From assembly GCF_000242635.2 (NCBI RefSeq), contig NC_017770.1:124001-188000 (forward strand): DNA of 64,000 nt. Reading direction: 5' to 3'. Source of the stretch: Solitalea canadensis DSM 3403. GTDB taxonomy: Bacteria; Bacteroidota; Bacteroidia; Sphingobacteriales; Sphingobacteriaceae. Of this stretch, positions 1 to 64,000 are shown one piece after another. The notes under the pieces were generated by a model. That model saw only the letters and a list, made by a program, of their open reading frames with translations. It was not told the origin of the DNA and ran no database searches. The translations under genes and the position numbers were made by a program. The first letter of the stretch is position 1. Every line of letters begins with the position of its first letter.

Positions 1-753
1 AGCGAAAATATTCCCCGGATCTATCATAATTACATAAGGTGCCTGATTGAAATACCTGATCCTTATCGGGCAATAGCAATCTATAAGATTTATGAGTATC
101 GCACAAAAGGCTTAACTGCTTACATCGGTGATGAGGAAAATTTTGATGATGATTTAATTTTCTATACCGGTCAGGCTTACCAGCAACTAAAAAACTGGAA
201 AAAGGCGCTGGCTATTTACAATAGGTTTATTGTGATGTATCCCGATTTTTATGGCTATTACGCCCAAAGGGGACGACTTTACCAACAAAAAGGAGATTGG
301 CTTGAAGCGCTGAGAGATTTTGATGCTGCATTAAAGTTAGATAGTTCACAAACCATTCTTCAACTCAATATTGCCCAAGTATATCAAGAACTCAAGGATT
401 ACCGCCGGACAGCGGATGCTTACGAAAAATACCTTTCAAAGTATCCTGACGATGCTGTTCAACTCGGCAATTATGGATATTGTTTACTGGATGCGGAGCG
501 ATACAAAGACGCTCAAAAATTATTTGATCAATCGATGATACTTGATACTAAAAGTATAGACACACATATAGGGCGAATACTTGCCGCTCATTTACTTGGA
601 GATACTGAAAAGAAAAACGAGTACATAGGTGAGGCTAAACGGCAGTTTCCGGAAATCGCCATCAACACAGCAACTTTAAATACACTGATTAAAACGGGTA
701 ATTATTACTATTCTGATAAAATCATAACCATTTGGGAAGATGCAATTAACTAA
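1..753 (+). CDS. TPR-repeat protein, 5' end outside window
   Basis: The reading frame is open from the first base, so this is the C-terminal 250 residues of a longer protein; the ATG at 232 is only internal. Helix pairs of about 34 residues recur, with TPR-type positions such as Y..G.AYQQLKNW.KAL..Y, Y..RG.LYQQKGDW.EAL.DFD.AL and A.VYQELKDY...A.AYEKYL. TPR arrays are protein-binding scaffolds. No catalytic domain is visible in the part present. It heads a run of same-strand genes (to 2268) of unknown function. The family call is firm, the biological role unknown. Confidence 0.8.
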   Translation, partial: SENIPRIYHNYIRCLIEIPDPYRAIAIYKIYEYRTKGLTAYIGDEENFDDDLIFYTGQAYQQLKNWKKALAIYNRFIVMYPDFYGYYAQRGRLYQQKGDWLEALRDFDAALKLDSSQTILQLNIAQVYQELKDYRRTADAYEKYLSKYPDDAVQLGNYGYCLLDAERYKDAQKLFDQSMILDTKSIDTHIGRILAAHLLGDTEKKNEYIGEAKRQFPEIAINTATLNTLIKTGNYYYSDKIITIWEDAIN

Positions 754-807
754 CCCAAGTGGTCTGTTGTAAAATGAATAGAAGAAGATTGAGTAAACAA
801 TTTTAAG

Positions 808-1470
808 ATGGTAAAAAGTTTTTCGTTAGTACTGTTGTATATGTTAATGGTTGGGCCATGCTCCAGTCAGCGTAAGGTCAACTTGGCAACACTAGTATTG
901 GATGAAAAAATAGAACAACTGGTTAAGTTTGGAGATCGAAATTTTATCGGGATCAACACTGTGGAGGTTCCGGTTGCCATCGTTCTTGAATGTAAAAAAT
1001 CAACCGCTTTTACCTTTAACGAGGTGAAGCTTGATGGGGTGAATATTGTATTTCAGATTCAGTCGGATATAACAAAAAAAGATACAAGCCTCCACGACGG
1101 AATGGGCCATTTGCGTATATCTTCCTTTAAAACAAAAGAAGAATTAACGCAGGAATTGTCCAAACTTAATGCGGACAGCGTTATTTATGGCTATCGCATC
1201 GAATTAAATACTCCGGAGCTAAAAGCTCAACTGCTTAAAGAACTTATAAAGCTGTACGGAAAAGGAATTAAGAATCCGAATACGGATAATGGGCTTTATT
1301 GGAATCTTCCCAAAGAAAATAAATACATCTTCTTTGCTCCCGATTATGACCGCTTAATAGTGCTCAATAATAAAAAGCTTTCTAAAACCTGTTATTGGGA
1401 TAATGTTAACGGCTTGATTGATTTTGGTGGTTGTGATCGGGAAAAATACATAGAAGAATTAAGGAACTAA
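808..1470 (+). CDS. Putative lipoprotein or exported protein, unknown function
   Basis: 220 residues. The N-terminus has a lysine, a hydrophobic stretch (residues 5-15) and a Cys at position 18 in the context LMVGPCSS, a weak lipobox, so it is probably exported to the periplasm or outer membrane. The mature part is hydrophilic with mixed alpha/beta character and no motif I recognise. It lies 55 bases after the TPR gene and 15 bases before a small membrane protein, so co-transcription with both is likely. I cannot assign a function. Confidence 0.65.
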   Translation: MVKSFSLVLLYMLMVGPCSSQRKVNLATLVLDEKIEQLVKFGDRNFIGINTVEVPVAIVLECKKSTAFTFNEVKLDGVNIVFQIQSDITKKDTSLHDGMGHLRISSFKTKEELTQELSKLNADSVIYGYRIELNTPELKAQLLKELIKLYGKGIKNPNTDNGLYWNLPKENKYIFFAPDYDRLIVLNNKKLSKTCYWDNVNGLIDFGGCDREKYIEELRN

Positions 1471-1485
1471 CAACCTGCTCGGATA

Positions 1486-1761
1486 ATGAAAACCAGTTTA
1501 ATTATTAAAACACTATTGTTAGTTGTTCTATTAATAGTGATCAGGCTTATCTTTTTGCATGAAGAAGGTGGCCATTCATCGGTTGGAGGGGGCTATTATA
1601 ATTTGGCCAGATTATACTATTTGTTTGCGGTAATTGTGTTTCTGATTATTTATGAAGTGTTTTTGCTGTTTAGCAACCGGCAAGAGAATGGAGTGTTATT
1701 GATCATCGGATTATTGTTGTTGCTTGCCCATATTATTTATGGACTTGTTTTACTTTATTAA
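1486..1761 (+). CDS. Small integral membrane protein
   Basis: 91 residues, mostly hydrophobic, with about three membrane segments (residues 5-23, 40-62 and 70-90) and a short glycine-rich stretch (HEEGGHSSVGGG) between the first two. No recognised family motif. It is tightly packed between two exported-protein genes on the same strand (15 and 9 base gaps), which supports it as a real gene of the same operon. Function unknown. Confidence 0.55.
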   Translation: MKTSLIIKTLLLVVLLIVIRLIFLHEEGGHSSVGGGYYNLARLYYLFAVIVFLIIYEVFLLFSNRQENGVLLIIGLLLLLAHIIYGLVLLY

Positions 1762-1770
1762 GCAGTCGTT

Positions 1771-2268
1771 TTGAAAAAGTTCTTTGCATTCATCTCATCA
1801 ACATTATTTTTCATGGCTTGTCAGAATGATCATGAAGTGAAATTCTATTACCTCGAAAAACACACGAAGCAAGCAGATGGGTTCAATATCATCCATAGGG
1901 ATGATTCGTTATATGGTAACAAATTGTATGAAACGGTTTTAGTAAGAAATCCTCCGGCCACAGCAGACAGCCTTAAACAATTAATGCTGCATTATTTTGA
2001 TACCCTCAACAATCGACAAAACAAAGGAGTCATTTTTGCCTATAGGTCTCTTGATTTTTACCGATACACAAGCGAAACCAATAATTTCCTCCATTCAACA
2101 AAAGACCCGTACCAACTTGCCAATGTTTATTTATGGGATTATTCTGAAGCGTATTTAGGGAATGTTTACTACCAGAGATGTCCGAATGATTCTTTAAAAA
2201 TTATCAAGACAATTTACCTGAATCAAGCCGGACAAACAGATACGCTAACAAATGAGTGTTTAAAATAA
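1771..2268 (+). CDS. Putative lipoprotein with TTG start
   Basis: 165 residues. The only start giving a proper export signal is a TTG at 1771, 9 bases after the preceding stop: KK, a hydrophobic core, then a lipobox ending FMACQ (Cys17). The mature domain is polar and aromatic-rich and matches no family I know. It is the last gene of the 1-2268 run and converges with the minus-strand gene at 2289. Probably a periplasm-facing lipoprotein of unknown role. Confidence 0.6.
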   Translation: MKKFFAFISSTLFFMACQNDHEVKFYYLEKHTKQADGFNIIHRDDSLYGNKLYETVLVRNPPATADSLKQLMLHYFDTLNNRQNKGVIFAYRSLDFYRYTSETNNFLHSTKDPYQLANVYLWDYSEAYLGNVYYQRCPNDSLKIIKTIYLNQAGQTDTLTNECLK

Positions 2269-2288
2269 CAAGGCGGATTTAGTTGAAA

Positions 2289-3092
2289 CTACTTTTTCGT
2301 TAACGAAATATACTTATCCCCGCAGTCATAAAACTTAACATAGGAATTCATTGCGTTGCCGGAGTTCTGTATTTGAATTTCGCTCTCACTTAAGAGTCCC
2401 TCGATATCTGTAGGGATTTTTAAATCCTTTACTTTCGGCTCTCCGTCTTCATCCAAAGCTCCTTCATTTTCGGCCCATTTTATTCCCTTAAAGATGAGGT
2501 AATTCTGCTGTTCAGTTAAGCTTCTGAAGAAATGCACTTTGCCATTAAGCTCTCGCTGATCTGTTTTTATTCGGTAAAAATATTCACCTTCTTTTTTAGT
2601 TATCGATAACGCAAAAGTGCAGGCAGTACCGTTAGCATTTTTGTAATTTCCTTCCAGGTTAGCTGGCAATGGTGGTATTTTTAGATTTACTTCTGAAAAT
2701 GCGATGGGCAAACTTTTAGCAGATTTTAAATCTATCCACCTTCCGTTAAACTGTTTGCCCTTAAATACCCCTTGAATTTTGGCTACTTTTTCTCCATTAT
2801 GATTAAGCTCGAAAATTAGCAAGGAGTCATTTTTCAATTCTCCTTTTAACTTAATTTCAATTCCCTTGCTTTGGTAAAAATAATAGCCCGCTATAGCTCC
2901 CTGGTTATTGTTAAGCTGAAATACTACATCCAATTTGTTGTCGATTTTACCTGTATAATTTCTGGCAAACCAGGTTTCAGGTCTTTCGATTAAATAGTTA
3001 GCTAATTTATTGGCGCTGTTTTTCACCTTTTTTGCCAGCGTGTTAAAAGAAAATAAGGAGGAAATAATTAGGGTAATGGTTATGGTTTTCAT
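2289..3092 (-). CDS. Exported protein of unknown function
   Basis: The frame is open to 3161, but the ATG at 3092 places a classical signal peptide (MKTITITLIISSLFSFNTLA) at the very N-terminus, so I use that start (267 residues). The mature protein has beta-rich repeats such as GAIAGYYFYQSKG and LEGNYKNANGTACTFALSI, which look like two related beta-sandwich or lipocalin-like units. No catalytic motif is recognised. It is divergent from the ECF sigma gene at 3319, and the 226-base gap between them holds direct repeats and a candidate promoter. Confidence 0.6.
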   Translation of the reverse strand: MKTITITLIISSLFSFNTLAKKVKNSANKLANYLIERPETWFARNYTGKIDNKLDVVFQLNNNQGAIAGYYFYQSKGIEIKLKGELKNDSLLIFELNHNGEKVAKIQGVFKGKQFNGRWIDLKSAKSLPIAFSEVNLKIPPLPANLEGNYKNANGTACTFALSITKKEGEYFYRIKTDQRELNGKVHFFRSLTEQQNYLIFKGIKWAENEGALDEDGEPKVKDLKIPTDIEGLLSESEIQIQNSGNAMNSYVKFYDCGDKYISLTKK

Positions 3093-3171
3093 GTAGGTGT
3101 TTTGTATTACAACAATAAGCAAATTATGCGATTTCATCAAATTAGAAGTGTTTTTGGTCAATTTTGTTGAA

Positions 3172-3233
3172 GGTTTAAGATCGTCATTTTTAGTAATTCA
3201 GGAAGATTATCTGAAGCTTGGTTTAAGATCGTC
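3172..3233 (+). repeat. Direct repeat GGTTTAAGATCGTC x2
   Basis: The 14-mer GGTTTAAGATCGTC occurs at 3172-3185 and again at 3220-3233, 48 bases start to start. Both copies are followed by T-rich sequence (ATTTTTAG, TTTTTGTG). The second copy ends three bases before the -33-like TTTG of the candidate promoter for the sigma gene, so the pair could be an operator. That role is inference. Confidence 0.6.
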
Positions 3234-3235
3234 TT

Positions 3236-3267
3236 TTTGTGTATGTACAAGCACTTGTGTATATTTC
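3236..3267 (+). promoter_or_regulatory. Candidate promoter of the ECF sigma gene
   Basis: TTTG at 3236-3239, 20 bases, then TATATTTC at 3260-3267. The Bacteroidota housekeeping consensus is TTTG, about 19 bases, then TAnnTTTG, so the -7 element has one mismatch. It ends 51 bases before the ATG at 3319. Confidence 0.4.
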
Positions 3268-3318
3268 GCCACAAATTACGGCGCTCCCTCAAATTGAATT
3301 ACGGCTTTCCCAAGTATT

Positions 3319-3876
3319 ATGTTTATTGCAGATAGTGATCAAGATAAAAGTAGAACGGTTTTTAAAGAACTGTTCGACTTTTATGCGCCCAAGATTTACA
3401 GTTTTGGGAATTCCTATCTTAAATCAAATCATGATGCTGAAGAATTGGTGCAGGAGGTGTTTATTAGAATGTGGAACCAGCGCGATGTCTTGGATGATAC
3501 TAAAAATATTAAAGCCTACATTTTTAAAACAGCCGTTAACCTTATTTATGATCAGCTGAGAAAGCGAAAGCTGGAAAAACTGCATACCGAACTTTCATTA
3601 TTTCAACATTCTGAAGAAGACCACTCCACATTAGATTATTTATCATTAGGAGATCTTCAAAATCAAATCAATGGTCTTATTGCTAAAATGCCTGAGCAAA
3701 GGCGACTCATTTTTACCTTAAGCAGGGTAGATGGTTTGAGCTACGACGAAATTGCTCAACAATTAAACATATCCAAACGAACGGTAGAAAACCAGGTTTA
3801 CCGTGCAATGTCATTCCTGAAAGAGCATATTGATAGTAAGTACATGCTCTATCTGGTCTTTTTTTACTTCTGCTAA
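3319..3876 (+). CDS. ECF-type RNA polymerase sigma factor
   Basis: 185 residues, normal for the family. Region 2 includes DAEELVQEVFIRMW (about 41-54), which contacts core polymerase and the -10 element. Region 4 contains the helix-turn-helix LSYDEIAQQLNISKRTVENQV (about 139-159). In Bacteroidota, such sigma factors next to fecR and susC switch on the adjoining uptake genes when substrate passes the SusC-like transporter. The FecR gene follows by about 105 bases on the same strand, then SusC/SusD. The short hydrophobic C-terminal tail (YMLYLVFFYFC) is common in this subgroup. Confidence 0.93.
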   Translation: MFIADSDQDKSRTVFKELFDFYAPKIYSFGNSYLKSNHDAEELVQEVFIRMWNQRDVLDDTKNIKAYIFKTAVNLIYDQLRKRKLEKLHTELSLFQHSEEDHSTLDYLSLGDLQNQINGLIAKMPEQRRLIFTLSRVDGLSYDEIAQQLNISKRTVENQVYRAMSFLKEHIDSKYMLYLVFFYFC

Positions 3877-3981
3877 AAACACATCTGCATTATTTTTTTT
3901 TAGGCGTGAGTAGTTGATGCTACTTGTACGTATTAGTAGTGTATTAGTCATAACACAACCAATAAAAGGCCCTGCCTTTAA

Positions 3982-4944
3982 ATGTATTATATGAAATCGG
4001 GAAACAACGAGGAAAAGATTGTCCGGTCATTTTATCATCCTGAAATAGAGTTTGAAGTTAAAAACGAACTCTATCTGGAGTTATCTCAGACTGTAAGCAC
4101 CGACGAAGATCGACGGGCTACAGAACCTTTGTTTGAAAAAATTTGCACCAAGATTGCGGTAGATGAAAAACTGCACCGACGGACTAAGATTATCCGTATG
4201 GTAAAATACATTGGTACAAGAGCAGCCATTCTTGTAGCAGGTATGTTAATTTATGTATTAGCCATTCAGCCTAATCTTAAAAAGGAGGTGGCCGAATTTA
4301 AATTTATTGCTCCCGGTAAGTCAATTACACAGACCATCCTTCCTGATGGATCGTCCATCTTTCTGAATGCAAACTCCGAACTAACCTATAAACTGGACCC
4401 TTCTAATAAACTGAGAGAAGTTTTTTTGAAAGGAGAAGGCTGGTTTAAAGTGGCTAAAATGCCGCATACTCCATTTATTGTACATACATCTAAGTACAGT
4501 GTGGCTGTTCACGGAACCACATTTAATGTAAAAGCATATCCCGGTAGCAAGAATGTAGTTACCACCTTACAAGAGGGTTCAATTGAAATTATCCCTAATG
4601 AAGGTGTAAATATTAAACCGGTTATGCTAACTCCCGGAGAGCAATTCAGCTATAATACGGTATCGGCCAAGTCGACATTGCTCCGTGTTGATTCAGAAGT
4701 CGCTTCGGTTTGGAAAGAATCTGAAATACGATTTGAGAATAAAAAGTTCAGTGAGCTGTTAAGCATTCTGGAGAGTCGGTATAATGTTCAGTTTATCGTT
4801 AAGGATTCATCATTACTTAATTACCACTATGACGGAAGCATCCGTAACGAAAACATTATTCAGGTACTTAACCTGATCAAAGAAACATTGCCGATTAAGT
4901 ATCAGCTGGTAAACAACAACATTATCTTAATAGAGAAACAATAA
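3982..4944 (+). CDS. FecR-type anti-sigma factor
   Basis: 320 residues; a second ATG at 3991 is equally plausible. It has a cytoplasmic N-terminal segment, one membrane helix (about 77-95), a periplasmic FecR domain with the hallmark LPDGSSIFLNANSELTY (about 120-136) and VHGTTFNVKAY, and a C-terminal DUF4974-like domain (about 245-318). Its expected role is to hold the sigma factor of 3319 inactive and release it when the STN domain of the SusC at 5100 signals through the periplasm. The gene order sigma-fecR-susC and the STN domain on that SusC support this. Confidence 0.92.
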   Translation: MYYMKSGNNEEKIVRSFYHPEIEFEVKNELYLELSQTVSTDEDRRATEPLFEKICTKIAVDEKLHRRTKIIRMVKYIGTRAAILVAGMLIYVLAIQPNLKKEVAEFKFIAPGKSITQTILPDGSSIFLNANSELTYKLDPSNKLREVFLKGEGWFKVAKMPHTPFIVHTSKYSVAVHGTTFNVKAYPGSKNVVTTLQEGSIEIIPNEGVNIKPVMLTPGEQFSYNTVSAKSTLLRVDSEVASVWKESEIRFENKKFSELLSILESRYNVQFIVKDSSLLNYHYDGSIRNENIIQVLNLIKETLPIKYQLVNNNIILIEKQ

Positions 4945-5017
4945 GGAAAGTGTTAATCAACCAAAAAAACCAATTGCTTATGAAGTAAAAAGAATTACCT
5001 ACGTAACCATAAAAAAA

Positions 5018-5051
5018 GTGCCGAAAGAAAGGTCGAAGCGTCTCTCGGCAC
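5018..5051. promoter_or_regulatory. Hairpin between fecR and susC (PUL 1)
   Basis: GTGCCGA (5018-5024) pairs with TCGGCAC (5045-5051) around a 20-base purine-rich loop. An A-run precedes the hairpin, so in the antisense direction it would resemble a terminator; in the sense direction it lies in the susC leader. PUL 5 has a hairpin in the same position. Confidence 0.5.
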
Positions 5052-5099
5052 ATAAGATCAACTTAAATGAAACTTTAGAATTAATCTTTAATTAAAGCT

Positions 5100-8000
5100 A
5101 TGCAAAATAATATAAATACCTGCTTTAATATTCGAAAAGAGATAAAAAAAGCAGTGCTTAAGTGTATGCTGTTTATCTTGATGATAAGTGTTTTTTGTAA
5201 TTCAGGGACAGCATTCGCTCAGTCGCAAAACGCACTTACACTCGATTTCGATAATGCTCAAATCACCGACGTATTTAAAGCTATCGAAACTAAAACTCCG
5301 TATCGTTTCTTCTATCAGCGTGAACAATTGGATGTCACAAGAAAAGTTACACTTCATGTAAAGAACTCATCCATACAAGAGGTCTTAAGTTCCTTGTTCC
5401 AAAACTCAGGAGTTAGCTATACTGTTCAGAAAGATAACCTGATTTTACTGAAAAATAGTTCAGCAACTAACAAAGCCGATAAACGCAAGGTTACCGGTAT
5501 TGTAAGCGATAGCGAAGGTCTTCCGCTTCCGGCAGTTTCAATCGGAATGAAAGGCTCTTCAGCCGGAACCACTACTGATGCTAACGGACAGTACGAAATT
5601 TTAGTGCCTTCCAATGAAACGGTATTGATTTTTGCTTACCTGGGTATGGTTTCTCAGGAAATTACTGTGGGAACTAAAAACACCATCAATGTAAAACTTC
5701 AAAACAGTGCGGTTGGACTTAAAGAGGTGGTGGTTTCAGTAGGTTATGGATCGGTAAACAAGAAAGATGTTACCGGATCGGTTTCATCTATCAGCACTAA
5801 AGATTTTAACAAAGGAACAGTGGTTAACCCTGTTGATTTAATTCAGGGTCGATTACCAGGTATCAATGTAATAAATAATGGTGGTGAGCCAGGTGCCGGA
5901 GCTTCTGTTCGTATCCGTGGTTCCAATTCAGTAAGATCAGGTCAGGACCCGTTATACGTAATTGATGGTGTGCCTTTGGATATTACGGATGTTCAACCTT
6001 CGGGTGCAACAATTGCCGGAGCTGGAAGTAATGCTACCAAAAATCCGTTGAACTTCTTGAACCCTGATGATATTGAATCGATGGATGTATTGAAAGACGC
6101 ATCTGCAACTGCTATCTACGGATCAAGGGGAGCTAATGGTGTTATCCTTATAACAACTAAAAAAGGAAAAGCAGGAAAGGGAACGCTTAACTATTCAGCA
6201 ACAGGATCAGTTGGAGTTTTGCCTAAACAATTAAGCCTGTTAAACGCAGATGAGTTTAAAGCCTTCCGAACTTCAAGAGGAATTACTGGTGGAGATTATG
6301 GTGCCAACACCAACTGGCAGGATCAGATCTACAAAACTGCGTATACTCAAAATCATAATTTATCCTATGGCGGTGGTAATGATAAGGGCTCCTACAGGGC
6401 TTCGTTAAGTTACCTGGATCAGGAAGGTATTATCAAGAAAACCGGACTGGAGAAAATCACCGGACGTTTTAATGTTATCCAAAACCTTATCAATGATCGT
6501 TTACGTTTAGAAGCCAACTTAACAGCCGCAAGAACTCGCGATCAGCGTGTGCCTATTGGTGAAACAGGCGGTTATGAAGGTGATGTTATTCTGTCATCTT
6601 TAAAGCTTAATCCTACACTTCCGGTTTATAACCCTGATGGTTCATTTAACCAGATGAGTAAGGATGTTCGTAATCCATTAGCCATGATCGAGCTAACTAA
6701 TGATAACAACCAAACGGACCGTATACTTGCTAATATTAATGGCTCGCTTGAGCTCATTAAAGGCTTAAAGTATAAGATCAATTTGGCGGCCGATCATTCT
6801 AATGCTTCCAGAAAAGTAACCCAAAATCATAATCTTATCTATTTGACAAATAAGGGAACGGTTGATATCAGCAACGTGTCATTATCGAGTAATCTGATTG
6901 AGAATTTCCTTACCTACGATTTTACTATAAATACCAATAATCGTTTCAATGTTTTATTGGGCCATTCTTATCAGCAGTTTAAAGTTCAATCGTACAAGTT
7001 GAGTGAGGATGGTTTTACGGTAAATGATTTTGATTACATCAATGACATGGGGTTAGGAAACTCTAAACAGGCAACTGTTAGCTCATCGATTGTTAAAAAT
7101 GCACTTCAATCTTTTTTTGGTCGTGTTAATTACAGTTTAAATAGCAAGTACCTTGTAACTGCTACTGTAAGAGCCGACGGATCAACCAAATTTGGTGCGA
7201 ATAATAAATACGGATATTTTCCTTCTGCTTCCTTTGCCTGGAAACTAAACGAAGAGGAATTCATCCAGAAGTTAAATGTTTTCAGTAGTCTGAAAATGCG
7301 ATTAGGCTGGGGTATTACCGGTAACCAGGAAATCCCAAATAAGATTTCTCAAATGTTGTTGGGATCTTCTGCGGGTGCAATTTTGGACGGTTCAGCTAAA
7401 AACGTAATACAAGGGGTAACGCTTACTCGTACACCAAATCCCGATATCCGCTGGGAAAAAACGAATCAAATGAATGCCGGTCTGGACTTTGGATTTTTAA
7501 AAGGACGTATTTCCGGAACTATTGATGTGTTTGATAAAACTACCAGTGATGTGCTCTTAGAAGTGTATTCTGTAGCTCCGGCGCCAACCACACGCGTGTG
7601 GACCAATGTGTCGGATATGAAAATCAGAAATAAGGGTATCGAACTTACCTTAAACGGAATTCTTGTAGATAAGAAAGGGTTTACCTGGGATGCCGGAGTA
7701 AACTTTACAACCGTTAAGAACAACGTTTCTGGCTTACCAATGAGTCAGATTACTACCGGATCGCCAAGCGGACCTGGTATCACGGGTTATTCTTCGCAGA
7801 TAATTAAGAATGGCGAGTCGATCGGAACATTCTGGGGACGTAAATTCACGGGCTTTGATGAGCTTGGCAATAGCGTGTTTGAGAAGGATGCCAATGGAGT
7901 TGAAACTCAGCAATCGCTGGGATCAGCTCTACCTAAGTTTACCTATGGCTTTAACTCAAGCTTAAGCTACAGAGGATTAGATTTTAATATGGCATTTAAC

Positions 8001-8399
8001 GGTGTATACGGCAATAAGGTTTATAACAACGTTGCTAACATCATGAATCAAAACACACTGATTGCAAAAGAATGGAACGCATCTAAAGAGGCTGGTCAAA
8101 CTACTGAAAACTATAACGGTACATTAACGTATAGCAGTCGTTTTATTGAAGACGGATCTTTCCTGCGTTTGTCAAATGCTACATTAGGATATACAGTTAA
8201 TGTGAGTAATATCAAGTGGTTAAGTAAGTTGAGGTTTAGCGTAACGGGTAACAACCTGTTCATTATCACGGATTATTCAGGTTACGATCCGGAGGTTAAT
8301 GCAGATCATTCTTCGGGAGGTGTTCCTTCTATCGGTATCGATTGGACTACCTATCCTAAAGCGCGTACGGTTGTTTTCGGAGTTAATGTTGAATTCTAA
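5100..8399 (+). CDS. SusC-like TonB-dependent outer-membrane transporter with STN domain
   Basis: 1099 residues, full length. Order: signal peptide (cleaved near AFAQS), STN domain (about 49-120) that links to a FecR anti-sigma factor, carboxypeptidase-regulatory-like beta-sandwich (about 130-205), plug domain containing ASVRIRGSNSV and DPLYVIDGVP (about 220-355), then the 22-strand barrel ending in an aromatic-rich strand (VVFGVNVEF). It imports a ligand, probably an oligosaccharide, using TonB energy, with the SusD lipoprotein encoded at once downstream as lid. The GH13 and GH65 genes that follow suggest an alpha-glucoside substrate, which is inference. Confidence 0.95.
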   Translation: MQNNINTCFNIRKEIKKAVLKCMLFILMISVFCNSGTAFAQSQNALTLDFDNAQITDVFKAIETKTPYRFFYQREQLDVTRKVTLHVKNSSIQEVLSSLFQNSGVSYTVQKDNLILLKNSSATNKADKRKVTGIVSDSEGLPLPAVSIGMKGSSAGTTTDANGQYEILVPSNETVLIFAYLGMVSQEITVGTKNTINVKLQNSAVGLKEVVVSVGYGSVNKKDVTGSVSSISTKDFNKGTVVNPVDLIQGRLPGINVINNGGEPGAGASVRIRGSNSVRSGQDPLYVIDGVPLDITDVQPSGATIAGAGSNATKNPLNFLNPDDIESMDVLKDASATAIYGSRGANGVILITTKKGKAGKGTLNYSATGSVGVLPKQLSLLNADEFKAFRTSRGITGGDYGANTNWQDQIYKTAYTQNHNLSYGGGNDKGSYRASLSYLDQEGIIKKTGLEKITGRFNVIQNLINDRLRLEANLTAARTRDQRVPIGETGGYEGDVILSSLKLNPTLPVYNPDGSFNQMSKDVRNPLAMIELTNDNNQTDRILANINGSLELIKGLKYKINLAADHSNASRKVTQNHNLIYLTNKGTVDISNVSLSSNLIENFLTYDFTINTNNRFNVLLGHSYQQFKVQSYKLSEDGFTVNDFDYINDMGLGNSKQATVSSSIVKNALQSFFGRVNYSLNSKYLVTATVRADGSTKFGANNKYGYFPSASFAWKLNEEEFIQKLNVFSSLKMRLGWGITGNQEIPNKISQMLLGSSAGAILDGSAKNVIQGVTLTRTPNPDIRWEKTNQMNAGLDFGFLKGRISGTIDVFDKTTSDVLLEVYSVAPAPTTRVWTNVSDMKIRNKGIELTLNGILVDKKGFTWDAGVNFTTVKNNVSGLPMSQITTGSPSGPGITGYSSQIIKNGESIGTFWGRKFTGFDELGNSVFEKDANGVETQQSLGSALPKFTYGFNSSLSYRGLDFNMAFNGVYGNKVYNNVANIMNQNTLIAKEWNASKEAGQTTENYNGTLTYSSRFIEDGSFLRLSNATLGYTVNVSNIKWLSKLRFSVTGNNLFIITDYSGYDPEVNADHSSGGVPSIGIDWTTYPKARTVVFGVNVEF

Positions 8400-8417
8400 T
8401 CTTAATTGAAAAGTAAC

Positions 8418-9941
8418 ATGAAAAAAATATATATACTGATTAGTGCATTTGTGATAGCAACGTCATCTTGCTCTGTAGACGAGGAGATTTTAGACGAGGT
8501 TAATGGCAATAATGTTGTTTCTGACAGTAAGAATGTAGAAATGATTGTTGCCCCGGCTTATGCCTACCTGAGAGATTTACAGAATCGTTCAGGAGTTTGG
8601 GGAACGCTGGAATCGGTAACGGATGAATTGGCCTGGCCTGCCAGAGGTTCTGACTGGGTGAGCCCGGATTTACAGACATTATTTACGCATGATTACGCAC
8701 CTACCAATACGTACGTGCGCAATACGTGGAATAGTTTCATGCTGGGAATAACACGTTGTAATGTTGCATTACAATATTTGAACGCCTCTCCAAAGTCAGA
8801 AATAACAGAAGGCTACATTGCAGAAGTGAAGTTTATTAGGGCACTTTGCATGTTTAAGTTAACCGACAACTTTGGTAAATTCCCTTTCAGAGAATATACC
8901 GAAACGGATTACTCAAAAGTGCCGGTTACCCTGACTCGTGAGCAAGCTGTTGAACGTATTATCAAAGAGCTTAATGAAATTATTCCTGTATTAAAAAATA
9001 AGGCAGATGTTCCTTACGGGAGAGTTTCGAAAGCTGCTGCTCAAATGTTGTTGGCTAACGTTTACCTTAATCACGAGGTTTATACAGGAAAAACTAAATG
9101 GGCTGAAACGATTAAGGCATGTGATGATATCATCAATTCAGGACAATATCAGATTGCTGATGATTATTGGGGCTTGTTCCAATATGATAATGCGAAGTAT
9201 TTACATAGCACAGAGTCTATATTGTCAGTTATTTATGATGAGACCAACGGATTAACTGGTTCGGTATGGATTCCGATTACCTTGCATTACAACCAAAAGT
9301 TCGGAAACTTTACCGGTTTGTGGAACGGTTGCTGTACCACGCCTACGTTTGTAGATACATGGGATGTTAATGATAAACGTTTTAGCGATAAACGGTTGAT
9401 TAGTCAGTTGGGCTTTAACCAGGGCTTTTTGATCGGTCAGCAATATTCGCCGGCTGGTGTTGCGTTGAAAACGCGTACCGGAGAACCTTTGATTTTTACG
9501 AAAGAGTTCAGTATCAAAAACTCAAAAGAAGAGCAAGGTGTACGTGTGGTAAAATTTGCACCTAATCCATCAACCACCAATACCAGTAATGCAGGTAATG
9601 ATTATCCTTTCTATCGCTTATCGGATACTTATTTGATGAGAGCTGAAGCTAAATTCAGAGCTGGTGATGAAGCAGGAGCTTTGGTTGATATCAATTACTT
9701 GCGAAATACGAAAAGAGGTCAACCTGCTTATACAACATTAGATTTGGACAAGATCTTGAACGAGCGTGGATATGAATTGTATTGGGAAGGAAATCGTCGT
9801 ACGGATCTGGTGCGTTTCAAGAAATACACGGCACCTCGCGCTGAGAAGAATTTTGTAACACCTGATTATAAAATCCTCTTGCCAATTCCTTTAAGTGCTA
9901 TTGAAGCCAACTCAACCCTAACTCAAAATCCGGGTTATTAA
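8418..9941 (+). CDS. SusD/RagB-family substrate-binding lipoprotein
   Basis: 507 residues from the ATG at 8418; an in-frame TTG at 8406 is less likely because the ATG puts MKK directly before the hydrophobic core. Lipobox ATSSCS places it on the outer-membrane surface. TPR-like helices (RCNVALQYLN, EVKFIRALCMFKLTDNFG) and the C-terminal RNTKRGQPA...ILNERGYELYWEGNRRTDLVRF block and ...LTQNPGY end are typical of SusD. It caps the SusC transporter at 5100 and captures substrate. The gap to susC is 18 bases. Confidence 0.94.
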   Translation: MKKIYILISAFVIATSSCSVDEEILDEVNGNNVVSDSKNVEMIVAPAYAYLRDLQNRSGVWGTLESVTDELAWPARGSDWVSPDLQTLFTHDYAPTNTYVRNTWNSFMLGITRCNVALQYLNASPKSEITEGYIAEVKFIRALCMFKLTDNFGKFPFREYTETDYSKVPVTLTREQAVERIIKELNEIIPVLKNKADVPYGRVSKAAAQMLLANVYLNHEVYTGKTKWAETIKACDDIINSGQYQIADDYWGLFQYDNAKYLHSTESILSVIYDETNGLTGSVWIPITLHYNQKFGNFTGLWNGCCTTPTFVDTWDVNDKRFSDKRLISQLGFNQGFLIGQQYSPAGVALKTRTGEPLIFTKEFSIKNSKEEQGVRVVKFAPNPSTTNTSNAGNDYPFYRLSDTYLMRAEAKFRAGDEAGALVDINYLRNTKRGQPAYTTLDLDKILNERGYELYWEGNRRTDLVRFKKYTAPRAEKNFVTPDYKILLPIPLSAIEANSTLTQNPGY

Positions 9942-9949
9942 GAGCTTTG

Positions 9950-9979
9950 TAACCCACGGCCCAAAGTGGTCGTGGGTTA
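9950..9979 (+). terminator. Hairpin between susD and the GH13 gene
   Basis: TAACCCACG (9950-9958) pairs with CGTGGGTTA (9971-9979). The following sequence (TTCTTAACAAAG) is a poor U-tract, so this is more likely a processing or partial-termination site that lowers GH expression relative to susCD than a full terminator. Confidence 0.5.
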
Positions 9980-10037
9980 TTCTTAACAAAGGCTTTGTGT
10001 TCTATAAAGCATTTTTTAAATCATTAAATGATTATTT

Positions 10038-11705
10038 ATGAAGAAGTTATTTGCTGCGCTATTGTTAATAGTGTTTTCGGCTCCGCTTTTTTCACAATCA
10101 CTGAAACCTGTTCCGAAATGGTTACAATCAGCCATCTTTTATCAGATTTATCCACAGAGTTTTCAGGATACTGATGGCGATGGAATTGGTGATATCAATG
10201 GAATTATCCAGCGATTAGATTATATCAAATGGTTGGGTTGTAATGCGATCTGGATTAACCCTTGCTTTGAATCTCCATTTTTTGATGCCGGTTACGATGT
10301 TACCAACTTTTATAAAGTGGCCCCACGCTACGGATCTAACGATGACCTGAAAAACTTATTCACTGAAGCGCATAAGCGCGGTATTAAAGTTTGCCTAGAC
10401 CTTGTTGCCGGACATTCATCCGATCAACATCCCTGGTTTAAGGCATCTCAACAAAAGGAAAAAAATGAATTTTCCGATCGGTACATCTGGACGAGTGATT
10501 CTACGTTAAAACCTGCCAAATTCGTATCAGGCGTATTTGAGCGAAATGGCACCTATCGTAAGAATTTTTTTGATTGTCAGCCGGCATTAAACTATGGTTA
10601 TGGTAAACCTGATCCTAAAAATCCATGGGAACAGCCTGTTACGGCTGCTGGTCCCCAAAAGACTAAAGAAGAGTTGATGCGAATTATGGACTTTTGGATG
10701 GATATGGGTGCCGATGGGTTCAGGGTAGACATGGCGGGTTCGCTTATAAAGAATGATCCGGGATTGCGTGCCACCAATAAGCTATGGAAAGAAATCCGCT
10801 CACACTTCCAGTCAAAATATCAGGAAGGCATATTAATAGCAGAGTGGGGCGATCCATCTAAATCCATCAAAGCCAATTTTATGATGGATTTTCTCATCCA
10901 TTTACGAAATACCGCTTACAGCTCAATGTTCTTTAATAAAGAAGGAGTGTACGCACATGATACCTGTTACTTTAGTTTGGCCGGCAACGGTTCTCCGTTA
11001 AACTTTATCAAAATTTATGAACAACAGTTAAGCGATGTAGAAAACAAAGGCTTTTTATGCCTGCCAACAGCTAACCATGATTTTCAACGCCCTGCAAGTG
11101 GCGACAGAAATACTATGGCACAACTGAAAGCAGCCATGACCTTTTTCCTTACCTTACCAAGTGTTCCATTGGTTTATTATGGAGACGAAATAGGGATGAA
11201 ATACATAAATGGTTTACCCAATAAGGAAGGAAGTGTGTTAACGAAAGGAAATCGTGCAGGCTCCCGCACTCCGATGCAATGGGATAAGAGTAGCGGAGCA
11301 GGGTTTTCCTCAGCTGTAGCAGATCAGTTTTATTTGCCTTTAGATAGTTCTTCAAACCGACCCAATGTAGAAACACAAAAAAGTGATTCCACATCCTTAC
11401 TTCATTTTACCCGAAAGTTGCTTGCGATAAGAGTTGATGCAGCTGCACTGCAAACAAATACCGAGCTGAAATTTTACAACACTCCTGGTAATCTTTACCC
11501 ATTGGTTTATCATCGAAGGATAAATAAAGAAGAGTATCTTGTGGTGATAAATCCGTCAGGGAAAAAGCAGCGCATCAATATAACCAAGAAGTCCAAACGC
11601 ATTACTCCAGTAATAGCAGAAGGTATCCAGGTGAATGTTAATGGTAAAAACGAAATTGCCATAATTACTGACGCTACAGCTTATGGAATATTTAAAATCA
11701 ACTAA
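10038..11705 (+). CDS. GH13 alpha-glucosidase/amylase-family enzyme, exported
   Basis: 555 residues with signal peptide (cleaved near LFSQS). The (beta/alpha)8 barrel regions are present: DLVAGHSS (121-128), DGFRVDMAG with nucleophile Asp231, LIAEWG with acid/base Glu269, and TANHDFQ with transition-state stabiliser Asp348. The usual Asn of region I (D.V.NH) is Gly here. RTPMQWD (about 412-418) is typical of the exo-acting oligo-1,6-glucosidase, alpha-glucosidase and trehalose-synthase branch. It probably acts on alpha-glucosides in the periplasm before or together with the GH65 enzyme downstream. Exact linkage specificity cannot be read from sequence. Confidence 0.9.
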   Translation: MKKLFAALLLIVFSAPLFSQSLKPVPKWLQSAIFYQIYPQSFQDTDGDGIGDINGIIQRLDYIKWLGCNAIWINPCFESPFFDAGYDVTNFYKVAPRYGSNDDLKNLFTEAHKRGIKVCLDLVAGHSSDQHPWFKASQQKEKNEFSDRYIWTSDSTLKPAKFVSGVFERNGTYRKNFFDCQPALNYGYGKPDPKNPWEQPVTAAGPQKTKEELMRIMDFWMDMGADGFRVDMAGSLIKNDPGLRATNKLWKEIRSHFQSKYQEGILIAEWGDPSKSIKANFMMDFLIHLRNTAYSSMFFNKEGVYAHDTCYFSLAGNGSPLNFIKIYEQQLSDVENKGFLCLPTANHDFQRPASGDRNTMAQLKAAMTFFLTLPSVPLVYYGDEIGMKYINGLPNKEGSVLTKGNRAGSRTPMQWDKSSGAGFSSAVADQFYLPLDSSSNRPNVETQKSDSTSLLHFTRKLLAIRVDAAALQTNTELKFYNTPGNLYPLVYHRRINKEEYLVVINPSGKKQRINITKKSKRITPVIAEGIQVNVNGKNEIAIITDATAYGIFKIN

Positions 11706-11715
11706 TCTAACTACA

Positions 11716-13761
11716 ATGTTCAGGTATATTTTATGCGTTATTATCGCAACCTTATTTATTAATGGGAGTGCTGTTGCTCAAATAGATCCGTGGATAGTTA
11801 AGGCTGATAAAATCGATCCGTCCAACTACTATGGAGTTTCCATCGCCAATGGTATGGTCGGAATTACATCATCGCCCGAGCCTTTAAAAATGAAGAGTAT
11901 AGTGCTTGCCGGAGCTTACGACCTATATGGTCGCGGAAGGGTAAGTAACTTTATTAATAGCATTAATCTGCTCAATATGAGTTTGTCGATAGATGGTCGG
12001 ACCGTTTCGGCAAGTACGATTAAAAATTTCCAACAGCAGTTGGATATGAAGCACGGAAGGTTTTCCGCTTCATTTGAGTTGGAAGATAAAGCCAAAGTCA
12101 GTTATACTTACTACGCACTCCGTCATTTACCCTATTCGGTAATGGTTGATGTTGCTATTACAGCGCTAAAGGACATCGAAATTAATGCTTCAAACGTAAT
12201 GGAAACTCCTGATGCTCTTAAGGATGTTCAAAACTATTACAATGAAATTGTTCGTTCTCATGTGGCAATAAAGCTGTTAACCTCCACAGCAAAAAGTCCG
12301 ACGGGCAAATTTGATATTGCTGCATCAACTACATTTTTATTTGAAGAAGATAAACAGCAACAACCGGATGTCATACATGCAATGTATGATAACAATAAAC
12401 ATAGCATGCGTTTTAGTAAAAAGTTGAATGCAGGCTCAATTTATGATTATGCTGTTGCCGGGGCTACTCTTACTTCAGCACATCATCCTGATCCGCTTAA
12501 TGAAGTAGAGCGATTAACCATTTTTGCCAAAATGCAAGGGAGAGATCGCTTGATCAATCATCATAATAAAGCATGGGACGACCTTTGGCAAAGTGATATC
12601 CTAATTGAAGGTGATGAACAAGCTCAACAAGATGTAAGGAGCATGCTTTATCACCTGTATGCCTTTTCTCGTGAAGGGTCGGGTATGTCATTATCCCCAA
12701 TGGGCTTATCGGGATTAGGGTATAACGGTCACGTATTTTGGGATACCGATATCTGGATGATGCCACCATTATTGCTCTTACATCCTGAAATTGCCGAATC
12801 ATTAATTGATTACCGATTTAAGCGACTCGAAGCAGCGAAGCATAATGCTTTTTCGCACGGTTACAAAGGCGCTATGTATCCATGGGAAAGTGCCCAATCG
12901 GGAGCAGAAGAAACGCCGGTTTGGGCATTGAGTGGTCCGTTTGAACACCACATAACCGGTTGTGTAGCTTTTGCTGCATGGAATTATTACTGCGCAACCC
13001 AAGATGTACAGTGGTTAAAAACAAAAGGCTGGCCGATTATTGAGGCTACCGCCGATTTTTGGACCAGCCGTGTTGAGCTAAATGATAAAGGTGAATATGA
13101 GATTAAAAATGTAGTAGCTGCTGATGAATGGGCTGAAAATGTAGATAATAATGCATTTACGAATGCGGTGGCAAAGGCAAATCTTGAAATAGCTGCAACC
13201 GCCGCAAAAATGGTAGGCCAAAAGGAAAATCCGGAGTGGATGAAAATTGCACAACGCATTCCTATTCTTAAGTTTCCGGATGGGGTTACCCGCGAACATG
13301 CAACCTATAATGGTGAGACCATTAAACAAGCGGATGTGAACTTGCTGGCTTTCCCGCTTAAGACAATAACCGATGCTGCTCAAATTGAGAAAGATCTTGT
13401 CTATTATCAATCGCGTGTACCTGTTTCTGGTACACCTGCTATGACGCAGGCTATTTTCTCCTTGTTATATGCACGTTTAGGTAAATCCGATCAGGCTCTT
13501 CATTATTTTAAAGATGCCTATGAGCCTAATTTAAATCCACCGTTCAGAGTAATTGCCGAAACAAAAGGAGGTACTAATCCTTACTTTGCTACAGGGGCGG
13601 GAGGTGTATTGCAAGCAGTTATGATGGGCTTTGGAGGCTTGGATATAACTACAAAAGGTATACAACAGGTAAAAAGTAAATTACCTGATCACTGGAAATC
13701 ATTAACCATACAAGGTGTTGGTCCACAGAAGAAAACATATAAAGTGATTAATTCGAAATAA
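11716..13761 (+). CDS. GH65 glycoside hydrolase, likely hydrolytic (kojibiose-hydrolase-like)
   Basis: The frame opens at 11683 inside the GH13 gene, but the ATG at 11716 (10 bases after that stop) starts a clean signal peptide ending SAVAQ, giving 681 residues. The alpha/alpha-barrel signatures of GH65 are FWDTDIWMMP (341-350), AADEWAENVDNNAFTNA (468-484) with general acid Glu471, and the loop AETKGGTNPYFATGAGG (614-630). Phosphorylases of the family bind phosphate near that loop; here Glu615 occupies the spot where, as I recall, hydrolytic members such as the Flavobacterium johnsoniae kojibiose hydrolase have their base. Export also argues against a phosphorylase. It completes alpha-glucoside breakdown in PUL 1. 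Confidence 0.88.
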   Translation: MFRYILCVIIATLFINGSAVAQIDPWIVKADKIDPSNYYGVSIANGMVGITSSPEPLKMKSIVLAGAYDLYGRGRVSNFINSINLLNMSLSIDGRTVSASTIKNFQQQLDMKHGRFSASFELEDKAKVSYTYYALRHLPYSVMVDVAITALKDIEINASNVMETPDALKDVQNYYNEIVRSHVAIKLLTSTAKSPTGKFDIAASTTFLFEEDKQQQPDVIHAMYDNNKHSMRFSKKLNAGSIYDYAVAGATLTSAHHPDPLNEVERLTIFAKMQGRDRLINHHNKAWDDLWQSDILIEGDEQAQQDVRSMLYHLYAFSREGSGMSLSPMGLSGLGYNGHVFWDTDIWMMPPLLLLHPEIAESLIDYRFKRLEAAKHNAFSHGYKGAMYPWESAQSGAEETPVWALSGPFEHHITGCVAFAAWNYYCATQDVQWLKTKGWPIIEATADFWTSRVELNDKGEYEIKNVVAADEWAENVDNNAFTNAVAKANLEIAATAAKMVGQKENPEWMKIAQRIPILKFPDGVTREHATYNGETIKQADVNLLAFPLKTITDAAQIEKDLVYYQSRVPVSGTPAMTQAIFSLLYARLGKSDQALHYFKDAYEPNLNPPFRVIAETKGGTNPYFATGAGGVLQAVMMGFGGLDITTKGIQQVKSKLPDHWKSLTIQGVGPQKKTYKVINSK

Positions 13762-13767
13762 GAAACG

Positions 13768-13802
13768 AACACCCCGATTAAAATCCGGGGTGTTTTGTTT
13801 TT
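13768..13802 (+). terminator. Rho-independent terminator after PUL 1 glycosidases
   Basis: AACACCCC (13768-13775) pairs with GGGGTGTT (13787-13794), followed by a T-rich tail (TTGTTTTT). It lies 7 bases after the GH65 stop codon and separates the PUL from the two-component pair. Confidence 0.85.
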
Positions 13803-13886
13803 GGTATTTGGCTTTCTTTTTTATTCAGAACAAGTGTTGTGGTTTTTTACAAATAATTAAATAAGTAAACAAGCAGGATAAAAGTT

Positions 13887-13894
13887 TAATTTTG
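13887..13894 (+). promoter_or_regulatory. Candidate -7 element of the LytTR/kinase operon
   Basis: TAATTTTG is an exact match to the Bacteroidota TAnnTTTG element, 19 bases before the ATG at 13914. No clear TTTG -33 box is seen at the right distance, so confidence is moderate. Confidence 0.4.
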
Positions 13895-13913
13895 GCGACT
13901 GATATTTCCTTGC

Positions 13914-14663
13914 ATGCTCCACATAAAAACAGTAATCATAGAAGATGAACCGGCTATCAGAAAAGAGTTAGAATGGTTGGTCTCTCAAGAAAAAACGTTA
14001 AAACTGGAGGCAATCGCCACTTCTGTAGCGAATGCGCTCCAAATCATAAAAAACACTAAGCCCGACTTAGTGTTGATGGATATTCAATTAGCCGACGGCA
14101 CAGCATTCGATATCTTAAGTCAACTGGAAGAACCCGATTTTCATATCATTTTCATCACAGCTTTTAATCATTTTGCCATAAAAGCCATTAAATATGGTGC
14201 ATTGGATTATTTGTTAAAACCGATCGATAATGAAGAGTTTTCGCTGGCTATTCAAAAGCTGAATAAAATTGAACAGTCCGATTATCGGCATCAGATCAAT
14301 GTTTTAAAGGAATATGGCTCGACTAAGTCAGTTGATATGAATTCGAATATCTGTATTACTTCATTGGATTGTCTGCAGATGATCCGCTTAAATGAAATAG
14401 TCTATCTCTCTGGCGACGGTTCTTACACGCAGATACATCTTGAAAACAACAAAAAGGTAACTGCATCTAAACCATTAAAATATTATGAAGAGCTCCTGCC
14501 AGATGATTACTTTATCCGAACACATCAATCTTATATCGTGAACAAAAACTTTATTGATAAATACATGCGAATAGGAGTTTTGGTGATGAAAGACCTTTCG
14601 GAAATTCCGGTAGCTACACGTAGGAAAGACTTTATTTTAGAACAATTAAGTCCCTTGAAATAA
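13914..14663 (+). CDS. LytTR-family response regulator
   Basis: 249 residues. Receiver domain (about 5-125) with the acidic pair IIEDEP and phosphoacceptor Asp in VLMDIQLADG; the conserved Lys is in LLKPID. The LytTR DNA-binding domain covers about 145-245 (VYLSGDGSYTQIHL, FIRTHQSYIVNKNFI). Its stop codon shares one base with the start of the sensor kinase gene (TAATG), so the two are translationally coupled. It lies downstream of PUL 1 but behind a terminator, so regulation of the PUL is possible rather than shown. Confidence 0.93.
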   Translation: MLHIKTVIIEDEPAIRKELEWLVSQEKTLKLEAIATSVANALQIIKNTKPDLVLMDIQLADGTAFDILSQLEEPDFHIIFITAFNHFAIKAIKYGALDYLLKPIDNEEFSLAIQKLNKIEQSDYRHQINVLKEYGSTKSVDMNSNICITSLDCLQMIRLNEIVYLSGDGSYTQIHLENNKKVTASKPLKYYEELLPDDYFIRTHQSYIVNKNFIDKYMRIGVLVMKDLSEIPVATRRKDFILEQLSPLK

Positions 14664-16591
14664 TGAGCAGACCATTTGTGTTTTTGTTGCTGGTACTAAT
14701 GGCTTCTTGTCGGCCTCAAACTGATAAATCAGTCGCTACACCTAAAGAACTGCTGAAAAAATTAGCAACTATCAACGATAGCCTCGATCAAAATAAACAA
14801 ATCGACAAACCTGCTTTTTGGACAAGCCAACTTAAACAAAAGAACTTTTCTGAAAGCAATCCAAGTTTAGCCTATATTCACTATCAGTTATCTAAAAGCC
14901 TGGCAAGATCAAACGCCGGAAAGGCCAAATACCATATCAATGTAGCTTTAGATTTGATCGAAAGGGAAAAGGAATTTGATGAGCTGAAGTTTACGATTTA
15001 TAATGGTGCAGGAATGATTGCAGAAGCTGAAGGCAAGTTCTATCAGGCGGTTTATTATTTTAATAAATCAGCTGCTATAATAATGAACGATGATTCGCTT
15101 CAAAGCAAGCCGGTGTCAAAAGTGATCTGCCTTCTTAATGCTGCCCAGGATAACAATAAAATAAGCCAGCATCCCAAAGCTATTCAGCAAAATAAGCTCG
15201 CACTGAAAATTTTAAAAACAATGCCGGATGGGATTGATATGCATTATTTCAGGGCTTACTCGCAGTTGTTTACGGCTTATACTGAAAGTGGAACTTATAA
15301 TGCGGATTCTTTGCTTTTCTATCTGAAACAACTGAGGGTTATTGCAGAAAGAACTGAAGATCCCATGCAGTTACGTTTTACCAATGAGCATACAGCCTAT
15401 TATTATTTAATGGCCAATCAATATAATCAGTCCATACATTATTATAAATTGGTTAAGGAGTATGATACAGAAAGTTTATCGGATAACCCCGGAAAACCAA
15501 ACCGTATAAGGAATGTATACATCACTTTGGCCAACCTGATCGATCTGTATGTTCAAACTAAACAGTTTCCCGAAGCGATAAACTTAATAAAGGAGGCGGA
15601 TAAGCTGGAGTGTGATAATGGCCAAGCACTTTCCTTTTATGAGAAAAGCTTGAATAAGCGAGCCAAAATGAATTATTATTTTGCCATTGGCAATGTTCAT
15701 TATGCCCAGAAAGAAGCAGAAGAACTATCGGAACTGAAAGATAATATACTCAAAAATTCGGGCATTCAGGCTACCGAAGAGATGGCTACCATTTATCAGT
15801 TGCAGTCGAAAGATCGTTCGATCAATACCCTTAACCGAACCATAAATTATACCACACAGCGACTTGAAAACAATAAATTGCTGTTATTGATCATCGGATT
15901 GCTGGCGCTACTGGCTATTTCGTGGGCACTATTGTTTTATTTTATTCAGCGGCAAAAAAGGCAAAAGCAGGAGAAAGAAAAAATATTACTGCAACAGCAA
16001 TTGTTAAGAACACAAATGGAGCCGCATTTTATTTTTAATACCTTATCAGCGTTGCAAAGTTTTATACGATTTGATGAAAAGGATAAATCCATAAAATACC
16101 TTAGTCAGTTTAGTAAATTACTTCGAAGCAGCTTAGAACTCAGCAGACAAAACTATGTTCCGCTTGATGAAGAGTTGGATGCCATAGAAAATTACCTGAG
16201 TTTACAACAGATGCGCTTCGAATACTCCTTCAGCTACAAGATACTGACACCAGAAACAGATCTGTCGGCACTATTGGTTCCGCCGATGCTAATTCAACCA
16301 TTTGTTGAAAATGCCATTATTCATGGGATGGCTAATCAGGTTAACAAAGGTCAGATATTGCTGGAAATTCAGCTTAATGAACGTCAATTATTGGTAAAGA
16401 TCGTTGATAATGGAAAAGGTATAGGAACAACCCCGAATGAAAAAGCTAATCATAAATCGCTATCAGGCACAATTGCCAAGGAACGTCTGGAGATTTTAGC
16501 GAAGGAAAACAAAATGAGGGCCAATGTGGAAATAGATTCAAACAAGGGTGGCACCAGTGTGTTACTTACACTTCCAGTCAAAAATCTTTAG
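14663..16591 (+). CDS. LytS-like sensor histidine kinase with TPR sensor region
   Basis: 642 residues. The N-terminus is a lipoprotein-like signal (LLVLMASC), followed by a long helical TPR-type periplasmic region (about 30-400), one membrane helix (about 408-430), a short coiled coil, the His_kinase domain with MEPHFIFNTLSALQSF (phosphoacceptor His455) and a HATPase domain (PFVENAIIHG, DNGKGIG). It should phosphorylate the LytTR regulator at 13914. Signal unknown. The kinase is predicted to be held by its single membrane helix; whether the Cys near the N-terminus is lipidated is unclear. Confidence 0.92.
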   Translation: MSRPFVFLLLVLMASCRPQTDKSVATPKELLKKLATINDSLDQNKQIDKPAFWTSQLKQKNFSESNPSLAYIHYQLSKSLARSNAGKAKYHINVALDLIEREKEFDELKFTIYNGAGMIAEAEGKFYQAVYYFNKSAAIIMNDDSLQSKPVSKVICLLNAAQDNNKISQHPKAIQQNKLALKILKTMPDGIDMHYFRAYSQLFTAYTESGTYNADSLLFYLKQLRVIAERTEDPMQLRFTNEHTAYYYLMANQYNQSIHYYKLVKEYDTESLSDNPGKPNRIRNVYITLANLIDLYVQTKQFPEAINLIKEADKLECDNGQALSFYEKSLNKRAKMNYYFAIGNVHYAQKEAEELSELKDNILKNSGIQATEEMATIYQLQSKDRSINTLNRTINYTTQRLENNKLLLLIIGLLALLAISWALLFYFIQRQKRQKQEKEKILLQQQLLRTQMEPHFIFNTLSALQSFIRFDEKDKSIKYLSQFSKLLRSSLELSRQNYVPLDEELDAIENYLSLQQMRFEYSFSYKILTPETDLSALLVPPMLIQPFVENAIIHGMANQVNKGQILLEIQLNERQLLVKIVDNGKGIGTTPNEKANHKSLSGTIAKERLEILAKENKMRANVEIDSNKGGTSVLLTLPVKNL

Positions 16592-16632
16592 CCTTTATAC
16601 AGATATAAACTAATTTCCGGCGAATAACCGGT

Positions 16633-16680
16633 AATCCCCTGCGAATTTAGATCGACTAAAATTCGCAGGGGATTTTTTTG
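16633..16680 (+). terminator. Rho-independent terminator after the kinase gene
   Basis: AATCCCCTGCGAATTT pairs with AAATTCGCAGGGGATT around a short loop, followed by TTTTTTG. A long, near-perfect stem about 40 bases after the kinase stop codon. Confidence 0.9.
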
Positions 16681-16714
16681 AGGTTTGTATCAATGATTAA
16701 ATTTTGACCCCAGC

Positions 16715-17683
16715 ATGTTCAATAGAAATCTTTTGTATTACGCGTTCGTCGTACTGTTGACGATACCCTTTAATGTCAGTGCACAGAAAAATATAAAACC
16801 CTATTTAGGATACTATCGAGCTTCGGGAGGAACACACTTGCTTTTAGAAGAAGATAATACCTTTTGCATCATTGCTTATGCTACATTTATCAAAGGCTTT
16901 TGGAGTATGGAAAAGGGCCGAATTGTGGTAACGCCTAAAAATCCAACACATTGTTTTGAGTTGTTGGGCAGGTATAATCCAACTATAAAGGAAGGTTTTA
17001 AAATTATGTTTAAAGGTTTTTCGGAGGAAGATACCTTTTTAGGCAAAGCTGGTTCGGATTCGATGCAAAGGGTGTTTAACAAGAATCCGAATTGCTTTGA
17101 CAATCCTTACGTCTATCAATTTAAAGAGAATACATCACGCATTTCTTTTGTCGATGTAATTTCTGAGGCTCATATTGACTATAACCGTAGAAATACCTAT
17201 ACATTCCCTTTAGGTCAGCATAATGATTTCATTGCTGTTTATCACGATCCCGGGCAATACTATGATGAGATGATTTTCACTATTGCACAGGTTTCAGGTA
17301 AAATTATCCTAAACGGTTCTAATGTTTTCCATAAACTACCGATGGATGAGCGATTAAAGAAGGAAATGAGAGAAATTAAGGAAATGGCTAAGCAAGAGGG
17401 GGATATAAATAGTGTGTATTGTAATCCTTCATACAATGTTTTTGATGAGACCGCAATGAGCATCGAAGATAATTTTTCTTTTGATACCGCCAAGAATGCT
17501 TTTATCTCAAAATTCAATTATGTAGAAGGAGAGGAGCTTCATCCTGAACTCAAAGAAGACGCCTATCATAGCATAGGAGTGCTGTACAAGTATGACAAAA
17601 TACTGCCGGCAACCATCGCTTTAATACCATTTAAAATAATAGAAAAAAGTCTTTTTATAGCTAAATGTGCTGGCGAAGAATAA
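16715..17683 (+). CDS. Exported protein of unknown function
   Basis: 322 residues with a signal peptide (hydrophobic core FVVLLTIPFNVSAQ). The mature protein starts with a beta-rich segment (YRASGGTHLLLEEDNTFCI) seen in small Bacteroidota exported proteins, then a mixed region with no motif I recognise. It stands alone between a terminator and a convergent hydrolase gene. Function unknown. Confidence 0.6.
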   Translation: MFNRNLLYYAFVVLLTIPFNVSAQKNIKPYLGYYRASGGTHLLLEEDNTFCIIAYATFIKGFWSMEKGRIVVTPKNPTHCFELLGRYNPTIKEGFKIMFKGFSEEDTFLGKAGSDSMQRVFNKNPNCFDNPYVYQFKENTSRISFVDVISEAHIDYNRRNTYTFPLGQHNDFIAVYHDPGQYYDEMIFTIAQVSGKIILNGSNVFHKLPMDERLKKEMREIKEMAKQEGDINSVYCNPSYNVFDETAMSIEDNFSFDTAKNAFISKFNYVEGEELHPELKEDAYHSIGVLYKYDKILPATIALIPFKIIEKSLFIAKCAGEE

Positions 17684-17871
17684 AATATTGAGAAGCTTTG
17701 TGAATAACTAAATGCATTATACGATTTAAAAATAAATCAAGCTTTAACTAATATTAATGCATTGTGAGATTTGATTTTACATATTCATTGAACTGTGTTT
17801 ATTGCACTATTAGACTTTTTTTGAGTTGTTTTAAATCGCACCTTCCGATGAAGAATCAATCCGCATTATTC

Positions 17872-18765
17872 TTATTTGAGTTTCTTGTTAAAAAAATCAA
17901 TGGTACGTTGCCACGCTAGCGCTGCTGCATCTTTATCATATCGAGGTGTTGTATCGTTATGAAAGCCGTGGTTTGCGTTCGCATACATGTAAACCGTGTA
18001 CTCTTTGTTATTCTCTTTTAATGCTTTTTCATAGGCTGGCCAACCTTCGTTAACACGTGTATCCAATTCCGCATAGTGTAAGAGAAGGGGAGCCTTTATT
18101 TTTGGAACGTCTTCCGTTTGCGGCTGACCTCCATAAAAAGGTACGGCCGCAGCCAAATCAGGGATGCGTACTGCCATCATATTTGAAATCCATCCACCAA
18201 AACAAAAACCAACAACGCCAATTTTTCCATTACAGTCGGGGTGATTTTTCAAATAATCAAATGCGGCAATAAAATCTTCCAGCATTTCATTCCTGTCGCG
18301 TTTACTTTGTAGTTCCCGACCTTTATCGTCATTGCCTGGGTAGCCACCCAATGGAGTTAACGCATCAGGAGCAATCGAAATAAATCCTGCCAGCGCGGCT
18401 CTTCTTGCCACATCCTCAATATATGGATTTAATCCCCGATTTTCATGAACAACAATAACACCTCCCAACTTGCTTTTCGCATCCGTAGGTTTTGATAATA
18501 GGGCTTTGATTGCACCTCCTCCTTTGGGAGACTGATACGTTATATATTCTGATGTTAATCGAGGATCATCCGGTTGAATTTGAATGGCACTATAATCAGG
18601 CATAATGAAACTCATGAGCGACGCTACCGTAATACCGCCGACTGCATAAGCAGAGAGCTTTTGAATAAACTCGCGCCTGTTAACCCGGTTGTGTGCGTAA
18701 TCATCATAAAGATCAAAAACTTCTTGTTTGATGTCTTCTTTTTTGATTCCATTCATGTTAGTCAT
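17872..18765 (-). CDS. Dienelactone-hydrolase-family alpha/beta hydrolase with Tat-like signal
   Basis: 297 residues; an ATG three codons in (18756) is an alternative start. Residues 28-55 contain [17 protein letters not shown], close to the twin-arginine consensus, suggesting folded export. The hydrolase fold shows the Cys nucleophile in GFCFGG (Cys188), the acid in AELDTRVN (Asp235) and the catalytic His in NANHGFHND (His266); [10 protein letters not shown] supplies the oxyanion strand. Family members open lactones or cleave esters; the substrate here is unknown. It is monocistronic. Confidence 0.9.
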
Positions 18766-19268
18766 TCCTACGTTTTTCTAAATATAAACAAATGATGCAT
18801 TCTCAGTTGTCATTAAATTAGTAAGAAGAATAAAGGTGTAATGTCATTAAGTAAAAAAATGGTTTTTAAACACTTGTTAATCAAATGTTTGATTTAAATT
18901 TAGAAACGCTTTATAAATAAAATTAACTTTCTAAACCATGAATGCTCTCGATGAAAAGCATTAAATTAGTATAAACTGTTGTGCAAATGATTTCACATTT
19001 GTGAATGTAAAGCATAAATTATCATAAAAGCAAAAATCGCCTTGTATAGTTCGGAAGAGATGATTTATGTATTTGCACCAACTGCGGGAGAACTATACGA
19101 AGCGACGGCATTTTTTGCTTACTTTTTTTTGCTGAAGAAAAAAAGTAAGTCCCGCTGAAGGCGGCGAAAGTGAATATCTCTTAAAATTGGATTCAATGAA
19201 TTTAGGAGACATGTAATAGATTGTAGTTGTTGATGTTATGAAATTATGGTCATGCTAAAAACCAGGCG
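18766..19268. other. 503-base intergenic region with structured repeat
   Basis: No convincing gene. Between 19041 and 19149 there are two nested or adjacent hairpins: CTTGTATAGTTC (19041-19052) against GAACTATACGAAG (19090-19102, one bulged G), and CTTACTTTTTTT (from 19119) against AAAAAAAGTAAG (19138-19149). A 32-codon ATG frame (19060-19158) runs across it but ends in low-complexity FFAYFFLLKKKSKSR and is probably not a gene. The rest is AT-rich spacer. Confidence 0.5.
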
Positions 19269-20978
19269 ATGAAAAAAGTAATGCAAATAGTAACCTTGTC
19301 ATTGTTCAGCCTTTATTTGCTGGCACTCGTCGCATGTTATAAAAAAAATAAAGCACCTACAGATGCAGCAATAAATGCAATGAACCTTAAGCGAGGTAAA
19401 ATACCAATTTGCGGTCCGGCCGATAAGCAATTTGGGGCTGTAGGTTTTATAACATCCTGTTCTGATAAAACACAAGTCGAGTTTGATCTTGCGATGGCGC
19501 TCCTTCATTCTTTTGAATACGATGAAGCCGAGAAGGCCTTTGCAAAAGTTATCGATAAAACACCCGATTGTGCTATGGCCTATTGGGGAGTCGCTATGAG
19601 TAATTATCATCCGCTGTGGGCTCCTCCTTCCGAAACCGAACTACAGAAAGGTGCCAAAGCTGTTGCCATCGCACAATCAATTCAACAAAAATCTAAAAGA
19701 GAAGCCGATTATATTAATGCCATCGCTATGTTCTATAAGGATTGGGATAAAGCAGATCATCGTACGCGTGCCATCCGTTATGAAAAAGCAATGGAAAAGC
19801 TCTATAAAGAATTTCCGGAAGATAAAGAGGCAGCCTTATTTTATGCATTAGCGCTAACGGCAGCAGCCGATCCTGCTGATAAATCATTCAAAAATCAAAA
19901 ACAAGCGGGAGCACTTTTAAATGCACTTTATGCAAATGAACCCAATCATCCTGGTGTGGTACATTACATTATCCACGCTTTTGATTCACCTGAATTGGCT
20001 GAACTTGCATTGCCTGCAGCTCGAAAATATGCAGCTATTGCGCCTTCCTCGGCACATGCCCTACACATGCCTTCGCATATTTTTACCCGGTTAGGACTTT
20101 GGGATGAAAGCATCCGTTCCAATCTTGCATCTGTTTCTTCTGCTCAATGTTATGCAGAGCAAACCGGAATAAAAGGACATTGGGATGAGGAGCTTCACGG
20201 ACTTGATTATCTCGTGTATGCTTACCTTCAGAAAGGGCAAAATGAACTGGCAATGAAACAATGGAATTACCTTAAAACAATGAATGAAGTTCATCCGGTT
20301 AATTTTAAGGTGGCGTATGCATTTGCTTCCATTCCATCGCGTTATTTATTGGAAAACAAAATGTGGGTAGAAGCGGCCAGCCTCAAAACACTTCATCCTA
20401 ATCTTCATTGGGACGAATATCCGTGGCAAAAAGCAATTGTTCACTTTACCCGGGTGCTTGGTTCCGTTCATACGGACAATTTTACTACTGCCGAAACGGA
20501 GTTGAAAAACCTGAGAAATTGTTATGATACGCTGGTGGCTCAAAAAGATGCATACAAGGCAAATGAAGTGCTGATACAGGTAAAAACTGCAGAAGCATGG
20601 CTGTTATTTAAACAGTCAAAATTACCCGAAGCTTTAGCACAGATGTACACAGCCGCCGATATGGAAGATGGCACGGAAAAACACCCGGTTACTCCCGGAG
20701 AAGTGTTGCCGGCTCGAGAATTACTGGGGGATATGTTGTTACAAATGAATAAACCGCAAGAAGCTTTAAAAGCTTATGAAGCCGATTTAAAAAGACATCA
20801 TAACAGATTTAATGGTTTGTACGGAGCAGGACTAGCAGCCGAAAAATCAAATAATCCAGAAAAAGCAAAATATTATTACCAGCAATTGACCAACATTGCT
20901 AATGCTACTGATTCGAAAAGACGGGAACTGGATGGTGCCAAATTGTATTTAAATAGGATGGATGTTGCGGGTCTTTAG
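19269..20978 (+). CDS. TPR-repeat lipoprotein
   Basis: 569 residues. The lipobox LALVAC places Cys23 as the lipidated residue. TPR units follow (for example LLHSFEYDEAEKAFAKVIDKTPDCAMAYWGVAMS, read here as two helices; MNKPQEALKAYEADL; NNPEKAKYYYQQL). Conserved HALHMPSHIF and WDEELHGLDYLVYAYLQKG blocks are typical of a large uncharacterised family of bacterial TPR proteins often described as hypothetical. Surface or periplasmic scaffold role is likely; no enzyme motif. Monocistronic, function unknown. Confidence 0.8.
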   Translation: MKKVMQIVTLSLFSLYLLALVACYKKNKAPTDAAINAMNLKRGKIPICGPADKQFGAVGFITSCSDKTQVEFDLAMALLHSFEYDEAEKAFAKVIDKTPDCAMAYWGVAMSNYHPLWAPPSETELQKGAKAVAIAQSIQQKSKREADYINAIAMFYKDWDKADHRTRAIRYEKAMEKLYKEFPEDKEAALFYALALTAAADPADKSFKNQKQAGALLNALYANEPNHPGVVHYIIHAFDSPELAELALPAARKYAAIAPSSAHALHMPSHIFTRLGLWDESIRSNLASVSSAQCYAEQTGIKGHWDEELHGLDYLVYAYLQKGQNELAMKQWNYLKTMNEVHPVNFKVAYAFASIPSRYLLENKMWVEAASLKTLHPNLHWDEYPWQKAIVHFTRVLGSVHTDNFTTAETELKNLRNCYDTLVAQKDAYKANEVLIQVKTAEAWLLFKQSKLPEALAQMYTAADMEDGTEKHPVTPGEVLPARELLGDMLLQMNKPQEALKAYEADLKRHHNRFNGLYGAGLAAEKSNNPEKAKYYYQQLTNIANATDSKRRELDGAKLYLNRMDVAGL

Positions 20979-21065
20979 CTCTTTTATTTATTGTTCAGGA
21001 AATTATGCTTTCTGCTTGAGTGCTAAATTTGGGCGAAATATCACTTTATTAGGCCCAATACTTCA

Positions 21066-21686
21066 TTACTTTTTATTAGAGGATTCCTCTTTATTGGCAA
21101 GTTGATCATTAATTTTTTGCCTTACTACTTCCCATTCATCGTCTAAAATGCTGTAATAGGCTGCATTTCTTGAATCACCATTTGATTTAATCCTGTCTTT
21201 CCTTAGAATACCTTCAAATTGTCCGCCAATTTTTTCAATAGCTTTTCGCGAGCGTAAATTAGTGGCATCCGTTTTCAACTGCACTCGTCTTGTTTTCAGC
21301 ACTTCAAAACAATGGGTCAGTAATAATAATTTACATTCTAAATTTATAGTCGTTCCCCAATACCTAGTTATTAACCAAGTCCAGCCAATTTCTAGTTTCT
21401 TATCAAGGGGAAAGATTTCAAAGAATCTGGTCGATCCGATAAACTCACCTGTCTCTTTATGATAAATTATAAAAGGATATTGCCTGCCCTTGTCTCTTTC
21501 TGTTAATGAAAAAGAATAGGCAGCTTCAAAAATGTCCTTCTGAGAGCAGTCTGTAGGGATCAGTTCCCATAGTTTTTTATCCGAAGCCGCGGTAAATAAC
21601 TTTTCAAAGTGTTCTTTTTCTAATGGAATTAAGTCAACGGTATTTCCTTTTAATATGGTTGGATGATTTATCCATTGTTCGTTCAT
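21066..21686 (-). CDS. GNAT-family N-acetyltransferase, RimJ/RimL type
   Basis: 206 residues. The layout matches RimJ/RimL-like acetyltransferases: an N-terminal beta strand (TVDLIPLEKEHFEKLF), the GEFIGSTRF strand, EIGWTWLITRYWGTTINLECK (acetyl-CoA-binding motif A region, about 98-118) and the C-terminal TDATNLRSRKAIEKIGGQFEGILRK. Such enzymes acetylate protein N-termini, amino acids or small amines; the acceptor here is unknown. The lysine-rich tail is unremarkable. Convergent with the TPR lipoprotein gene. Confidence 0.88.
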   Translation of the reverse strand: MNEQWINHPTILKGNTVDLIPLEKEHFEKLFTAASDKKLWELIPTDCSQKDIFEAAYSFSLTERDKGRQYPFIIYHKETGEFIGSTRFFEIFPLDKKLEIGWTWLITRYWGTTINLECKLLLLTHCFEVLKTRRVQLKTDATNLRSRKAIEKIGGQFEGILRKDRIKSNGDSRNAAYYSILDDEWEVVRQKINDQLANKEESSNKK

Positions 21687-21911
21687 AGTTGTGCAGTTTA
21701 TTTAGGGTTTATCGCTAACACTAAAATATTGGCAATTGTTTGTTATTCAAAATGCTCATCTTTTTTATTAAGCATAAAAGAACATAACACCTCAAACGGG
21801 AGTTTTACTCAAAGGAAAATATTATTATAATTCTGAAAAAATGAGTAATTTATAATAGAAACATTTATCGGAAAATGTTGTAACACTTTATCCTTAGCAA
21901 TTCGTAGCTGA

Positions 21912-22367
21912 ATGTTTATCCAAGTTCTCATCAGTCTTGCAATAATTGCAGCAACTATTTTTATTCATGGGGTAGGCACCTCATTGTGGTTGAGTTATTT
22001 CTTGCGAAAGTATAATACGCAGAATCAGACGATCAGGTTTGCTAAATTCATGAGAATACTCTCGCTTACCGCAATCATTCTGATGCTGTTACACTATATG
22101 GAGATTGCACTATGGGCAGCGGTTTATTTTGTAATACCGGAGCTTTCTCAATTGGGTACATGGGAAGAGGCGATCTATTTTTCGATGATTACTTACACAA
22201 CTGTAGGGTATGGAGATATAACACTTCCTGCCATTTGGAGGGTTATGAGTGGTTTTGAAGCGATGAATGGAATACTTTTGTTTGGTTGGTCGACAGCAAT
22301 GTTTTATGCAGTAGCACAGCGAATGATGATAATAAATAAAACAAGAAATACTAACGATCAGGATTAA
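21912..22367 (+). CDS. Potassium channel (two-pore-helix Ion_trans_2 type)
   Basis: 151 residues. The K+ selectivity filter TVGYGD is at residues 97-102 inside a pore loop (about 84-103), with membrane helices at about 4-27, 47-75 and 112-135. There is no cytoplasmic RCK/TrkA domain, so this is a minimal channel. It would pass K+ across the inner membrane. It is flanked by a bidirectional terminator on the 3' side. Confidence 0.9.
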   Translation: MFIQVLISLAIIAATIFIHGVGTSLWLSYFLRKYNTQNQTIRFAKFMRILSLTAIILMLLHYMEIALWAAVYFVIPELSQLGTWEEAIYFSMITYTTVGYGDITLPAIWRVMSGFEAMNGILLFGWSTAMFYAVAQRMMIINKTRNTNDQD

Positions 22368-22424
22368 AAATGGCGAGTACTAAAAGTTAATTCAAATTTA
22401 TCAGGGTTGATAATCTGATATGAA

Positions 22425-22462
22425 ACAAAAAGAGCTTCTACCGATCGTAGAAGCTCTTTTTG
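22425..22462. terminator. Bidirectional terminator, 17-bp stem
   Basis: ACAAAAAGAGCTTCTAC and GTAGAAGCTCTTTTTGT form a perfect stem with loop CGATC. A- and T-runs on both sides let it serve the convergent channel and DinB genes. Confidence 0.9.
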
Positions 22463-22491
22463 TAGTAACAGTTTTGCTCTATAGGATTAAG

Positions 22492-22947
22492 CTAAACAAA
22501 TTTCCGGATGTTCATCATATACCCTAAATGAAGGCCTTCGTGATAATTGTTAAAGTCAAAAGCGTCTTTTAAGGTAGTTAAATGAAATCCAGTGCCTGTA
22601 AGTCGCTCATTAAATGTGACAAATTTAGCATTGGCAAAGTCCGTTTCTGTTTTTTCAATTAGCGAAATTAGGAGTTCTTTCAATTCCTTTACTTCACTTT
22701 CGGTGGTCTGTCCGGTAGGTTTTGTTCCCGATTTATAAAGGTTAATTAATTCATCAGAAATGTATCCCTCCAAACCTGATAATTTATAGATCAACGATTG
22801 CTGGGCAACTATTACATGGCCAATATTCCAAATCAGATTATTATTAAATCCTTCCGGAATTTTATTTAGCTGATCAAGGGTGTATTTCTCAAAAAAATCC
22901 AAATACAGGTTTCTGCTTGTTTTCCAAATTTTGAAGGTGGAATTCAT
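22492..22947 (-). CDS. DinB/YfiT-like four-helix metalloprotein
   Basis: 151 residues forming a predicted four-helix bundle. The metal-binding His triad typical of the DinB superfamily is in place: His44 (NIGHVIVAQQ), His136 and His140 (NNYHEGLHLGYM). Members include thiol-dependent S-transferases; the substrate of this one is unknown. Monocistronic. Confidence 0.85.
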   Translation of the reverse strand: MNSTFKIWKTSRNLYLDFFEKYTLDQLNKIPEGFNNNLIWNIGHVIVAQQSLIYKLSGLEGYISDELINLYKSGTKPTGQTTESEVKELKELLISLIEKTETDFANAKFVTFNERLTGTGFHLTTLKDAFDFNNYHEGLHLGYMMNIRKFV

Positions 22948-23317
22948 GTTGTGTGTTTCTTTTTTTATGTGTGGTAATGTACAAAGTCATTCTTTCGGGC
23001 ATGAAAGAAATGCGCTTAATTGCTAGTGAGACTAAAGTAAGGCAATTGCATTTAAGAATCAAGTTAGCGCTAATTACTACATCATCACCTCACATATACT
23101 TATCGTTCAACTACCAATTATTCAATGATCATCCAATTTACTAATAATTCATTTTTTGCTATTTAAAGTCAGTTTTTCTGTGCTAATCTCCACTCAAAAC
23201 GGCTGAAAAAGATGGCAAATGATGTACTGATGTAGAAGGGTTTTTTTTATGCATCAAACAAATCTTCATTCATATTAGCGGCTCAATCAAATTTTTTTCA
23301 ACCAAATTATCGCAATT
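22948..23317. other. 370-base intergenic spacer
   Basis: This is the leader region before the PUL 2 susC gene. I see no gene, no clear hairpin and no TTTG/TAnnTTTG promoter match. A 63-codon frame (22953-23144) has no domain and no signal and looks spurious. Confidence 0.5.
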
Positions 23318-26300
23318 ATGAGAAGATTATTTACCAACTTTTTAGCTGGAATATTCCTCTGTTTCATTTTTCTTAATACGGTAACTGCACAAAGTGTAGT
23401 TAAGGTAAAAGGGAGGGTAACTGACGAAATAGGTATTGGCTTACCTGCAGTAAGTGTTACTGTGAAGGGAACATCCCGGGGAACACAAACTACTGTTGAC
23501 GGAGATTATTCAATTGAAGTAGAAGAAGGGAAAACACTTGTGTTTTCGTTTCTTGGTTTCCAAACTAAAGAGGTTACCATTAAGCAACAAACCGTTGTTA
23601 ATATTCAATTGAACGAAGTTCAAACGGTCTTAAATCAAGTGGTGGTAGTGGGTTATGGTACCCAAAAGAAAAGGGATTTAACCGGGTCAATAACTTCAAT
23701 AAAGGGATCGGAAATAGCCAAACAGCCCTTGACTAACCCTATATCCTCACTGCAAGGTAAAGTAGCCGGTTTAACCATCGTCAACAATGGTAGTGCCGGA
23801 GCCTCTCCAACGGTTCGTATCCGTGGAGTAAACAGTACAGGAAACTCGGACCCACTATATGTGGTAGACGGGGTATTTCAATCCAATATTGATTACCTGA
23901 ACCCTGCTGATATTGAAACCATCGAAGTTTTACGTGACCCATCATCTATTGCCATCTTTGGATTACAGGGAGGTAACGGCGTTATTATTGTAACTACTAA
24001 AAGAGCTCCTAACGGCGAAACTCGTGTAACCTTTCATTCAACTGTGGGTATGCAGCGTCTTACCAATAAGATTGGCATTACTGATGCGGCAGGTTTTAAA
24101 AAGCTATACACAGCCCAATTGGTTAATTTGGGTGCAGCTCCTTTCGACTACACCAATTATAGCGCAGACACCAAATGGCAGGATATGATTTTCCAGGATG
24201 CGCTGATTAATACCAATAGCCTAAGTTTTTCAAATAATGGGGAAAAAACCACCACCTATTTAAATCTTGGTTATAGTACACAAAATGGTGTATTAAAATA
24301 TAATAACTATCAGAAATACAATGTTCGTCTTAATGAGGAAATTAAACTCAATAGAAATCTAAAAATAGGGGGAGATATAACAGGGTTCTATTGGAATCAG
24401 AGCGCTCCGGCAGCTGATATCAACAATGCCTTATGGGCCGCTCCAATCGTGCCAGCTCAGGAAGATGAAAATACGTACTACAGTATGCCATCTTTCCAAA
24501 GGGCCCAGGTAGGAAATCCTCTGGCTCGCTTAAACGGTGGAACTGATAATAACATAAATAATGGGTATCGTGCTATAGGTAACTTGTTTGGAGAAATCAA
24601 GTTCCTGGAGAAATTCACGTGGAAATCTTCGGTAAATACCGATTTAGGCTTTAACAGTAGTCGGGGCTACAGTCCGTTGCCTTATCAGTATATAAACTTA
24701 GGGGAAAACTCCAATGCAACTACGACCACTTTTGATCAATCGGTAAGAACCGGTGTAAATCAAAGCAAGGCTGAATATAGAAAGTTTCAGCAAGACCATA
24801 CTTTATCCTATAATACCACCCTTGATAATTCACATAAGCTAACAGCCTTGGCTGGTTTTTCAACACTTAACATCAGCCGAGATGACGTTTGGGGAAATCG
24901 TAGCGATACAACCTTAAGTGTTCCACGTGAACGCGATTTCTGGTACGTTGGTGCTGTTAATGCTGCCAATCCTGGAAGTTATGGTGGTGGTGGAGGAGTA
25001 GAAGCTTATATGTCATTATTAGGCAGAGTAAGTTACTCTTATAAAGATAAATACCTGGTTAACGTAAGTTACCGTAGAGATGGCGCGTCGAAGTTTGCTC
25101 CTGAGAACAGATGGGGTAATTTCGGTAGTTTGGGATTAGGCTGGGTTGCTTCGGAAGAGGGTTTCTTGAAGAAACTTAAAGGTATTGATTTCTTAAAGTT
25201 TCGGGCATCATGGGGTACTGTAGGTAATGCAATGAGTGCTCCTGCTTTTGCTTACCTTCCTGGTCTTACGAATGCAGGTGTAGGAGTGTTTGGTGATCAT
25301 GTGTACACTTCGGTGGCTCCGTCTTATATTCCTGATCCTAACCTGCATTGGGAAAAGGTACGTGGTATTGATATAGGGGTGGATTTACGTACGTTAAGTA
25401 ACAGGTTAAGTGCTGAGGTTACCTTATATGACCGGAAAACCAGTGATCTTTTAACTTATATTACATTACCCAACTCTACCCAGTCCTATTTTACTAACCT
25501 TGGAAGCATTGACAACAGAGGAGTGGAGATCAGCCTGTCATGGGAAGATAAAATCGGCAGTGATTTTACCTATAGCATTAACCCTAATTTTAGTTATAAC
25601 AAAAACGAAGTGGAGTCAATTGGTAACGATATTAATTTCCAGTTGATTGGTAACGGAGGGATTAATTTAACTGAAACCGGAAGGTCTGTTGGTTATTTCT
25701 ATGGATATAAACAGGTGGGTATTTACCAAACGGCTGCCGATCTGGCCAAAATGCCGCATATGCAAAATTCACAACCAGGTGACATTGCTTATGAAGATAT
25801 TAATGGCGATGGGGTAATTACCAATAAAGACAGAACCTATTTAGGCACTCCATTCCCTACAATGAATTACGGTCTTAACCTCTCTTGTTCCTACAAGAAC
25901 TTTGATGCCATGATTGAAGGGCAGGGAGTTGCAGGCAATAAAGTATATACGCAACGCCGTACTTCAACCTTTGCAGTACTGAATTACGAAAGCAACAGGT
26001 TAAATGCATGGAACGGTCCGGGCACCAGCAATGTTGAGCCTATCCTGGATAATACCAGGGCTAATAATTACCTGCCGAGCACTTATTATTTAGAATCCGG
26101 TGATTATTTACGCTTGCGCACCCTGCAGATAGGTTACACGCTGGGCCCTGAAAAATTAAGCAGAATAGGACTTCAAAGATTGAGAGTATTTGTAAGTGGC
26201 CAGAATATAAAAACCTGGAGTAAAACCACAGGTTACACACCTGAAGCACCAATTAGTGATGTGTTAGGTGGAGGTGCCGATAATGGTACCTATCCTTTAC

Positions 26301-26338
26301 CGGCAATCTACTCTTTGGGTGTTAATGTGACTTTTTAA
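23318..26338 (+). CDS. SusC-like TonB-dependent outer-membrane transporter (PUL 2)
   Basis: 1006 residues. Signal peptide (to about TVTAQ), carboxypeptidase-regulatory-like domain starting VKGRVTDEIGIGLPAVSV (about 30-105), plug with VLNQVVVVGYGTQKKRDLTGSI and PTVRIRGVNSTGNSDPLYVVDGV, and barrel ending LPAIYSLGVNVTF. There is no STN domain, so it should not signal to a FecR protein, in line with the absence of sigma/fecR genes here. It pairs with the SusD at 26361. Substrate may be a beta-glucan or other beta-linked glycan given the GH3 gene downstream; this is inference. Confidence 0.94.
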   Translation: MRRLFTNFLAGIFLCFIFLNTVTAQSVVKVKGRVTDEIGIGLPAVSVTVKGTSRGTQTTVDGDYSIEVEEGKTLVFSFLGFQTKEVTIKQQTVVNIQLNEVQTVLNQVVVVGYGTQKKRDLTGSITSIKGSEIAKQPLTNPISSLQGKVAGLTIVNNGSAGASPTVRIRGVNSTGNSDPLYVVDGVFQSNIDYLNPADIETIEVLRDPSSIAIFGLQGGNGVIIVTTKRAPNGETRVTFHSTVGMQRLTNKIGITDAAGFKKLYTAQLVNLGAAPFDYTNYSADTKWQDMIFQDALINTNSLSFSNNGEKTTTYLNLGYSTQNGVLKYNNYQKYNVRLNEEIKLNRNLKIGGDITGFYWNQSAPAADINNALWAAPIVPAQEDENTYYSMPSFQRAQVGNPLARLNGGTDNNINNGYRAIGNLFGEIKFLEKFTWKSSVNTDLGFNSSRGYSPLPYQYINLGENSNATTTTFDQSVRTGVNQSKAEYRKFQQDHTLSYNTTLDNSHKLTALAGFSTLNISRDDVWGNRSDTTLSVPRERDFWYVGAVNAANPGSYGGGGGVEAYMSLLGRVSYSYKDKYLVNVSYRRDGASKFAPENRWGNFGSLGLGWVASEEGFLKKLKGIDFLKFRASWGTVGNAMSAPAFAYLPGLTNAGVGVFGDHVYTSVAPSYIPDPNLHWEKVRGIDIGVDLRTLSNRLSAEVTLYDRKTSDLLTYITLPNSTQSYFTNLGSIDNRGVEISLSWEDKIGSDFTYSINPNFSYNKNEVESIGNDINFQLIGNGGINLTETGRSVGYFYGYKQVGIYQTAADLAKMPHMQNSQPGDIAYEDINGDGVITNKDRTYLGTPFPTMNYGLNLSCSYKNFDAMIEGQGVAGNKVYTQRRTSTFAVLNYESNRLNAWNGPGTSNVEPILDNTRANNYLPSTYYLESGDYLRLRTLQIGYTLGPEKLSRIGLQRLRVFVSGQNIKTWSKTTGYTPEAPISDVLGGGADNGTYPLPAIYSLGVNVTF

Positions 26339-26360
26339 TTTATTGATCAATTATTATAAA

Positions 26361-27878
26361 ATGAACTTATTCAACAAAACATATAAAAGAAACAGTGCAG
26401 TTTTTTTGATGGTTGCTTTTGTTTCTTTACTGGGAGCTTGTTCAAGCGATTTTTTAGATCGCGTTCCCCAAGGAAGTTATACCTCAGGAAATTTCCCTTA
26501 TCCTAATGGCGGAGGCCCGTATGATCAGTATATAAACTCAGCTTATGGTAGCTTAAGAGAATGGAATATTTCCGTGTTTCCGTTTATGGCGGCTGTTAGC
26601 GTAAGAAGTGATGATGCAGATAAAGGAAGCACGCCGGCCGACGGTCCGTCTGTATTGCAAATGGACAATTTTACCATATTGCCGAGTAATGATTTGGCGA
26701 ACGGTTTATGGGTTGGTCATTACAATGTGATCAATAACTGCAACATTGTATTAAATCAGATTTCAACTGATGAAAATAAGGAAGTAGCTTCGGCTGTAAA
26801 GCTTCAGGCTGAAGCAGAGGCAAGGTTTCTACGAGGGTACGCTTATTTTATGATGGTGCGTCTATTCGGAAGAGTGCCTATTATCGATAAGGTTTCATCG
26901 GGTGGGTCAGCTAATAATATTCAGCAAAGTGAACCTGCGGCTATATATGCACTCATTGAAAGTGATTTGCAGTTTGCAGCAGCCAATTTGCCATTTAGCT
27001 GGGATGCTAAATTTATTGGTCGTGCTACTCGGGGAGCTGCCAATGGTTTGTTAGCCAAAGTGTATTTAACCCAGAAAAAATGGGCTCCGGCGATGAATAC
27101 TGCCGAAATAGTGATCAACTCCAACCAATATGATCTGTCTACACCCTATGACAAGATCTTTAGCGAGAGCGGTGAGAATAGCCGGGAGTCTGTTTTTGAG
27201 ATTCAGGCAACCGCCAACCCGACCAATCCGACTATCTATGGTGTGCAATACGCCAATGTGCAAGGAGTAAGGGGGACAGGTTCGTGGGATTTAGGCTGGG
27301 GCTTTAATGTGCCAAGCACAAATTTGGAAGCTGCTTATGAAGCAAATGACCCTCGCAAAGAAAGGACTATTTTATATTCGGGGGGGACCTCAGTTTATGG
27401 GGAACAAGTACCTTCTGGTCTTCCGAATCCTCGCTATAACCATAAAGTATATTCTAATCCGTCTATTAGAGCCGCTATTGGAAATCGGTTTGGCTGGTGG
27501 ATGAATGTACGTGTTTTACGTTTTGCCGATGTAGTATTAATGTATGCTGAGGCAGCTAATGAACTAGGAAAAACCACAGAAGCACTGGAGAAATTAGAGA
27601 TGGTTCGTGCCAGGGCCAGAAACGGTAATAATGGCATTTTACCACAAGTTACCACTACCGATCAGATGGAGTTGCGAACAGCCATTCGTCAGGAAAGAAG
27701 AGTTGAGCTGGGTATGGAACACGATCGTTTCTTTGATTTGGTACGCTGGGGCATTGCTGCTTCAACGCTTCAGGCTGCTGGTAAAAACTTTAACAACAAT
27801 CGCGACAATCTTTTACCAATACCACAAACACAGATCGATATTAGTAAGGGTGTACTTACCCAAAATCCTGGTTATTAA
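26361..27878 (+). CDS. SusD/RagB-family lipoprotein (PUL 2)
   Basis: 505 residues from the ATG at 26361; the frame extends to a TTG at 26343 but the ATG is better placed. Lipobox LLGACSS anchors it to the outer membrane surface. Typical SusD helices (EAEARFLRGYAYFMMVRLFG) and C-terminal QERRVELGMEHDRFFDLVRWG and GVLTQNPGY are present. It forms the lid of the transporter encoded 22 bases upstream. Confidence 0.94.
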   Translation: MNLFNKTYKRNSAVFLMVAFVSLLGACSSDFLDRVPQGSYTSGNFPYPNGGGPYDQYINSAYGSLREWNISVFPFMAAVSVRSDDADKGSTPADGPSVLQMDNFTILPSNDLANGLWVGHYNVINNCNIVLNQISTDENKEVASAVKLQAEAEARFLRGYAYFMMVRLFGRVPIIDKVSSGGSANNIQQSEPAAIYALIESDLQFAAANLPFSWDAKFIGRATRGAANGLLAKVYLTQKKWAPAMNTAEIVINSNQYDLSTPYDKIFSESGENSRESVFEIQATANPTNPTIYGVQYANVQGVRGTGSWDLGWGFNVPSTNLEAAYEANDPRKERTILYSGGTSVYGEQVPSGLPNPRYNHKVYSNPSIRAAIGNRFGWWMNVRVLRFADVVLMYAEAANELGKTTEALEKLEMVRARARNGNNGILPQVTTTDQMELRTAIRQERRVELGMEHDRFFDLVRWGIAASTLQAAGKNFNNNRDNLLPIPQTQIDISKGVLTQNPGY

Positions 27879-27901
27879 TTATAGTTATATAGTAAAGGAA
27901 A

Positions 27902-28807
27902 ATGAAATTATCACAATTATATACAAACAGATGGATGCTATGTTTAGCATTGGCTGCAACAACTTTGTCATCATGTAAAAAAGATGATAATCCTAATGGA
28001 TTACCTGAGGTTTCACCGGAGGATTATGTAGGTAAGGTTGATGGATATGGCAGCTCCGATGAGGTGTATGAGAAAAACCTGGTGGCTTACTGGAGCTTTG
28101 ATGATACAAAAAATGAAAAAATAAGTGGTATTGCACCAACCTCCTCTGCCAATGATGCACTTGTTCCTAACGGTGTAAGAGGAAAAGCCTTGAGTCTTAA
28201 TGCTGGTTGGATATATTATGGCTCCCAGTTTGCAAATTTTAAAACGGAAGCATTAAAAAGCTTTACCGTAAGTGCATGGGTACAGGTGTTGAACAATGGC
28301 TCAAAAAAAACCTTACCATTTACCATATCAAGACCGGGTATTTATCAGGGTAATGTAAACCTTGTTCTTGAAACTAACTCCAAACCGGCAACTGATTTGG
28401 ATAATTTAATAGTTAAGGCAGTTTATACTGATTTGAATGGTAATACGCAAGATAACCTTAATGCTCCTTGGCTGAGTTCGTATAAATCACCAAAACTGGG
28501 AGCTGACAAATGGACACATTTGGTGATCACCTATGATGCCGCCGCCAATAATATCCAAATTTGGGCTGATGGAGTTAAAATAGGTACTACTGATTATCAA
28601 AACAGGGGAACTAACTATTTTAAATCATGGGAACAAAATGAAGTAATTATAGGTTCCAATTACAACAGTATACCAGGCAAAGAGGTAAATGCAAATACTG
28701 AATTTGCCCCAATGACTGGTAAAATTGATGAAATAAGAGTCTATAATGCAGTGGTAGATGATGCTCATATCAAAACCCTCTTTAACTTGGGTGTTGCTAA
28801 TAAATAA
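27902..28807 (+). CDS. LamG-like (concanavalin-fold) surface lipoprotein
   Basis: 301 residues. Lipobox TLSSCKKDD anchors it. From about residue 58 it has the LamG/jelly-roll pattern: LVAYWSFDDTKNEKISG, then GVRGKALSLN, FTVSAWVQV, WTHLVITYDAAANNIQIWADGVKIG and the closing GKIDEIRVYNAVVDDAHI. These laminin-G-like domains bind glycans. It sits 23 bases after susD and probably acts as an extra surface glycan-binding protein of PUL 2 (SusE/F-like role, not homologous in fold). Confidence 0.88.
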   Translation: MKLSQLYTNRWMLCLALAATTLSSCKKDDNPNGLPEVSPEDYVGKVDGYGSSDEVYEKNLVAYWSFDDTKNEKISGIAPTSSANDALVPNGVRGKALSLNAGWIYYGSQFANFKTEALKSFTVSAWVQVLNNGSKKTLPFTISRPGIYQGNVNLVLETNSKPATDLDNLIVKAVYTDLNGNTQDNLNAPWLSSYKSPKLGADKWTHLVITYDAAANNIQIWADGVKIGTTDYQNRGTNYFKSWEQNEVIIGSNYNSIPGKEVNANTEFAPMTGKIDEIRVYNAVVDDAHIKTLFNLGVANK

Positions 28808-28821
28808 TACCCCTAAACCAA

Positions 28822-28854
28822 ACACACAGTTGCTGTTTTACGGCAACTGTGTGT
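28822..28854 (+). terminator. Terminator after the LamG lipoprotein gene
   Basis: ACACACAGTTGC (28822-28833) pairs perfectly with GCAACTGTGTGT (28843-28854), followed by AATTTATTTT. It ends the susC-susD-LamG transcript. Confidence 0.8.
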
Positions 28855-28959
28855 AATTTATTTTAATTGATGTGAAAATGATTGCCGTAGTAATCGTTGT
28901 GTATATTTTATAATTATTGTCCTTAAGAAAGGGTTATTAATGGTGTTACATCTCACGAA

Positions 28960-29220
28960 TGAAAATCAATTGTTTTTCAAGCTGATCAATAAGAAAATAA
29001 TTTGTTGTTTCTGCACGTTTGGGATTGGCCTGCTAAAGGTACTCTTTCTGTGCCGGGATTACAGCGCGTGCCCTTGAAAGCCTAACAGTTGGCTGATAAA
29101 AATATAAAATCGTTAAGTATAGTACAGTAGGATAAGCAGTTGAGTATACAATGGCCATTTCAGGAGCATGATAAATTCAGTACCAATAGTAGATTGTTAG
29201 AAACGAACGAAAAAATATAA
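28960..29220 (+). pseudogene. Remnant of GH29 alpha-L-fucosidase C-terminus
   Basis: In the frame running from 29002 the sequence reads LLFLHVWDWPAKGTLSVPGLQ, then PLKA-stop-QLADKN, SLSIVQ-stop-DKQLSIQWP and LLETNEKI-stop at 29218-29220. This matches the C-terminal beta domain of GH29 alpha-L-fucosidases, which typically have HV.DWP..G.L.VPGL, then .AYLLADK, then L.I.LP..APDK, then VLE. At least three in-frame stops precede the natural end (including a TAA at 28990), so it is dead. The catalytic domain is missing. It lies between the LamG lipoprotein and GH3 genes, where an enzyme gene of PUL 2 would be expected. Confidence 0.75.
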
Positions 29221-29353
29221 CGATTTGAAAGAAGGAGGATTTATTCCTGCTACTTAGATGAGGGATGTTATAAAGTTAAAAAATGGATTAAAAAAATCAG
29301 GATTCGACATCCTGTAATCACATCTTTTCAACAAAAAGTATTTAATAAAAACA

Positions 29354-29407
29354 TGAAAAAGGTTTTAGTGCTCGTATTGAGCATTAATGGAACCCTTTGC
29401 CTATAAG
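29354..29407 (+). other. Isolated signal-peptide-like ORF, possible gene remnant
   Basis: ATG AAA AAG followed by hydrophobic codons (VLVLVLSINGTLCL) then TAA, 17 codons. This looks like the start of an exported protein that stops at once. It could be the 5' scar of a deleted gene. No downstream continuation is recognised. Confidence 0.25.
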
Positions 29408-29513
29408 TTAGCTTAAGCAGTGCAAAATCAGTTTCAGCAGGTTGCTGTATTAAATAAGAATTAGACTCTCAATAATGAGGTAATAGATACTGAACATTAA
29501 TTAAAAACATTAT

Positions 29514-31829
29514 ATGAAAAAAGCTTTAGGATTACTGGTTGGGTTGAGTTGCCTTGCATCGGTTTCGGTAGCTCAACAAAAAAAGATGCAGCATACATCT
29601 GGGGAGATGGATGCTTTTGTAAATGACCTAATGTCGAAAATGACATTGGAAGAAAAAATTGGACAGCTTAATCTGGTAACACCAGGTGGCGGTATTTTAA
29701 CAGGCGCTGTTGTTAGCCAGAGTGTTGAGAAGAAGATTATGAATGGGAGTGTAGGCGGCATGTTTGGCATTATTGGTCCCGAGAAAATCCGGAAAGCCCA
29801 GGAGTTAGCGGTGAATAAATCGCGCTTAAAAATTCCAATGATTTTTGGTTCTGATGTTATCCATGGACACAAAACTACGTTTCCGATTCCTTTGGGGTTG
29901 GCAGCTTCCTGGAATATTGAATTGATTGAAAAAAGTGCACAGATTGCAGCTAAGGAGGCCACTGCAGATGGCTTAAACTGGGTTTTTTCACCAATGGTGG
30001 ATGTTGCCAGAGATCCTCGCTGGGGGCGTATTGCCGAAGGTTCGGGGGAGGATCCTTACCTGGGTTCATTGATTGCAAAGGCCATGGTAAAGGGGTATCA
30101 AGGTGATAATACCTACTCATCGGCTACAAATTTGATGGCTTGTGTTAAGCATTTTGCATTGTATGGTGCAGCAGAAGCAGGTAGAGATTACAATAGTGTT
30201 GATATGAGCCGCCAAAAAATGTATGAGTTCTATTTGCCTCCATACAAAGCGGCAGTTGAAGCAGGGGTAGGTAGCGTAATGTCGTCATTTAATGAGGTTG
30301 AAGGTGTTCCGGCAACCGGAAACCAATGGTTGTTAACCGATCTTTTGCGTAAACAATGGGGGTTTAACGGTATGGTAGTTTCCGATTATACGTCTGTAAA
30401 TGAAATGATGGAGCATGGTATGGGAAATTTGCAGGAGGTGTCGGCCTTGGCCATAAAAGCAGGTTTAGATATGGATATGGTTGGTGAAGGGTATTTATCT
30501 ACTTTGCAAAAATCATTACAGGAAGGTAAAGTATCGGAGACCGATATCAACTTGGCTTGTCGTCGGATTTTGGAAGCCAAGTATAAATTAGGTTTATTTT
30601 CTGATCCGTATAAATTCATTAACGAAAAACGGGCAGCCACAGAAATTTTAACTACACAATCGCTCAGTTTTTCTCGTGAGGCTGCTACACGTTCTTTTGT
30701 ATTATTGAAAAATGAAAAACAGGTTTTGCCGCTGAAAAAAACAGGAACTATCGCATTGATTGGCCCTTTAGCTGATAGTAAGCGCAATATGCTAGGCACC
30801 TGGGCTGTATCCGGAAACTGGAAAACATCGGTTTCTGTAAAGGAGGGATTGATGAATGCAGTAGGTACTCATGCAAAGGTTTTGTATGCAAAGGGGGCAA
30901 ACATTAGTGATGACAGTGCTTTTGCTCGTCGGGTTAATACCTTTGGCGTTGAGATAGATATTGATAAACGCTCATCAAAAGAGTTGCTGGATGAAGCATT
31001 ATCCATCGCACAACAGTCTGATGTTATTATTGTAGCTGTTGGAGAAGCTGCAGATATGAGTGGTGAAGCTGCCAGCCGAACCGATATAAATATTCCTGAA
31101 AGTCAAAAAGAACTGTTAAAAGCACTCGTACAAACAGGAAAGCCGGTGGTGATGGTGTTGTTTAACGGTCGTCCTTTAACATTATCATGGGAAAATGAAC
31201 ATTTGAACGCCATTTTGGATGTATGGGCACCCGGACATCAGGCTGGAAATGCAATTGCTGATGTGTTGTTTGGAGACTATAATCCGTCTGGCAAAATAAC
31301 GGTAACGTTTCCTAAAAATGTCGGACAAGTTCCGATGTATTACAATCATAAAAATACCGGACGCCCGTATGACGACCGCAATCGTTTTACGTCAAAGTAT
31401 TTGGATATGCCCGATAATGCACCAATGTATCCTTTTGGATATGGTTTAAGTTACACCACCTTTCAGTACGGTGATGTAACAATTGATCAAGACACCATAA
31501 AGCCCGGTGAAACAATAACAGCGAAAGTAACTATTACAAATACAGGAAATTATGATGGTGTTGAAACGGTCCAATTGTATATTCAGGATGTTATTGCCTC
31601 GGTAGCTCCTCCGGTAAAAACTCTTAAGGGTTTTAAACAGATCAGTTTGAAGAAGGGAGAAAGTAAAGTGGTTGAGTTCGTGATTTCAGAGGAAGATCTG
31701 CGGTTCTATAATGCCAATCTGGAGCATGTTTCGGAAGCAGGCGATTTTAATTTGTTTATAGGACCTAATTCAAGAGATGCGAAAAGATTAGGATTCACCT
31801 TGATCAAGCAAAGTCAATTGAATCCATAG
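29514..31829 (+). CDS. bglX: GH3 beta-glucosidase, BglX-like, exported
   Basis: 771 residues, normal for BglX. Signal peptide (to about VSVAQ). N-terminal GH3 barrel with KIPMIFGSDVIHGHKTTFPIPLG (106-128; shortened here), RDPRWGRIAEGSGEDPYL and the nucleophile Asp291 in GMVVSDYTSV. The second domain carries GEAADMSGEAASRTDI, whose SGEA Glu is the expected acid/base. A fibronectin III-like C-terminal domain (about 665-765) completes it. It releases glucose or related sugars from beta-linked oligosaccharides in the periplasm. It is the only intact glycosidase of PUL 2. Confidence 0.93.
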   Translation: MKKALGLLVGLSCLASVSVAQQKKMQHTSGEMDAFVNDLMSKMTLEEKIGQLNLVTPGGGILTGAVVSQSVEKKIMNGSVGGMFGIIGPEKIRKAQELAVNKSRLKIPMIFGSDVIHGHKTTFPIPLGLAASWNIELIEKSAQIAAKEATADGLNWVFSPMVDVARDPRWGRIAEGSGEDPYLGSLIAKAMVKGYQGDNTYSSATNLMACVKHFALYGAAEAGRDYNSVDMSRQKMYEFYLPPYKAAVEAGVGSVMSSFNEVEGVPATGNQWLLTDLLRKQWGFNGMVVSDYTSVNEMMEHGMGNLQEVSALAIKAGLDMDMVGEGYLSTLQKSLQEGKVSETDINLACRRILEAKYKLGLFSDPYKFINEKRAATEILTTQSLSFSREAATRSFVLLKNEKQVLPLKKTGTIALIGPLADSKRNMLGTWAVSGNWKTSVSVKEGLMNAVGTHAKVLYAKGANISDDSAFARRVNTFGVEIDIDKRSSKELLDEALSIAQQSDVIIVAVGEAADMSGEAASRTDINIPESQKELLKALVQTGKPVVMVLFNGRPLTLSWENEHLNAILDVWAPGHQAGNAIADVLFGDYNPSGKITVTFPKNVGQVPMYYNHKNTGRPYDDRNRFTSKYLDMPDNAPMYPFGYGLSYTTFQYGDVTIDQDTIKPGETITAKVTITNTGNYDGVETVQLYIQDVIASVAPPVKTLKGFKQISLKKGESKVVEFVISEEDLRFYNANLEHVSEAGDFNLFIGPNSRDAKRLGFTLIKQSQLNP

Positions 31830-31851
31830 TGGAAATATTTAATTAGAGGTT

Positions 31852-31889
31852 AAAGAAGAGTTTGTACAGCGAGTATAAGCTCTTCTTTT
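31852..31889. terminator. Imperfect bidirectional terminator
   Basis: AAAGAAGAG at 31852-31860 pairs with CTCTTCTTT at 31880-31888, with the inner stem (TTTGTAC/GTATAAG) imperfect. It lies between the convergent GH3 and PdxR/MocR genes. Confidence 0.7.
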
Positions 31890-31925
31890 ATGCTAATAAG
31901 CAATTGCAAATGCTGTTTTGAGAAT

Positions 31926-33392
31926 TTAGTCGGCAGTGATTAATTTTAAGCACTTTTCTATAATCTCAACAGCTTCAGTCAATTCTTTTTCGTTTAATGA
32001 AGCAAATCCGAATCGCAAAGCATTTTGTTTTTCATTAATATTAGAAATCAGTAGACGGTCCCTTCGTGTTAATTCGTAAAGTTTGGTAACCTCACTATTT
32101 TTATTGAGTTTCAGCCAAATTGCCATTCCTCCTGGTGGCAGGGTGTAGGTAATGTAGTCGCTTAGTTTTTCCTTTAATAAATGGTCTAAAAAATCTCTGC
32201 GTTGGTGATAAATTTTTCGCGCTTTTTTTAGATGCCGTTTTAGTTCCCCATCTTTAATTAATGCCGCCAATGCATCTTGCATATAGCTGTCTCCGCCAAC
32301 ATCAACCGTCTTTCTAAACAGTGTGGCTTGTTCAATAAAATTGGCAGGAGCCACCATAAAACCAATTCGTACAGAGGGGTCTAATACTTTTGAAAACGAG
32401 CCCACATAAATAACATTCCCATGGTGATTGCCGCTTGCTAAAGGCAGGTAAGGTGATGAGGCATAGTGATAATCGTAATCGTAATCATCTTCAATAATGG
32501 CAAATGAAAACTGCTTAGAGAGTTCCAGTAATTTTATTCTTCTTTCCGAACTCAAAGTAACGGTGGTAGGATAATGATGATGGGGAATGATATATATTAA
32601 ACCGATTTTCTTCTGGGTGCAAATGGCCTCCACTTCGTCCATATTCAATCCGTTTTCATCCACACTCACCTCTATTAGGTTAACTCCCAATTGCTCAAAA
32701 ATCTTATTGGCCATTGTGTAGTTCGGTTTGCCAACAAGTACGGTGGTTTTGGGATCAGATAGAAGATGAGCAGCTACATAAATACTCATTTGTGCACCAT
32801 GGGTAATCAATAAATTATCAACTGAAATAGTTAATCCCCTGGTTTCTGACAAGTATCTGACCAATTCTTGCCGCAAGTTGATCGTACCTTGACTAGCTTC
32901 TTGTTCTGCCTTGTTGGAGGTGTGTTTACGGGATGTAAGTGTACGGTAGGTTTTTAGCAATGAATCAATGGGTGAAATCCTGATATCTGGTCGGCCATCA
33001 TCAATAACGAGTTGAGGAATAGGATGATCATGCTCTTTTTTTACAATGTTTTCTACTGTTTTAAAACGAATGGGAAATGGGTTGTTATAGCTCGGTGGAG
33101 GAGTGTTTTTATTCCATTTTTTTGGCTTTAGATGCGGAATGTTCTCAGCTACAAAGGCATGTTTTTGAGGGATGATGGTAATCCAGTCTTGTGAATTTAG
33201 TTCTTCATAGGCAGCAATTACCGTTTTCCGGTGTACACCTAATAGTTTCGATAACTCACGTGTTCCTGGTAAAATTGTTCCGGGTTTTAAGACTCCATTA
33301 CTGATTGCATTGATGATTGCAATAGTAATTTGCCTGTAAATCGGAGTGTTGTTGGCTTTATTAATGGAAATAAGTGTGTCAAACGGAAACAT
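31926..33392 (-). CDS. MocR/PdxR-type GntR regulator with aminotransferase domain
   Basis: 488 residues. Winged helix-turn-helix at about 18-80 (PIYRQITIAI, GTILPGTRELSKLLGVHRKTVIAAY), then a fold-type I aminotransferase domain (about 115-480) with the PLP lysine in VGSFSKVLDPSVR (Lys335) and the Asp of EDDYDYDYHY. MocR proteins sense PLP or related amines; PdxR members regulate vitamin B6 synthesis. It is divergent from an acetyltransferase and a yggS gene (PLP homeostasis), which fits a B6-related role. No pdxS/pdxT genes are in the window. Confidence 0.92.
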   Translation of the reverse strand: MFPFDTLISINKANNTPIYRQITIAIINAISNGVLKPGTILPGTRELSKLLGVHRKTVIAAYEELNSQDWITIIPQKHAFVAENIPHLKPKKWNKNTPPPSYNNPFPIRFKTVENIVKKEHDHPIPQLVIDDGRPDIRISPIDSLLKTYRTLTSRKHTSNKAEQEASQGTINLRQELVRYLSETRGLTISVDNLLITHGAQMSIYVAAHLLSDPKTTVLVGKPNYTMANKIFEQLGVNLIEVSVDENGLNMDEVEAICTQKKIGLIYIIPHHHYPTTVTLSSERRIKLLELSKQFSFAIIEDDYDYDYHYASSPYLPLASGNHHGNVIYVGSFSKVLDPSVRIGFMVAPANFIEQATLFRKTVDVGGDSYMQDALAALIKDGELKRHLKKARKIYHQRRDFLDHLLKEKLSDYITYTLPPGGMAIWLKLNKNSEVTKLYELTRRDRLLISNINEKQNALRFGFASLNEKELTEAVEIIEKCLKLITAD

Positions 33393-33479
33393 ACTGGACT
33401 ACTAGTTAAGTTTAAACTGGGTGGTAAAGGTAGTCCTTATTCAAATTAGTTTTGCTGTCATTAAAAAATTAGTTAAACA

Positions 33480-33929
33480 ATGGATTACAAAATCAAAAAA
33501 GCGAGCTTGTTGGATCTGAATGAAACCGCCGAACTATTCAACCTTTATCGAATTTTCTATCGCCAGGAATCGGATGTAAAGCGGGGAAAAGCATTTTTGA
33601 AGGACAGGTTTCAGAACAATGAGTCGGATATTTTTCTGGCAATAGTTGATGGAAAAGCGGTTGGGTTTGTTCAATTGTACAAATTATTTCACTACACCAA
33701 ACTACAGAAACAATGGCTACTCAGTGATTTGTTTGTGCACCCTGATTACAGAGGCAATGGACTTTCAGTTGCTTTAATTGATCGTAGCAAACAATGGTGC
33801 GAAGAAACTGATGCCTGTGGATTAATGTTGGAAACTGAGAAAACGAATGATGTGGGTAATCAATTATATCCGCGCTGCGGTTTTGAATACGATGGTTTAC
33901 ACAATTATTACCATTGGTGGAAAAAATAA
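33480..33929 (+). CDS. GNAT-family N-acetyltransferase
   Basis: 149 residues. The acetyl-CoA-binding motif A is LSDLFVHPDYRGNGLSVALI (about 81-100), followed by a motif B containing LYPRCGFEYDGLHNYYHW. Genes of this type often sit next to MocR regulators and are their targets, which the divergent arrangement with 31926-33392 allows. Substrate unknown. Confidence 0.88.
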   Translation: MDYKIKKASLLDLNETAELFNLYRIFYRQESDVKRGKAFLKDRFQNNESDIFLAIVDGKAVGFVQLYKLFHYTKLQKQWLLSDLFVHPDYRGNGLSVALIDRSKQWCEETDACGLMLETEKTNDVGNQLYPRCGFEYDGLHNYYHWWKK

Positions 33930-33956
33930 TAGGTACCTGTCTAATCAACAGCAAGA

Positions 33957-34688
33957 ATGAAAGAAGCAATAGTAGCCAATCTGGAATTGGTTCACCTCCG
34001 AATTAAAAATGCATGTAAGCAAGCTGGAAGGGATACAAATGATGTACAGCTGCTATTGGCAACCAAAACGGTTCCTGCGGAAAAAATAAGAATTGCCATT
34101 GAAGCAGGTGAAAAACTCATTGGCGAAAATAAAGTTCAGGAATTCAGCGCCAAAGATGAGGGCTTGACAGGATTGAATATCGAGCGGCATTTTATTGGGC
34201 ATTTGCAGACAAATAAAATAAAAGAGGTATTGAAATTTGCATCCTGTATTCAATCGTTGGATAGGCTGAAGGTAGCTCAGGAATTGGATAGACGTCTGCA
34301 GGTTGAGGGGAGAAGTACAGAGGTGTTTGTGCAGGTCAATACTTCTTACGAGCAAAGTAAATTTGGAATCCTGCCTGATGAGGCTGTTGCTTTTATTCGG
34401 ACAATCAAGAATTATGATACCTTAACTATCCGGGGACTAATGACTATTGGATTGCTAGATGTAGAAAAGGAAAGAATGCGCCCTTCGCTAATTTTATTGC
34501 GGGAAACAAGGGATAAGATTCTCCACGAAGGTATAGAAGGAATAGAAAATCTAAAACTTTCCATGGGTATGTCACAAGATCTTGAAATGGCCATTACCGA
34601 AGGAACTAACCTTGTTCGCGTTGGAACTGCTATCTTTGGCAACCGATTTTTGGGAAAAGAGATTTGGAATGAAAATATAGCTGAGTAA
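33957..34688 (+). CDS. yggS: YggS-family PLP homeostasis protein
   Basis: 243 residues, the usual length. It has the fold-type III PLP barrel with LLLATKTV (PLP-binding Lys37), IGENKVQEF, HFIGHLQTNKIK, IQSLDR, VQVNTS.EQSKFG, IRGLMTIG and the phosphate-binding LSMGMSQDLEMAI...GTNLVRVGTAIFG. YggS/PLPBP has no known catalysis and buffers PLP and amino acid pools. It follows the acetyltransferase by 27 bases. Confidence 0.95.
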   Translation: MKEAIVANLELVHLRIKNACKQAGRDTNDVQLLLATKTVPAEKIRIAIEAGEKLIGENKVQEFSAKDEGLTGLNIERHFIGHLQTNKIKEVLKFASCIQSLDRLKVAQELDRRLQVEGRSTEVFVQVNTSYEQSKFGILPDEAVAFIRTIKNYDTLTIRGLMTIGLLDVEKERMRPSLILLRETRDKILHEGIEGIENLKLSMGMSQDLEMAITEGTNLVRVGTAIFGNRFLGKEIWNENIAE

Positions 34689-34724
34689 AAGCACAGTCTT
34701 CCGGATCGATTAAAACAGGCTAGC

Positions 34725-35447
34725 ATGGATATATACGAATTAACCATAACCGACAGAGAAAAAGTAGCACTGGATGATGTGTTTTTCAGTGAAGAAAACA
34801 AGGCAGCTTTATTACAAGTAATTAAAGAGCATCATTACCAGGAAGAGTTGAAGAAGTATAATCTTCAAGTAGATAATAAGATTCTGTTGCACGGTTATTC
34901 AGGTTGTGGTAAAACGACAACGGCAAAAGCTATAGCCACAGCTTTAAATAAAAACATCATCATTGTTGATTTAAGTTCATTGGTAAGTGCACGAATTGGT
35001 GAAACGTCAAAAAATATTAAAGCCATTTTTGAAACAGCAGCAAGACAAAGAGCAGTATTGTTTTTAGACGAGTTTGACCAGATTGGGAAAATGAGAGGTG
35101 ACGATGATAATAAGGATGTAGGTGAGATGAGACGTTTGGTAAATACAATAATTCAACAGATTGATTATTTCTCTAACAGTAGCTTGCTGATTTGTGCCAC
35201 TAATCATTATGACATTCTAGACACGGCTTTATTGCGTAGATTTCAGTTGCGATTAAAATTTGAAATGCCCAATAAGGACGAATTGGATGCCTATTACGAT
35301 AAACTTTTTGAGCCATTCCCAATTCATTTGCAAAGTATACCCCGAAAATACGGTATCTCTTATGCCGAAACCAAAGATTACATACATACAACGTTGAAAA
35401 GGAAGATTATTCAAGACTTGGAAAGTAGGGTTGTGGTTGAAAACTGA
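34725..35447 (+). CDS. Stand-alone AAA+ ATPase
   Basis: 240 residues. Walker A GYSGCGKTTT (57-66), Walker B VLFLDEFD (111-118), sensor 1 Asn160 (ICATNHYDILD) and arginine finger LLRRF (Arg171/172). The classic-clade AAA order is complete, with a short N-terminal segment (1-50) and no fused effector. Related stand-alone ATPases are often encoded beside a subtilisin-like protease, but none is visible here. It lies 36 bases after yggS. The substrate is unknown. Confidence 0.88.
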   Translation: MDIYELTITDREKVALDDVFFSEENKAALLQVIKEHHYQEELKKYNLQVDNKILLHGYSGCGKTTTAKAIATALNKNIIIVDLSSLVSARIGETSKNIKAIFETAARQRAVLFLDEFDQIGKMRGDDDNKDVGEMRRLVNTIIQQIDYFSNSSLLICATNHYDILDTALLRRFQLRLKFEMPNKDELDAYYDKLFEPFPIHLQSIPRKYGISYAETKDYIHTTLKRKIIQDLESRVVVEN

Positions 35448-35482
35448 TAAATGTAGTGAAATGAGTGGTCTCATTTAAGAAA

Positions 35483-35521
35483 TACAAAAGAGCTTATACG
35501 ATCTGTATAAGCTCTTTTGTA
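35483..35521. terminator. Bidirectional terminator, 17-bp stem
   Basis: TACAAAAGAGCTTATAC pairs perfectly with GTATAAGCTCTTTTGTA around loop GATCT. It serves the convergent AAA+ and DUF5916 genes and shares its core with the hairpin at 22425-22462. Confidence 0.9.
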
Positions 35522-35543
35522 CTGGGGCGTAAATGAAGGATGA

Positions 35544-38186
35544 TTATTGCTTATGCCTTATGTGTTTTGTTAACCGATAAGTCATTTTTAACAAAAAGAT
35601 ATTTTCTGTTTTTCCATTTAGCAGTTGTGTGTTCAGCTCATCAAATAAATTATTGCCAGGGCTTCCATTCGCAGTTATCCCTTGCGACCATACTAAATAG
35701 AATTCAGAACCCGGAATGTATTCCCAACGAACAACCAAATTGGAGCGAAACTGTGCAAATGAGAAATTTGGATTTTGAACGGTATAATCAGTAGTTCCGT
35801 TGGCATCTTCATCAATTGAATAGCTCTTCTGCAATTCATCAGCATTCAATTGAAGGTCATTAAACAAACTTATTCTATCACCGTAATGATAGGCCGTTGG
35901 ATTTATAACCTTTCCGAATGATGAGTATTTACCTTGAGAGATAAATGGCTGGCCATAATACTGAATGGTAAGATCAGGATTGATATTACAGTCGAAACGA
36001 ATTGCAGCACTTAAAGTATGTTGCTCCAGGTTGGCAGTAATATAACTCGTTGCTTCTGTTACCCTGGTTTGCGTAACATATTGCAACTTGTTTTTATTAA
36101 TGGCATAAGCAGGTTTAACTGAAAAAGTAAAGGCATTTACAGGCTGATAAACCACTCCTAAATTAAACTCGTTGTATGATAATGAGTTGTTTTTGCCCCT
36201 ATTACTATAAACAGCTCCGTTAAATCTAAGCTTTCTTCGACTATCGGAAGTAAAGCTAATCGATTTGAACAACTCTTCAGAATAGCGGAACCTTGGGCCT
36301 CCTTGCAAAACTGTAATGGAATAATTAATCGGTTTATAAACAGTCATTAAGGAAGTAGTCCAGTTATTCTTTAGAACAGCATCCAAGCCAATTGTAAATT
36401 GCATTTTATTTAAGTTACGATCAAAATCGGAATTGGAAAGCTGATCTAAGTAAACTTCAATTTTTCTGAATTGGCTAAAAGGTTTTAACGTTTGATAGGA
36501 AACGACCAATTGTTGCCTTATATCATTGGTCTGTCGTAAAAAGCCAATATCATTTAACTCCAGTTCAGGTGATAACCAGGTAAGTGATCCCTTGTAACGC
36601 CAATTCCCTACGCCTGCTTTCCCTATTTCAAGTTTACCACCTGTTCCGGTTAAGGAAGTTCGTTCAGGATTAATACTCACATTTTGGGCATCTACACGCT
36701 GAAATAAATGAGTCATGCTTTGTTGCGTTGCCAGTATAGCTTGTTTACCGCCCTCCACATAACTCATTATTATATTTCCCCTGAAAAAGTACTTTCGGTT
36801 TTTCCAGTTATGCATAAAGTCAAGGCCTGAAGTAAGGGCAGAGGTATGAAGAAAATCTAGGTTCGATGCTTCAATGTTTCTCATGGTAGATGTAATCATT
36901 CCGCCCAGGTAACTGTTCCGGTTATTAAAATCCTTTTGTACCCGTCCTACAAAATAATTGGTAAGAGGTTCAACCAACACTTGCTTTTTCTGCCCGGATT
37001 CCTCGACTTTAGCATATTCACGATTAGTTACACTTTCCAGCACTCCAATAGACCATCCTGATTTTGTTTTTCCACTAAACTTAGCAGCTCCCAATATTGC
37101 TGTGTTGTCTGGCATAGATACAAAAGAATGATCCCCAGGGTTTACCCAACCCTGAGGGTTTCTACCTATTCTACGTGAGTAAAACAGGTTATCCTGGCTG
37201 TCTGAAAAAGTGTAATTAAAAATATTTCTACTTTCGATAAAGAATGGGCGTTGTTCTGGATAAAACACCTGAAAACCATCCAATGCAATAGTCGCCGGAT
37301 CTGCCTCTACCTGGCCAAAGTCAGGGTTTAGCGTTAGATTTAAGGTAAGATCATTGGTAACACCAACTTTGGCGTCCACTCCAGCATTAAGGTTATAGTT
37401 TCTGCCTGGTTTAAAGGGATTGCCGGATTCAGTCGGATACGTCTCCATTTTAGATAAAAGAAATGGCCGTACATCAATCTCTTTTTGAGGAACAATTCCT
37501 TTGATGCCACGCAACTCTCCGAACTCGCTCACCCATCCGGGGGCATCCAACGGAATTCGTTGCCATAGCGAACGTTCTTCGGTTCTGAAATATCTTCGGG
37601 TCGCTTGTAAACCCCAAACCTGGTCGGGGGTATTGCTAAATCGCAGTTCACTCAGCGGAATTTTAAACTCTGCTGTCCAGCCTTCTTCATCAATATGGGT
37701 TTTTAAATACCAAATCGGATTCCAGTTACCTTCCCATGTAGTGCCATTTTCGGAGATAAAGCCATCGCTTTTTACGCCTGCAACCGAGCCCGAGAATGAA
37801 AAGGCCGTTAACTTATCATTATGGCTGCTGATGTTAACTTCTATCCAATCTCCTTCAAACCCATCCCTGCGAGATAACCGTTTTACTATTTCTTTCGGGT
37901 TTTTATCATAACACCTGAAGCCAAAATAAATAAACTCGTTATCATAAATTACTTTAAACTTGGTTTGCTCAATGGGAGGAGTGTTCTCATCCGGCAGATT
38001 TTCAATAAAATCACCGGTCCACTCAACGATATTCCAGGCTTCGTCTGTTAAACTGCCATCAATAACCGGAGGAGGAGTATTTCCCAACGCTCTGGTGGTA
38101 TAATTTTTCTTATGAACAGGTGGCGCTTGCTGAGCTATAGCGGTATGTATAAAGCATAGCAGCAGAAATGTATAAAGCAATTTCAT
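35544..38186 (-). CDS. DUF5916 outer-membrane protein with CBM9-like domain
   Basis: 880 residues. Signal peptide (to about HTAIAQ); an N-terminal carbohydrate-binding family 9-like beta-sandwich (about 35-225: PVIDGSLTDEAWN, IYFGFRCYDKNP, WTAEFKIPLSELRF); then a long beta-rich part, probably an outer-membrane barrel (NLTLNPDFGQVEADPATIALDGF..FFPEQRPFFIE-type motif, here YPEQRPFFIESRNIF). This is the standard layout of DUF5916 proteins, whose role is not well defined. It follows the GH13 gene by 25 bases on the same strand, so it may be co-transcribed with it. Confidence 0.88.
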   Translation of the reverse strand: MKLLYTFLLLCFIHTAIAQQAPPVHKKNYTTRALGNTPPPVIDGSLTDEAWNIVEWTGDFIENLPDENTPPIEQTKFKVIYDNEFIYFGFRCYDKNPKEIVKRLSRRDGFEGDWIEVNISSHNDKLTAFSFSGSVAGVKSDGFISENGTTWEGNWNPIWYLKTHIDEEGWTAEFKIPLSELRFSNTPDQVWGLQATRRYFRTEERSLWQRIPLDAPGWVSEFGELRGIKGIVPQKEIDVRPFLLSKMETYPTESGNPFKPGRNYNLNAGVDAKVGVTNDLTLNLTLNPDFGQVEADPATIALDGFQVFYPEQRPFFIESRNIFNYTFSDSQDNLFYSRRIGRNPQGWVNPGDHSFVSMPDNTAILGAAKFSGKTKSGWSIGVLESVTNREYAKVEESGQKKQVLVEPLTNYFVGRVQKDFNNRNSYLGGMITSTMRNIEASNLDFLHTSALTSGLDFMHNWKNRKYFFRGNIIMSYVEGGKQAILATQQSMTHLFQRVDAQNVSINPERTSLTGTGGKLEIGKAGVGNWRYKGSLTWLSPELELNDIGFLRQTNDIRQQLVVSYQTLKPFSQFRKIEVYLDQLSNSDFDRNLNKMQFTIGLDAVLKNNWTTSLMTVYKPINYSITVLQGGPRFRYSEELFKSISFTSDSRRKLRFNGAVYSNRGKNNSLSYNEFNLGVVYQPVNAFTFSVKPAYAINKNKLQYVTQTRVTEATSYITANLEQHTLSAAIRFDCNINPDLTIQYYGQPFISQGKYSSFGKVINPTAYHYGDRISLFNDLQLNADELQKSYSIDEDANGTTDYTVQNPNFSFAQFRSNLVVRWEYIPGSEFYLVWSQGITANGSPGNNLFDELNTQLLNGKTENIFLLKMTYRLTKHIRHKQ

Positions 38187-38211
38187 GTCGGGCTCAATTC
38201 AAAAAGGTGAA

Positions 38212-40065
38212 TTATTTTTGTAATTCCAACACCCACATGCTCATGGCGGGAATAGTCGCGACTGCTGAAACGTCCAACTGGTATTCAGAAATTACGTTTC
38301 GAGCTGTTTTAAAACCTTCAGTACGTTCATCGTACTTTGCAAAGTCAATTGCTTTGGACGAATTAGCGGTATTCATCACACACATCACCGTTTGATTATC
38401 ATCGTACCTGAAATACACATACAAGCCATCAACCGGTACGTAGTGCATTAACTTTCCGCTGGTAATGGCAGAAGATTTTTTGCGATAGTTGGCCAGTTTT
38501 CTAACTAATTCCTGGTTTGCTTTTTCGGCATCGGTAAGTCCTTTTCCTGTAAAAGCGTTTTTCTCATCACCCTTAAATCCTCCCGGAAAATCACTCCTTA
38601 CTAATCCATCAGGAGCTTTAAAGCCTTTCATCAAAATTTCTGAACCGTAATACAATTGAGGAATACCGCGGCAGGTGAGTAGCCATTGATAACCGATTTT
38701 TTGTTTCTCTGCGTTTTCACCAACAACTGAGAAAAAACGTGGCTCATCATGATTATCCAACAGGAGTACTTTTTGCATAGGGTTCTTGCTCAGAAAATCA
38801 CTGCTAAGTGTATAATACAATCGGTTAACTCCATCTGTCCAGCCAAAAGGTTGTGTTAGCGCCGGTATAATTCCGTAGTACAGCGATTGGAAATCAACCA
38901 CCGATTGCAAATTGCTTTTAAAAGGGGTATTGATATTGTTATCCTCAAAATAGGCCTGATTAACAACACCATGCACCATTGCTTCTCCAAAAATGGTTAG
39001 TTTCGGATATTCGGTCATTAATGCCTGATTGCATTTGTTAGCAAACTCCAGGTTGTTGTAGGTATAAGTATCCAACCTAACGCCATCAATTCCAAATTCT
39101 TCTATTTGCCAAATACTGTTTTGAATGATGAAATTGGCCATGTATTCATTTTCCTGGTTTATATCTGGCATCATTTTATCAAACCACCCATCACTCATTT
39201 TCTTCCGGTCGGCTTTAGACGCATAGGGATCAAATAAGGCCTGTTCTCTGTAGCTGGTTTGCGTGTATTCAGGCCATAGATGTACCCAATCGTTGGCAGG
39301 AGGGTCTTGAGCTAAAAAATGATAAGAACCGAAATGATTATAGACGATATCGGCAATGAGTTTCATGCCGCGTTGATGGAGTTGATTGCTCAGTTTTATA
39401 TAAAGCTCATTTCCTCCGTAACGTGCATCTACTTTATAATGATCTGTAATTGAATAACCATGTTCAGTCCGATTATCCATATTGTTTTCTAAAATTGGCG
39501 TAAACCAAAGTGTTGTAACACCTAAGTCCTGAAGATAATCGAGGTGATTAATTACACCTTGCAAATCGCCTCCATGTCTGTCGTACATTTCTTTCCGGTT
39601 CAGTGCCTGATCCCTCATACCCGCCACCTTATCGTTGGTTTCGTCACCATTACTAAAACGATCCACCATAATAAGGTCAATAAAATCGGATGAGTTAACC
39701 CCTTGAGCATATTCGGTTCCAAGCCCGGCTTTTCTTTTGCCTAATGACCATTTTATGTTCTTGGTTTTTCCTTTCTGCATACATTGGATGATAACTTCAC
39801 CGGGTACTGTTTCAGGGGCTATGGTAATATCAACTGCAATGTAATTTTTATTGGTAAACTGATGTGTTTTTAAAACGTTTATTCCGGGATAGTTGATGGT
39901 TACCTTATCCGAAGAAAACTCATCCGTTGTACTGCGAACAAGTAATTGAATCGAATTCATTTTCATTCCTACCCACCAGTTGGTTGGGTAAACCTCTATC
40001 TTTTGAGCGATGGTAATTACAGAGATGGACATAAATACCATCCATAGCAATAGTGCTTTTTTCAT
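38212..40065 (-). CDS. GH13 cyclomaltodextrinase/neopullulanase, SusA-like
   Basis: The frame runs to 40251, but the ATG at 40065 starts a signal peptide (MKKALLLWMVFMSISVITIA), giving 617 residues. An N-terminal cyclomaltodextrinase-type beta domain (about 22-110) precedes the barrel. Catalytic motifs: DIVYNH (239-244), DGVRLDTYTY with nucleophile Asp332, IFGEAMVHG with Glu361, LLDNHDEPRF with Asp439. It should cut alpha-1,4 glucans or cyclodextrins in the periplasm. It is divergent from a LytS/LytTR pair, the likely controller. Confidence 0.92.
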   Translation of the reverse strand: MKKALLLWMVFMSISVITIAQKIEVYPTNWWVGMKMNSIQLLVRSTTDEFSSDKVTINYPGINVLKTHQFTNKNYIAVDITIAPETVPGEVIIQCMQKGKTKNIKWSLGKRKAGLGTEYAQGVNSSDFIDLIMVDRFSNGDETNDKVAGMRDQALNRKEMYDRHGGDLQGVINHLDYLQDLGVTTLWFTPILENNMDNRTEHGYSITDHYKVDARYGGNELYIKLSNQLHQRGMKLIADIVYNHFGSYHFLAQDPPANDWVHLWPEYTQTSYREQALFDPYASKADRKKMSDGWFDKMMPDINQENEYMANFIIQNSIWQIEEFGIDGVRLDTYTYNNLEFANKCNQALMTEYPKLTIFGEAMVHGVVNQAYFEDNNINTPFKSNLQSVVDFQSLYYGIIPALTQPFGWTDGVNRLYYTLSSDFLSKNPMQKVLLLDNHDEPRFFSVVGENAEKQKIGYQWLLTCRGIPQLYYGSEILMKGFKAPDGLVRSDFPGGFKGDEKNAFTGKGLTDAEKANQELVRKLANYRKKSSAITSGKLMHYVPVDGLYVYFRYDDNQTVMCVMNTANSSKAIDFAKYDERTEGFKTARNVISEYQLDVSAVATIPAMSMWVLELQK

Positions 40066-40219
40066 TTTGTTACTTTTTAGATTAGTATTGTGATGGGAAA
40101 GATATTTTAGTTTAGTAATCGTCCAAAGCAACCTATTTATACAACCGCTTTTGCGTTGTGAACAACATTCGAGACTGGCACTAAAGCTTTTATTTTTGGA
40201 ATTAAAGCCCTTAATAATA

Positions 40220-41275
40220 ATGTATAAACTATCCATAACACAAAAAGTCAAGTTGTATTCGGTTTATTGGATAGGATACATCTTACTGCTCAGTTTAATC
40301 CAGGGCATGCCTGATAAGGATTTTTTAACGTCTTTAACGAATGAGCTGTTAAGTGTTGGTCCGCGGATAGTTTTTGTTTTATTGATTGTAGAAGTATTAA
40401 TGCCGCAATTAATATTTAAGAGGAGATCTGCTGAGTTTATTCTAATTTATGTTCTTCTGATTTTGTTCTTTGCCTTTATTCAGCGGCTAATAGATAATCA
40501 GTTAATCATTCGGTATTTTATGAAGCATTGGCAGCCGGAGCCTTTATTTTCGGTACCGGTTTATCTATACAATGTGATTAAGCTGCAATTTGTGGTAACC
40601 ATCCCATTGGCGCTGAAACTGTTTTATCATCTTGCTGAAGAAAAGAGTAAAGTTCAGGCTATACAGTCAGAAAAACTACAAGCCGAGTTATTCTCATTGC
40701 GTAGCCAGCTTCAGCCGCATTTTTTATTTAACGTACTCAACAGTTTGTACCTGAAAATTTTAGATAAATCGAACGACTCGGCCGAAATCGTGCTTAAAAT
40801 TTCAGATTTACTACGTTTTTCAGTTTATGATGTAAATCGGAAAACTGTATCTCTGGAAGAAGAGATTTTATACCTCAAAAATTATATTGATCTGCAGCAG
40901 CTTCGGTTTGACAATCGACTTGAAATGAGTCTAAGCGTTTTTGGGAAGGTGGATGGCTATCATATAGAGCCTTTCCTTATCCTTCCTTTTGTCGAAAATA
41001 GTTATAAATACTGCTTAAGTGATGCACATTCAATGGCCTGGATTACCATCTCAATAAATGTTAATGATGATTGGTTGGTTGTTAAGATTGAAAATAGTTT
41101 ACCGGAAGACAGTCTTGTTACTCAAGTAGCTGACACTTCTAAAAGTGGGGTGGGCATCGCTAATGTTCAACGCCGATTAGAATTATTATACCCCGATCAA
41201 CACCAGTTAACGGTTAAAAATAATGTGTCCAGTTTTTTTGTTTCGTTAAAGTTGAAAATGAATAATGTTGCATAA
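40220..41275 (+). CDS. LytS-like sensor histidine kinase
   Basis: The frame opens at 40151, but the ATG at 40220 fits the family (351 residues). Four membrane helices span about 8-140; the His_kinase domain has LRSQLQPHFLFNVLNSLYLKI (phosphoacceptor His167) and the ATPase domain PFVENSYKY. No periplasmic sensor domain, so a membrane-embedded signal is likely. The gene overlaps the response regulator by 11 bases and is divergent from the GH13 gene at 38212. Confidence 0.92.
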   Translation: MYKLSITQKVKLYSVYWIGYILLLSLIQGMPDKDFLTSLTNELLSVGPRIVFVLLIVEVLMPQLIFKRRSAEFILIYVLLILFFAFIQRLIDNQLIIRYFMKHWQPEPLFSVPVYLYNVIKLQFVVTIPLALKLFYHLAEEKSKVQAIQSEKLQAELFSLRSQLQPHFLFNVLNSLYLKILDKSNDSAEIVLKISDLLRFSVYDVNRKTVSLEEEILYLKNYIDLQQLRFDNRLEMSLSVFGKVDGYHIEPFLILPFVENSYKYCLSDAHSMAWITISINVNDDWLVVKIENSLPEDSLVTQVADTSKSGVGIANVQRRLELLYPDQHQLTVKNNVSSFFVSLKLKMNNVA

Positions 41276-41996
41276 AATCAGTTGCATAATTATAGAAGAC
41301 GAATTACCCGCTTCGCGCCTCCTGGAAATGCATATTGCAAAGTTTCCTTTTTTAGTGTTAAAAGGAAGTTATGTAAGTCCGTTAAATGCAATGTCTGTTT
41401 TGAGAACAGAGAAGATCGATCTGGTGTTCTTAGACATTAACCTGCCGGGTAAAACGGGAATTGAATTTGCAAAAACGTTACCTTCTGATGTAGCAGTGAT
41501 TTTTACAACTGCCTATACAGAATATGCTGTTGACGGTTTTGAGTTGGAGGCTATTGATTACCTGTTAAAACCTGTTTCGTTAGCTCGTTTCTCCAAGGCA
41601 ATTAATAAGTTTAACAAAATACGTCAGTTGATGCCAATTGCGGAACCAACTGAATTGTCGATAACCGAAAAGCCTTTTGTTTTTGTGAAATGCGAACGAA
41701 AGCTGATGAAATTATTTTTAGATGATATCCTGTATTTTGAATCGCAGGGTAATTGTTTATTAATCTACACAACCGGTAAGGGCTGTTTTAAAACCTATCA
41801 GACGATTACAGAAATGGAGGAGAAGCTGCCCGAGAATGTTTTTTGCAGAATTCATCGCTCATTTTTAGTCTCAGTTCCTAAAGTAACAGCCTTCAATAGC
41901 CATACTATAACCATTGAAGGCAAGCAGTTGTCGATCGGCCGGTTTTATAGTGGTGAGGTTAATAAATTGCTGCGTTCGATTAGCTTGAATGGGTGA
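41265..41996 (+). CDS. LytTR-family response regulator
   Basis: 243 residues. Receiver with IIEDELPA, phosphoacceptor Asp in LVFLDINLPG and Lys in YLLKPVS; LytTR DNA-binding domain from about 140 to 240 (FVKCERKLMKLFLDDILYFESQGN, CRIHRSFLVSVPKV). It overlaps the kinase gene and forms a pair with it. Confidence 0.93.
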   Translation: MLHKISCIIIEDELPASRLLEMHIAKFPFLVLKGSYVSPLNAMSVLRTEKIDLVFLDINLPGKTGIEFAKTLPSDVAVIFTTAYTEYAVDGFELEAIDYLLKPVSLARFSKAINKFNKIRQLMPIAEPTELSITEKPFVFVKCERKLMKLFLDDILYFESQGNCLLIYTTGKGCFKTYQTITEMEEKLPENVFCRIHRSFLVSVPKVTAFNSHTITIEGKQLSIGRFYSGEVNKLLRSISLNG

Positions 41997-42048
41997 GTCT
42001 TAAACAGGGTGTTTTGGGGAGATTTTTGAATATGGCTTTGGGTATACG

Positions 42049-42501
42049 ATGGACCTTGATCCAAGTGTATCGATTGCGATTTATTTATGTATTCCAATTG
42101 TATTTGTAATAAATCTGATTATTGCAAGCGGGCTCTATCTCTTTAAGAAAAAAGAACTTTCTGGATTATTTGTATTGAACTCAATAATAGCCTCAATTTT
42201 GATGTATTTTCTGTTTGCTGAAGGTATAGATCGTCATCAGAATAGAAGATTGGAAAGTTGGAAATTTACAAAAGGTGATACTGTTTTTGATTTAGTCCGG
42301 TGGAAAGAAATAAATGAGTTTAGCTTGTCGTACTCAACTGTACAAGGTTTATCATTGAATTTTTTGGATGGAAATTGCCAATTCAAAAATGGCGAATGGA
42401 TTCTGACCACGGATTCAACGCTCATGAAAATTAGAAATGATTATTTAATCGGATTTAGAAAACAATCAGATACAATAAAAATGAAAAAGATAGTAAGGTA
42501 G
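42049..42501 (+). CDS. Small membrane protein of unknown function
   Basis: 150 residues. Two membrane helices (about 7-31 and 39-58), then a soluble domain with FTKGDTVFDLVRWKEINEFSLSY and FLDGNCQFKNGEWILTTDS (split here). It follows the LytTR gene by 52 bases on the same strand but shows no related motif. Function unknown. Confidence 0.55.
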   Translation: MDLDPSVSIAIYLCIPIVFVINLIIASGLYLFKKKELSGLFVLNSIIASILMYFLFAEGIDRHQNRRLESWKFTKGDTVFDLVRWKEINEFSLSYSTVQGLSLNFLDGNCQFKNGEWILTTDSTLMKIRNDYLIGFRKQSDTIKMKKIVR

Positions 42502-42581
42502 ATATGCAATATCTTCTAAACAATTCTTAAACTCATTAACATAATAAGAATAAGACAAACCAAAATCTTATTAGAAATAAT

Positions 42582-42608
42582 AGCCTAATCAATCAGATCA
42601 GGCTTTTC
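42582..42608 (+). terminator. Weak terminator hairpin
   Basis: AGCCTAATC and GATCAGGCT form a short stem with one mismatch, followed by TTTTCTAT. It lies between convergent genes and could serve the + strand transcript. Confidence 0.5.
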
Positions 42609-42638
42609 TATATTTAATACTTTGAAAGCTATTAAAGC

Positions 42639-43895
42639 TTATTGATCAATTGTTAAAGCCTTCCGTTCGGCCTCGATCTCCTGCAGAAAACTATCGATAT
42701 AACCCTGCTTTACGTGAGGCATTACAACAATTTTCCACCATTTAGCTTCAAACTCATAGCTGTCGGCAACCAGGTGATATTTTTCTGCTAATTGTCTCGA
42801 TATATAACCGTTTTTAATCGTGATAATATTGATAAACGGATTATGGAAATACTTGATGCCGAGTTCATCCAGTTTATTGCAAATCCGGCTGGCGCGATCA
42901 CATAAAGATTCCATTTTATATTGCCATCCGGCAGATCCGTGAGTCATTAACACCATCCAGATTGAAATGGCATTAGCACCGGAGCGGCTTCCACAAATCG
43001 TATAATCCTTACCTGGTATGTATTGAGCCTCATCGGTACAAACATATTCCATAAAACCTTTACGAATCAAAAATAAGCCGGTGCCATAAGGCGTTTGCAG
43101 CATTTTATGCCCGTCGCAGGTAAAGGAGGTAATATGTTTGTTTTGGAAGGTATAGTGACTATTTAAATTGGTGAAAGGGTAAATAAATCCACCATAAGCT
43201 CCATCAACGTGTAATTTAAACTCAACGTTTAGAGAGTCAAAATATGCCGCAAGATGATCAACATCATCAACGGAACCAAACATAGTGGTCGACATGTTCG
43301 CAATCACTATAAAGTATTTTATTCCATTGGTAAGAGCCTGGTTAACTTTGGTCTCAAGGTCAGATTGCTTAATCGATCGGGTTTCCTCTTCTACTTCAAC
43401 AATAACCGACTGCAGATTAAGAATATTTCCACCTTTAGGCATCGAATAGTGGCTGTCCTGAGAGTAGACCAATGCAATTTCGTCAATCTTAGCCCCAAAT
43501 TCTTTCACGAAATAATTACGATACACCCACATCGCCTGAATATTAGCTTCAGTTCCTCCGGGAGCAACATAACCATCAACACTATTCGTTTCAGCTTTAA
43601 ACAGCTGCTCGGCACACAACTTTATCAGGTCCTTTTCAATTTCATGTGTTCCGGCAAATAGTTCTTCAACTGGTTCATCCGACAACGTATGGCAGCCAAT
43701 GTGATTAGGATTATTTACCAGTACCGATAAATAAGGAGAATCCTTTAAAAACGGAGCATCAGGATAGAATTGTTCGCTATCAAGGAAAGTGCCGGGTACT
43801 CCAAAAATTATCTCATCACGATAATTAGAGTTTTTAGTTAAAGCGCTAAAGATCGTTTCTTTAATCTCGTTCTGGGTGAGCTTTTTCCAATACAT
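42639..43895 (-). CDS. PLP-dependent group II amino-acid decarboxylase
   Basis: The frame runs to 43925; the ATG at 43895 (MYWKKLTQNEI) is preferred, giving 418 residues. Fold-type I signatures: GYVAPGGTEANIQAMWVYRNYF (cofactor pocket; split here), HVDGAYGGFI with the ring-stacking Asp, and the Schiff-base lysine in TCDGHKMLQTPYGTG (Lys264). It resembles histidine, aspartate or glutamate/tyrosine decarboxylases of the group II family. The substrate cannot be fixed from sequence. Monocistronic. Confidence 0.88.
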   Translation of the reverse strand: MYWKKLTQNEIKETIFSALTKNSNYRDEIIFGVPGTFLDSEQFYPDAPFLKDSPYLSVLVNNPNHIGCHTLSDEPVEELFAGTHEIEKDLIKLCAEQLFKAETNSVDGYVAPGGTEANIQAMWVYRNYFVKEFGAKIDEIALVYSQDSHYSMPKGGNILNLQSVIVEVEEETRSIKQSDLETKVNQALTNGIKYFIVIANMSTTMFGSVDDVDHLAAYFDSLNVEFKLHVDGAYGGFIYPFTNLNSHYTFQNKHITSFTCDGHKMLQTPYGTGLFLIRKGFMEYVCTDEAQYIPGKDYTICGSRSGANAISIWMVLMTHGSAGWQYKMESLCDRASRICNKLDELGIKYFHNPFINIITIKNGYISRQLAEKYHLVADSYEFEAKWWKIVVMPHVKQGYIDSFLQEIEAERKALTIDQ

Positions 43896-44080
43896 GAAAA
43901 TAAGTTTATGATTTAGGTGAGGCAAAAGTAAGAGTATTCATTAAATGATGGGAGTAAATAAGACTAAAAATGATTTGACATTGTATCAATGGTGGTTTTA
44001 TATTCGGAGAGAAGCATCTATTAAAAAGGCTTTTCAAAAGCCGTCTTTCATCCGCAGTCTTATTAAAAAACTCTTAAAAC

Positions 44081-44479
44081 TTATGAAGGGGAATTTTGCG
44101 AATTAGTAAATCTATAAAGCGAAACAGGATTTTCAACTTGATTTAAGTTTCGGCCATTCATCAAATCGACTTGCTTGTAAGTTGTGCTTGTATGCAATAC
44201 TATATAAGAAGTCATCAGTAAAATCAATAAATCCTGATGCTTCAGGATAAATTCCCTTATGGATTGCAACGATTTGGTCATATGGCTATTTACTGTAGCC
44301 GTTGAGATTCCCAAAATCTTGGCTACTTCTTCATAACTTCTACCTTCAATTTTACACAGCTGAAATGCTGCAGAAAAACATGCGAAGCATTCTTGAATAC
44401 CTTTTAAAACCAAACTCTCCATGAAAAAGTCAGTCTCGCGGAAAGCGACTAAATGAAATAAAGCACAGTTCAATACCAA
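44081..44479 (-). pseudogene. Truncated ECF sigma factor, region 4 only
   Basis: The frame encodes 132 residues, and only the sigma region 4 helix-turn-helix is recognisable: KIEGRSYEEVAKILGISTAT (about 43-62), then VNSHMTKSLQSIREFI. Region 2, needed for core and -10 binding, is absent; the N-terminal 20-25 residues look random. The C-terminal tail has the hydrophobic segment (LLILLMTSYIVLH) seen in related sigma genes. It is divergent from the SusC at 44706 and probably the remains of its regulator. A functional small HTH protein is an alternative but less likely. Confidence 0.7.
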
Positions 44480-44590
44480 AATGATGCATTTTTGACGCTA
44501 CTGTCAATAGCTTTTATTAGGACAAAGAAGCTGTATTCTTCATGTTTGGTTAACATTTTAATTAATAATTAATATTAATACCGCACGAGC

Positions 44591-44619
44591 TTTGAGTTAA
44601 GGATAATTTTATTATCTTG
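44591..44619 (+). promoter_or_regulatory. Candidate promoter of susC (PUL 4)
   Basis: TTTG at 44591-44594, 18 bases, then TATCTTG at 44613-44619, close to the TTTG/TAnnTTTG pattern but missing one T. It lies 87 bases before the susC ATG. Confidence 0.35.
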
Positions 44620-44705
44620 ATTATAAATGATTTAAAAATAAAACGCACAAACATGCAAGGAAATTAAAATAACTCATCTGGTTTAATCTTAATTAATGTT
44701 AAAGT

Positions 44706-47700
44706 ATGACAAAATTCCACTTATGGAGGTGGCTACCATTATCCACCGCTTTATTATCATTAATTTGTTTGTTATTACCTCCACAGTTTGCAGCAGGTCA
44801 GTCCAATAAGTATGTTATTTCAGGAGTTGTAACCGACTTAAAAAAAGAGCCTCTGCCCGGAGTGCTCGTAAAGGTGCAAAACAACAATTTTGCTACTTCA
44901 ACCAATATCGACGGGCGTTTTTCCTTGCCGGCAACGCTTAATTCGGCTACCTACACGCTCGAATTTTCATTATTGGGCTATAAGACCCAACGCAAAGCTG
45001 TGACATTAGGCAGTGATCTTAGTGTTACGGTAAGCGGTGAACTCTCAGAAGACGTAAGAGGTTTGGATGAAGTGATCGTTACCGGAACATCTGCCGGTAC
45101 TACACGTAAACAATTAGGTAGCTACGTGAGTTCAGTCAGTGCCGACCAGTTGAATAAGGGTGTTGCTACAAATGCATTGGCCGCATTACAAGGTAAAACC
45201 GCAGGTGCCCAGATTACTCAAAACTCCGGTGATCCCGCCGGTGGAATGTCTGTGCGTTTACGGGGTATAAGTTCTGTAAACTCATCATCAGAGCCTTTGT
45301 ATATTGTAGACGGAGTGATAGTCAATAATTCAACCACAAGGGTTACCAACACAACGGCTAATTATGATCGGAATGATTTTGTAGGAAATATTGGCCAAAA
45401 CAGGATGGTGGATATCAATCCGGCAGATATAGATCGGATTGAAGTGCTAAACGGTGCAGCAGCAGCAGCTATTTATGGGTCCAGAGCCAATGCGGGTGTT
45501 GTACAGATTTTTACAAAAAGAGGAAGCGCAGGGGCCCCGGTTGTAAGTTTTTCTACCAGTTTAACAATTAGTGAACTTCGTAAAAAAATAGATGTTAGCC
45601 ATGCTCCAACCAAGTTTGGAGGTTCGCCGGATGTTCAAACACAGGATATTTTAACACCAGCATTAATTAATACTACACCTGTAACCCGCTATGATTATCA
45701 GAATGATATTTTTCAAACGGCAACAGGTACGGATAACAATATTTCGGTTAGTGGAGGTAAAGAAGAAACCAAGTATTATACTTCACTATCCTATTTTTCT
45801 AATGAAGGTATAGTGCAGAATACTGATTTCAAAAGGTTTAATTTTAGGGCAAACCTTGACCAGAAATTAACAAAATGGGCATCTCTTACTGCAGGACTGA
45901 ATTACATTAATAGTTCTGCTAGTGAAAAACCTGATGGTAACTCATTTTTTTCTCCCATGAACTCTGTGACCATCATTGGTAACTTCCATGACATTTACAC
46001 CCGGGATGTATCAGGCAATCTGAAAGCTGTAGGGGAAAGAGGTCGTGTAAATCCCTTATCTGTCATAGATGATATCGAGCAACGGCAAGAGACAAATAGG
46101 GTATTGGGAAATCTGGGAATTAAAGTTTTTCCTATAAAGAATCTTACTCTTGATTATACTGCAGGGATTGATAATTACTCCCAAAATGGAACAACGTTTA
46201 TTCCTGCCTACCCCTATAATGTTAGCGATGCATTTTTTGGAGGCGGTCCAACCTTAGATCCTACGCGAAATGGATATAGTGGCAAGGCAAGTAACAATGT
46301 TTTGCAGTTTAATAATGAAATTAATGGAACTTATACCGTCGATATTAACAGTGACTGGGGTTCTACTACCCAGCTAGGGTATTCCTACCAATATGAAAAA
46401 GGGACCTATTCATTATTACAGGGCAGAGGGCTGGTGCCTTTAATCGAAACAGTAAACGGGGCAAGTACTCCAATTGCAGGAATTGATACCAGAACTGAAC
46501 TTTGGATATCAGGTGCCTTCTTGCAACAAAATTTTAAATATAAAGATCACTTATTTGTAACCGGAGCTATAAGGGTAGATGGATCTTCTGTGTTTGGACA
46601 AGACGAACGTAACCAGGTTTATTTAAAAGGAAATCTGAGCTATGTGCTATCATCCACTCAATATTGGGAAAAGTTGGGGGCTTCGGATTGGTGGGATTTG
46701 TTTAAACTTCGTATCGCTTATGGTGAATCGGGTAACCTTACCGGTATAGGTGCGTATGATCGCTTTAACGGGTACAATGCCCAACCTTACCTTGGTAAAT
46801 CATCACTTTATTCTAGCATTCAACTGACTAATCCGCAAATAAAACCCGAACGTCAGCAAGAATTGGAAATAGGAACGGACCTTTCATTCTTGAAAAATAG
46901 AATTGGAGTTACGTTTAACTGGTATAAAAAACGGGTGAACGACCTATTATTTCCAACCATAATTGCACCTACTACTGGTTACACAAGTTTACAAGACAAT
47001 TTTGGTTCACTTGAAAATAAAGGCTTCGAAGTGGTACTGAATGTGGTTCCGGTGCGCACTAATGACTTTAGCTGGAATGCTAGTTTTATTTTTAACCGAA
47101 ATAGAAATAAAGCATATGATCTAAGTCAACCGCTTTTATTGTTGAGTACCAACGCAGGAGCTCCGGTTGCCATTATTGAAGGCCAACCTGTTGGTGTTTT
47201 CTACGGTACTTACTTTGCAACGGATGGATCTGGTAATTGGATACTTAACCCGAGCGGCATTCCATTAACAGAAAGGGGTATTCAAAATGGTCCATTAGAT
47301 GTTACGGTACAACGTGATGCAAATGGTTTGCCATTAGCCACCGGAACTACTTTACGTAAAATTATTGGTGACCCAAATCCTGATTATACCGCTTCTTTTG
47401 TAAATGATTTTTCCTTCAAGAAACTCACATTGCGTATCCAATTAGATGCTGTGCAAGGTGTGGATGTTTTTAATGCCGATTGGAGAACCCGCCAGGGTGT
47501 TGGTAATGGTTTAGTGGCCGAGCAAGAACATAATGGACAATTGCCTAGAGGTTACATTTCAGGAGTTTATAATATTGAAGAATGGCGAATTGATGATGGT
47601 TCTTTTATAAAACTTCGTGAAATCTCTTTAGGGTATAGTTTTGGAAAAGTTAAGTTCTTCAAAGATTTAAGCCTTAATGTAAGTGGCCGGAATTTGATTT

Positions 47701-47831
47701 CATGGGATGATTATAAAGGGTACGACCCTGAGGTTAATGCCGCCGGTCAAAGCACTGTTTTGCGGGGTATTGATTTTGGCTCTGTTCCAATTCCAAGAAC
47801 GTTCAGCATTGGACTTCAGGCTAAATTTTAA
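44706..47831 (+). CDS. SusC-like TonB-dependent outer-membrane transporter (PUL 4)
   Basis: 1041 residues. Signal peptide (to about FAAGQ), carboxypeptidase-regulatory-like domain (YVISGVVTDLKKEPLPGVLVKV, about 35-110), plug (VRLRGISSVNSSSEPLYIVDGVIV), barrel ending RTFSIGLQAKF. No STN domain, so no anti-sigma signalling is expected, matching the lack of a fecR gene. No catabolic enzyme gene lies nearby, so the substrate is unknown. Confidence 0.94.
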   Translation: MTKFHLWRWLPLSTALLSLICLLLPPQFAAGQSNKYVISGVVTDLKKEPLPGVLVKVQNNNFATSTNIDGRFSLPATLNSATYTLEFSLLGYKTQRKAVTLGSDLSVTVSGELSEDVRGLDEVIVTGTSAGTTRKQLGSYVSSVSADQLNKGVATNALAALQGKTAGAQITQNSGDPAGGMSVRLRGISSVNSSSEPLYIVDGVIVNNSTTRVTNTTANYDRNDFVGNIGQNRMVDINPADIDRIEVLNGAAAAAIYGSRANAGVVQIFTKRGSAGAPVVSFSTSLTISELRKKIDVSHAPTKFGGSPDVQTQDILTPALINTTPVTRYDYQNDIFQTATGTDNNISVSGGKEETKYYTSLSYFSNEGIVQNTDFKRFNFRANLDQKLTKWASLTAGLNYINSSASEKPDGNSFFSPMNSVTIIGNFHDIYTRDVSGNLKAVGERGRVNPLSVIDDIEQRQETNRVLGNLGIKVFPIKNLTLDYTAGIDNYSQNGTTFIPAYPYNVSDAFFGGGPTLDPTRNGYSGKASNNVLQFNNEINGTYTVDINSDWGSTTQLGYSYQYEKGTYSLLQGRGLVPLIETVNGASTPIAGIDTRTELWISGAFLQQNFKYKDHLFVTGAIRVDGSSVFGQDERNQVYLKGNLSYVLSSTQYWEKLGASDWWDLFKLRIAYGESGNLTGIGAYDRFNGYNAQPYLGKSSLYSSIQLTNPQIKPERQQELEIGTDLSFLKNRIGVTFNWYKKRVNDLLFPTIIAPTTGYTSLQDNFGSLENKGFEVVLNVVPVRTNDFSWNASFIFNRNRNKAYDLSQPLLLLSTNAGAPVAIIEGQPVGVFYGTYFATDGSGNWILNPSGIPLTERGIQNGPLDVTVQRDANGLPLATGTTLRKIIGDPNPDYTASFVNDFSFKKLTLRIQLDAVQGVDVFNADWRTRQGVGNGLVAEQEHNGQLPRGYISGVYNIEEWRIDDGSFIKLREISLGYSFGKVKFFKDLSLNVSGRNLISWDDYKGYDPEVNAAGQSTVLRGIDFGSVPIPRTFSIGLQAKF

Positions 47832-47847
47832 TCTAAAATCGAACATT

Positions 47848-49149
47848 ATGAAACAACATATCATGAAATTTTCATCATACGTAAAGATTGGGTTAGTCAG
47901 TCTTATTGTTTTTGCATGTAACAAAGAGTACCTGGATCCACAGAAAGCGGTGCCCGAGGAGGTTTTTAATTCTCCATCAGGGTTAACGGCTGTGGTAACA
48001 GGTTTACAACGTGTATATACATTTGAACGGGCAAGTTCAATGTATAATGTGGTAACTGCTAATGGGTTTGTGACTAAGGAATTGCTTTTGGTGAATCCGG
48101 GAAATGTGGCTGAAGGTCAGCTAAATGCCGGAGGAAGTACCTTAGATGGCACTAACACGATTATAACAGGCCTATGGGCAAGCAGTAATAAAATCATTTT
48201 TGATGCCGATAGGGTAATTGTTAATGCCGAGAAATTAAATGATAAAAATTACGCAAGTGGATTAATAGCCTATGCCACTATATTCAAAGCAATCGCTTTA
48301 GGTGATTTAGCCATGTATTGGGATCATGTACCCGATGGCAATGGAGTTAACGTAGGATTTATTACAAGTGAAGCTGGATTTAACCGGGCAATCGCTGATA
48401 TTGATAAGGCGTTGACGCTTATTGCGGCCAATCCTATGAGCTCCACATTTTTAAGTGCCATACCTGCCGGAATTGATATCGTTAGTATGCTTAATGCTTT
48501 AAAAGCGCGATATGCATTATATGTAGGTAACAATGCCCTGGCGCTTAGCACGGCAAACGCGATTGATCTTACCAAAAAATCAACGTTTAACTTTGATGCA
48601 ATAACACTAAATCCGATTTTCCAAACGGCAACAGCAACTAATAATGTTTATCAACCGGTTGACTCAACGTTAGGCCTTCCTGTGGGTTTACAGCCTGAAT
48701 TCGCTGACCAACGCGTGTCTTTTTATACCACTATCAATCCAACAATTGCTCCCCGGTTTAGAATAAAGGGTTTTGCAGTTGCTGCCAATACTTCATTTCC
48801 GGTTTACTTAACTGGTGAAATAACCTTAACTAAAGCAGAAGCGTATGCACGTCAGGGCGATTTGGTAAATGGTTTAGCAGAATTGAACAAAGTGGTGACA
48901 AAAACAGCGTTAACTGATCCATTTGGCGTAGGAGCTGCACTCCCACCAATAGCCAGTGTTGCCTCGCAGCAGGAACTGCTGGATTTAATTTATAAGCATC
49001 GTTGTATTGAATTATACATGTCGGGCTTAAAGTTGATCGACATGCGACGATTCGGCCGACCAGTCACAGAGATGAAACGGGCTTTATTCCCATATCCGTT
49101 TTCGGAAAGGGATAATAATCCTAATACTCCGCCTGATCCGGCGTTTTGA
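47848..49149 (+). CDS. SusD/RagB-family lipoprotein (PUL 4)
   Basis: The frame opens inside susC at 47707, but the ATG at 47848, 16 bases after the susC stop, gives a lipoprotein signal with lipobox IVFACNKE (433 residues). Shorter than most SusD proteins. The helix LTKAEAYARQGDLVNGLAELNKV and the C-terminal IYKHRCIELYMSGLKLIDMRRFGRP match the family. Partner of the transporter at 44706. Confidence 0.9.
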   Translation: MKQHIMKFSSYVKIGLVSLIVFACNKEYLDPQKAVPEEVFNSPSGLTAVVTGLQRVYTFERASSMYNVVTANGFVTKELLLVNPGNVAEGQLNAGGSTLDGTNTIITGLWASSNKIIFDADRVIVNAEKLNDKNYASGLIAYATIFKAIALGDLAMYWDHVPDGNGVNVGFITSEAGFNRAIADIDKALTLIAANPMSSTFLSAIPAGIDIVSMLNALKARYALYVGNNALALSTANAIDLTKKSTFNFDAITLNPIFQTATATNNVYQPVDSTLGLPVGLQPEFADQRVSFYTTINPTIAPRFRIKGFAVAANTSFPVYLTGEITLTKAEAYARQGDLVNGLAELNKVVTKTALTDPFGVGAALPPIASVASQQELLDLIYKHRCIELYMSGLKLIDMRRFGRPVTEMKRALFPYPFSERDNNPNTPPDPAF

Positions 49150-49173
49150 TATGTAATGTAGTATGAAATTTAT

Positions 49174-49206
49174 AAAAGGCTTTTAGAGGGTTTCTAAAAG
49201 CCTTTT
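49174..49206 (+). terminator. Terminator after susD (PUL 4)
   Basis: AAAAGGCTTTTAGA pairs with TCTAAAAGCCTTTT around loop GGGTT, followed by TT. A perfect 14-bp stem. Confidence 0.9.
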
Positions 49207-49233
49207 TTATGACTGTTAAGCTTGTGATCTCAT

Positions 49234-49267
49234 CCGTTCTCGAAAGTGGTGAGCGAAGATCACTTTT
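49234..49267 (-). repeat. REP-like palindrome, copy 3
   Basis: Read on the minus strand this is AAAAGTGATCTTCGCTCACC followed by ACTTTCGAGAACGG. It aligns over its length with copy 2 at 52960-52993 (GAAAGTGACGCTTCGCTGAA, then CACTTTCGAGGACGG), with a few changes and a one-base gap. It lies 21 bases beyond the stop codon of the Argonaute-associated effector. Confidence 0.65.
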
Positions 49268-49287
49268 GATTTATAAAGTAAAATTTA

Positions 49288-50169
49288 TCATTCGCTTGGA
49301 TATCCAAAGGTTTTATTTATAAATGTAATGATGAACCTGCTAAGCCCCTTTTTCCAACCCCAAAAAATACTTACCCCAAAACCAGAAATACTGAGTAGAA
49401 AGAACAGTACTTTAGAGAGTAATGGATAGCTATTTTTTTCGTAAATAAGCCAAAGAATATAAAATGAAACGATTGTAATGAATGCAATCAATAGCCAAGA
49501 TGAAATATTTGCCAAAATTTCAGTTCGTTTTTTAAAATTTGGAATAAAATTCTCCATCAATATGAACCTATCTGGGCTTAACAATGCTTTTTTTAAGAAA
49601 GCTATCTCTATTGCTTTTAATGAGATAACATTTATGAAATCGTCCTCCGTAAATGGAAATGTTGCTTCCCAAAGTTCGATATACATTTCATTTATTCGGT
49701 TATCATCAGGATTTTCATTTTTTGCAAGAAACTGATAGACTAATGATATCTGGTGATAATCGCCCTTACTATTGTAATTGCCAGTCAGAATATTCCTGAA
49801 AGTATCCTTAATTTTCTTATCTATGGGATTAGCTTGGGAATATGTTACATTGATAGTTTCCCTAATCCAATGAACAGGAAGATTAAATTTATGCACTGCA
49901 CAAACAAGGCTAAAAACTATGAAATTATCATAAATCCAGTGACTTTCCTTATTGATTTTACGTTTTGAAAATTGATTCAGAATTTGTTCTGCGTGTACTT
50001 TATTATTCGTCTTAACACAAATAATTAAACTGACCGCTACTTCATTCGCATTATGCGTTTCTAGTGAATAGTTAGCTACAGGTTCATACAATATCTCATT
50101 TAGGAGAGGTGCCAACGGAGATTGTTTTAGTCGCTGTAAGTATGCTGAATGCTCTTCTATATAAACCAT
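49288..50169 (-). CDS. Membrane effector of the Argonaute system
   Basis: 293 residues. Residues 1-215 are predicted soluble and largely helical with no motif I recognise (TIR, SIR2 and nuclease signatures are absent). Two membrane helices follow at about 221-243 and 252-271, then a basic amphipathic tail (WKKGLSRFIITFINKTFG). The ATG lies inside the end of the Argonaute gene (overlap 50157-50169), so translation is coupled. Inactive long Argonautes are known to be paired with effectors, some of them membrane proteins that kill or depolarise the infected cell. By context this is such an effector. The mechanism is inference. Confidence 0.75.
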   Translation of the reverse strand: MVYIEEHSAYLQRLKQSPLAPLLNEILYEPVANYSLETHNANEVAVSLIICVKTNNKVHAEQILNQFSKRKINKESHWIYDNFIVFSLVCAVHKFNLPVHWIRETINVTYSQANPIDKKIKDTFRNILTGNYNSKGDYHQISLVYQFLAKNENPDDNRINEMYIELWEATFPFTEDDFINVISLKAIEIAFLKKALLSPDRFILMENFIPNFKKRTEILANISSWLLIAFITIVSFYILWLIYEKNSYPLLSKVLFFLLSISGFGVSIFWGWKKGLSRFIITFINKTFGYPSE

Positions 50170-52403
50170 TTTTTGTTTCTTTGGGACTTAATAAACGAAG
50201 CATTCCACCCATCAATTGACTTTAATTTGTTAAGTTGTTCAGTGATCAACGAGGCGTAAAATAATGTCACAGGTAGTTGTGAGGGTTTGAAAGTTCGATA
50301 GGATATATTTGTTAATCGATAGACCTGTTGAACAATATATGAAGCATCAGTGAAAGTTGATTTACGGTGTATCCTTATTAATAATGGACCTGTAAAGCCT
50401 TGCTTATCAGTTTTTACATCTTCTGGTCCTTTGAGTTGGAGAAGGCATACTCCTGGTTCAAGCATTAAATTAGTTCCTCGTGCAGGCGTAAGCTTTCCTT
50501 TTACATGGCTGGTGTATCGAGATGACAGACCTTTTTGATCGAGATCAAAAATCATATACGGATGATGTTCACCAAAAGACACGAAAGCAAATTTTATATC
50601 ATATTGAGGATATTGAGCAATCAATTTTCCCACAACCTCAACTTCAAGGTCTTTCATGGGTTTAAAAACATGGAAGATAATACGGACAATTTCTCTATCA
50701 TTCCATGCCTGCTCTTTTGATATTATATCAATAGAACCCTTTAGACTAGTCAGCAATTCCTGAAAATAATCCTGATAAGCAACTTCTTTTGATTTATTGC
50801 TAAATATATATTTACCGTCAGCGTTGAAAAAAGTTGTAATTCCCACTACTTTGTGCTGCTGTGCACCTGCATAAATATTATCGCGGATTAGCGAGCTACC
50901 GATGCCAACAATAAGTTCGTGAGCTATGTTTGGACTTGACGGCAAAATCCATGGCGTTCCTCCAAGCTTAGCGTATATTTGTAAAGCGCAGGAATCCAAG
51001 ATAAATTTCGGATTTCTTGCATTTGTTTCTTTTATAAACTGTACTGTTATAGCATGTTGAAGTAAATATGATTTTGCTAACCAGTAAATATCCTCAGACG
51101 GACTATTCCTTTTGAACTCTTCTTTCGTTTCTATAATCGCTATATCAAAATCTTTATTGGTTAGCTCTACTGCACCTTTTATCGCAGTCATAAAACTGTC
51201 TTTCGTAAATGAATCTACTTCCACGAAATGAAAATCTATGGCGAGGAGACGATATAGCTTCAAAATACCTTGTGTGAATGTCGGAGCTTCGCTAAAACCA
51301 TCTTTGAGACGACCAAGAAATTGTGTAAATGCTCCACTAGAATTTCTATGACAGACAACCAAAACTTTTGGATGGCTTACTTCAAAATATTTTCCATAAT
51401 CATACGGTCCAAACTGCGCTAAGCCTTTTATTGGTGAAGAATCCGTCTTTGTAAAAGATATATCGAAAAGGTACTTTGGGCTTTCAAGTTGAAGTGTTGG
51501 AAACTCGACTGTGCTGTTTTTAGAAATTAGAAAAGTAAATCCATCACCATTCTTGTACTCAATTTCTGAAATTACCTTAGATATTTGAGAAATTTCTTTA
51601 TTTAAAATATAAGGGTCATTTCTCGAAAACTCCTTCTGCTTGACAGTTGATAATATACTTTCAGCTCTTGTTGCTCCTAACACAAATTCCAAATATAATC
51701 TGATGTTATCATGGGTCTTATTCAGATAAAGATCTTTTAAATTAAAAGTTTGGTTACCATCATTTGTTTCAACAGTAGCAACGGAATCATACGATGAAAT
51801 AACCCGGCCAATTGCTTGAAATGTTGGCGCTACTACTTCTTGGCTATTTTCATATTTTATTAATCTGGCCACTTCAAGCGTTGATATATCAAACCCTTGT
51901 TCCTGTAGCCATTGGCAATTTTGTCTTAAAGCCCATTTATAAGAACTACCGATAATCAGTAAGAATTTTTTTCTTCCATTAATTTCTGAACGTTTAATAT
52001 CAATCTCGTTTAACTTTTTGTATGAGATGGTAGACTTTAAATTATTAGGTAACTCATCAAGAATGAGGTTGTGTTCATCTTTCGTAGAAGGGAAGGTGAA
52101 AGGATTAAAAGTTGGTTTAATCTTGGGAAACTGATTCTTAAAGGCTCGAAAAAATATATGTCTGATCAGAGATCCAATAATCAGGGGCTCTTCATCGACT
52201 TTAAGTGTTATCAATTCACCTAAGATGGTGAGATTTTCTTCTGCAGGTGAAATATAGATGTATTCGCCTTTTTTAAAAAAGGAATAATTCTGATTGTGTT
52301 CTTTACGAAGTTGGTCTAGTTTACCATCACTCCAGGGTATTCTTTGAATGTTGAATTTATCAAATGAAAGTTCAATTGAGAATATATTACTTGCAAGGTT
52401 CAT
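50157..52403 (-). CDS. Long prokaryotic Argonaute, predicted catalytically inactive
   Basis: 748 residues. The MID domain (about 345-480) keeps the guide 5'-phosphate motif: Tyr440 and Lys444 (IYWLAKSYLL), Gln455 (TVQFI) and Lys479 in the hallmark QIYAKLGGTPWIL. The PIWI domain (about 495-748) has the characteristic strands and ends LPVTLFYASLITEQL, but the first catalytic Asp is Gly502 (ELIVGIGSS instead of VGID) and the third is replaced around 578-580 (IIFHVFKP instead of HRD). So it should bind a guide and target but not cut. The N-terminal half (about 1-340) would hold N and PAZ-like domains; I cannot delimit them. The loss of catalysis and the coupled membrane-protein gene point to the long-B type. 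Tree placement needs alignment. Confidence 0.9.
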   Translation of the reverse strand: MNLASNIFSIELSFDKFNIQRIPWSDGKLDQLRKEHNQNYSFFKKGEYIYISPAEENLTILGELITLKVDEEPLIIGSLIRHIFFRAFKNQFPKIKPTFNPFTFPSTKDEHNLILDELPNNLKSTISYKKLNEIDIKRSEINGRKKFLLIIGSSYKWALRQNCQWLQEQGFDISTLEVARLIKYENSQEVVAPTFQAIGRVISSYDSVATVETNDGNQTFNLKDLYLNKTHDNIRLYLEFVLGATRAESILSTVKQKEFSRNDPYILNKEISQISKVISEIEYKNGDGFTFLISKNSTVEFPTLQLESPKYLFDISFTKTDSSPIKGLAQFGPYDYGKYFEVSHPKVLVVCHRNSSGAFTQFLGRLKDGFSEAPTFTQGILKLYRLLAIDFHFVEVDSFTKDSFMTAIKGAVELTNKDFDIAIIETKEEFKRNSPSEDIYWLAKSYLLQHAITVQFIKETNARNPKFILDSCALQIYAKLGGTPWILPSSPNIAHELIVGIGSSLIRDNIYAGAQQHKVVGITTFFNADGKYIFSNKSKEVAYQDYFQELLTSLKGSIDIISKEQAWNDREIVRIIFHVFKPMKDLEVEVVGKLIAQYPQYDIKFAFVSFGEHHPYMIFDLDQKGLSSRYTSHVKGKLTPARGTNLMLEPGVCLLQLKGPEDVKTDKQGFTGPLLIRIHRKSTFTDASYIVQQVYRLTNISYRTFKPSQLPVTLFYASLITEQLNKLKSIDGWNASFIKSQRNKKWFI

Positions 52404-52413
52404 TTAAATAACG

Positions 52414-52509
52414 CTATTGGTTAGATGCTGCTTCTATAAAATCGATTTTTTTTACTTCTTTCTGATTTTCGCCTAAGTCTACGATGTCTTTAATAGGTAG
52501 TTTCTTCAT
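52414..52509 (-). CDS. Small 31-codon ORF upstream of the Argonaute gene
   Basis: Encodes a charged peptide (MKKLPIKDIVDLGENQKEVK followed by KIDFIEAASNQ), stop codon TAG, 10 bases before the Argonaute ATG and on the same strand. The ATG is the first after the candidate promoter at 52568-52598. Composition is protein-like (amphipathic, no repeats), unlike random AT-rich spacer. It could be a third component, an antidote-like peptide, or a leader ORF that controls Argonaute translation. No homology recognised. Confidence 0.4.
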   Translation of the reverse strand: MKKLPIKDIVDLGENQKEVKKIDFIEAASNQ

Positions 52510-52517
52510 AATTAAGA

Positions 52518-52545
52518 GTTGATCAAAATAAATAATAATTGATCA
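52518..52545. promoter_or_regulatory. Paired TGATCA palindromes, possible operator
   Basis: Two TGATCA sites (within TTGATCAA at about 52519-52526 and ATTGATCAT at about 52538-52546) lie on either side of an AT-rich spacer, 8 bases or more upstream of the small ORF start. Spacing of about two helical turns suits a dimeric repressor. The binding protein is unknown. Confidence 0.35.
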
Positions 52546-52567
52546 TTGTAATTAAATAATTTATCAA

Positions 52568-52598
52568 CAAATCATAGTTTAAGCATTTTATTTCCAAA
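52568..52598 (-). promoter_or_regulatory. Candidate promoter of the Argonaute operon
   Basis: On the minus strand: TTTG (52595-52598), 18 bases, then TATGATTTG (52568-52576). This resembles TTTG/TAnnTTTG with one extra base in the -7 box. It is 59 bases before the small ORF. Confidence 0.4.
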
Positions 52599-52640
52599 AA
52601 CTAACGTTATATTATTTGAACTTTGGTTGTACTAGAAAAT

Positions 52641-52662
52641 GTTCAGTGTAGCGTCACTTTCG
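52641..52662 (+). repeat. REP-like end, copy 1 (inverted relative to copy 2)
   Basis: GTTCAGTGTAGCGTCACTTTCG is the reverse complement of copy 2 at 52959-52980 with 20 of 22 bases identical. The two bracket the transposase remnant. Confidence 0.75.
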
Positions 52663-52683
52663 GTAAATAGCTATAAAATTATA

Positions 52684-52882
52684 AGTGAGGTAGAAAATCG
52701 AAAAGAGTTGTATACATCCAGAAGAATTAATCACTAATCGGTTTATGCAACAGAAATTGGACTATCTGCATAATAATCCGGTTACAGCAGGCATTGTTGA
52801 CGAACCTGAGCATTATCGGTACAGCAGTGCGAGAAATTACGCAGGACAACCAGGTTTGATTGAAGTTGAGTTTTTAGAATAA
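52684..52882 (+). pseudogene. Remnant of REP-associated Y1 transposase (IS200/RAYT-like)
   Basis: The C-terminal part of a TnpA-REP type transposase is recognisable in two frames: SEVENRKELYTSRRINH-stop, then shifted by one frame at about 52733, NRFMQQKLDYLHNNPVTAGI followed by VDEPEHYRYSSARNYAG and LIEVEFLE-stop (52880-52882). The block QKLDYIHNNPV.AGIV..PE.Y.YSSARNY is diagnostic of this family. The N-terminal catalytic HUH and most of the protein are missing, so it is inactive. Confidence 0.85.
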
Positions 52883-52956
52883 ACGTTATAGATTTTTTCT
52901 CGTGTAAAAGTTAGTTGAATGCTTTCGGCCGGACAGAGTCCTCTGTTGTATGTTCA

Positions 52957-52989
52957 CTCGAAAGTGACGCTTCGCTGAACACTTTCGAG
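52957..52989 (+). repeat. REP-like palindrome, copy 2
   Basis: CTCGAAAGTG (52957-52966) pairs perfectly with CACTTTCGAG (52980-52989) around ACGCTTCGCTGAA. REP-associated transposases act on such palindromes. An additional small hairpin (ACAGAG/CTCTGT) lies just upstream at about 52933-52946. Confidence 0.8.
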
Positions 52990-53035
52990 GACGGGGGGTA
53001 AACAGACACAATAACTTATTTCTATTGTAATAACA

Positions 53036-53242
53036 TCACACAGATTCCTTATCACTCTTCATAAACAGTGAAAATAAAAGTCCACCCATTACAGCTCCGT
53101 AAACAGTACTGTTTAATGGTTTCGAAGTGATGAGACAAGTCCCCGAGCTGCATCCGATTTGCTGCCAATAGAAATAACCTGCCACTGCACCTGCAGCTAC
53201 ACCGATAATGGTGAGCCAATACTTTTTAACGTACTTCTTCAT
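53036..53242 (-). CDS. DUF6132 small membrane protein
   Basis: The frame extends to 53305, but the ATG at 53242 (MKKYVKKYWLT) gives the family length of 68 residues. One helix (IIGVAAGAVAGYFYWQQ), then GCSSGTCLITSKPLNSTVYGAVMGGLL, the DUF6132 hallmark with two conserved Cys, and a second helix. It overlaps the preceding gene by 17 bases. Found in sulfur-handling clusters; function unknown. Confidence 0.85.
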   Translation of the reverse strand: MKKYVKKYWLTIIGVAAGAVAGYFYWQQIGCSSGTCLITSKPLNSTVYGAVMGGLLFSLFMKSDKESV

Positions 53243-53459
53243 AAATAATATCTTCTGTCTTTTTAGTGCCTTTTGAAACAGGAGCACTGCATCCCAAAGT
53301 TCCACAGCAACCTATATTCAATAAGGGCAATATAGCGAATGCAAGGCCTGCAAGGGCGAATAGCCATTCTTGAGTTGTTATACCCTCTACAATAATGAAA
53401 ATACCCAATGCTAAGCGCAGTATCCTTATAAAATTCCAATTTTTTAAATATCGTTCCAT
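53226..53459 (-). CDS. YgaP-like (DUF2892) inner-membrane protein
   Basis: 77 residues with two membrane helices (about 11-27 and 30-47), then LLNIGCCGTLGCSAP, a Cys-rich motif seen in DUF2892 proteins fused to or next to rhodaneses. Likely handles sulfane sulfur or anchors the rhodanese function at the membrane. Lies 29 bases after the rhodanese gene. Confidence 0.82.
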   Translation of the reverse strand: MERYLKNWNFIRILRLALGIFIIVEGITTQEWLFALAGLAFAILPLLNIGCCGTLGCSAPVSKGTKKTEDIIYEEVR

Positions 53460-53487
53460 TATTTCTTTATAAAAAAAGTATTGATAA

Positions 53488-53805
53488 TTAGTTATTGGCT
53501 ACCTCGTATACATTTTTCCAGGTACCGCCGTTTATCACATTTTGAAATCCATTTTGTTCCAGAATGGTTTTTGCCAGGCTGCTACGGTTGCCGCTCCGAC
53601 AAAAGACAACGATACTTTTCTTGCCTTTGAATTTTGCGAGTTGCCCCTGCAATTTATCCAAAGGAATGTTTACAGCTCCTTTTACACTACCTGCCGAAAA
53701 CTCGGCAGGAGTGCGAACATCTACTAAAAAGGCGCCATTCTTTAGGGCCTCACTCAATTTATTATTATCTTTTTTTGCAAACAGATTTTTAAGTATGTCA
53801 AACAT
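53488..53805 (-). CDS. Rhodanese-like sulfurtransferase
   Basis: The frame runs to 53856, but the ATG at 53805 (MFDILKNLFAKKD) fits best (105 residues, one rhodanese domain). Active-site loop CRSGNRS with Cys69; LVDVRTPAEFSAGSVKGAVNIP is the CH2A-type entry motif. Moves sulfane sulfur from polysulfide or thiosulfate to thiols. Part of the minus-strand operon with Crp, OsmC and membrane proteins. Confidence 0.92.
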   Translation of the reverse strand: MFDILKNLFAKKDNNKLSEALKNGAFLVDVRTPAEFSAGSVKGAVNIPLDKLQGQLAKFKGKKSIVVFCRSGNRSSLAKTILEQNGFQNVINGGTWKNVYEVANN

Positions 53806-53896
53806 TGTTATACGGTTAAATGAGTTTTTGTTTAAGGAACATTGAGTTGCGCTCAACTTTAAAATTCCTGTAACTGTTACCCTGTAAACTACTTGG

Positions 53897-54331
53897 TTAC
53901 GACAGACTGATATTGAGGCTAATGGCCGTTTTAATCGAGTTTGTTACCAGGCAAGCTGACTTCGATTTTTCTAAAACCTTTAATGCTTTATCCTTATCGG
54001 CTTCGTGATCCTGCAGGGTTACTGTGGGAGCAATCACCGCTTCGGTAATCAAGTATTTACCTTCAACCACTTCCAGCTTACATACTGTTTTACATGAAAA
54101 ATCGCTGAATGGCAATTTGAAATTTTCAGCAACAGCCAAAAAGGTTGACATATAACAACTGTTAATTGTAGCGGCGTACAAATGTTCAGGCGACCAGATG
54201 CCGGGAACGCCATTCGGAAACTCGGGTGGTGTTGCACATGTAATTGTTTCATTTAAAACAGGTGATGATAATGAGCCTGTTCTTCCATCATTCCATTGTA
54301 AGTTTACTTCGTAATACTGTTCTTTTGACAT
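53897..54331 (-). CDS. OsmC/Ohr-family peroxiredoxin
   Basis: 144 residues. The two redox cysteines are Cys59 (TINSCYMSTF) and Cys127 (KSACLVTNSI), with WSPEHLYAATI typical of the family. Reduces organic hydroperoxides or persulfides with a dithiol partner; the OsmC proteins of sulfur clusters may act on persulfides. It lies between the TauE/SafE fragment and the rhodanese gene. Confidence 0.9.
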   Translation of the reverse strand: MSKEQYYEVNLQWNDGRTGSLSSPVLNETITCATPPEFPNGVPGIWSPEHLYAATINSCYMSTFLAVAENFKLPFSDFSCKTVCKLEVVEGKYLITEAVIAPTVTLQDHEADKDKALKVLEKSKSACLVTNSIKTAISLNISLS

Positions 54332-54430
54332 AATATTTAGTTATTAGATTATTGAATGATTGTTTGTTTTTCTGATGATTTATATACCTTTTACAATGCA
54401 ATCCACGCGAAAGCTGGTTTTAATTTATGC

Positions 54431-54769
54431 TCAGTTAATTCTTTGGGAAGAGTGCCATGCTTCGAGAATATTGCCGATTGCAAAAGACGGTTGGAAGACA
54501 CCATATAATGCCTTGTTGAAGAGTAGGGCTGCAATGGACGGAATACCAAAAACTATAATTGTTTTGATATTCAGCAATACATTTTTGAAGAAAGAAGGGA
54601 GGTAAATAGTACCTGTAGTACCAGCAATGGAATGCGAATAAGTGGTTGCAAAAACTGCAGCCACAAAATAAGGCACCAGTATAGGAATGCTTAAAATAAC
54701 GCTCCTGTTAGCGATCGGTCCTGATGGTGTACCAATAAAAATGGAAGCCAATAATACTGCTGTGTCCAT
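54431..54769 (-). pseudogene. N-terminal fragment of a TauE/SafE sulfite exporter
   Basis: 112 residues against about 250-260 for the intact family. The N-terminal half is recognisable: ASIFIG, SVILSIPILVPYF (from the family's GGGGSILTVPILVYLF pattern), ATTYSHSIAGTTG and LNIKTIIVFGIPSIAALLF. The glycine-rich motif has become PIANR, and the frame ends after ILEAWHSSQRIN with the second half missing. Sulfite/sulfonate export is probably lost. Confidence 0.7.
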
Positions 54770-54829
54770 GCTTGTTAAAATTGATGCTGCAAAGTTGCAT
54801 CAACTTAAAAACCTGCACAGCTACTTAAG

Positions 54830-55453
54830 TTACATAAGGGTAATTTTATTTCTGCCCAGGCGAACGGCGCCTATTTCTTCCAACTGTTTCAGCAGCCTTG
54901 ACACTACCACACGTGCAGTACCCAATTCATTCGCCAATTGCTCATGGGTGATGTTTAAGGTATTATTTCCTGTTAAATCCTTCTTCTTATGCAACAACGT
55001 CAGTAAACGTTCATCTACTTTCTTAAATGCTGTAGCGTTAATCACTTCCAGCAATTCTTCAAATCGTTTGTGATATAAACGGAAGATATAATCCAGCCAT
55101 TGCGGATATTCTTTGATGAATAAGGACACTTTATCAACAGGGAGGAAAAGGATTTCGGCATCTTCTTCAACTTCTGCTTTTACTTTACTTGTTTCATTAT
55201 GCAAGCCACCCAGGAAAGACATAATGCAGCTTTCTCCTGCCTTTATATAATACAGTAAAATTTCTCGGCCATCCTCTTCGGTCCTGATAACTTTCAGCGC
55301 CCCTTTGGTAACAATAGGAATGGAACGAATAGGCGATTCCTCGTTAAGGATAATACTACCGGCTTTATAATTCTTTCGTATGCCATACTGATTCAGCTTG
55401 CCAACCAGTTCAGGAGAGGTTTTAAATTCAGTTATTTGCTGCAGTGCTTCCAT
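54830..55453 (-). CDS. Crp/Fnr-family transcriptional regulator
   Basis: The frame runs to 55492; the ATG at 55453 (MEALQQITEF) is preferred, giving 207 residues. Cyclic-nucleotide-type effector domain (about 25-125) and a winged HTH (LNITHEQLANELGTARVVVSRLLKQL, about 165-190; split here). No Fnr-type Cys cluster; the single Cys76 (GESCIMSF) could be a thiol sensor. Leads the sulfur operon and probably controls it. Confidence 0.9.
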   Translation of the reverse strand: MEALQQITEFKTSPELVGKLNQYGIRKNYKAGSIILNEESPIRSIPIVTKGALKVIRTEEDGREILLYYIKAGESCIMSFLGGLHNETSKVKAEVEEDAEILFLPVDKVSLFIKEYPQWLDYIFRLYHKRFEELLEVINATAFKKVDERLLTLLHKKKDLTGNNTLNITHEQLANELGTARVVVSRLLKQLEEIGAVRLGRNKITLM

Positions 55454-55548
55454 GGTGTAAAGGTAAGAATTTGATTGGGTGGAGGTATGCACAATAGGTG
55501 GGTCAAAAGGGTTCTTATAACGGTTTAAGGGATTTTTTATATTAAATA

Positions 55549-55577
55549 AAAAGGGAGAGCTTTCGCCCCCCCCTTTG
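55549..55577 (-). terminator. Terminator after the TlpA-like gene
   Basis: On the minus strand AAAGGGGGGGGCGAAAGCTC is followed by TCCCTTTTTA, a GC-rich stem with GCGAAAGC loop and a U-tract. It ends the PUL 5 transcript. Confidence 0.8.
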
Positions 55578-55639
55578 ACTTATGTTACTATGAAGAAAAG
55601 TCTTTTATTTCACTCGGTTGTTTTTCAAAATATTGACGT

Positions 55640-56758
55640 TTAGTTTTCAATATATTGTGTCAATACTTCAGCCAGTTTTTCTCCGCGTAAGTTCTTAGCT
55701 ATTATTTTACCGTTTTTATCAAGTAAAAGATTAGCAGGTATACTACGAATGTCGTATAATTTCGCTACTTCATTTTCCCATGATTTGAGATCTGATACTT
55801 GAGTCCACACAAGTTTATCGTCATTAATAGCCTTCAACCATGCACCTTTCTTTTGATCAAGAGAAATTCCCAATATGGTAAAGTTCTTATCTTTAAACTT
55901 TTCATAAACTTTTACCACATTAGGGTTCTCTGCACGACAAGGACCACACCAAGATGCCCAGAAATCAATCAGTACGTATTTGCCTTTGAAGTCAGAAAGT
56001 TTGATACTATTTCCTAATGAATCTATTTGAGTAAATTCAGGGGCTATAGCGCCTACAGCAGTGGCACGTGCAGTACTTAAACGCTTGGCGAAATCAATAC
56101 CTGTTTTAGTATTTTTGTTAACAGCAGATAAGTTATTAAAGAGGGGTTCTGCTATATCGATATCAATGATACTGCCGGCAACTTCTCTTAAAGCAATCAA
56201 ACTAATGTAGCTATCTGGATTCTCTTGGATAAATTGTTTTTGAAGCTTTACTTTTTCTTCAGAAGCAGGGTCATAAATCTTCTTCAACCCATCAGCGAAT
56301 GTCTGATCTTTTCGTTGCTCATCAGTTGCTTTCATCCATTTATCGTTCAAACCACTAATAATTTTTTCAGGATCAGCCAGTAGTTTTTGATACTTACTGT
56401 AATCATCATTTATTTTTGATCCTTTTAGCACTGCATTTTTTACGGAGTCTTTGGTTATTAATTGCACATTCCCTTCTGCTAAATAAAGTGATTTTTCGTC
56501 CATTTTCGTTTGAAGTCCCTGCCCATTGTGATCAATCAATATTTTAGCAAGTAAAGGGGTTGTAATTTTACCTGTAAAGGCAAAAGTATTGCTTTTGATA
56601 ATGGTAGAATCAATAACCCTTTTCCCTTTTAAAGTATAAGACAAATAAGCCTTCGCCGGTGCTTTTATATTTTCAATCTTACCATTTATTGTATAGGTTA
56701 CTTCTTGTGCAAAAAGTGAGTATGGTAGTGCTAATAATAATGTTAATAATATTCTCAT
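55640..56758 (-). CDS. TlpA-like thiol-disulfide oxidoreductase with DUF4369 domain
   Basis: 372 residues. Signal peptide (to about SLFAQ), DUF4369-like N-terminal beta domain (about 20-115), linker helices, then a thioredoxin-fold AhpC/TSA/TlpA domain (about 235-370) with the CxxC motif FWASWCGPCRAE (Cys271 and Cys274) and cis-Pro RSIPANLL. Reduces periplasmic disulfides. It is the last gene of PUL 5, 84 bases after susD; this order sigma-fecR-susC-susD-tlpA is common in Bacteroidota. Confidence 0.93.
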   Translation of the reverse strand: MRILLTLLLALPYSLFAQEVTYTINGKIENIKAPAKAYLSYTLKGKRVIDSTIIKSNTFAFTGKITTPLLAKILIDHNGQGLQTKMDEKSLYLAEGNVQLITKDSVKNAVLKGSKINDDYSKYQKLLADPEKIISGLNDKWMKATDEQRKDQTFADGLKKIYDPASEEKVKLQKQFIQENPDSYISLIALREVAGSIIDIDIAEPLFNNLSAVNKNTKTGIDFAKRLSTARATAVGAIAPEFTQIDSLGNSIKLSDFKGKYVLIDFWASWCGPCRAENPNVVKVYEKFKDKNFTILGISLDQKKGAWLKAINDDKLVWTQVSDLKSWENEVAKLYDIRSIPANLLLDKNGKIIAKNLRGEKLAEVLTQYIEN

Positions 56759-56842
56759 TTGTAATTAAATTGCTAATGTTTGTGATTTTAGTTCATCAAA
56801 TGAATTCTTAAAGAATCTTTACGGCACTGTTTCTAGTCCTTA

Positions 56843-58270
56843 TTAATAAGCTGAATTTTGTACCAAGTAAGGATTAGCCCTTATCTCAAGATCCGGAATA
56901 GGAAATAGCTCTGAACCTGGTTTCCAGGCATCAGGAGGAGAAAGTGGTTTCAAAATAACTTCAGCTCTGTTTGTTCTTTTTAAATCTAACCATCGATGTC
57001 CCCATTCAGCAAAAAATTCCACCTGACGCTCCTTTTCGATAGCGAGTAAAATGGAGGGCTTATCACTTGCAGTGGTTGAAGATAACCCTGCTCGCTGGCG
57101 AACCTTATCCAAATCGGCCGTTGCTAACGATAGTTTGCTGAGTTGAGCACGCGCTTCAGCTCTTATAAGGTATTGCTCTGTAAGTCTGAATACAACATAG
57201 TATTCGGTTACCGCTCCTACTCCTGCTTTATATTTTGCCGGAAACGCCCAGGTCGGGTTTACAGGATTGCTGAACCCAATCCAATTGGTTTTTCGGTTAT
57301 CATTGGGTTCAAACGCATTTAACAATCCTTGCGATAATTCAAAATTTGGTCGTGTATCGCCAATAACAAGAAATTGACCAGCTTCAACAGTGTTTGAATT
57401 AGCCCTCACTGGCTGTAATTGCCAGATCGTTTCAGCGCTTTCCTTTTTAAAGACTTCGTTTAATGGAGGCAAACTAGCAGCATAGACTCCTGAAGAAATA
57501 ATTGCATCAGACTCGTTCTCTGCATCCTGCCACCTGTTATTATATAAATAGGCCCGGGCTAATAAAGCACTTGCAGTCCAACGGTTAGGACGAAGACGTT
57601 CAGCAGTTGGGTAAATGTCTGACAATAATACTTTAGCATCCTTTAGGTCAGCAATAATCTGTTCCCATACTTTACTCGTTGGGGTACGCGGAAGAAGCAT
57701 GTTTTCTTGATAATTGGTATTTAATACCAGGGGAACATCTCCAAATAAGTTAACAAGATAGAAATAGCAGAAGGCCCTCATAAATTTGGCTTCTCCTTCC
57801 AGTTGTTTTCTTGTTGCTTCAGTCATTCCACTTGCCGTTGTAAGTCCTTTAATAATGGCATTGGTTCTATAAATATACATATAGCCATCACTCCAAAGAG
57901 CCCCTACATATGAGTTGTCGGGCGTTAAGTTATGATCATAGAATTGTTGGTATAGAGGAGCTGACGTATTACTTTGAGTCCACGATAACTCATTTGCCGA
58001 CATACCTCCAAGCGCTGACATTGAAAAGCATACAAACGATCCATTGCTGCCGTATTGATCGTTCATCATATCGATGTAAATAGATAACATCGCAGCTGTA
58101 GCCGATTTATCACTGGTAAATATTTTATCACTGGTTAAAATGTCCGGTGGGTTTTCAACAGTTACAAACTCCTTACATGAACATAAAAGTACTGTCAATA
58201 TTAAAAAACTGCGCACAGCCAGCCTATTGCTTATTTTAGCTATATATTGGATTTTATTTTTTAAATACAT
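56843..58270 (-). CDS. SusD/RagB-family lipoprotein (PUL 5)
   Basis: 475 residues. Lipobox TVLLCSCKEF. SusD helices (EGEAKFMRAFCYFYLVNLFG) and the C-terminal IEKERQVEFFAEWGHRWLDLKRTN block are present, ending YLVQNSAY. Partner of the SusC encoded 26 bases upstream. Confidence 0.94.
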   Translation of the reverse strand: MYLKNKIQYIAKISNRLAVRSFLILTVLLCSCKEFVTVENPPDILTSDKIFTSDKSATAAMLSIYIDMMNDQYGSNGSFVCFSMSALGGMSANELSWTQSNTSAPLYQQFYDHNLTPDNSYVGALWSDGYMYIYRTNAIIKGLTTASGMTEATRKQLEGEAKFMRAFCYFYLVNLFGDVPLVLNTNYQENMLLPRTPTSKVWEQIIADLKDAKVLLSDIYPTAERLRPNRWTASALLARAYLYNNRWQDAENESDAIISSGVYAASLPPLNEVFKKESAETIWQLQPVRANSNTVEAGQFLVIGDTRPNFELSQGLLNAFEPNDNRKTNWIGFSNPVNPTWAFPAKYKAGVGAVTEYYVVFRLTEQYLIRAEARAQLSKLSLATADLDKVRQRAGLSSTTASDKPSILLAIEKERQVEFFAEWGHRWLDLKRTNRAEVILKPLSPPDAWKPGSELFPIPDLEIRANPYLVQNSAY

Positions 58271-58295
58271 AATGTTTATACTTAATGATTGGAGA

Positions 58296-61200
58296 CTAAA
58301 ACATTACCTGAAGGCCAGCTGTCATTGTACTCAACGGAGGCATAGAATTGAAACTCATTGTTTCAGGATCTCCAATTTTGTACGGACTGATGGTGAACAA
58401 GTTTTGGGCCTGTAAATACATCCGAATATTTTCAGCTTTTACTTTCTGCGCGAGCTTTTTATCTAACTGGTAAGAAAGTGATATGTTTTTTAGTCGTATA
58501 AAAGATGCATTTGAAATACGCGCATCAGAATAGTTAGCATAATAACTGTAGTTAGTCGCAGCAGTACCTGTTGTTGTAAATCGCTGAACATTTGTAATGT
58601 CACCAGGCTTTTGCCATCTATCAAGTACTTCAATAGATTGATTAGATCGGGTTCCCGGAGCATTAAACAAGATGCTGGTCTTACCCAGTTTATTTACAAA
58701 ATGGAAAAAGAAATCCAGTGTAAATCCTTTATAGCTAAGTGTGTTTTGTAATCCACCGTAATAACGTTGAGCTAAATCATAAACCTCTGTTTGATCTTTG
58801 GGTAGTGAGGTTCCTGTTAGTTTATGTAAACCAGTGCTAGGATCAACACCTTCATATTTAATCCACTTAGAAATTGTTACAGGCTGCCCGATTGACCACA
58901 CACTGGCATAATAAGTATCTTCCAATCCCGGATAAGCTATTAATTTATTACGTGGAATGGTAAGATTGAATGAGGTTTTCCAACTGAATTCTTTTGATTG
59001 AATATTGGTTGTATTAAGCATGAGTTCCCAACCAGAGTTTTGAAGTATAGCATCTCTGTTTGCATTAACATATGAATACCCTACCTGCGACGGGAGCGTT
59101 AGTCCTGTTAATTGATTATCAGTCCTATTTAAGTAATAGTCTGCACTTACATAAATCCTATCATTCAGGAAGGATAACTCCATTGCCATTTCCCATTTCT
59201 TATTTCGTTCCCAGGCATAGTCAGGGTTTTCCAAATTATAGGGATAAATTCCAGATGTTCCCTGATATGGAACGGCAGCTGAGGTAGGGAGCCATTGCGA
59301 TATGTATTGATAATTTCCTACACGGTCATTTCCTGTAACCCCCATACTTGCTCTCAATTTACCAAAACTGAGAAAGGACAGGTTTTTCATAAAACTTTCT
59401 TCTGAAAATATCCAAGCTGTTCCTATTGCTCCAAAATTACCAAATTGTTTACCCGGCCCAAACCTGCTTGAACCATCTCGACGGGCAGAAATATTTACTA
59501 AATATTTGCCTGCCCAGTTATAGCTTATACGTCCAAATCCAGCAGTGTACCGGTATTTACTGTATGAACTAGTGACGCTTTTAGTAGCAGCAGGACCCGG
59601 TGTTAACAATAGCTCATCATTAGTGTAACCACTTGCACTTATTCTTTCGTTAGATCCTTCCTGTTCCTGGAAACTTCCCCCTGCTAATACCTGCAAATGG
59701 CTTTTACCCCACTGTTTCGTATATTCTGCCTGCGGCTCTGCAATCCAGTTCTTTTGAGATTGATTGAAAAATTCTGCTGAACTAATGGCATTTGTGTTAA
59801 ATGGGCTTTGTGATTTTAACGGATTTGTAGTTGTTTGATCGAGCTTCAATAGATTAAACCCTGCATCAAGTTTTAACCGTAAGCCATTAGCAATATTATA
59901 GCCCATGTTAATGCTCGAAAGCATATTTTCAGTTAGGCCTATGTACTTTTTCTCAGTATATGATAATGGATTGGTGAAGTTAATACCCTGATCTCTCCAA
60001 ACTAAGTTACCATGTGAATCAATTGGGTAAGGAGCATTAGGAATTGTGTTAATTCCGTTTAAAATGTCTGATGTAACAAAATTATTTTTATCCGTGCTGT
60101 AAGTTGCATTAAATGAAACCGAAAACTTATCATCTGAAGAACGGTGATTTATATTTGAGTGCAGGTTTACTCTATCATCATACATATTGCCATAGTAGGG
60201 AGGTGTTTCACGATGATATCCTGCCGCCAAAGAGAATTGCGTTTGCTGCCCACCACCTGATAAGCGTAGCTGACTATCATAACTACGCGCGGTTTTATCA
60301 AGTAAAAGTTTAGTCCAATCTGTATAACGAGTGGTATCCCATACCATTAAATCGGTTGCATTTGCTGTTGTTGGGACAATACCATCATTTTTAAAAGCCT
60401 CTTTACGCATGGCCACATACTGTTGCGTATTTAGCATTTTTGGAAGGCGGGATGGTCTTGACCATCCTGAATTAAAACTGAAATCTAATGTTGTTTTACC
60501 CGCCTTAGCCCTTCTTGTGGTAATGAGCACTACACCGTTAGCTCCTCTTGAGCCATAAATAGCGGTGGCATCTGCATCTTTTAACACTTCCATGCTTTCA
60601 ATATCCGCAGGGTTGATATTTACAAACGGGCTGGTGCCTGCAGTTCCACTCATTAGACCACCTAAGGTTTGAGCCGAAGTACCGGTAGCAAAAGTAACGT
60701 TTCCTAATGCGTGTGCGAATGGCACTCCATCAATTACATATAAAGGTTCTGAGCTTGCCCCCAAAGAACTTTTTCCGCGAATAATTACACTTACAGGAGC
60801 ACCTGGATTACCGCTTGCCTGCGTAATTTGAACACCGGGTAATCTGCCACTGAGTGCCAATACGGGGTTTTCTACCGGTTGATTTCGGATATCTTCTCCT
60901 TTTATTTTTGCAACGGTTCCCGTATTTAACCTTCGAGTAGTGGTTCCATAGGCAATTACCTGTACTTGGTCCAGGTTGGCAACATCTGGAACCATTTGTA
61001 TGGTAACCGAATTTGACTGAACTTGAATTTCTTTTTTCTTATATCCCACATAGATAACAACAAGGGTGCTTCCTTGGTCTGCTGATAAAATGAAGCGGCC
61101 TTCGGCATCTGTAATTACAGATTTAGCTGTTCCTTTAGCAATTACAGTAGCTCCAGGTAAAGGTTGTCCCTTCTCATCGAGGATCAAACCTTTTACCTCT

Positions 61201-61598
61201 ATAAGCGCTAAATAGTTAATAATCTTGTTAACAATACTTACCTCTTTGGGTTTAATGGTTACAATTTTATCATCAATGGTATAAATTAAGTCCTGATCAG
61301 CAAAGCATGCCTTAAGAGCCTCATCAATTGATACATTTTTTAAGTTTAAATCAACTTTTTTTGCATTATCAATCAAGCGATCGTTGTAAAAGAAATCATA
61401 TCCGGTTTGCTTTCTGATTTCATTAATTGCATTAACAAGTGCAATATTATTTTCACGGATTGAAACGCTTTGTCCAAATGAATTGGCACTCGCATGGAGA
61501 ATGGTAACCGTTAATATTACAAAGATTAGCTTCATAATCAGTAAATATTTAATCATACCGGTTGGTGGCCTGTATGAGTAATTATTGTGAAATTTCAT
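58296..61598 (-). CDS. SusC-like TonB-dependent transporter with STN domain (PUL 5)
   Basis: 1100 residues; a start at the second Met (residue 15) is possible. Signal peptide, STN domain (about 45-115: NAINEIRKQTGYDFFYNDRLI), carboxypeptidase-regulatory-like domain (about 134-210: VKGLILDEKGQPLPGATVIAKG; shortened), plug (VIIRGKSSLGASSEPLYVIDGVP) and barrel ending MTAGLQVMF. The STN domain signals to the FecR protein at 61842-63026. Substrate unknown; no glycosidase is linked. Confidence 0.95.
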   Translation of the reverse strand: MKFHNNYSYRPPTGMIKYLLIMKLIFVILTVTILHASANSFGQSVSIRENNIALVNAINEIRKQTGYDFFYNDRLIDNAKKVDLNLKNVSIDEALKACFADQDLIYTIDDKIVTIKPKEVSIVNKIINYLALIEVKGLILDEKGQPLPGATVIAKGTAKSVITDAEGRFILSADQGSTLVVIYVGYKKKEIQVQSNSVTIQMVPDVANLDQVQVIAYGTTTRRLNTGTVAKIKGEDIRNQPVENPVLALSGRLPGVQITQASGNPGAPVSVIIRGKSSLGASSEPLYVIDGVPFAHALGNVTFATGTSAQTLGGLMSGTAGTSPFVNINPADIESMEVLKDADATAIYGSRGANGVVLITTRRAKAGKTTLDFSFNSGWSRPSRLPKMLNTQQYVAMRKEAFKNDGIVPTTANATDLMVWDTTRYTDWTKLLLDKTARSYDSQLRLSGGGQQTQFSLAAGYHRETPPYYGNMYDDRVNLHSNINHRSSDDKFSVSFNATYSTDKNNFVTSDILNGINTIPNAPYPIDSHGNLVWRDQGINFTNPLSYTEKKYIGLTENMLSSINMGYNIANGLRLKLDAGFNLLKLDQTTTNPLKSQSPFNTNAISSAEFFNQSQKNWIAEPQAEYTKQWGKSHLQVLAGGSFQEQEGSNERISASGYTNDELLLTPGPAATKSVTSSYSKYRYTAGFGRISYNWAGKYLVNISARRDGSSRFGPGKQFGNFGAIGTAWIFSEESFMKNLSFLSFGKLRASMGVTGNDRVGNYQYISQWLPTSAAVPYQGTSGIYPYNLENPDYAWERNKKWEMAMELSFLNDRIYVSADYYLNRTDNQLTGLTLPSQVGYSYVNANRDAILQNSGWELMLNTTNIQSKEFSWKTSFNLTIPRNKLIAYPGLEDTYYASVWSIGQPVTISKWIKYEGVDPSTGLHKLTGTSLPKDQTEVYDLAQRYYGGLQNTLSYKGFTLDFFFHFVNKLGKTSILFNAPGTRSNQSIEVLDRWQKPGDITNVQRFTTTGTAATNYSYYANYSDARISNASFIRLKNISLSYQLDKKLAQKVKAENIRMYLQAQNLFTISPYKIGDPETMSFNSMPPLSTMTAGLQVMF

Positions 61599-61726
61599 AC
61601 TTTTGATACTGGTTTAGATGTGAGGTGCGCATAATTATTCACTTTAATGCACTTCACATGGGTTCATTAATAATTGTTTGTCACAATGCCGATTAGTGTC
61701 GGAATTAATGAAATCAACCAAACTTT

Positions 61727-61761
61727 AGCCGGAAATGCTCGAACATTTCTGGCTTTTTTTT
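61727..61761. promoter_or_regulatory. Hairpin between fecR and susC (PUL 5)
   Basis: AGCCGGAAATG (61727-61737) pairs with CATTTCTGGCT (61744-61754; one G.T pair), with a T-run to 61761 in the + direction. In the sense direction of the PUL the A-run precedes the stem, as in PUL 1 at 5018-5051. Confidence 0.6.
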
Positions 61762-61841
61762 GGCCAATTCATTTTGTCTTTTGTTATGGATCCGGGTTGT
61801 AAACTTTTCTCATATTATTGAATTGGATTAAGGGTGATTTT

Positions 61842-63026
61842 CTAATTGATTTCGGTAACCTTTATTTTCTTTCCTTCAATTTCAAACTTTATTTGACCAG
61901 TTGATTTGAGCATTTTTAAAACAGTTGCAAGGTTTTTACTTCTGGAAAGTAATCCACTATACGTTCGATCTATTCGGATATCTGTAGTAAACTCAACCTC
62001 TATATCGTACCATCTTTCCAGCTCTCTCATTATTTCATCTAACGGGGCTCTCTTAAAAATAAAGTCGCCATTTTTCCAGCCCATTACTTGTTTAATGTCA
62101 GCCTGTTGTACCACTAGATATTGGTTACTAAGTGATTGCTGACCTGGTTTCAATATTACTACTGAAGTTTGTTTTGTACGTTCATTCTCAATTAAGGAAA
62201 CACGTACAGATCCCTGTAGGAGTGTAGTTTTAACAGCCGCTTCGCTTGCATAACTGTTAACATTAAAATGCGTACCCAATACCGCAACTTCTTGATTTGC
62301 AGCTATTACTTTAAAAGGTTTTGTTTCGTTGTGAGCTACTTCAAAATAAGCTTCTCCATTTACCTTTACTATTCGCTCCTTACCAATGAACTCCGTTGGA
62401 TAAGTCAATGAAGAAGCTGCATTTAACCAGACTTTAGTGCCGTCCGGTAACACTACATGGTAGGTGCCTCCTTTGGGTGTGGCTAACACATTTTGGGAAA
62501 CTTTAACAGACGAGCTATTCTTGTTTAAGGTATAAACTATCTGATCATCCCCATTTTTAGTAATCACAGCATTATTTTCATTAGCCACTACTCCATTTTT
62601 AATATCGTTAAGAACAACTGTTGATCCATCCGCTAAAGTTAAAATGGCATTATTGCCTCCCGGAACAATACGAGTGGCCAGGCTTAATTCCTGTTCAGTT
62701 TTTTTAGTTCCCTGTTTTTTACTTATAATGAAATAAGAACCTACTGATAAGATTAGAATTGCAGCAGCAGCATATTTAAATGCAAGCTTTTGTAATTTTC
62801 TTCGCTTAATACCATTCTGATATTGATTCAATTGATTATCAACTGCATTCTTGATTTCTCTTTCAAGCTTTGCATGTAAATGCTCATTTTCTGGAACAAG
62901 AAAATCCGGGTAAACTTCAAATGAATGGTAATACGCATGCAAAAAACGTATTTCTTCTGCTGAAGCTTGTCCTTGCTGATACTTCCTTAAAATTTCAAAA
63001 AAAATATGCTTATCAATAATTGACAT
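61842..63026 (-). CDS. FecR-type anti-sigma factor (PUL 5)
   Basis: 394 residues. Cytoplasmic N-terminus with a short anti-sigma helix region, one membrane helix (about 84-101), FecR domain (VLPDGTKVWLNAASSLTYP and VLGTHFNVNSY, about 190-290) and DUF4974 domain (about 318-392). Keeps the sigma factor at 63136 in check until the STN domain of the SusC at 58296 signals. Confidence 0.94.
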   Translation of the reverse strand: MSIIDKHIFFEILRKYQQGQASAEEIRFLHAYYHSFEVYPDFLVPENEHLHAKLEREIKNAVDNQLNQYQNGIKRRKLQKLAFKYAAAAILILSVGSYFIISKKQGTKKTEQELSLATRIVPGGNNAILTLADGSTVVLNDIKNGVVANENNAVITKNGDDQIVYTLNKNSSSVKVSQNVLATPKGGTYHVVLPDGTKVWLNAASSLTYPTEFIGKERIVKVNGEAYFEVAHNETKPFKVIAANQEVAVLGTHFNVNSYASEAAVKTTLLQGSVRVSLIENERTKQTSVVILKPGQQSLSNQYLVVQQADIKQVMGWKNGDFIFKRAPLDEIMRELERWYDIEVEFTTDIRIDRTYSGLLSRSKNLATVLKMLKSTGQIKFEIEGKKIKVTEIN

Positions 63027-63135
63027 AAAAGGTCATTTATAATACATGACCGCTTAAATTGAAAATGGCCCACAAGCAGTTACAATTTTTTTAAGAAAAA
63101 TATACATTGTCTTAAAAGTCGCTGTGGAAATTATT

Positions 63136-63705
63136 TCAGAGGAAGGAAAATAATAAGATAAGGAAGATAGATTTTCGCAGTTTGGCGAGTGATCTTCCCA
63201 ATAGGTTTCGGACAGTTTTGGGTGAAATTTGAAGTTTCGACGCAATTTCAGCAGTAGTTAGTCCTTCGTAGTGTCGTAGCCTAAATATTGTTTGTTGTTG
63301 CAAAGGTAAGGTAGCAATTAATGCTTCAAGGGCCTCAATAAGTTCTCTGTGAAGCAGTTTAGCGTCGGCTCTGTCAACTGCATTTTCTAATTGAAAAATC
63401 AGATCCGGCATAGCTGTATACCGTTCTTCCTTATCAATCAAATTAAAAACCTTATTTCGCACAGCAATGTGCAAATAAGCTCCTATGTTTTCAATTTCAA
63501 TTTCTTCCCTTCTTATCCACAACTGTGTAAAAACATCTTGAATGACATCCTGAGCTCTATCCGAATCATTCAAACGTTTGTAGGCACTATTAAAAGCCTG
63601 TTTCCAATATTTTTGATATAAAGAATCGAAAGCAGCTTTGTTCCCACCTTTTATTTGATTAAGAAGTAAAGAATCTTCAGAAGAACTTGAGTTTTGATTA
63701 AACAT
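63136..63705 (-). CDS. ECF-type RNA polymerase sigma factor (PUL 5)
   Basis: 189 residues. Region 2 (SDRAQDVIQDVFTQLWIRRE, about 47-66) and region 4 HTH (LTTAEIASKLQISPKTVRNLL, about 148-168) are intact. Pairs with the FecR gene that follows by 109 bases. Confidence 0.93.
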   Translation of the reverse strand: MFNQNSSSSEDSLLLNQIKGGNKAAFDSLYQKYWKQAFNSAYKRLNDSDRAQDVIQDVFTQLWIRREEIEIENIGAYLHIAVRNKVFNLIDKEERYTAMPDLIFQLENAVDRADAKLLHRELIEALEALIATLPLQQQTIFRLRHYEGLTTAEIASKLQISPKTVRNLLGRSLAKLRKSIFLILLFSFL

Positions 63706-63891
63706 TTATACCCTCAATAATGTCAAACTTAATCAATATTATCAAAATTGAAAATTAAAGAAAGTAAATCTCCTTGAATTGTATACTATATATTTTCATC
63801 TGTTAAGTCGAAGGCCCAAAATGCCTTTACTATTTAACTGGAAAATAGTTTCGAATGACAAAACAAATATCTATCCGTAGGATTGCAGCAC

Positions 63892-63921
63892 GCTAACTAT
63901 CTGAGTTAGATGGGTAGCGTT
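63892..63921. terminator. Hairpin near the window end
   Basis: ACGCTA and TAGCGT close a stem with an inner CTATCT/AGATGG helix and loop GAGTT, followed by TTAAAAAA. The 295-base stretch 63706-64000 holds nothing else I can identify. Confidence 0.4.
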
Positions 63922-64000
63922 TAAAAAATTAAGGTTGCTCTATTCAATATAAGGAGGACACAAGCAAAGAAATTAGTTATGTATATTTATAAAATGTGTG

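Follow-up and report, generated by a model that had tools for sequence, protein, structure and literature searches.

The locus

The single-contig, 5,202,069-base genome of Solitalea canadensis DSM 3403 (G000) contains, in the window analysed here (the whole 64,000-nt stretch at bases 124001-188000), the tail of a gene for a REP-associated transposase (RAYT, or TnpA-REP) between two inverted palindromic sequences. This locus raises the question of whether gene and palindromes once formed a REP system, as suggested in an earlier note which called it a fossil BIME-type element, or whether the palindromes are host RNA structures, the ends of an insertion sequence or parts of duplicated islands. 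The features of the locus, in window coordinates, are as follows.

52623-52698, minus strand: left REP unit, inverted and decayed (model R1, 20.2 bits; inverted repeat)
52665-52714, plus strand: possible upstream part of the RAYT gene, strongly decayed (aligned with the G003 RAYT only as gapped DNA; ambiguous assignment)
52715-52882, plus strand: RAYT (TnpA-REP) C-terminal remnant of 55 aa and a stop, with Y motif YLHNNP
52921-52998, plus strand: right REP unit, well preserved, 78 nt (model R1, 96 bits; BLAST copies)
52931-52941, plus strand: right unit hairpin 1, GGAC-aga-GTCC (covariation)
52957-52989, plus strand: right unit hairpin 2, CTCGAAAGTG-acgcttcgctgaa-CACTTTCGAG (perfect inverted repeat, covariation)

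The fossil gene is a 55-residue fragment (HPEEL..EVEFLE) that occupies a single open frame, 52715-52882 including the stop. The earlier note had described it as a frameshifted C-terminal fragment of a RAYT; it is indeed a RAYT C-terminus, with 46 of its 55 residues identical to the RAYT of the congener Solitalea longa (G003) by tblastn, but it is open in one frame, and a frameshift cannot be demonstrated. Positions 120-146 of the 146 in NCBIfam NF047646 (REP_Tyr_transpos), a general rather than subclass-specific RAYT model, match the fossil with an E value of 6e-6; the score of its 46-aa fragment, 26.2 bits, is below the 80-bit cut-off of that model, compared with 115.3 for the Mucilaginibacter arboris relative L049. 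Pfam gave no match in the 46-aa fragment at E<=1. The N-terminus and the HuH domain are missing, and with them the motif NH[LIV]H, which is NHVH in the nearest relative. The sequence before 52715 has been deleted or is too decayed for assignment, and tblastn found no protein-level match to the G003 RAYT in 52665-52714. Profile searches of the genome with PF01797 and REP_Tyr_transpos recovered no intact RAYT of the fossil's branch: PF01797 detected two IS200-type genes, and REP_Tyr_transpos detected the same two, the fossil and the gene L210, none of them above the cut-off.

The palindromes on either side of the fossil belong to two copies of one unit in opposite orientations. The two inverted 22-base copies reported earlier lie at 52641-52662 and 52959-52980, and the perfect palindrome is hairpin 2 of the right unit, with a 10-bp stem (52957-52966 / 52980-52989) and a 13-nt loop. 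In the left unit hairpin 2 is still recognisable at 52632-52663 and hairpin 1 has been lost. With R1, a covariance model built from 10 own-genome copies that include the window's right unit, the left unit has an E value of 0.0068 over 170,742 bases and of 0.21 over the whole genome. The arms of the inverted repeat, 52629-52662 and 52959-52992, are 34 nt long and 85% complementary. When matches are scored +1 and mismatches -2, the best inverted repeat in 52600-53050 scores 19; the scores of 200 dinucleotide shuffles averaged 8.55 and peaked at 14.

About 220 nt from the left REP unit is the start of a prokaryotic Argonaute (pAgo) gene, part of a two-gene locus at 49288-52403 on the minus strand. 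It encodes a 748-aa class II pAgo with a Piwi domain (PADLOC E 1.5e-233) and a partner of 293 aa that matches Aga_Unknown (E 1.8e-34).

The unit and its copies

The 78-nt unit consists of two hairpins, the first with a 4-bp stem and a 3-nt loop and the second, whose palindrome is the distal half of the unit, with a 10-bp stem and a loop of mostly 13-14 nt. The REP consensus that the earlier note had proposed building was obtained from an alignment of 10 own-genome copies and reads GCTTTCTGCC, hairpin 1 (GGAC-aga-GTCC and variants), TCTGTTTTATATTCA, hairpin 2 (a 10-bp stem with a ACGCTANCGCTNAA-like loop) and AACGGG. The genome search proposed there also gave further copies. The 22-mer is rare: when up to 3 mismatches are allowed it occurs at 6 places, of which the window accounts for 2, and a reversed-pattern control occurs at none. 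BLAST with the full unit gives 15 places at E <= 10, including two in the window, and the covariance model, itself built from 10 of its places, finds 45 at E<=0.05 and 60 at E<=10. Units were also detected by this model in 3 congeners and in other genera.

Sequence variation among the copies was followed in 46 own-genome matches from the window and 14 other stretches; two of these matches, both in L116, overlap each other on opposite strands. The stem of hairpin 1 switches between GGAC/GTCC, GGTC/GACC, AGAC/GTCT and AGTC/GACT in these matches, and hairpin 2 has 24 distinct 5' stems, with 17 copies perfect over 10 bp. The GT[AG]G sequence was absent, by eye, from the hairpin feet of the aligned units.

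Compensatory changes occur in both stems. Three alignments were used: A1, an unconstrained, structure-blind MAFFT alignment of the 10 own-genome copies; A2, the 46 own-genome matches; and A3, 29 matches from G001-G004. A2 and A3 were fitted to the structure of the model, which favours pairing. Both-sided change was present in 8 of 14 pairs in A1, with a covariation score of 0.311 compared with 0.156 for shuffled alignments (0/500), and slid controls had at most 3 such pairs each. Four of five measures in A1 exceeded all 500 shuffles, the number of further pair types being unexceptional (66/500). The corresponding values were 12 of 14 pairs and 0.467 versus 0.182 shuffled for A2, and 11 of 14 pairs and 0.479 versus 0.132 shuffled for A3.

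Greater conservation of the loop than of the stem was not borne out by counting: mean pairwise column identity for stem and loop was 0.64 and 0.63 in A2, and the loop was only somewhat more conserved in A1 (0.72 and 0.76) and A3 (0.60 and 0.70). Loops nevertheless retain parts of [AT]CGCT..GCT.AA, with an identity of 0.95 per column for the final AA. The form [AT]CGC[TC]..GCT..A is present in 6/10, 21/46 and 11/29 copies in A1, A2 and A3, and the exact loop ACGCTNCGCTNAA in 4, 5 and 8, respectively. A search for G.U wobble on the unit strand as a sign of an RNA role had the opposite outcome, the own-genome matches containing 29 G.T and 48 A.C mismatches (p 0.04).

Arrangement and genomic position

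Inverted pairs of the unit occur elsewhere in the genome. Two are bare head-to-head pairs with a 16-nt spacer, L112 4720-4797(-)/4814-4891(+) and L118 1613-1691(-)/1708-1785(+), and wider-spaced pairs enclose the 3' end of a RAYT in the window, in L114 (3117-3538) and in L115 (3980-4317). The tails in L114 and L115, identified from a DNA alignment made without a shuffled control and undetected at the protein level by tblastn, comprise only the last few codons and the untranslated stretch that follows, whereas 55 codons remain in the window. The units are thus multicopy, form inverted pairs and are mostly intergenic (3 of 46 overlap an ORF of at least 100 aa), as is characteristic of BIMEs and REPINs. 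The designation of the locus as a fossil BIME-type element is supported by these pairs, but the REP is an atypical one and not of the GTAG type.

The units have a preferred orientation with respect to neighbouring genes. On the tail side, 34 units have an ORF of at least 100 aa no more than 250 nt away, and it is the 3' end of the ORF that faces the unit in 30 of these, compared with 7 of 21 on the head side, although these counts are based on mechanically predicted ORFs and count duplicates within Rhs islands repeatedly. Four stretches, L110, L111, L112 and L116, hold 25 of the 46 own-genome units; L110 and L112 contain DUF6443/RHS_repeat genes, and L111 and L116 resemble them by BLAST. A further 6 units are in L113. 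Some units in the Rhs-type stretches are parts of long duplications, as judged from BLAST, and others lie outside such stretches, in L082, L101, L104, L117, L118, L119 and L120.

In the Rhs/YD-repeat islands, REP units directly follow the stop codon of a small gene at several places, and the 11 units of L110 and the 5 of L111 are on the minus strand throughout. A tandem array of four units occurs in another genus at L125 1111-1708 (-) (G004:C34), with start-to-start distances of 174, 180 and 177 nt.

Related RAYTs and their loop types

Relatives of the fossil were found in 25 of the 60 genomes searched, the own genome included; of the RAYTs that the earlier note had proposed to look for, relatives therefore exist, but an intact own-genome member of this branch was not found. 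The reading in that note had hung on the existence of other palindrome copies and of a related RAYT, and the nearest RAYT lies between the same units. This is the RAYT of G003, which is nearly complete, has one in-frame stop near its start and the HuH motif NHVH, and is located between units L123 1608-1680(-) and 2336-2414(+). G014 has a 183-aa RAYT, with NHVH and YLHQNP, that is also situated between units. In the seven non-own genomes with matches of both kinds, a unit lies within 1 kb of 5 of 38 RAYT matches, where 0.13 would be expected based on counts read off the RAYT and unit search results. Whether a genome has units and whether it has RAYTs were not significantly associated in the set of 60 (Fisher p 0.12), and many RAYTs in these genomes carry another REP type.

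That other type was characterized at 80 named RAYT loci, the best 80 of 555 retrieved with the TTTGYAA-type RAYT of M. arboris (L049) as query, which biases the proportions that follow. Unit matches at these loci numbered only 2 and were weak (E 0.45 and 0.75). Perfect-stem hairpins of at least 7 bp occur at 7.05 per kb within 350 nt and at 1.26 per kb beyond 900 nt. The core TTTGYAA has 351 anchors in 62,395 near bases versus 134 in 156,122 far bases, and its flanks pair in 86, 84, 82 and 77% of cases near the genes versus 46, 35, 34 and 35% far from them (distances 1-4). TTTGYAA with stems of at least 4 bp is present near 71 of the 80 loci and far from 11, compared with 7 and 0 for the control TTTCRAA and 18 and 2 for the near variant TTTAYAA. 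One pair type accounts for 72-79% of pairs at the three stem positions beside the core. On the 31 gene sides with two TTTGYAA hairpins no more than 130 nt apart, the distal stem exceeds the proximal one in 17 and falls short of it in 6, with equal lengths in 8; the more frequent short-then-long order resembles the window's unit.

The expectation that all RAYT relatives carry the CGCT-type loop was not borne out. Among 111 RAYT loci, which include the 80 named ones and share the bias of their selection, and at least 3 of which are counted twice (L049/L130, L050/L161 and L038/L190), pattern matching gave this loop within 400 nt in only 5 (2/111 in far flanks), TTTGYAA hairpins in 82 (15/111 far) and neither type in 24. 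The CGCT-type loop also occurs at three RAYT loci of other genera, L029, L031 and L061, where the stems that carry it are quite different.

The type of loop near the gene is clustered in the RAYT phylogeny, which comprises 43 sequences. The CGCT-type loop, present in 7 rows, requires 3 changes on this tree compared with 6.6 when shuffled (0/500). All 7 rows fall in one branch of 11 (90/89, not starred), whose remaining 4 rows include one with TTTGYAA hairpins; the seven do not form one clade, and a single change sufficed in 0% of bootstrap trees. The nearest row to the fossil is the G003 RAYT (96/97). The tree includes 25 of 31 processed genome-search loci (the fragments L028, L043, L044, L052, L053 and L075 were omitted; L027, a neighbouring match of the L049 locus, is not among the 31) and 18 of 20 hand-picked named loci, from the 80, that passed a length filter; the loop labels of L036 and L040 were assigned by hand. 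At L027/L049 in M. arboris, the C-terminal coding part of the RAYT is tandemly duplicated, with REP hairpins separating the two copies.

Origin of the locus

The locus is very probably a dead REPtron, in which a group-5 (subclass 2.6) RAYT once lay between two inverted units, with an orphaned REP population elsewhere in the genome. This reading draws on the remnant of the gene and its inverted units, on the copies and inverted pairs dispersed through the genome, on compensatory change in both stems, on the RAYT tails that units enclose elsewhere in this genome and on RAYTs similarly placed in relatives. Against it, the fossil has no catalytic HuH part and scores far under the NF047646 cut-off. 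Mobility and recognition we infer from the RAYT literature: the intact enzyme, a HuH/Y1 single-strand nuclease, would have bound the units as folded single-stranded DNA and would have cut and rejoined DNA near them, and units may thus have spread singly or as inverted pairs, the RAYT gene itself presumably sitting in the spacer of such a pair. Searches of this genome having revealed no intact cognate enzyme, its units are probably now immobile and decaying, or are retained for a host role at the 3' ends of genes. On this reading the genome is a clear example of REP units that have persisted after the loss of their enzyme.

A dead REPtron does not preclude a host role. Alternatively, the units could be mainly host-useful RNA structures at gene 3' ends, mRNA-stabilising or terminator-like, with the adjoining RAYT incidental. 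The prevalence of ORF 3' ends on the tail side compared with the head side argues for this, as does the excess of A.C over G.T on the unit strand, which would correspond to G.U in the transcript of the facing gene; many of the 34 tail-side cases, however, are duplicated copies in Rhs islands, and the signal from wobble pairs is weak. By eye, hairpin 2 is not followed by a U-tract in the direction of transcription, and Rfam has no family matching 52400-53200 at E<=5. Given also the association of units with RAYTs in several genomes and the RAYT tails inside two further inverted pairs, this alternative is unlikely.

It is very improbable that the locus is a decayed IS200/IS605 insertion with the hairpins as its ends and the dispersed copies as its MITEs. 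A Y1-family remnant with hairpins on both sides is what such an insertion would leave, but the hairpins are inverted copies of one unit, and the Y motif of the remnant, YLHNNP, is not the Y...Q of class 1 (motif table, PMC6006769). Moreover, the two intact IS200-type genes of this genome encode other proteins, and each is in other sequence surroundings. That the palindromes arose by chance, or that the units are duplicated parts of Rhs islands spread by recombination, is scarcely credible: the concentration of more than half of the own-genome matches in four stretches holding or resembling Rhs-type genes, and the long duplications to which some belong, are in its favour, but neither version accounts for compensatory stem changes or for units outside Rhs-type stretches, in 3 congeners and in other genera.

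Recognition of the units

In the available parts of PMC8266576, recognition tests are reported for proteobacterial enzymes. E. coli TnpA-REP requires GTAG and a bulge in the stem but accepts altered loops; the enzymes of S. maltophilia and Marinomonas depend on particular bases of the loop. For the Bacteroidota family, the drift of paired stems together with a loop type that tracks the RAYT tree fits recognition of folded single-stranded DNA. A more specific and rather doubtful proposal is that Bacteroidota group-5 RAYTs recognise REPs mainly by loop and shape, with a branch-specific loop type (CGCT-type or TTTGYAA), a stem that drifts while remaining paired, and two-hairpin units inverted around the gene. 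It is weakened by the similar identities of stem and loop and by the dominance of one pair type at the three stem positions beside the TTTGYAA core. Such a rule would differ from that of the E. coli enzyme, which depends on GTAG and the stem bulge but not on the sequence of the loop. With its naturally occurring compensatory stem variants and its full-length relatives, this family supplies ready substrates for the question of specificity.

Relation to known systems

Subclass 2.6 of TnpA-Y1 (Bertels group 5) is described in the available part of Quentin 2018 (PMC6006769) as mostly from Bacteroidetes, with the Y motif YIH[QN]NP and with non-GTAG flanking structures, copied elsewhere in the genome, that are atypical and weaker ('atypical secondary structures'). 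The fossil's YLHNNP agrees with this motif, having L for I at position 2 as do several relatives, and its non-GTAG flanking structures have copies elsewhere in the genome. Y motif and palindromes thus fit subclass 2.6, and the fossil is a remnant of a member rather than a working member, the window's gene being dead. Architecture is not given in the available part of that paper; here the unit has two hairpins, with a strong distal 10-bp stem. This two-hairpin architecture, its covariation and the clustering of loop type on the RAYT tree are added here. None of the entries listed in a limited literature search named this unit.

Like canonical GTAG REPs, BIMEs and REPINs, as described in parts of PMC3733652 and PMC8266576, the units are short intergenic palindromes in inverted pairs with a RAYT nearby, and complementary stem changes are described there too. 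Unlike a canonical GTAG REP, the unit lacks the GT[AG]G foot, is longer, has two hairpins and has a loop longer than most. The locus shares with IS200/IS605 the HuH/Y1 enzyme family and terminal hairpins, but the Y motif and the arrangement of the ends differ and no autonomous mobile form was seen.

Two further palindrome-bearing loci were observed. L210 1369-1971 (G000:C1, ~4.599 Mb) is a RAYT-like gene of 200 aa with NHMH and YIANNP; a GTAG...CTAC double-foot palindrome lies across its predicted start and another lies in frame after the HuH motif, a layout much like the description of subclass 2.4. At L007 / L212, the repeated REP-like palindromes CCGTTGGTTnAAACCAACGG and GCCGTCTGCTTTAGCTGACGG precede an IS200-like gene.
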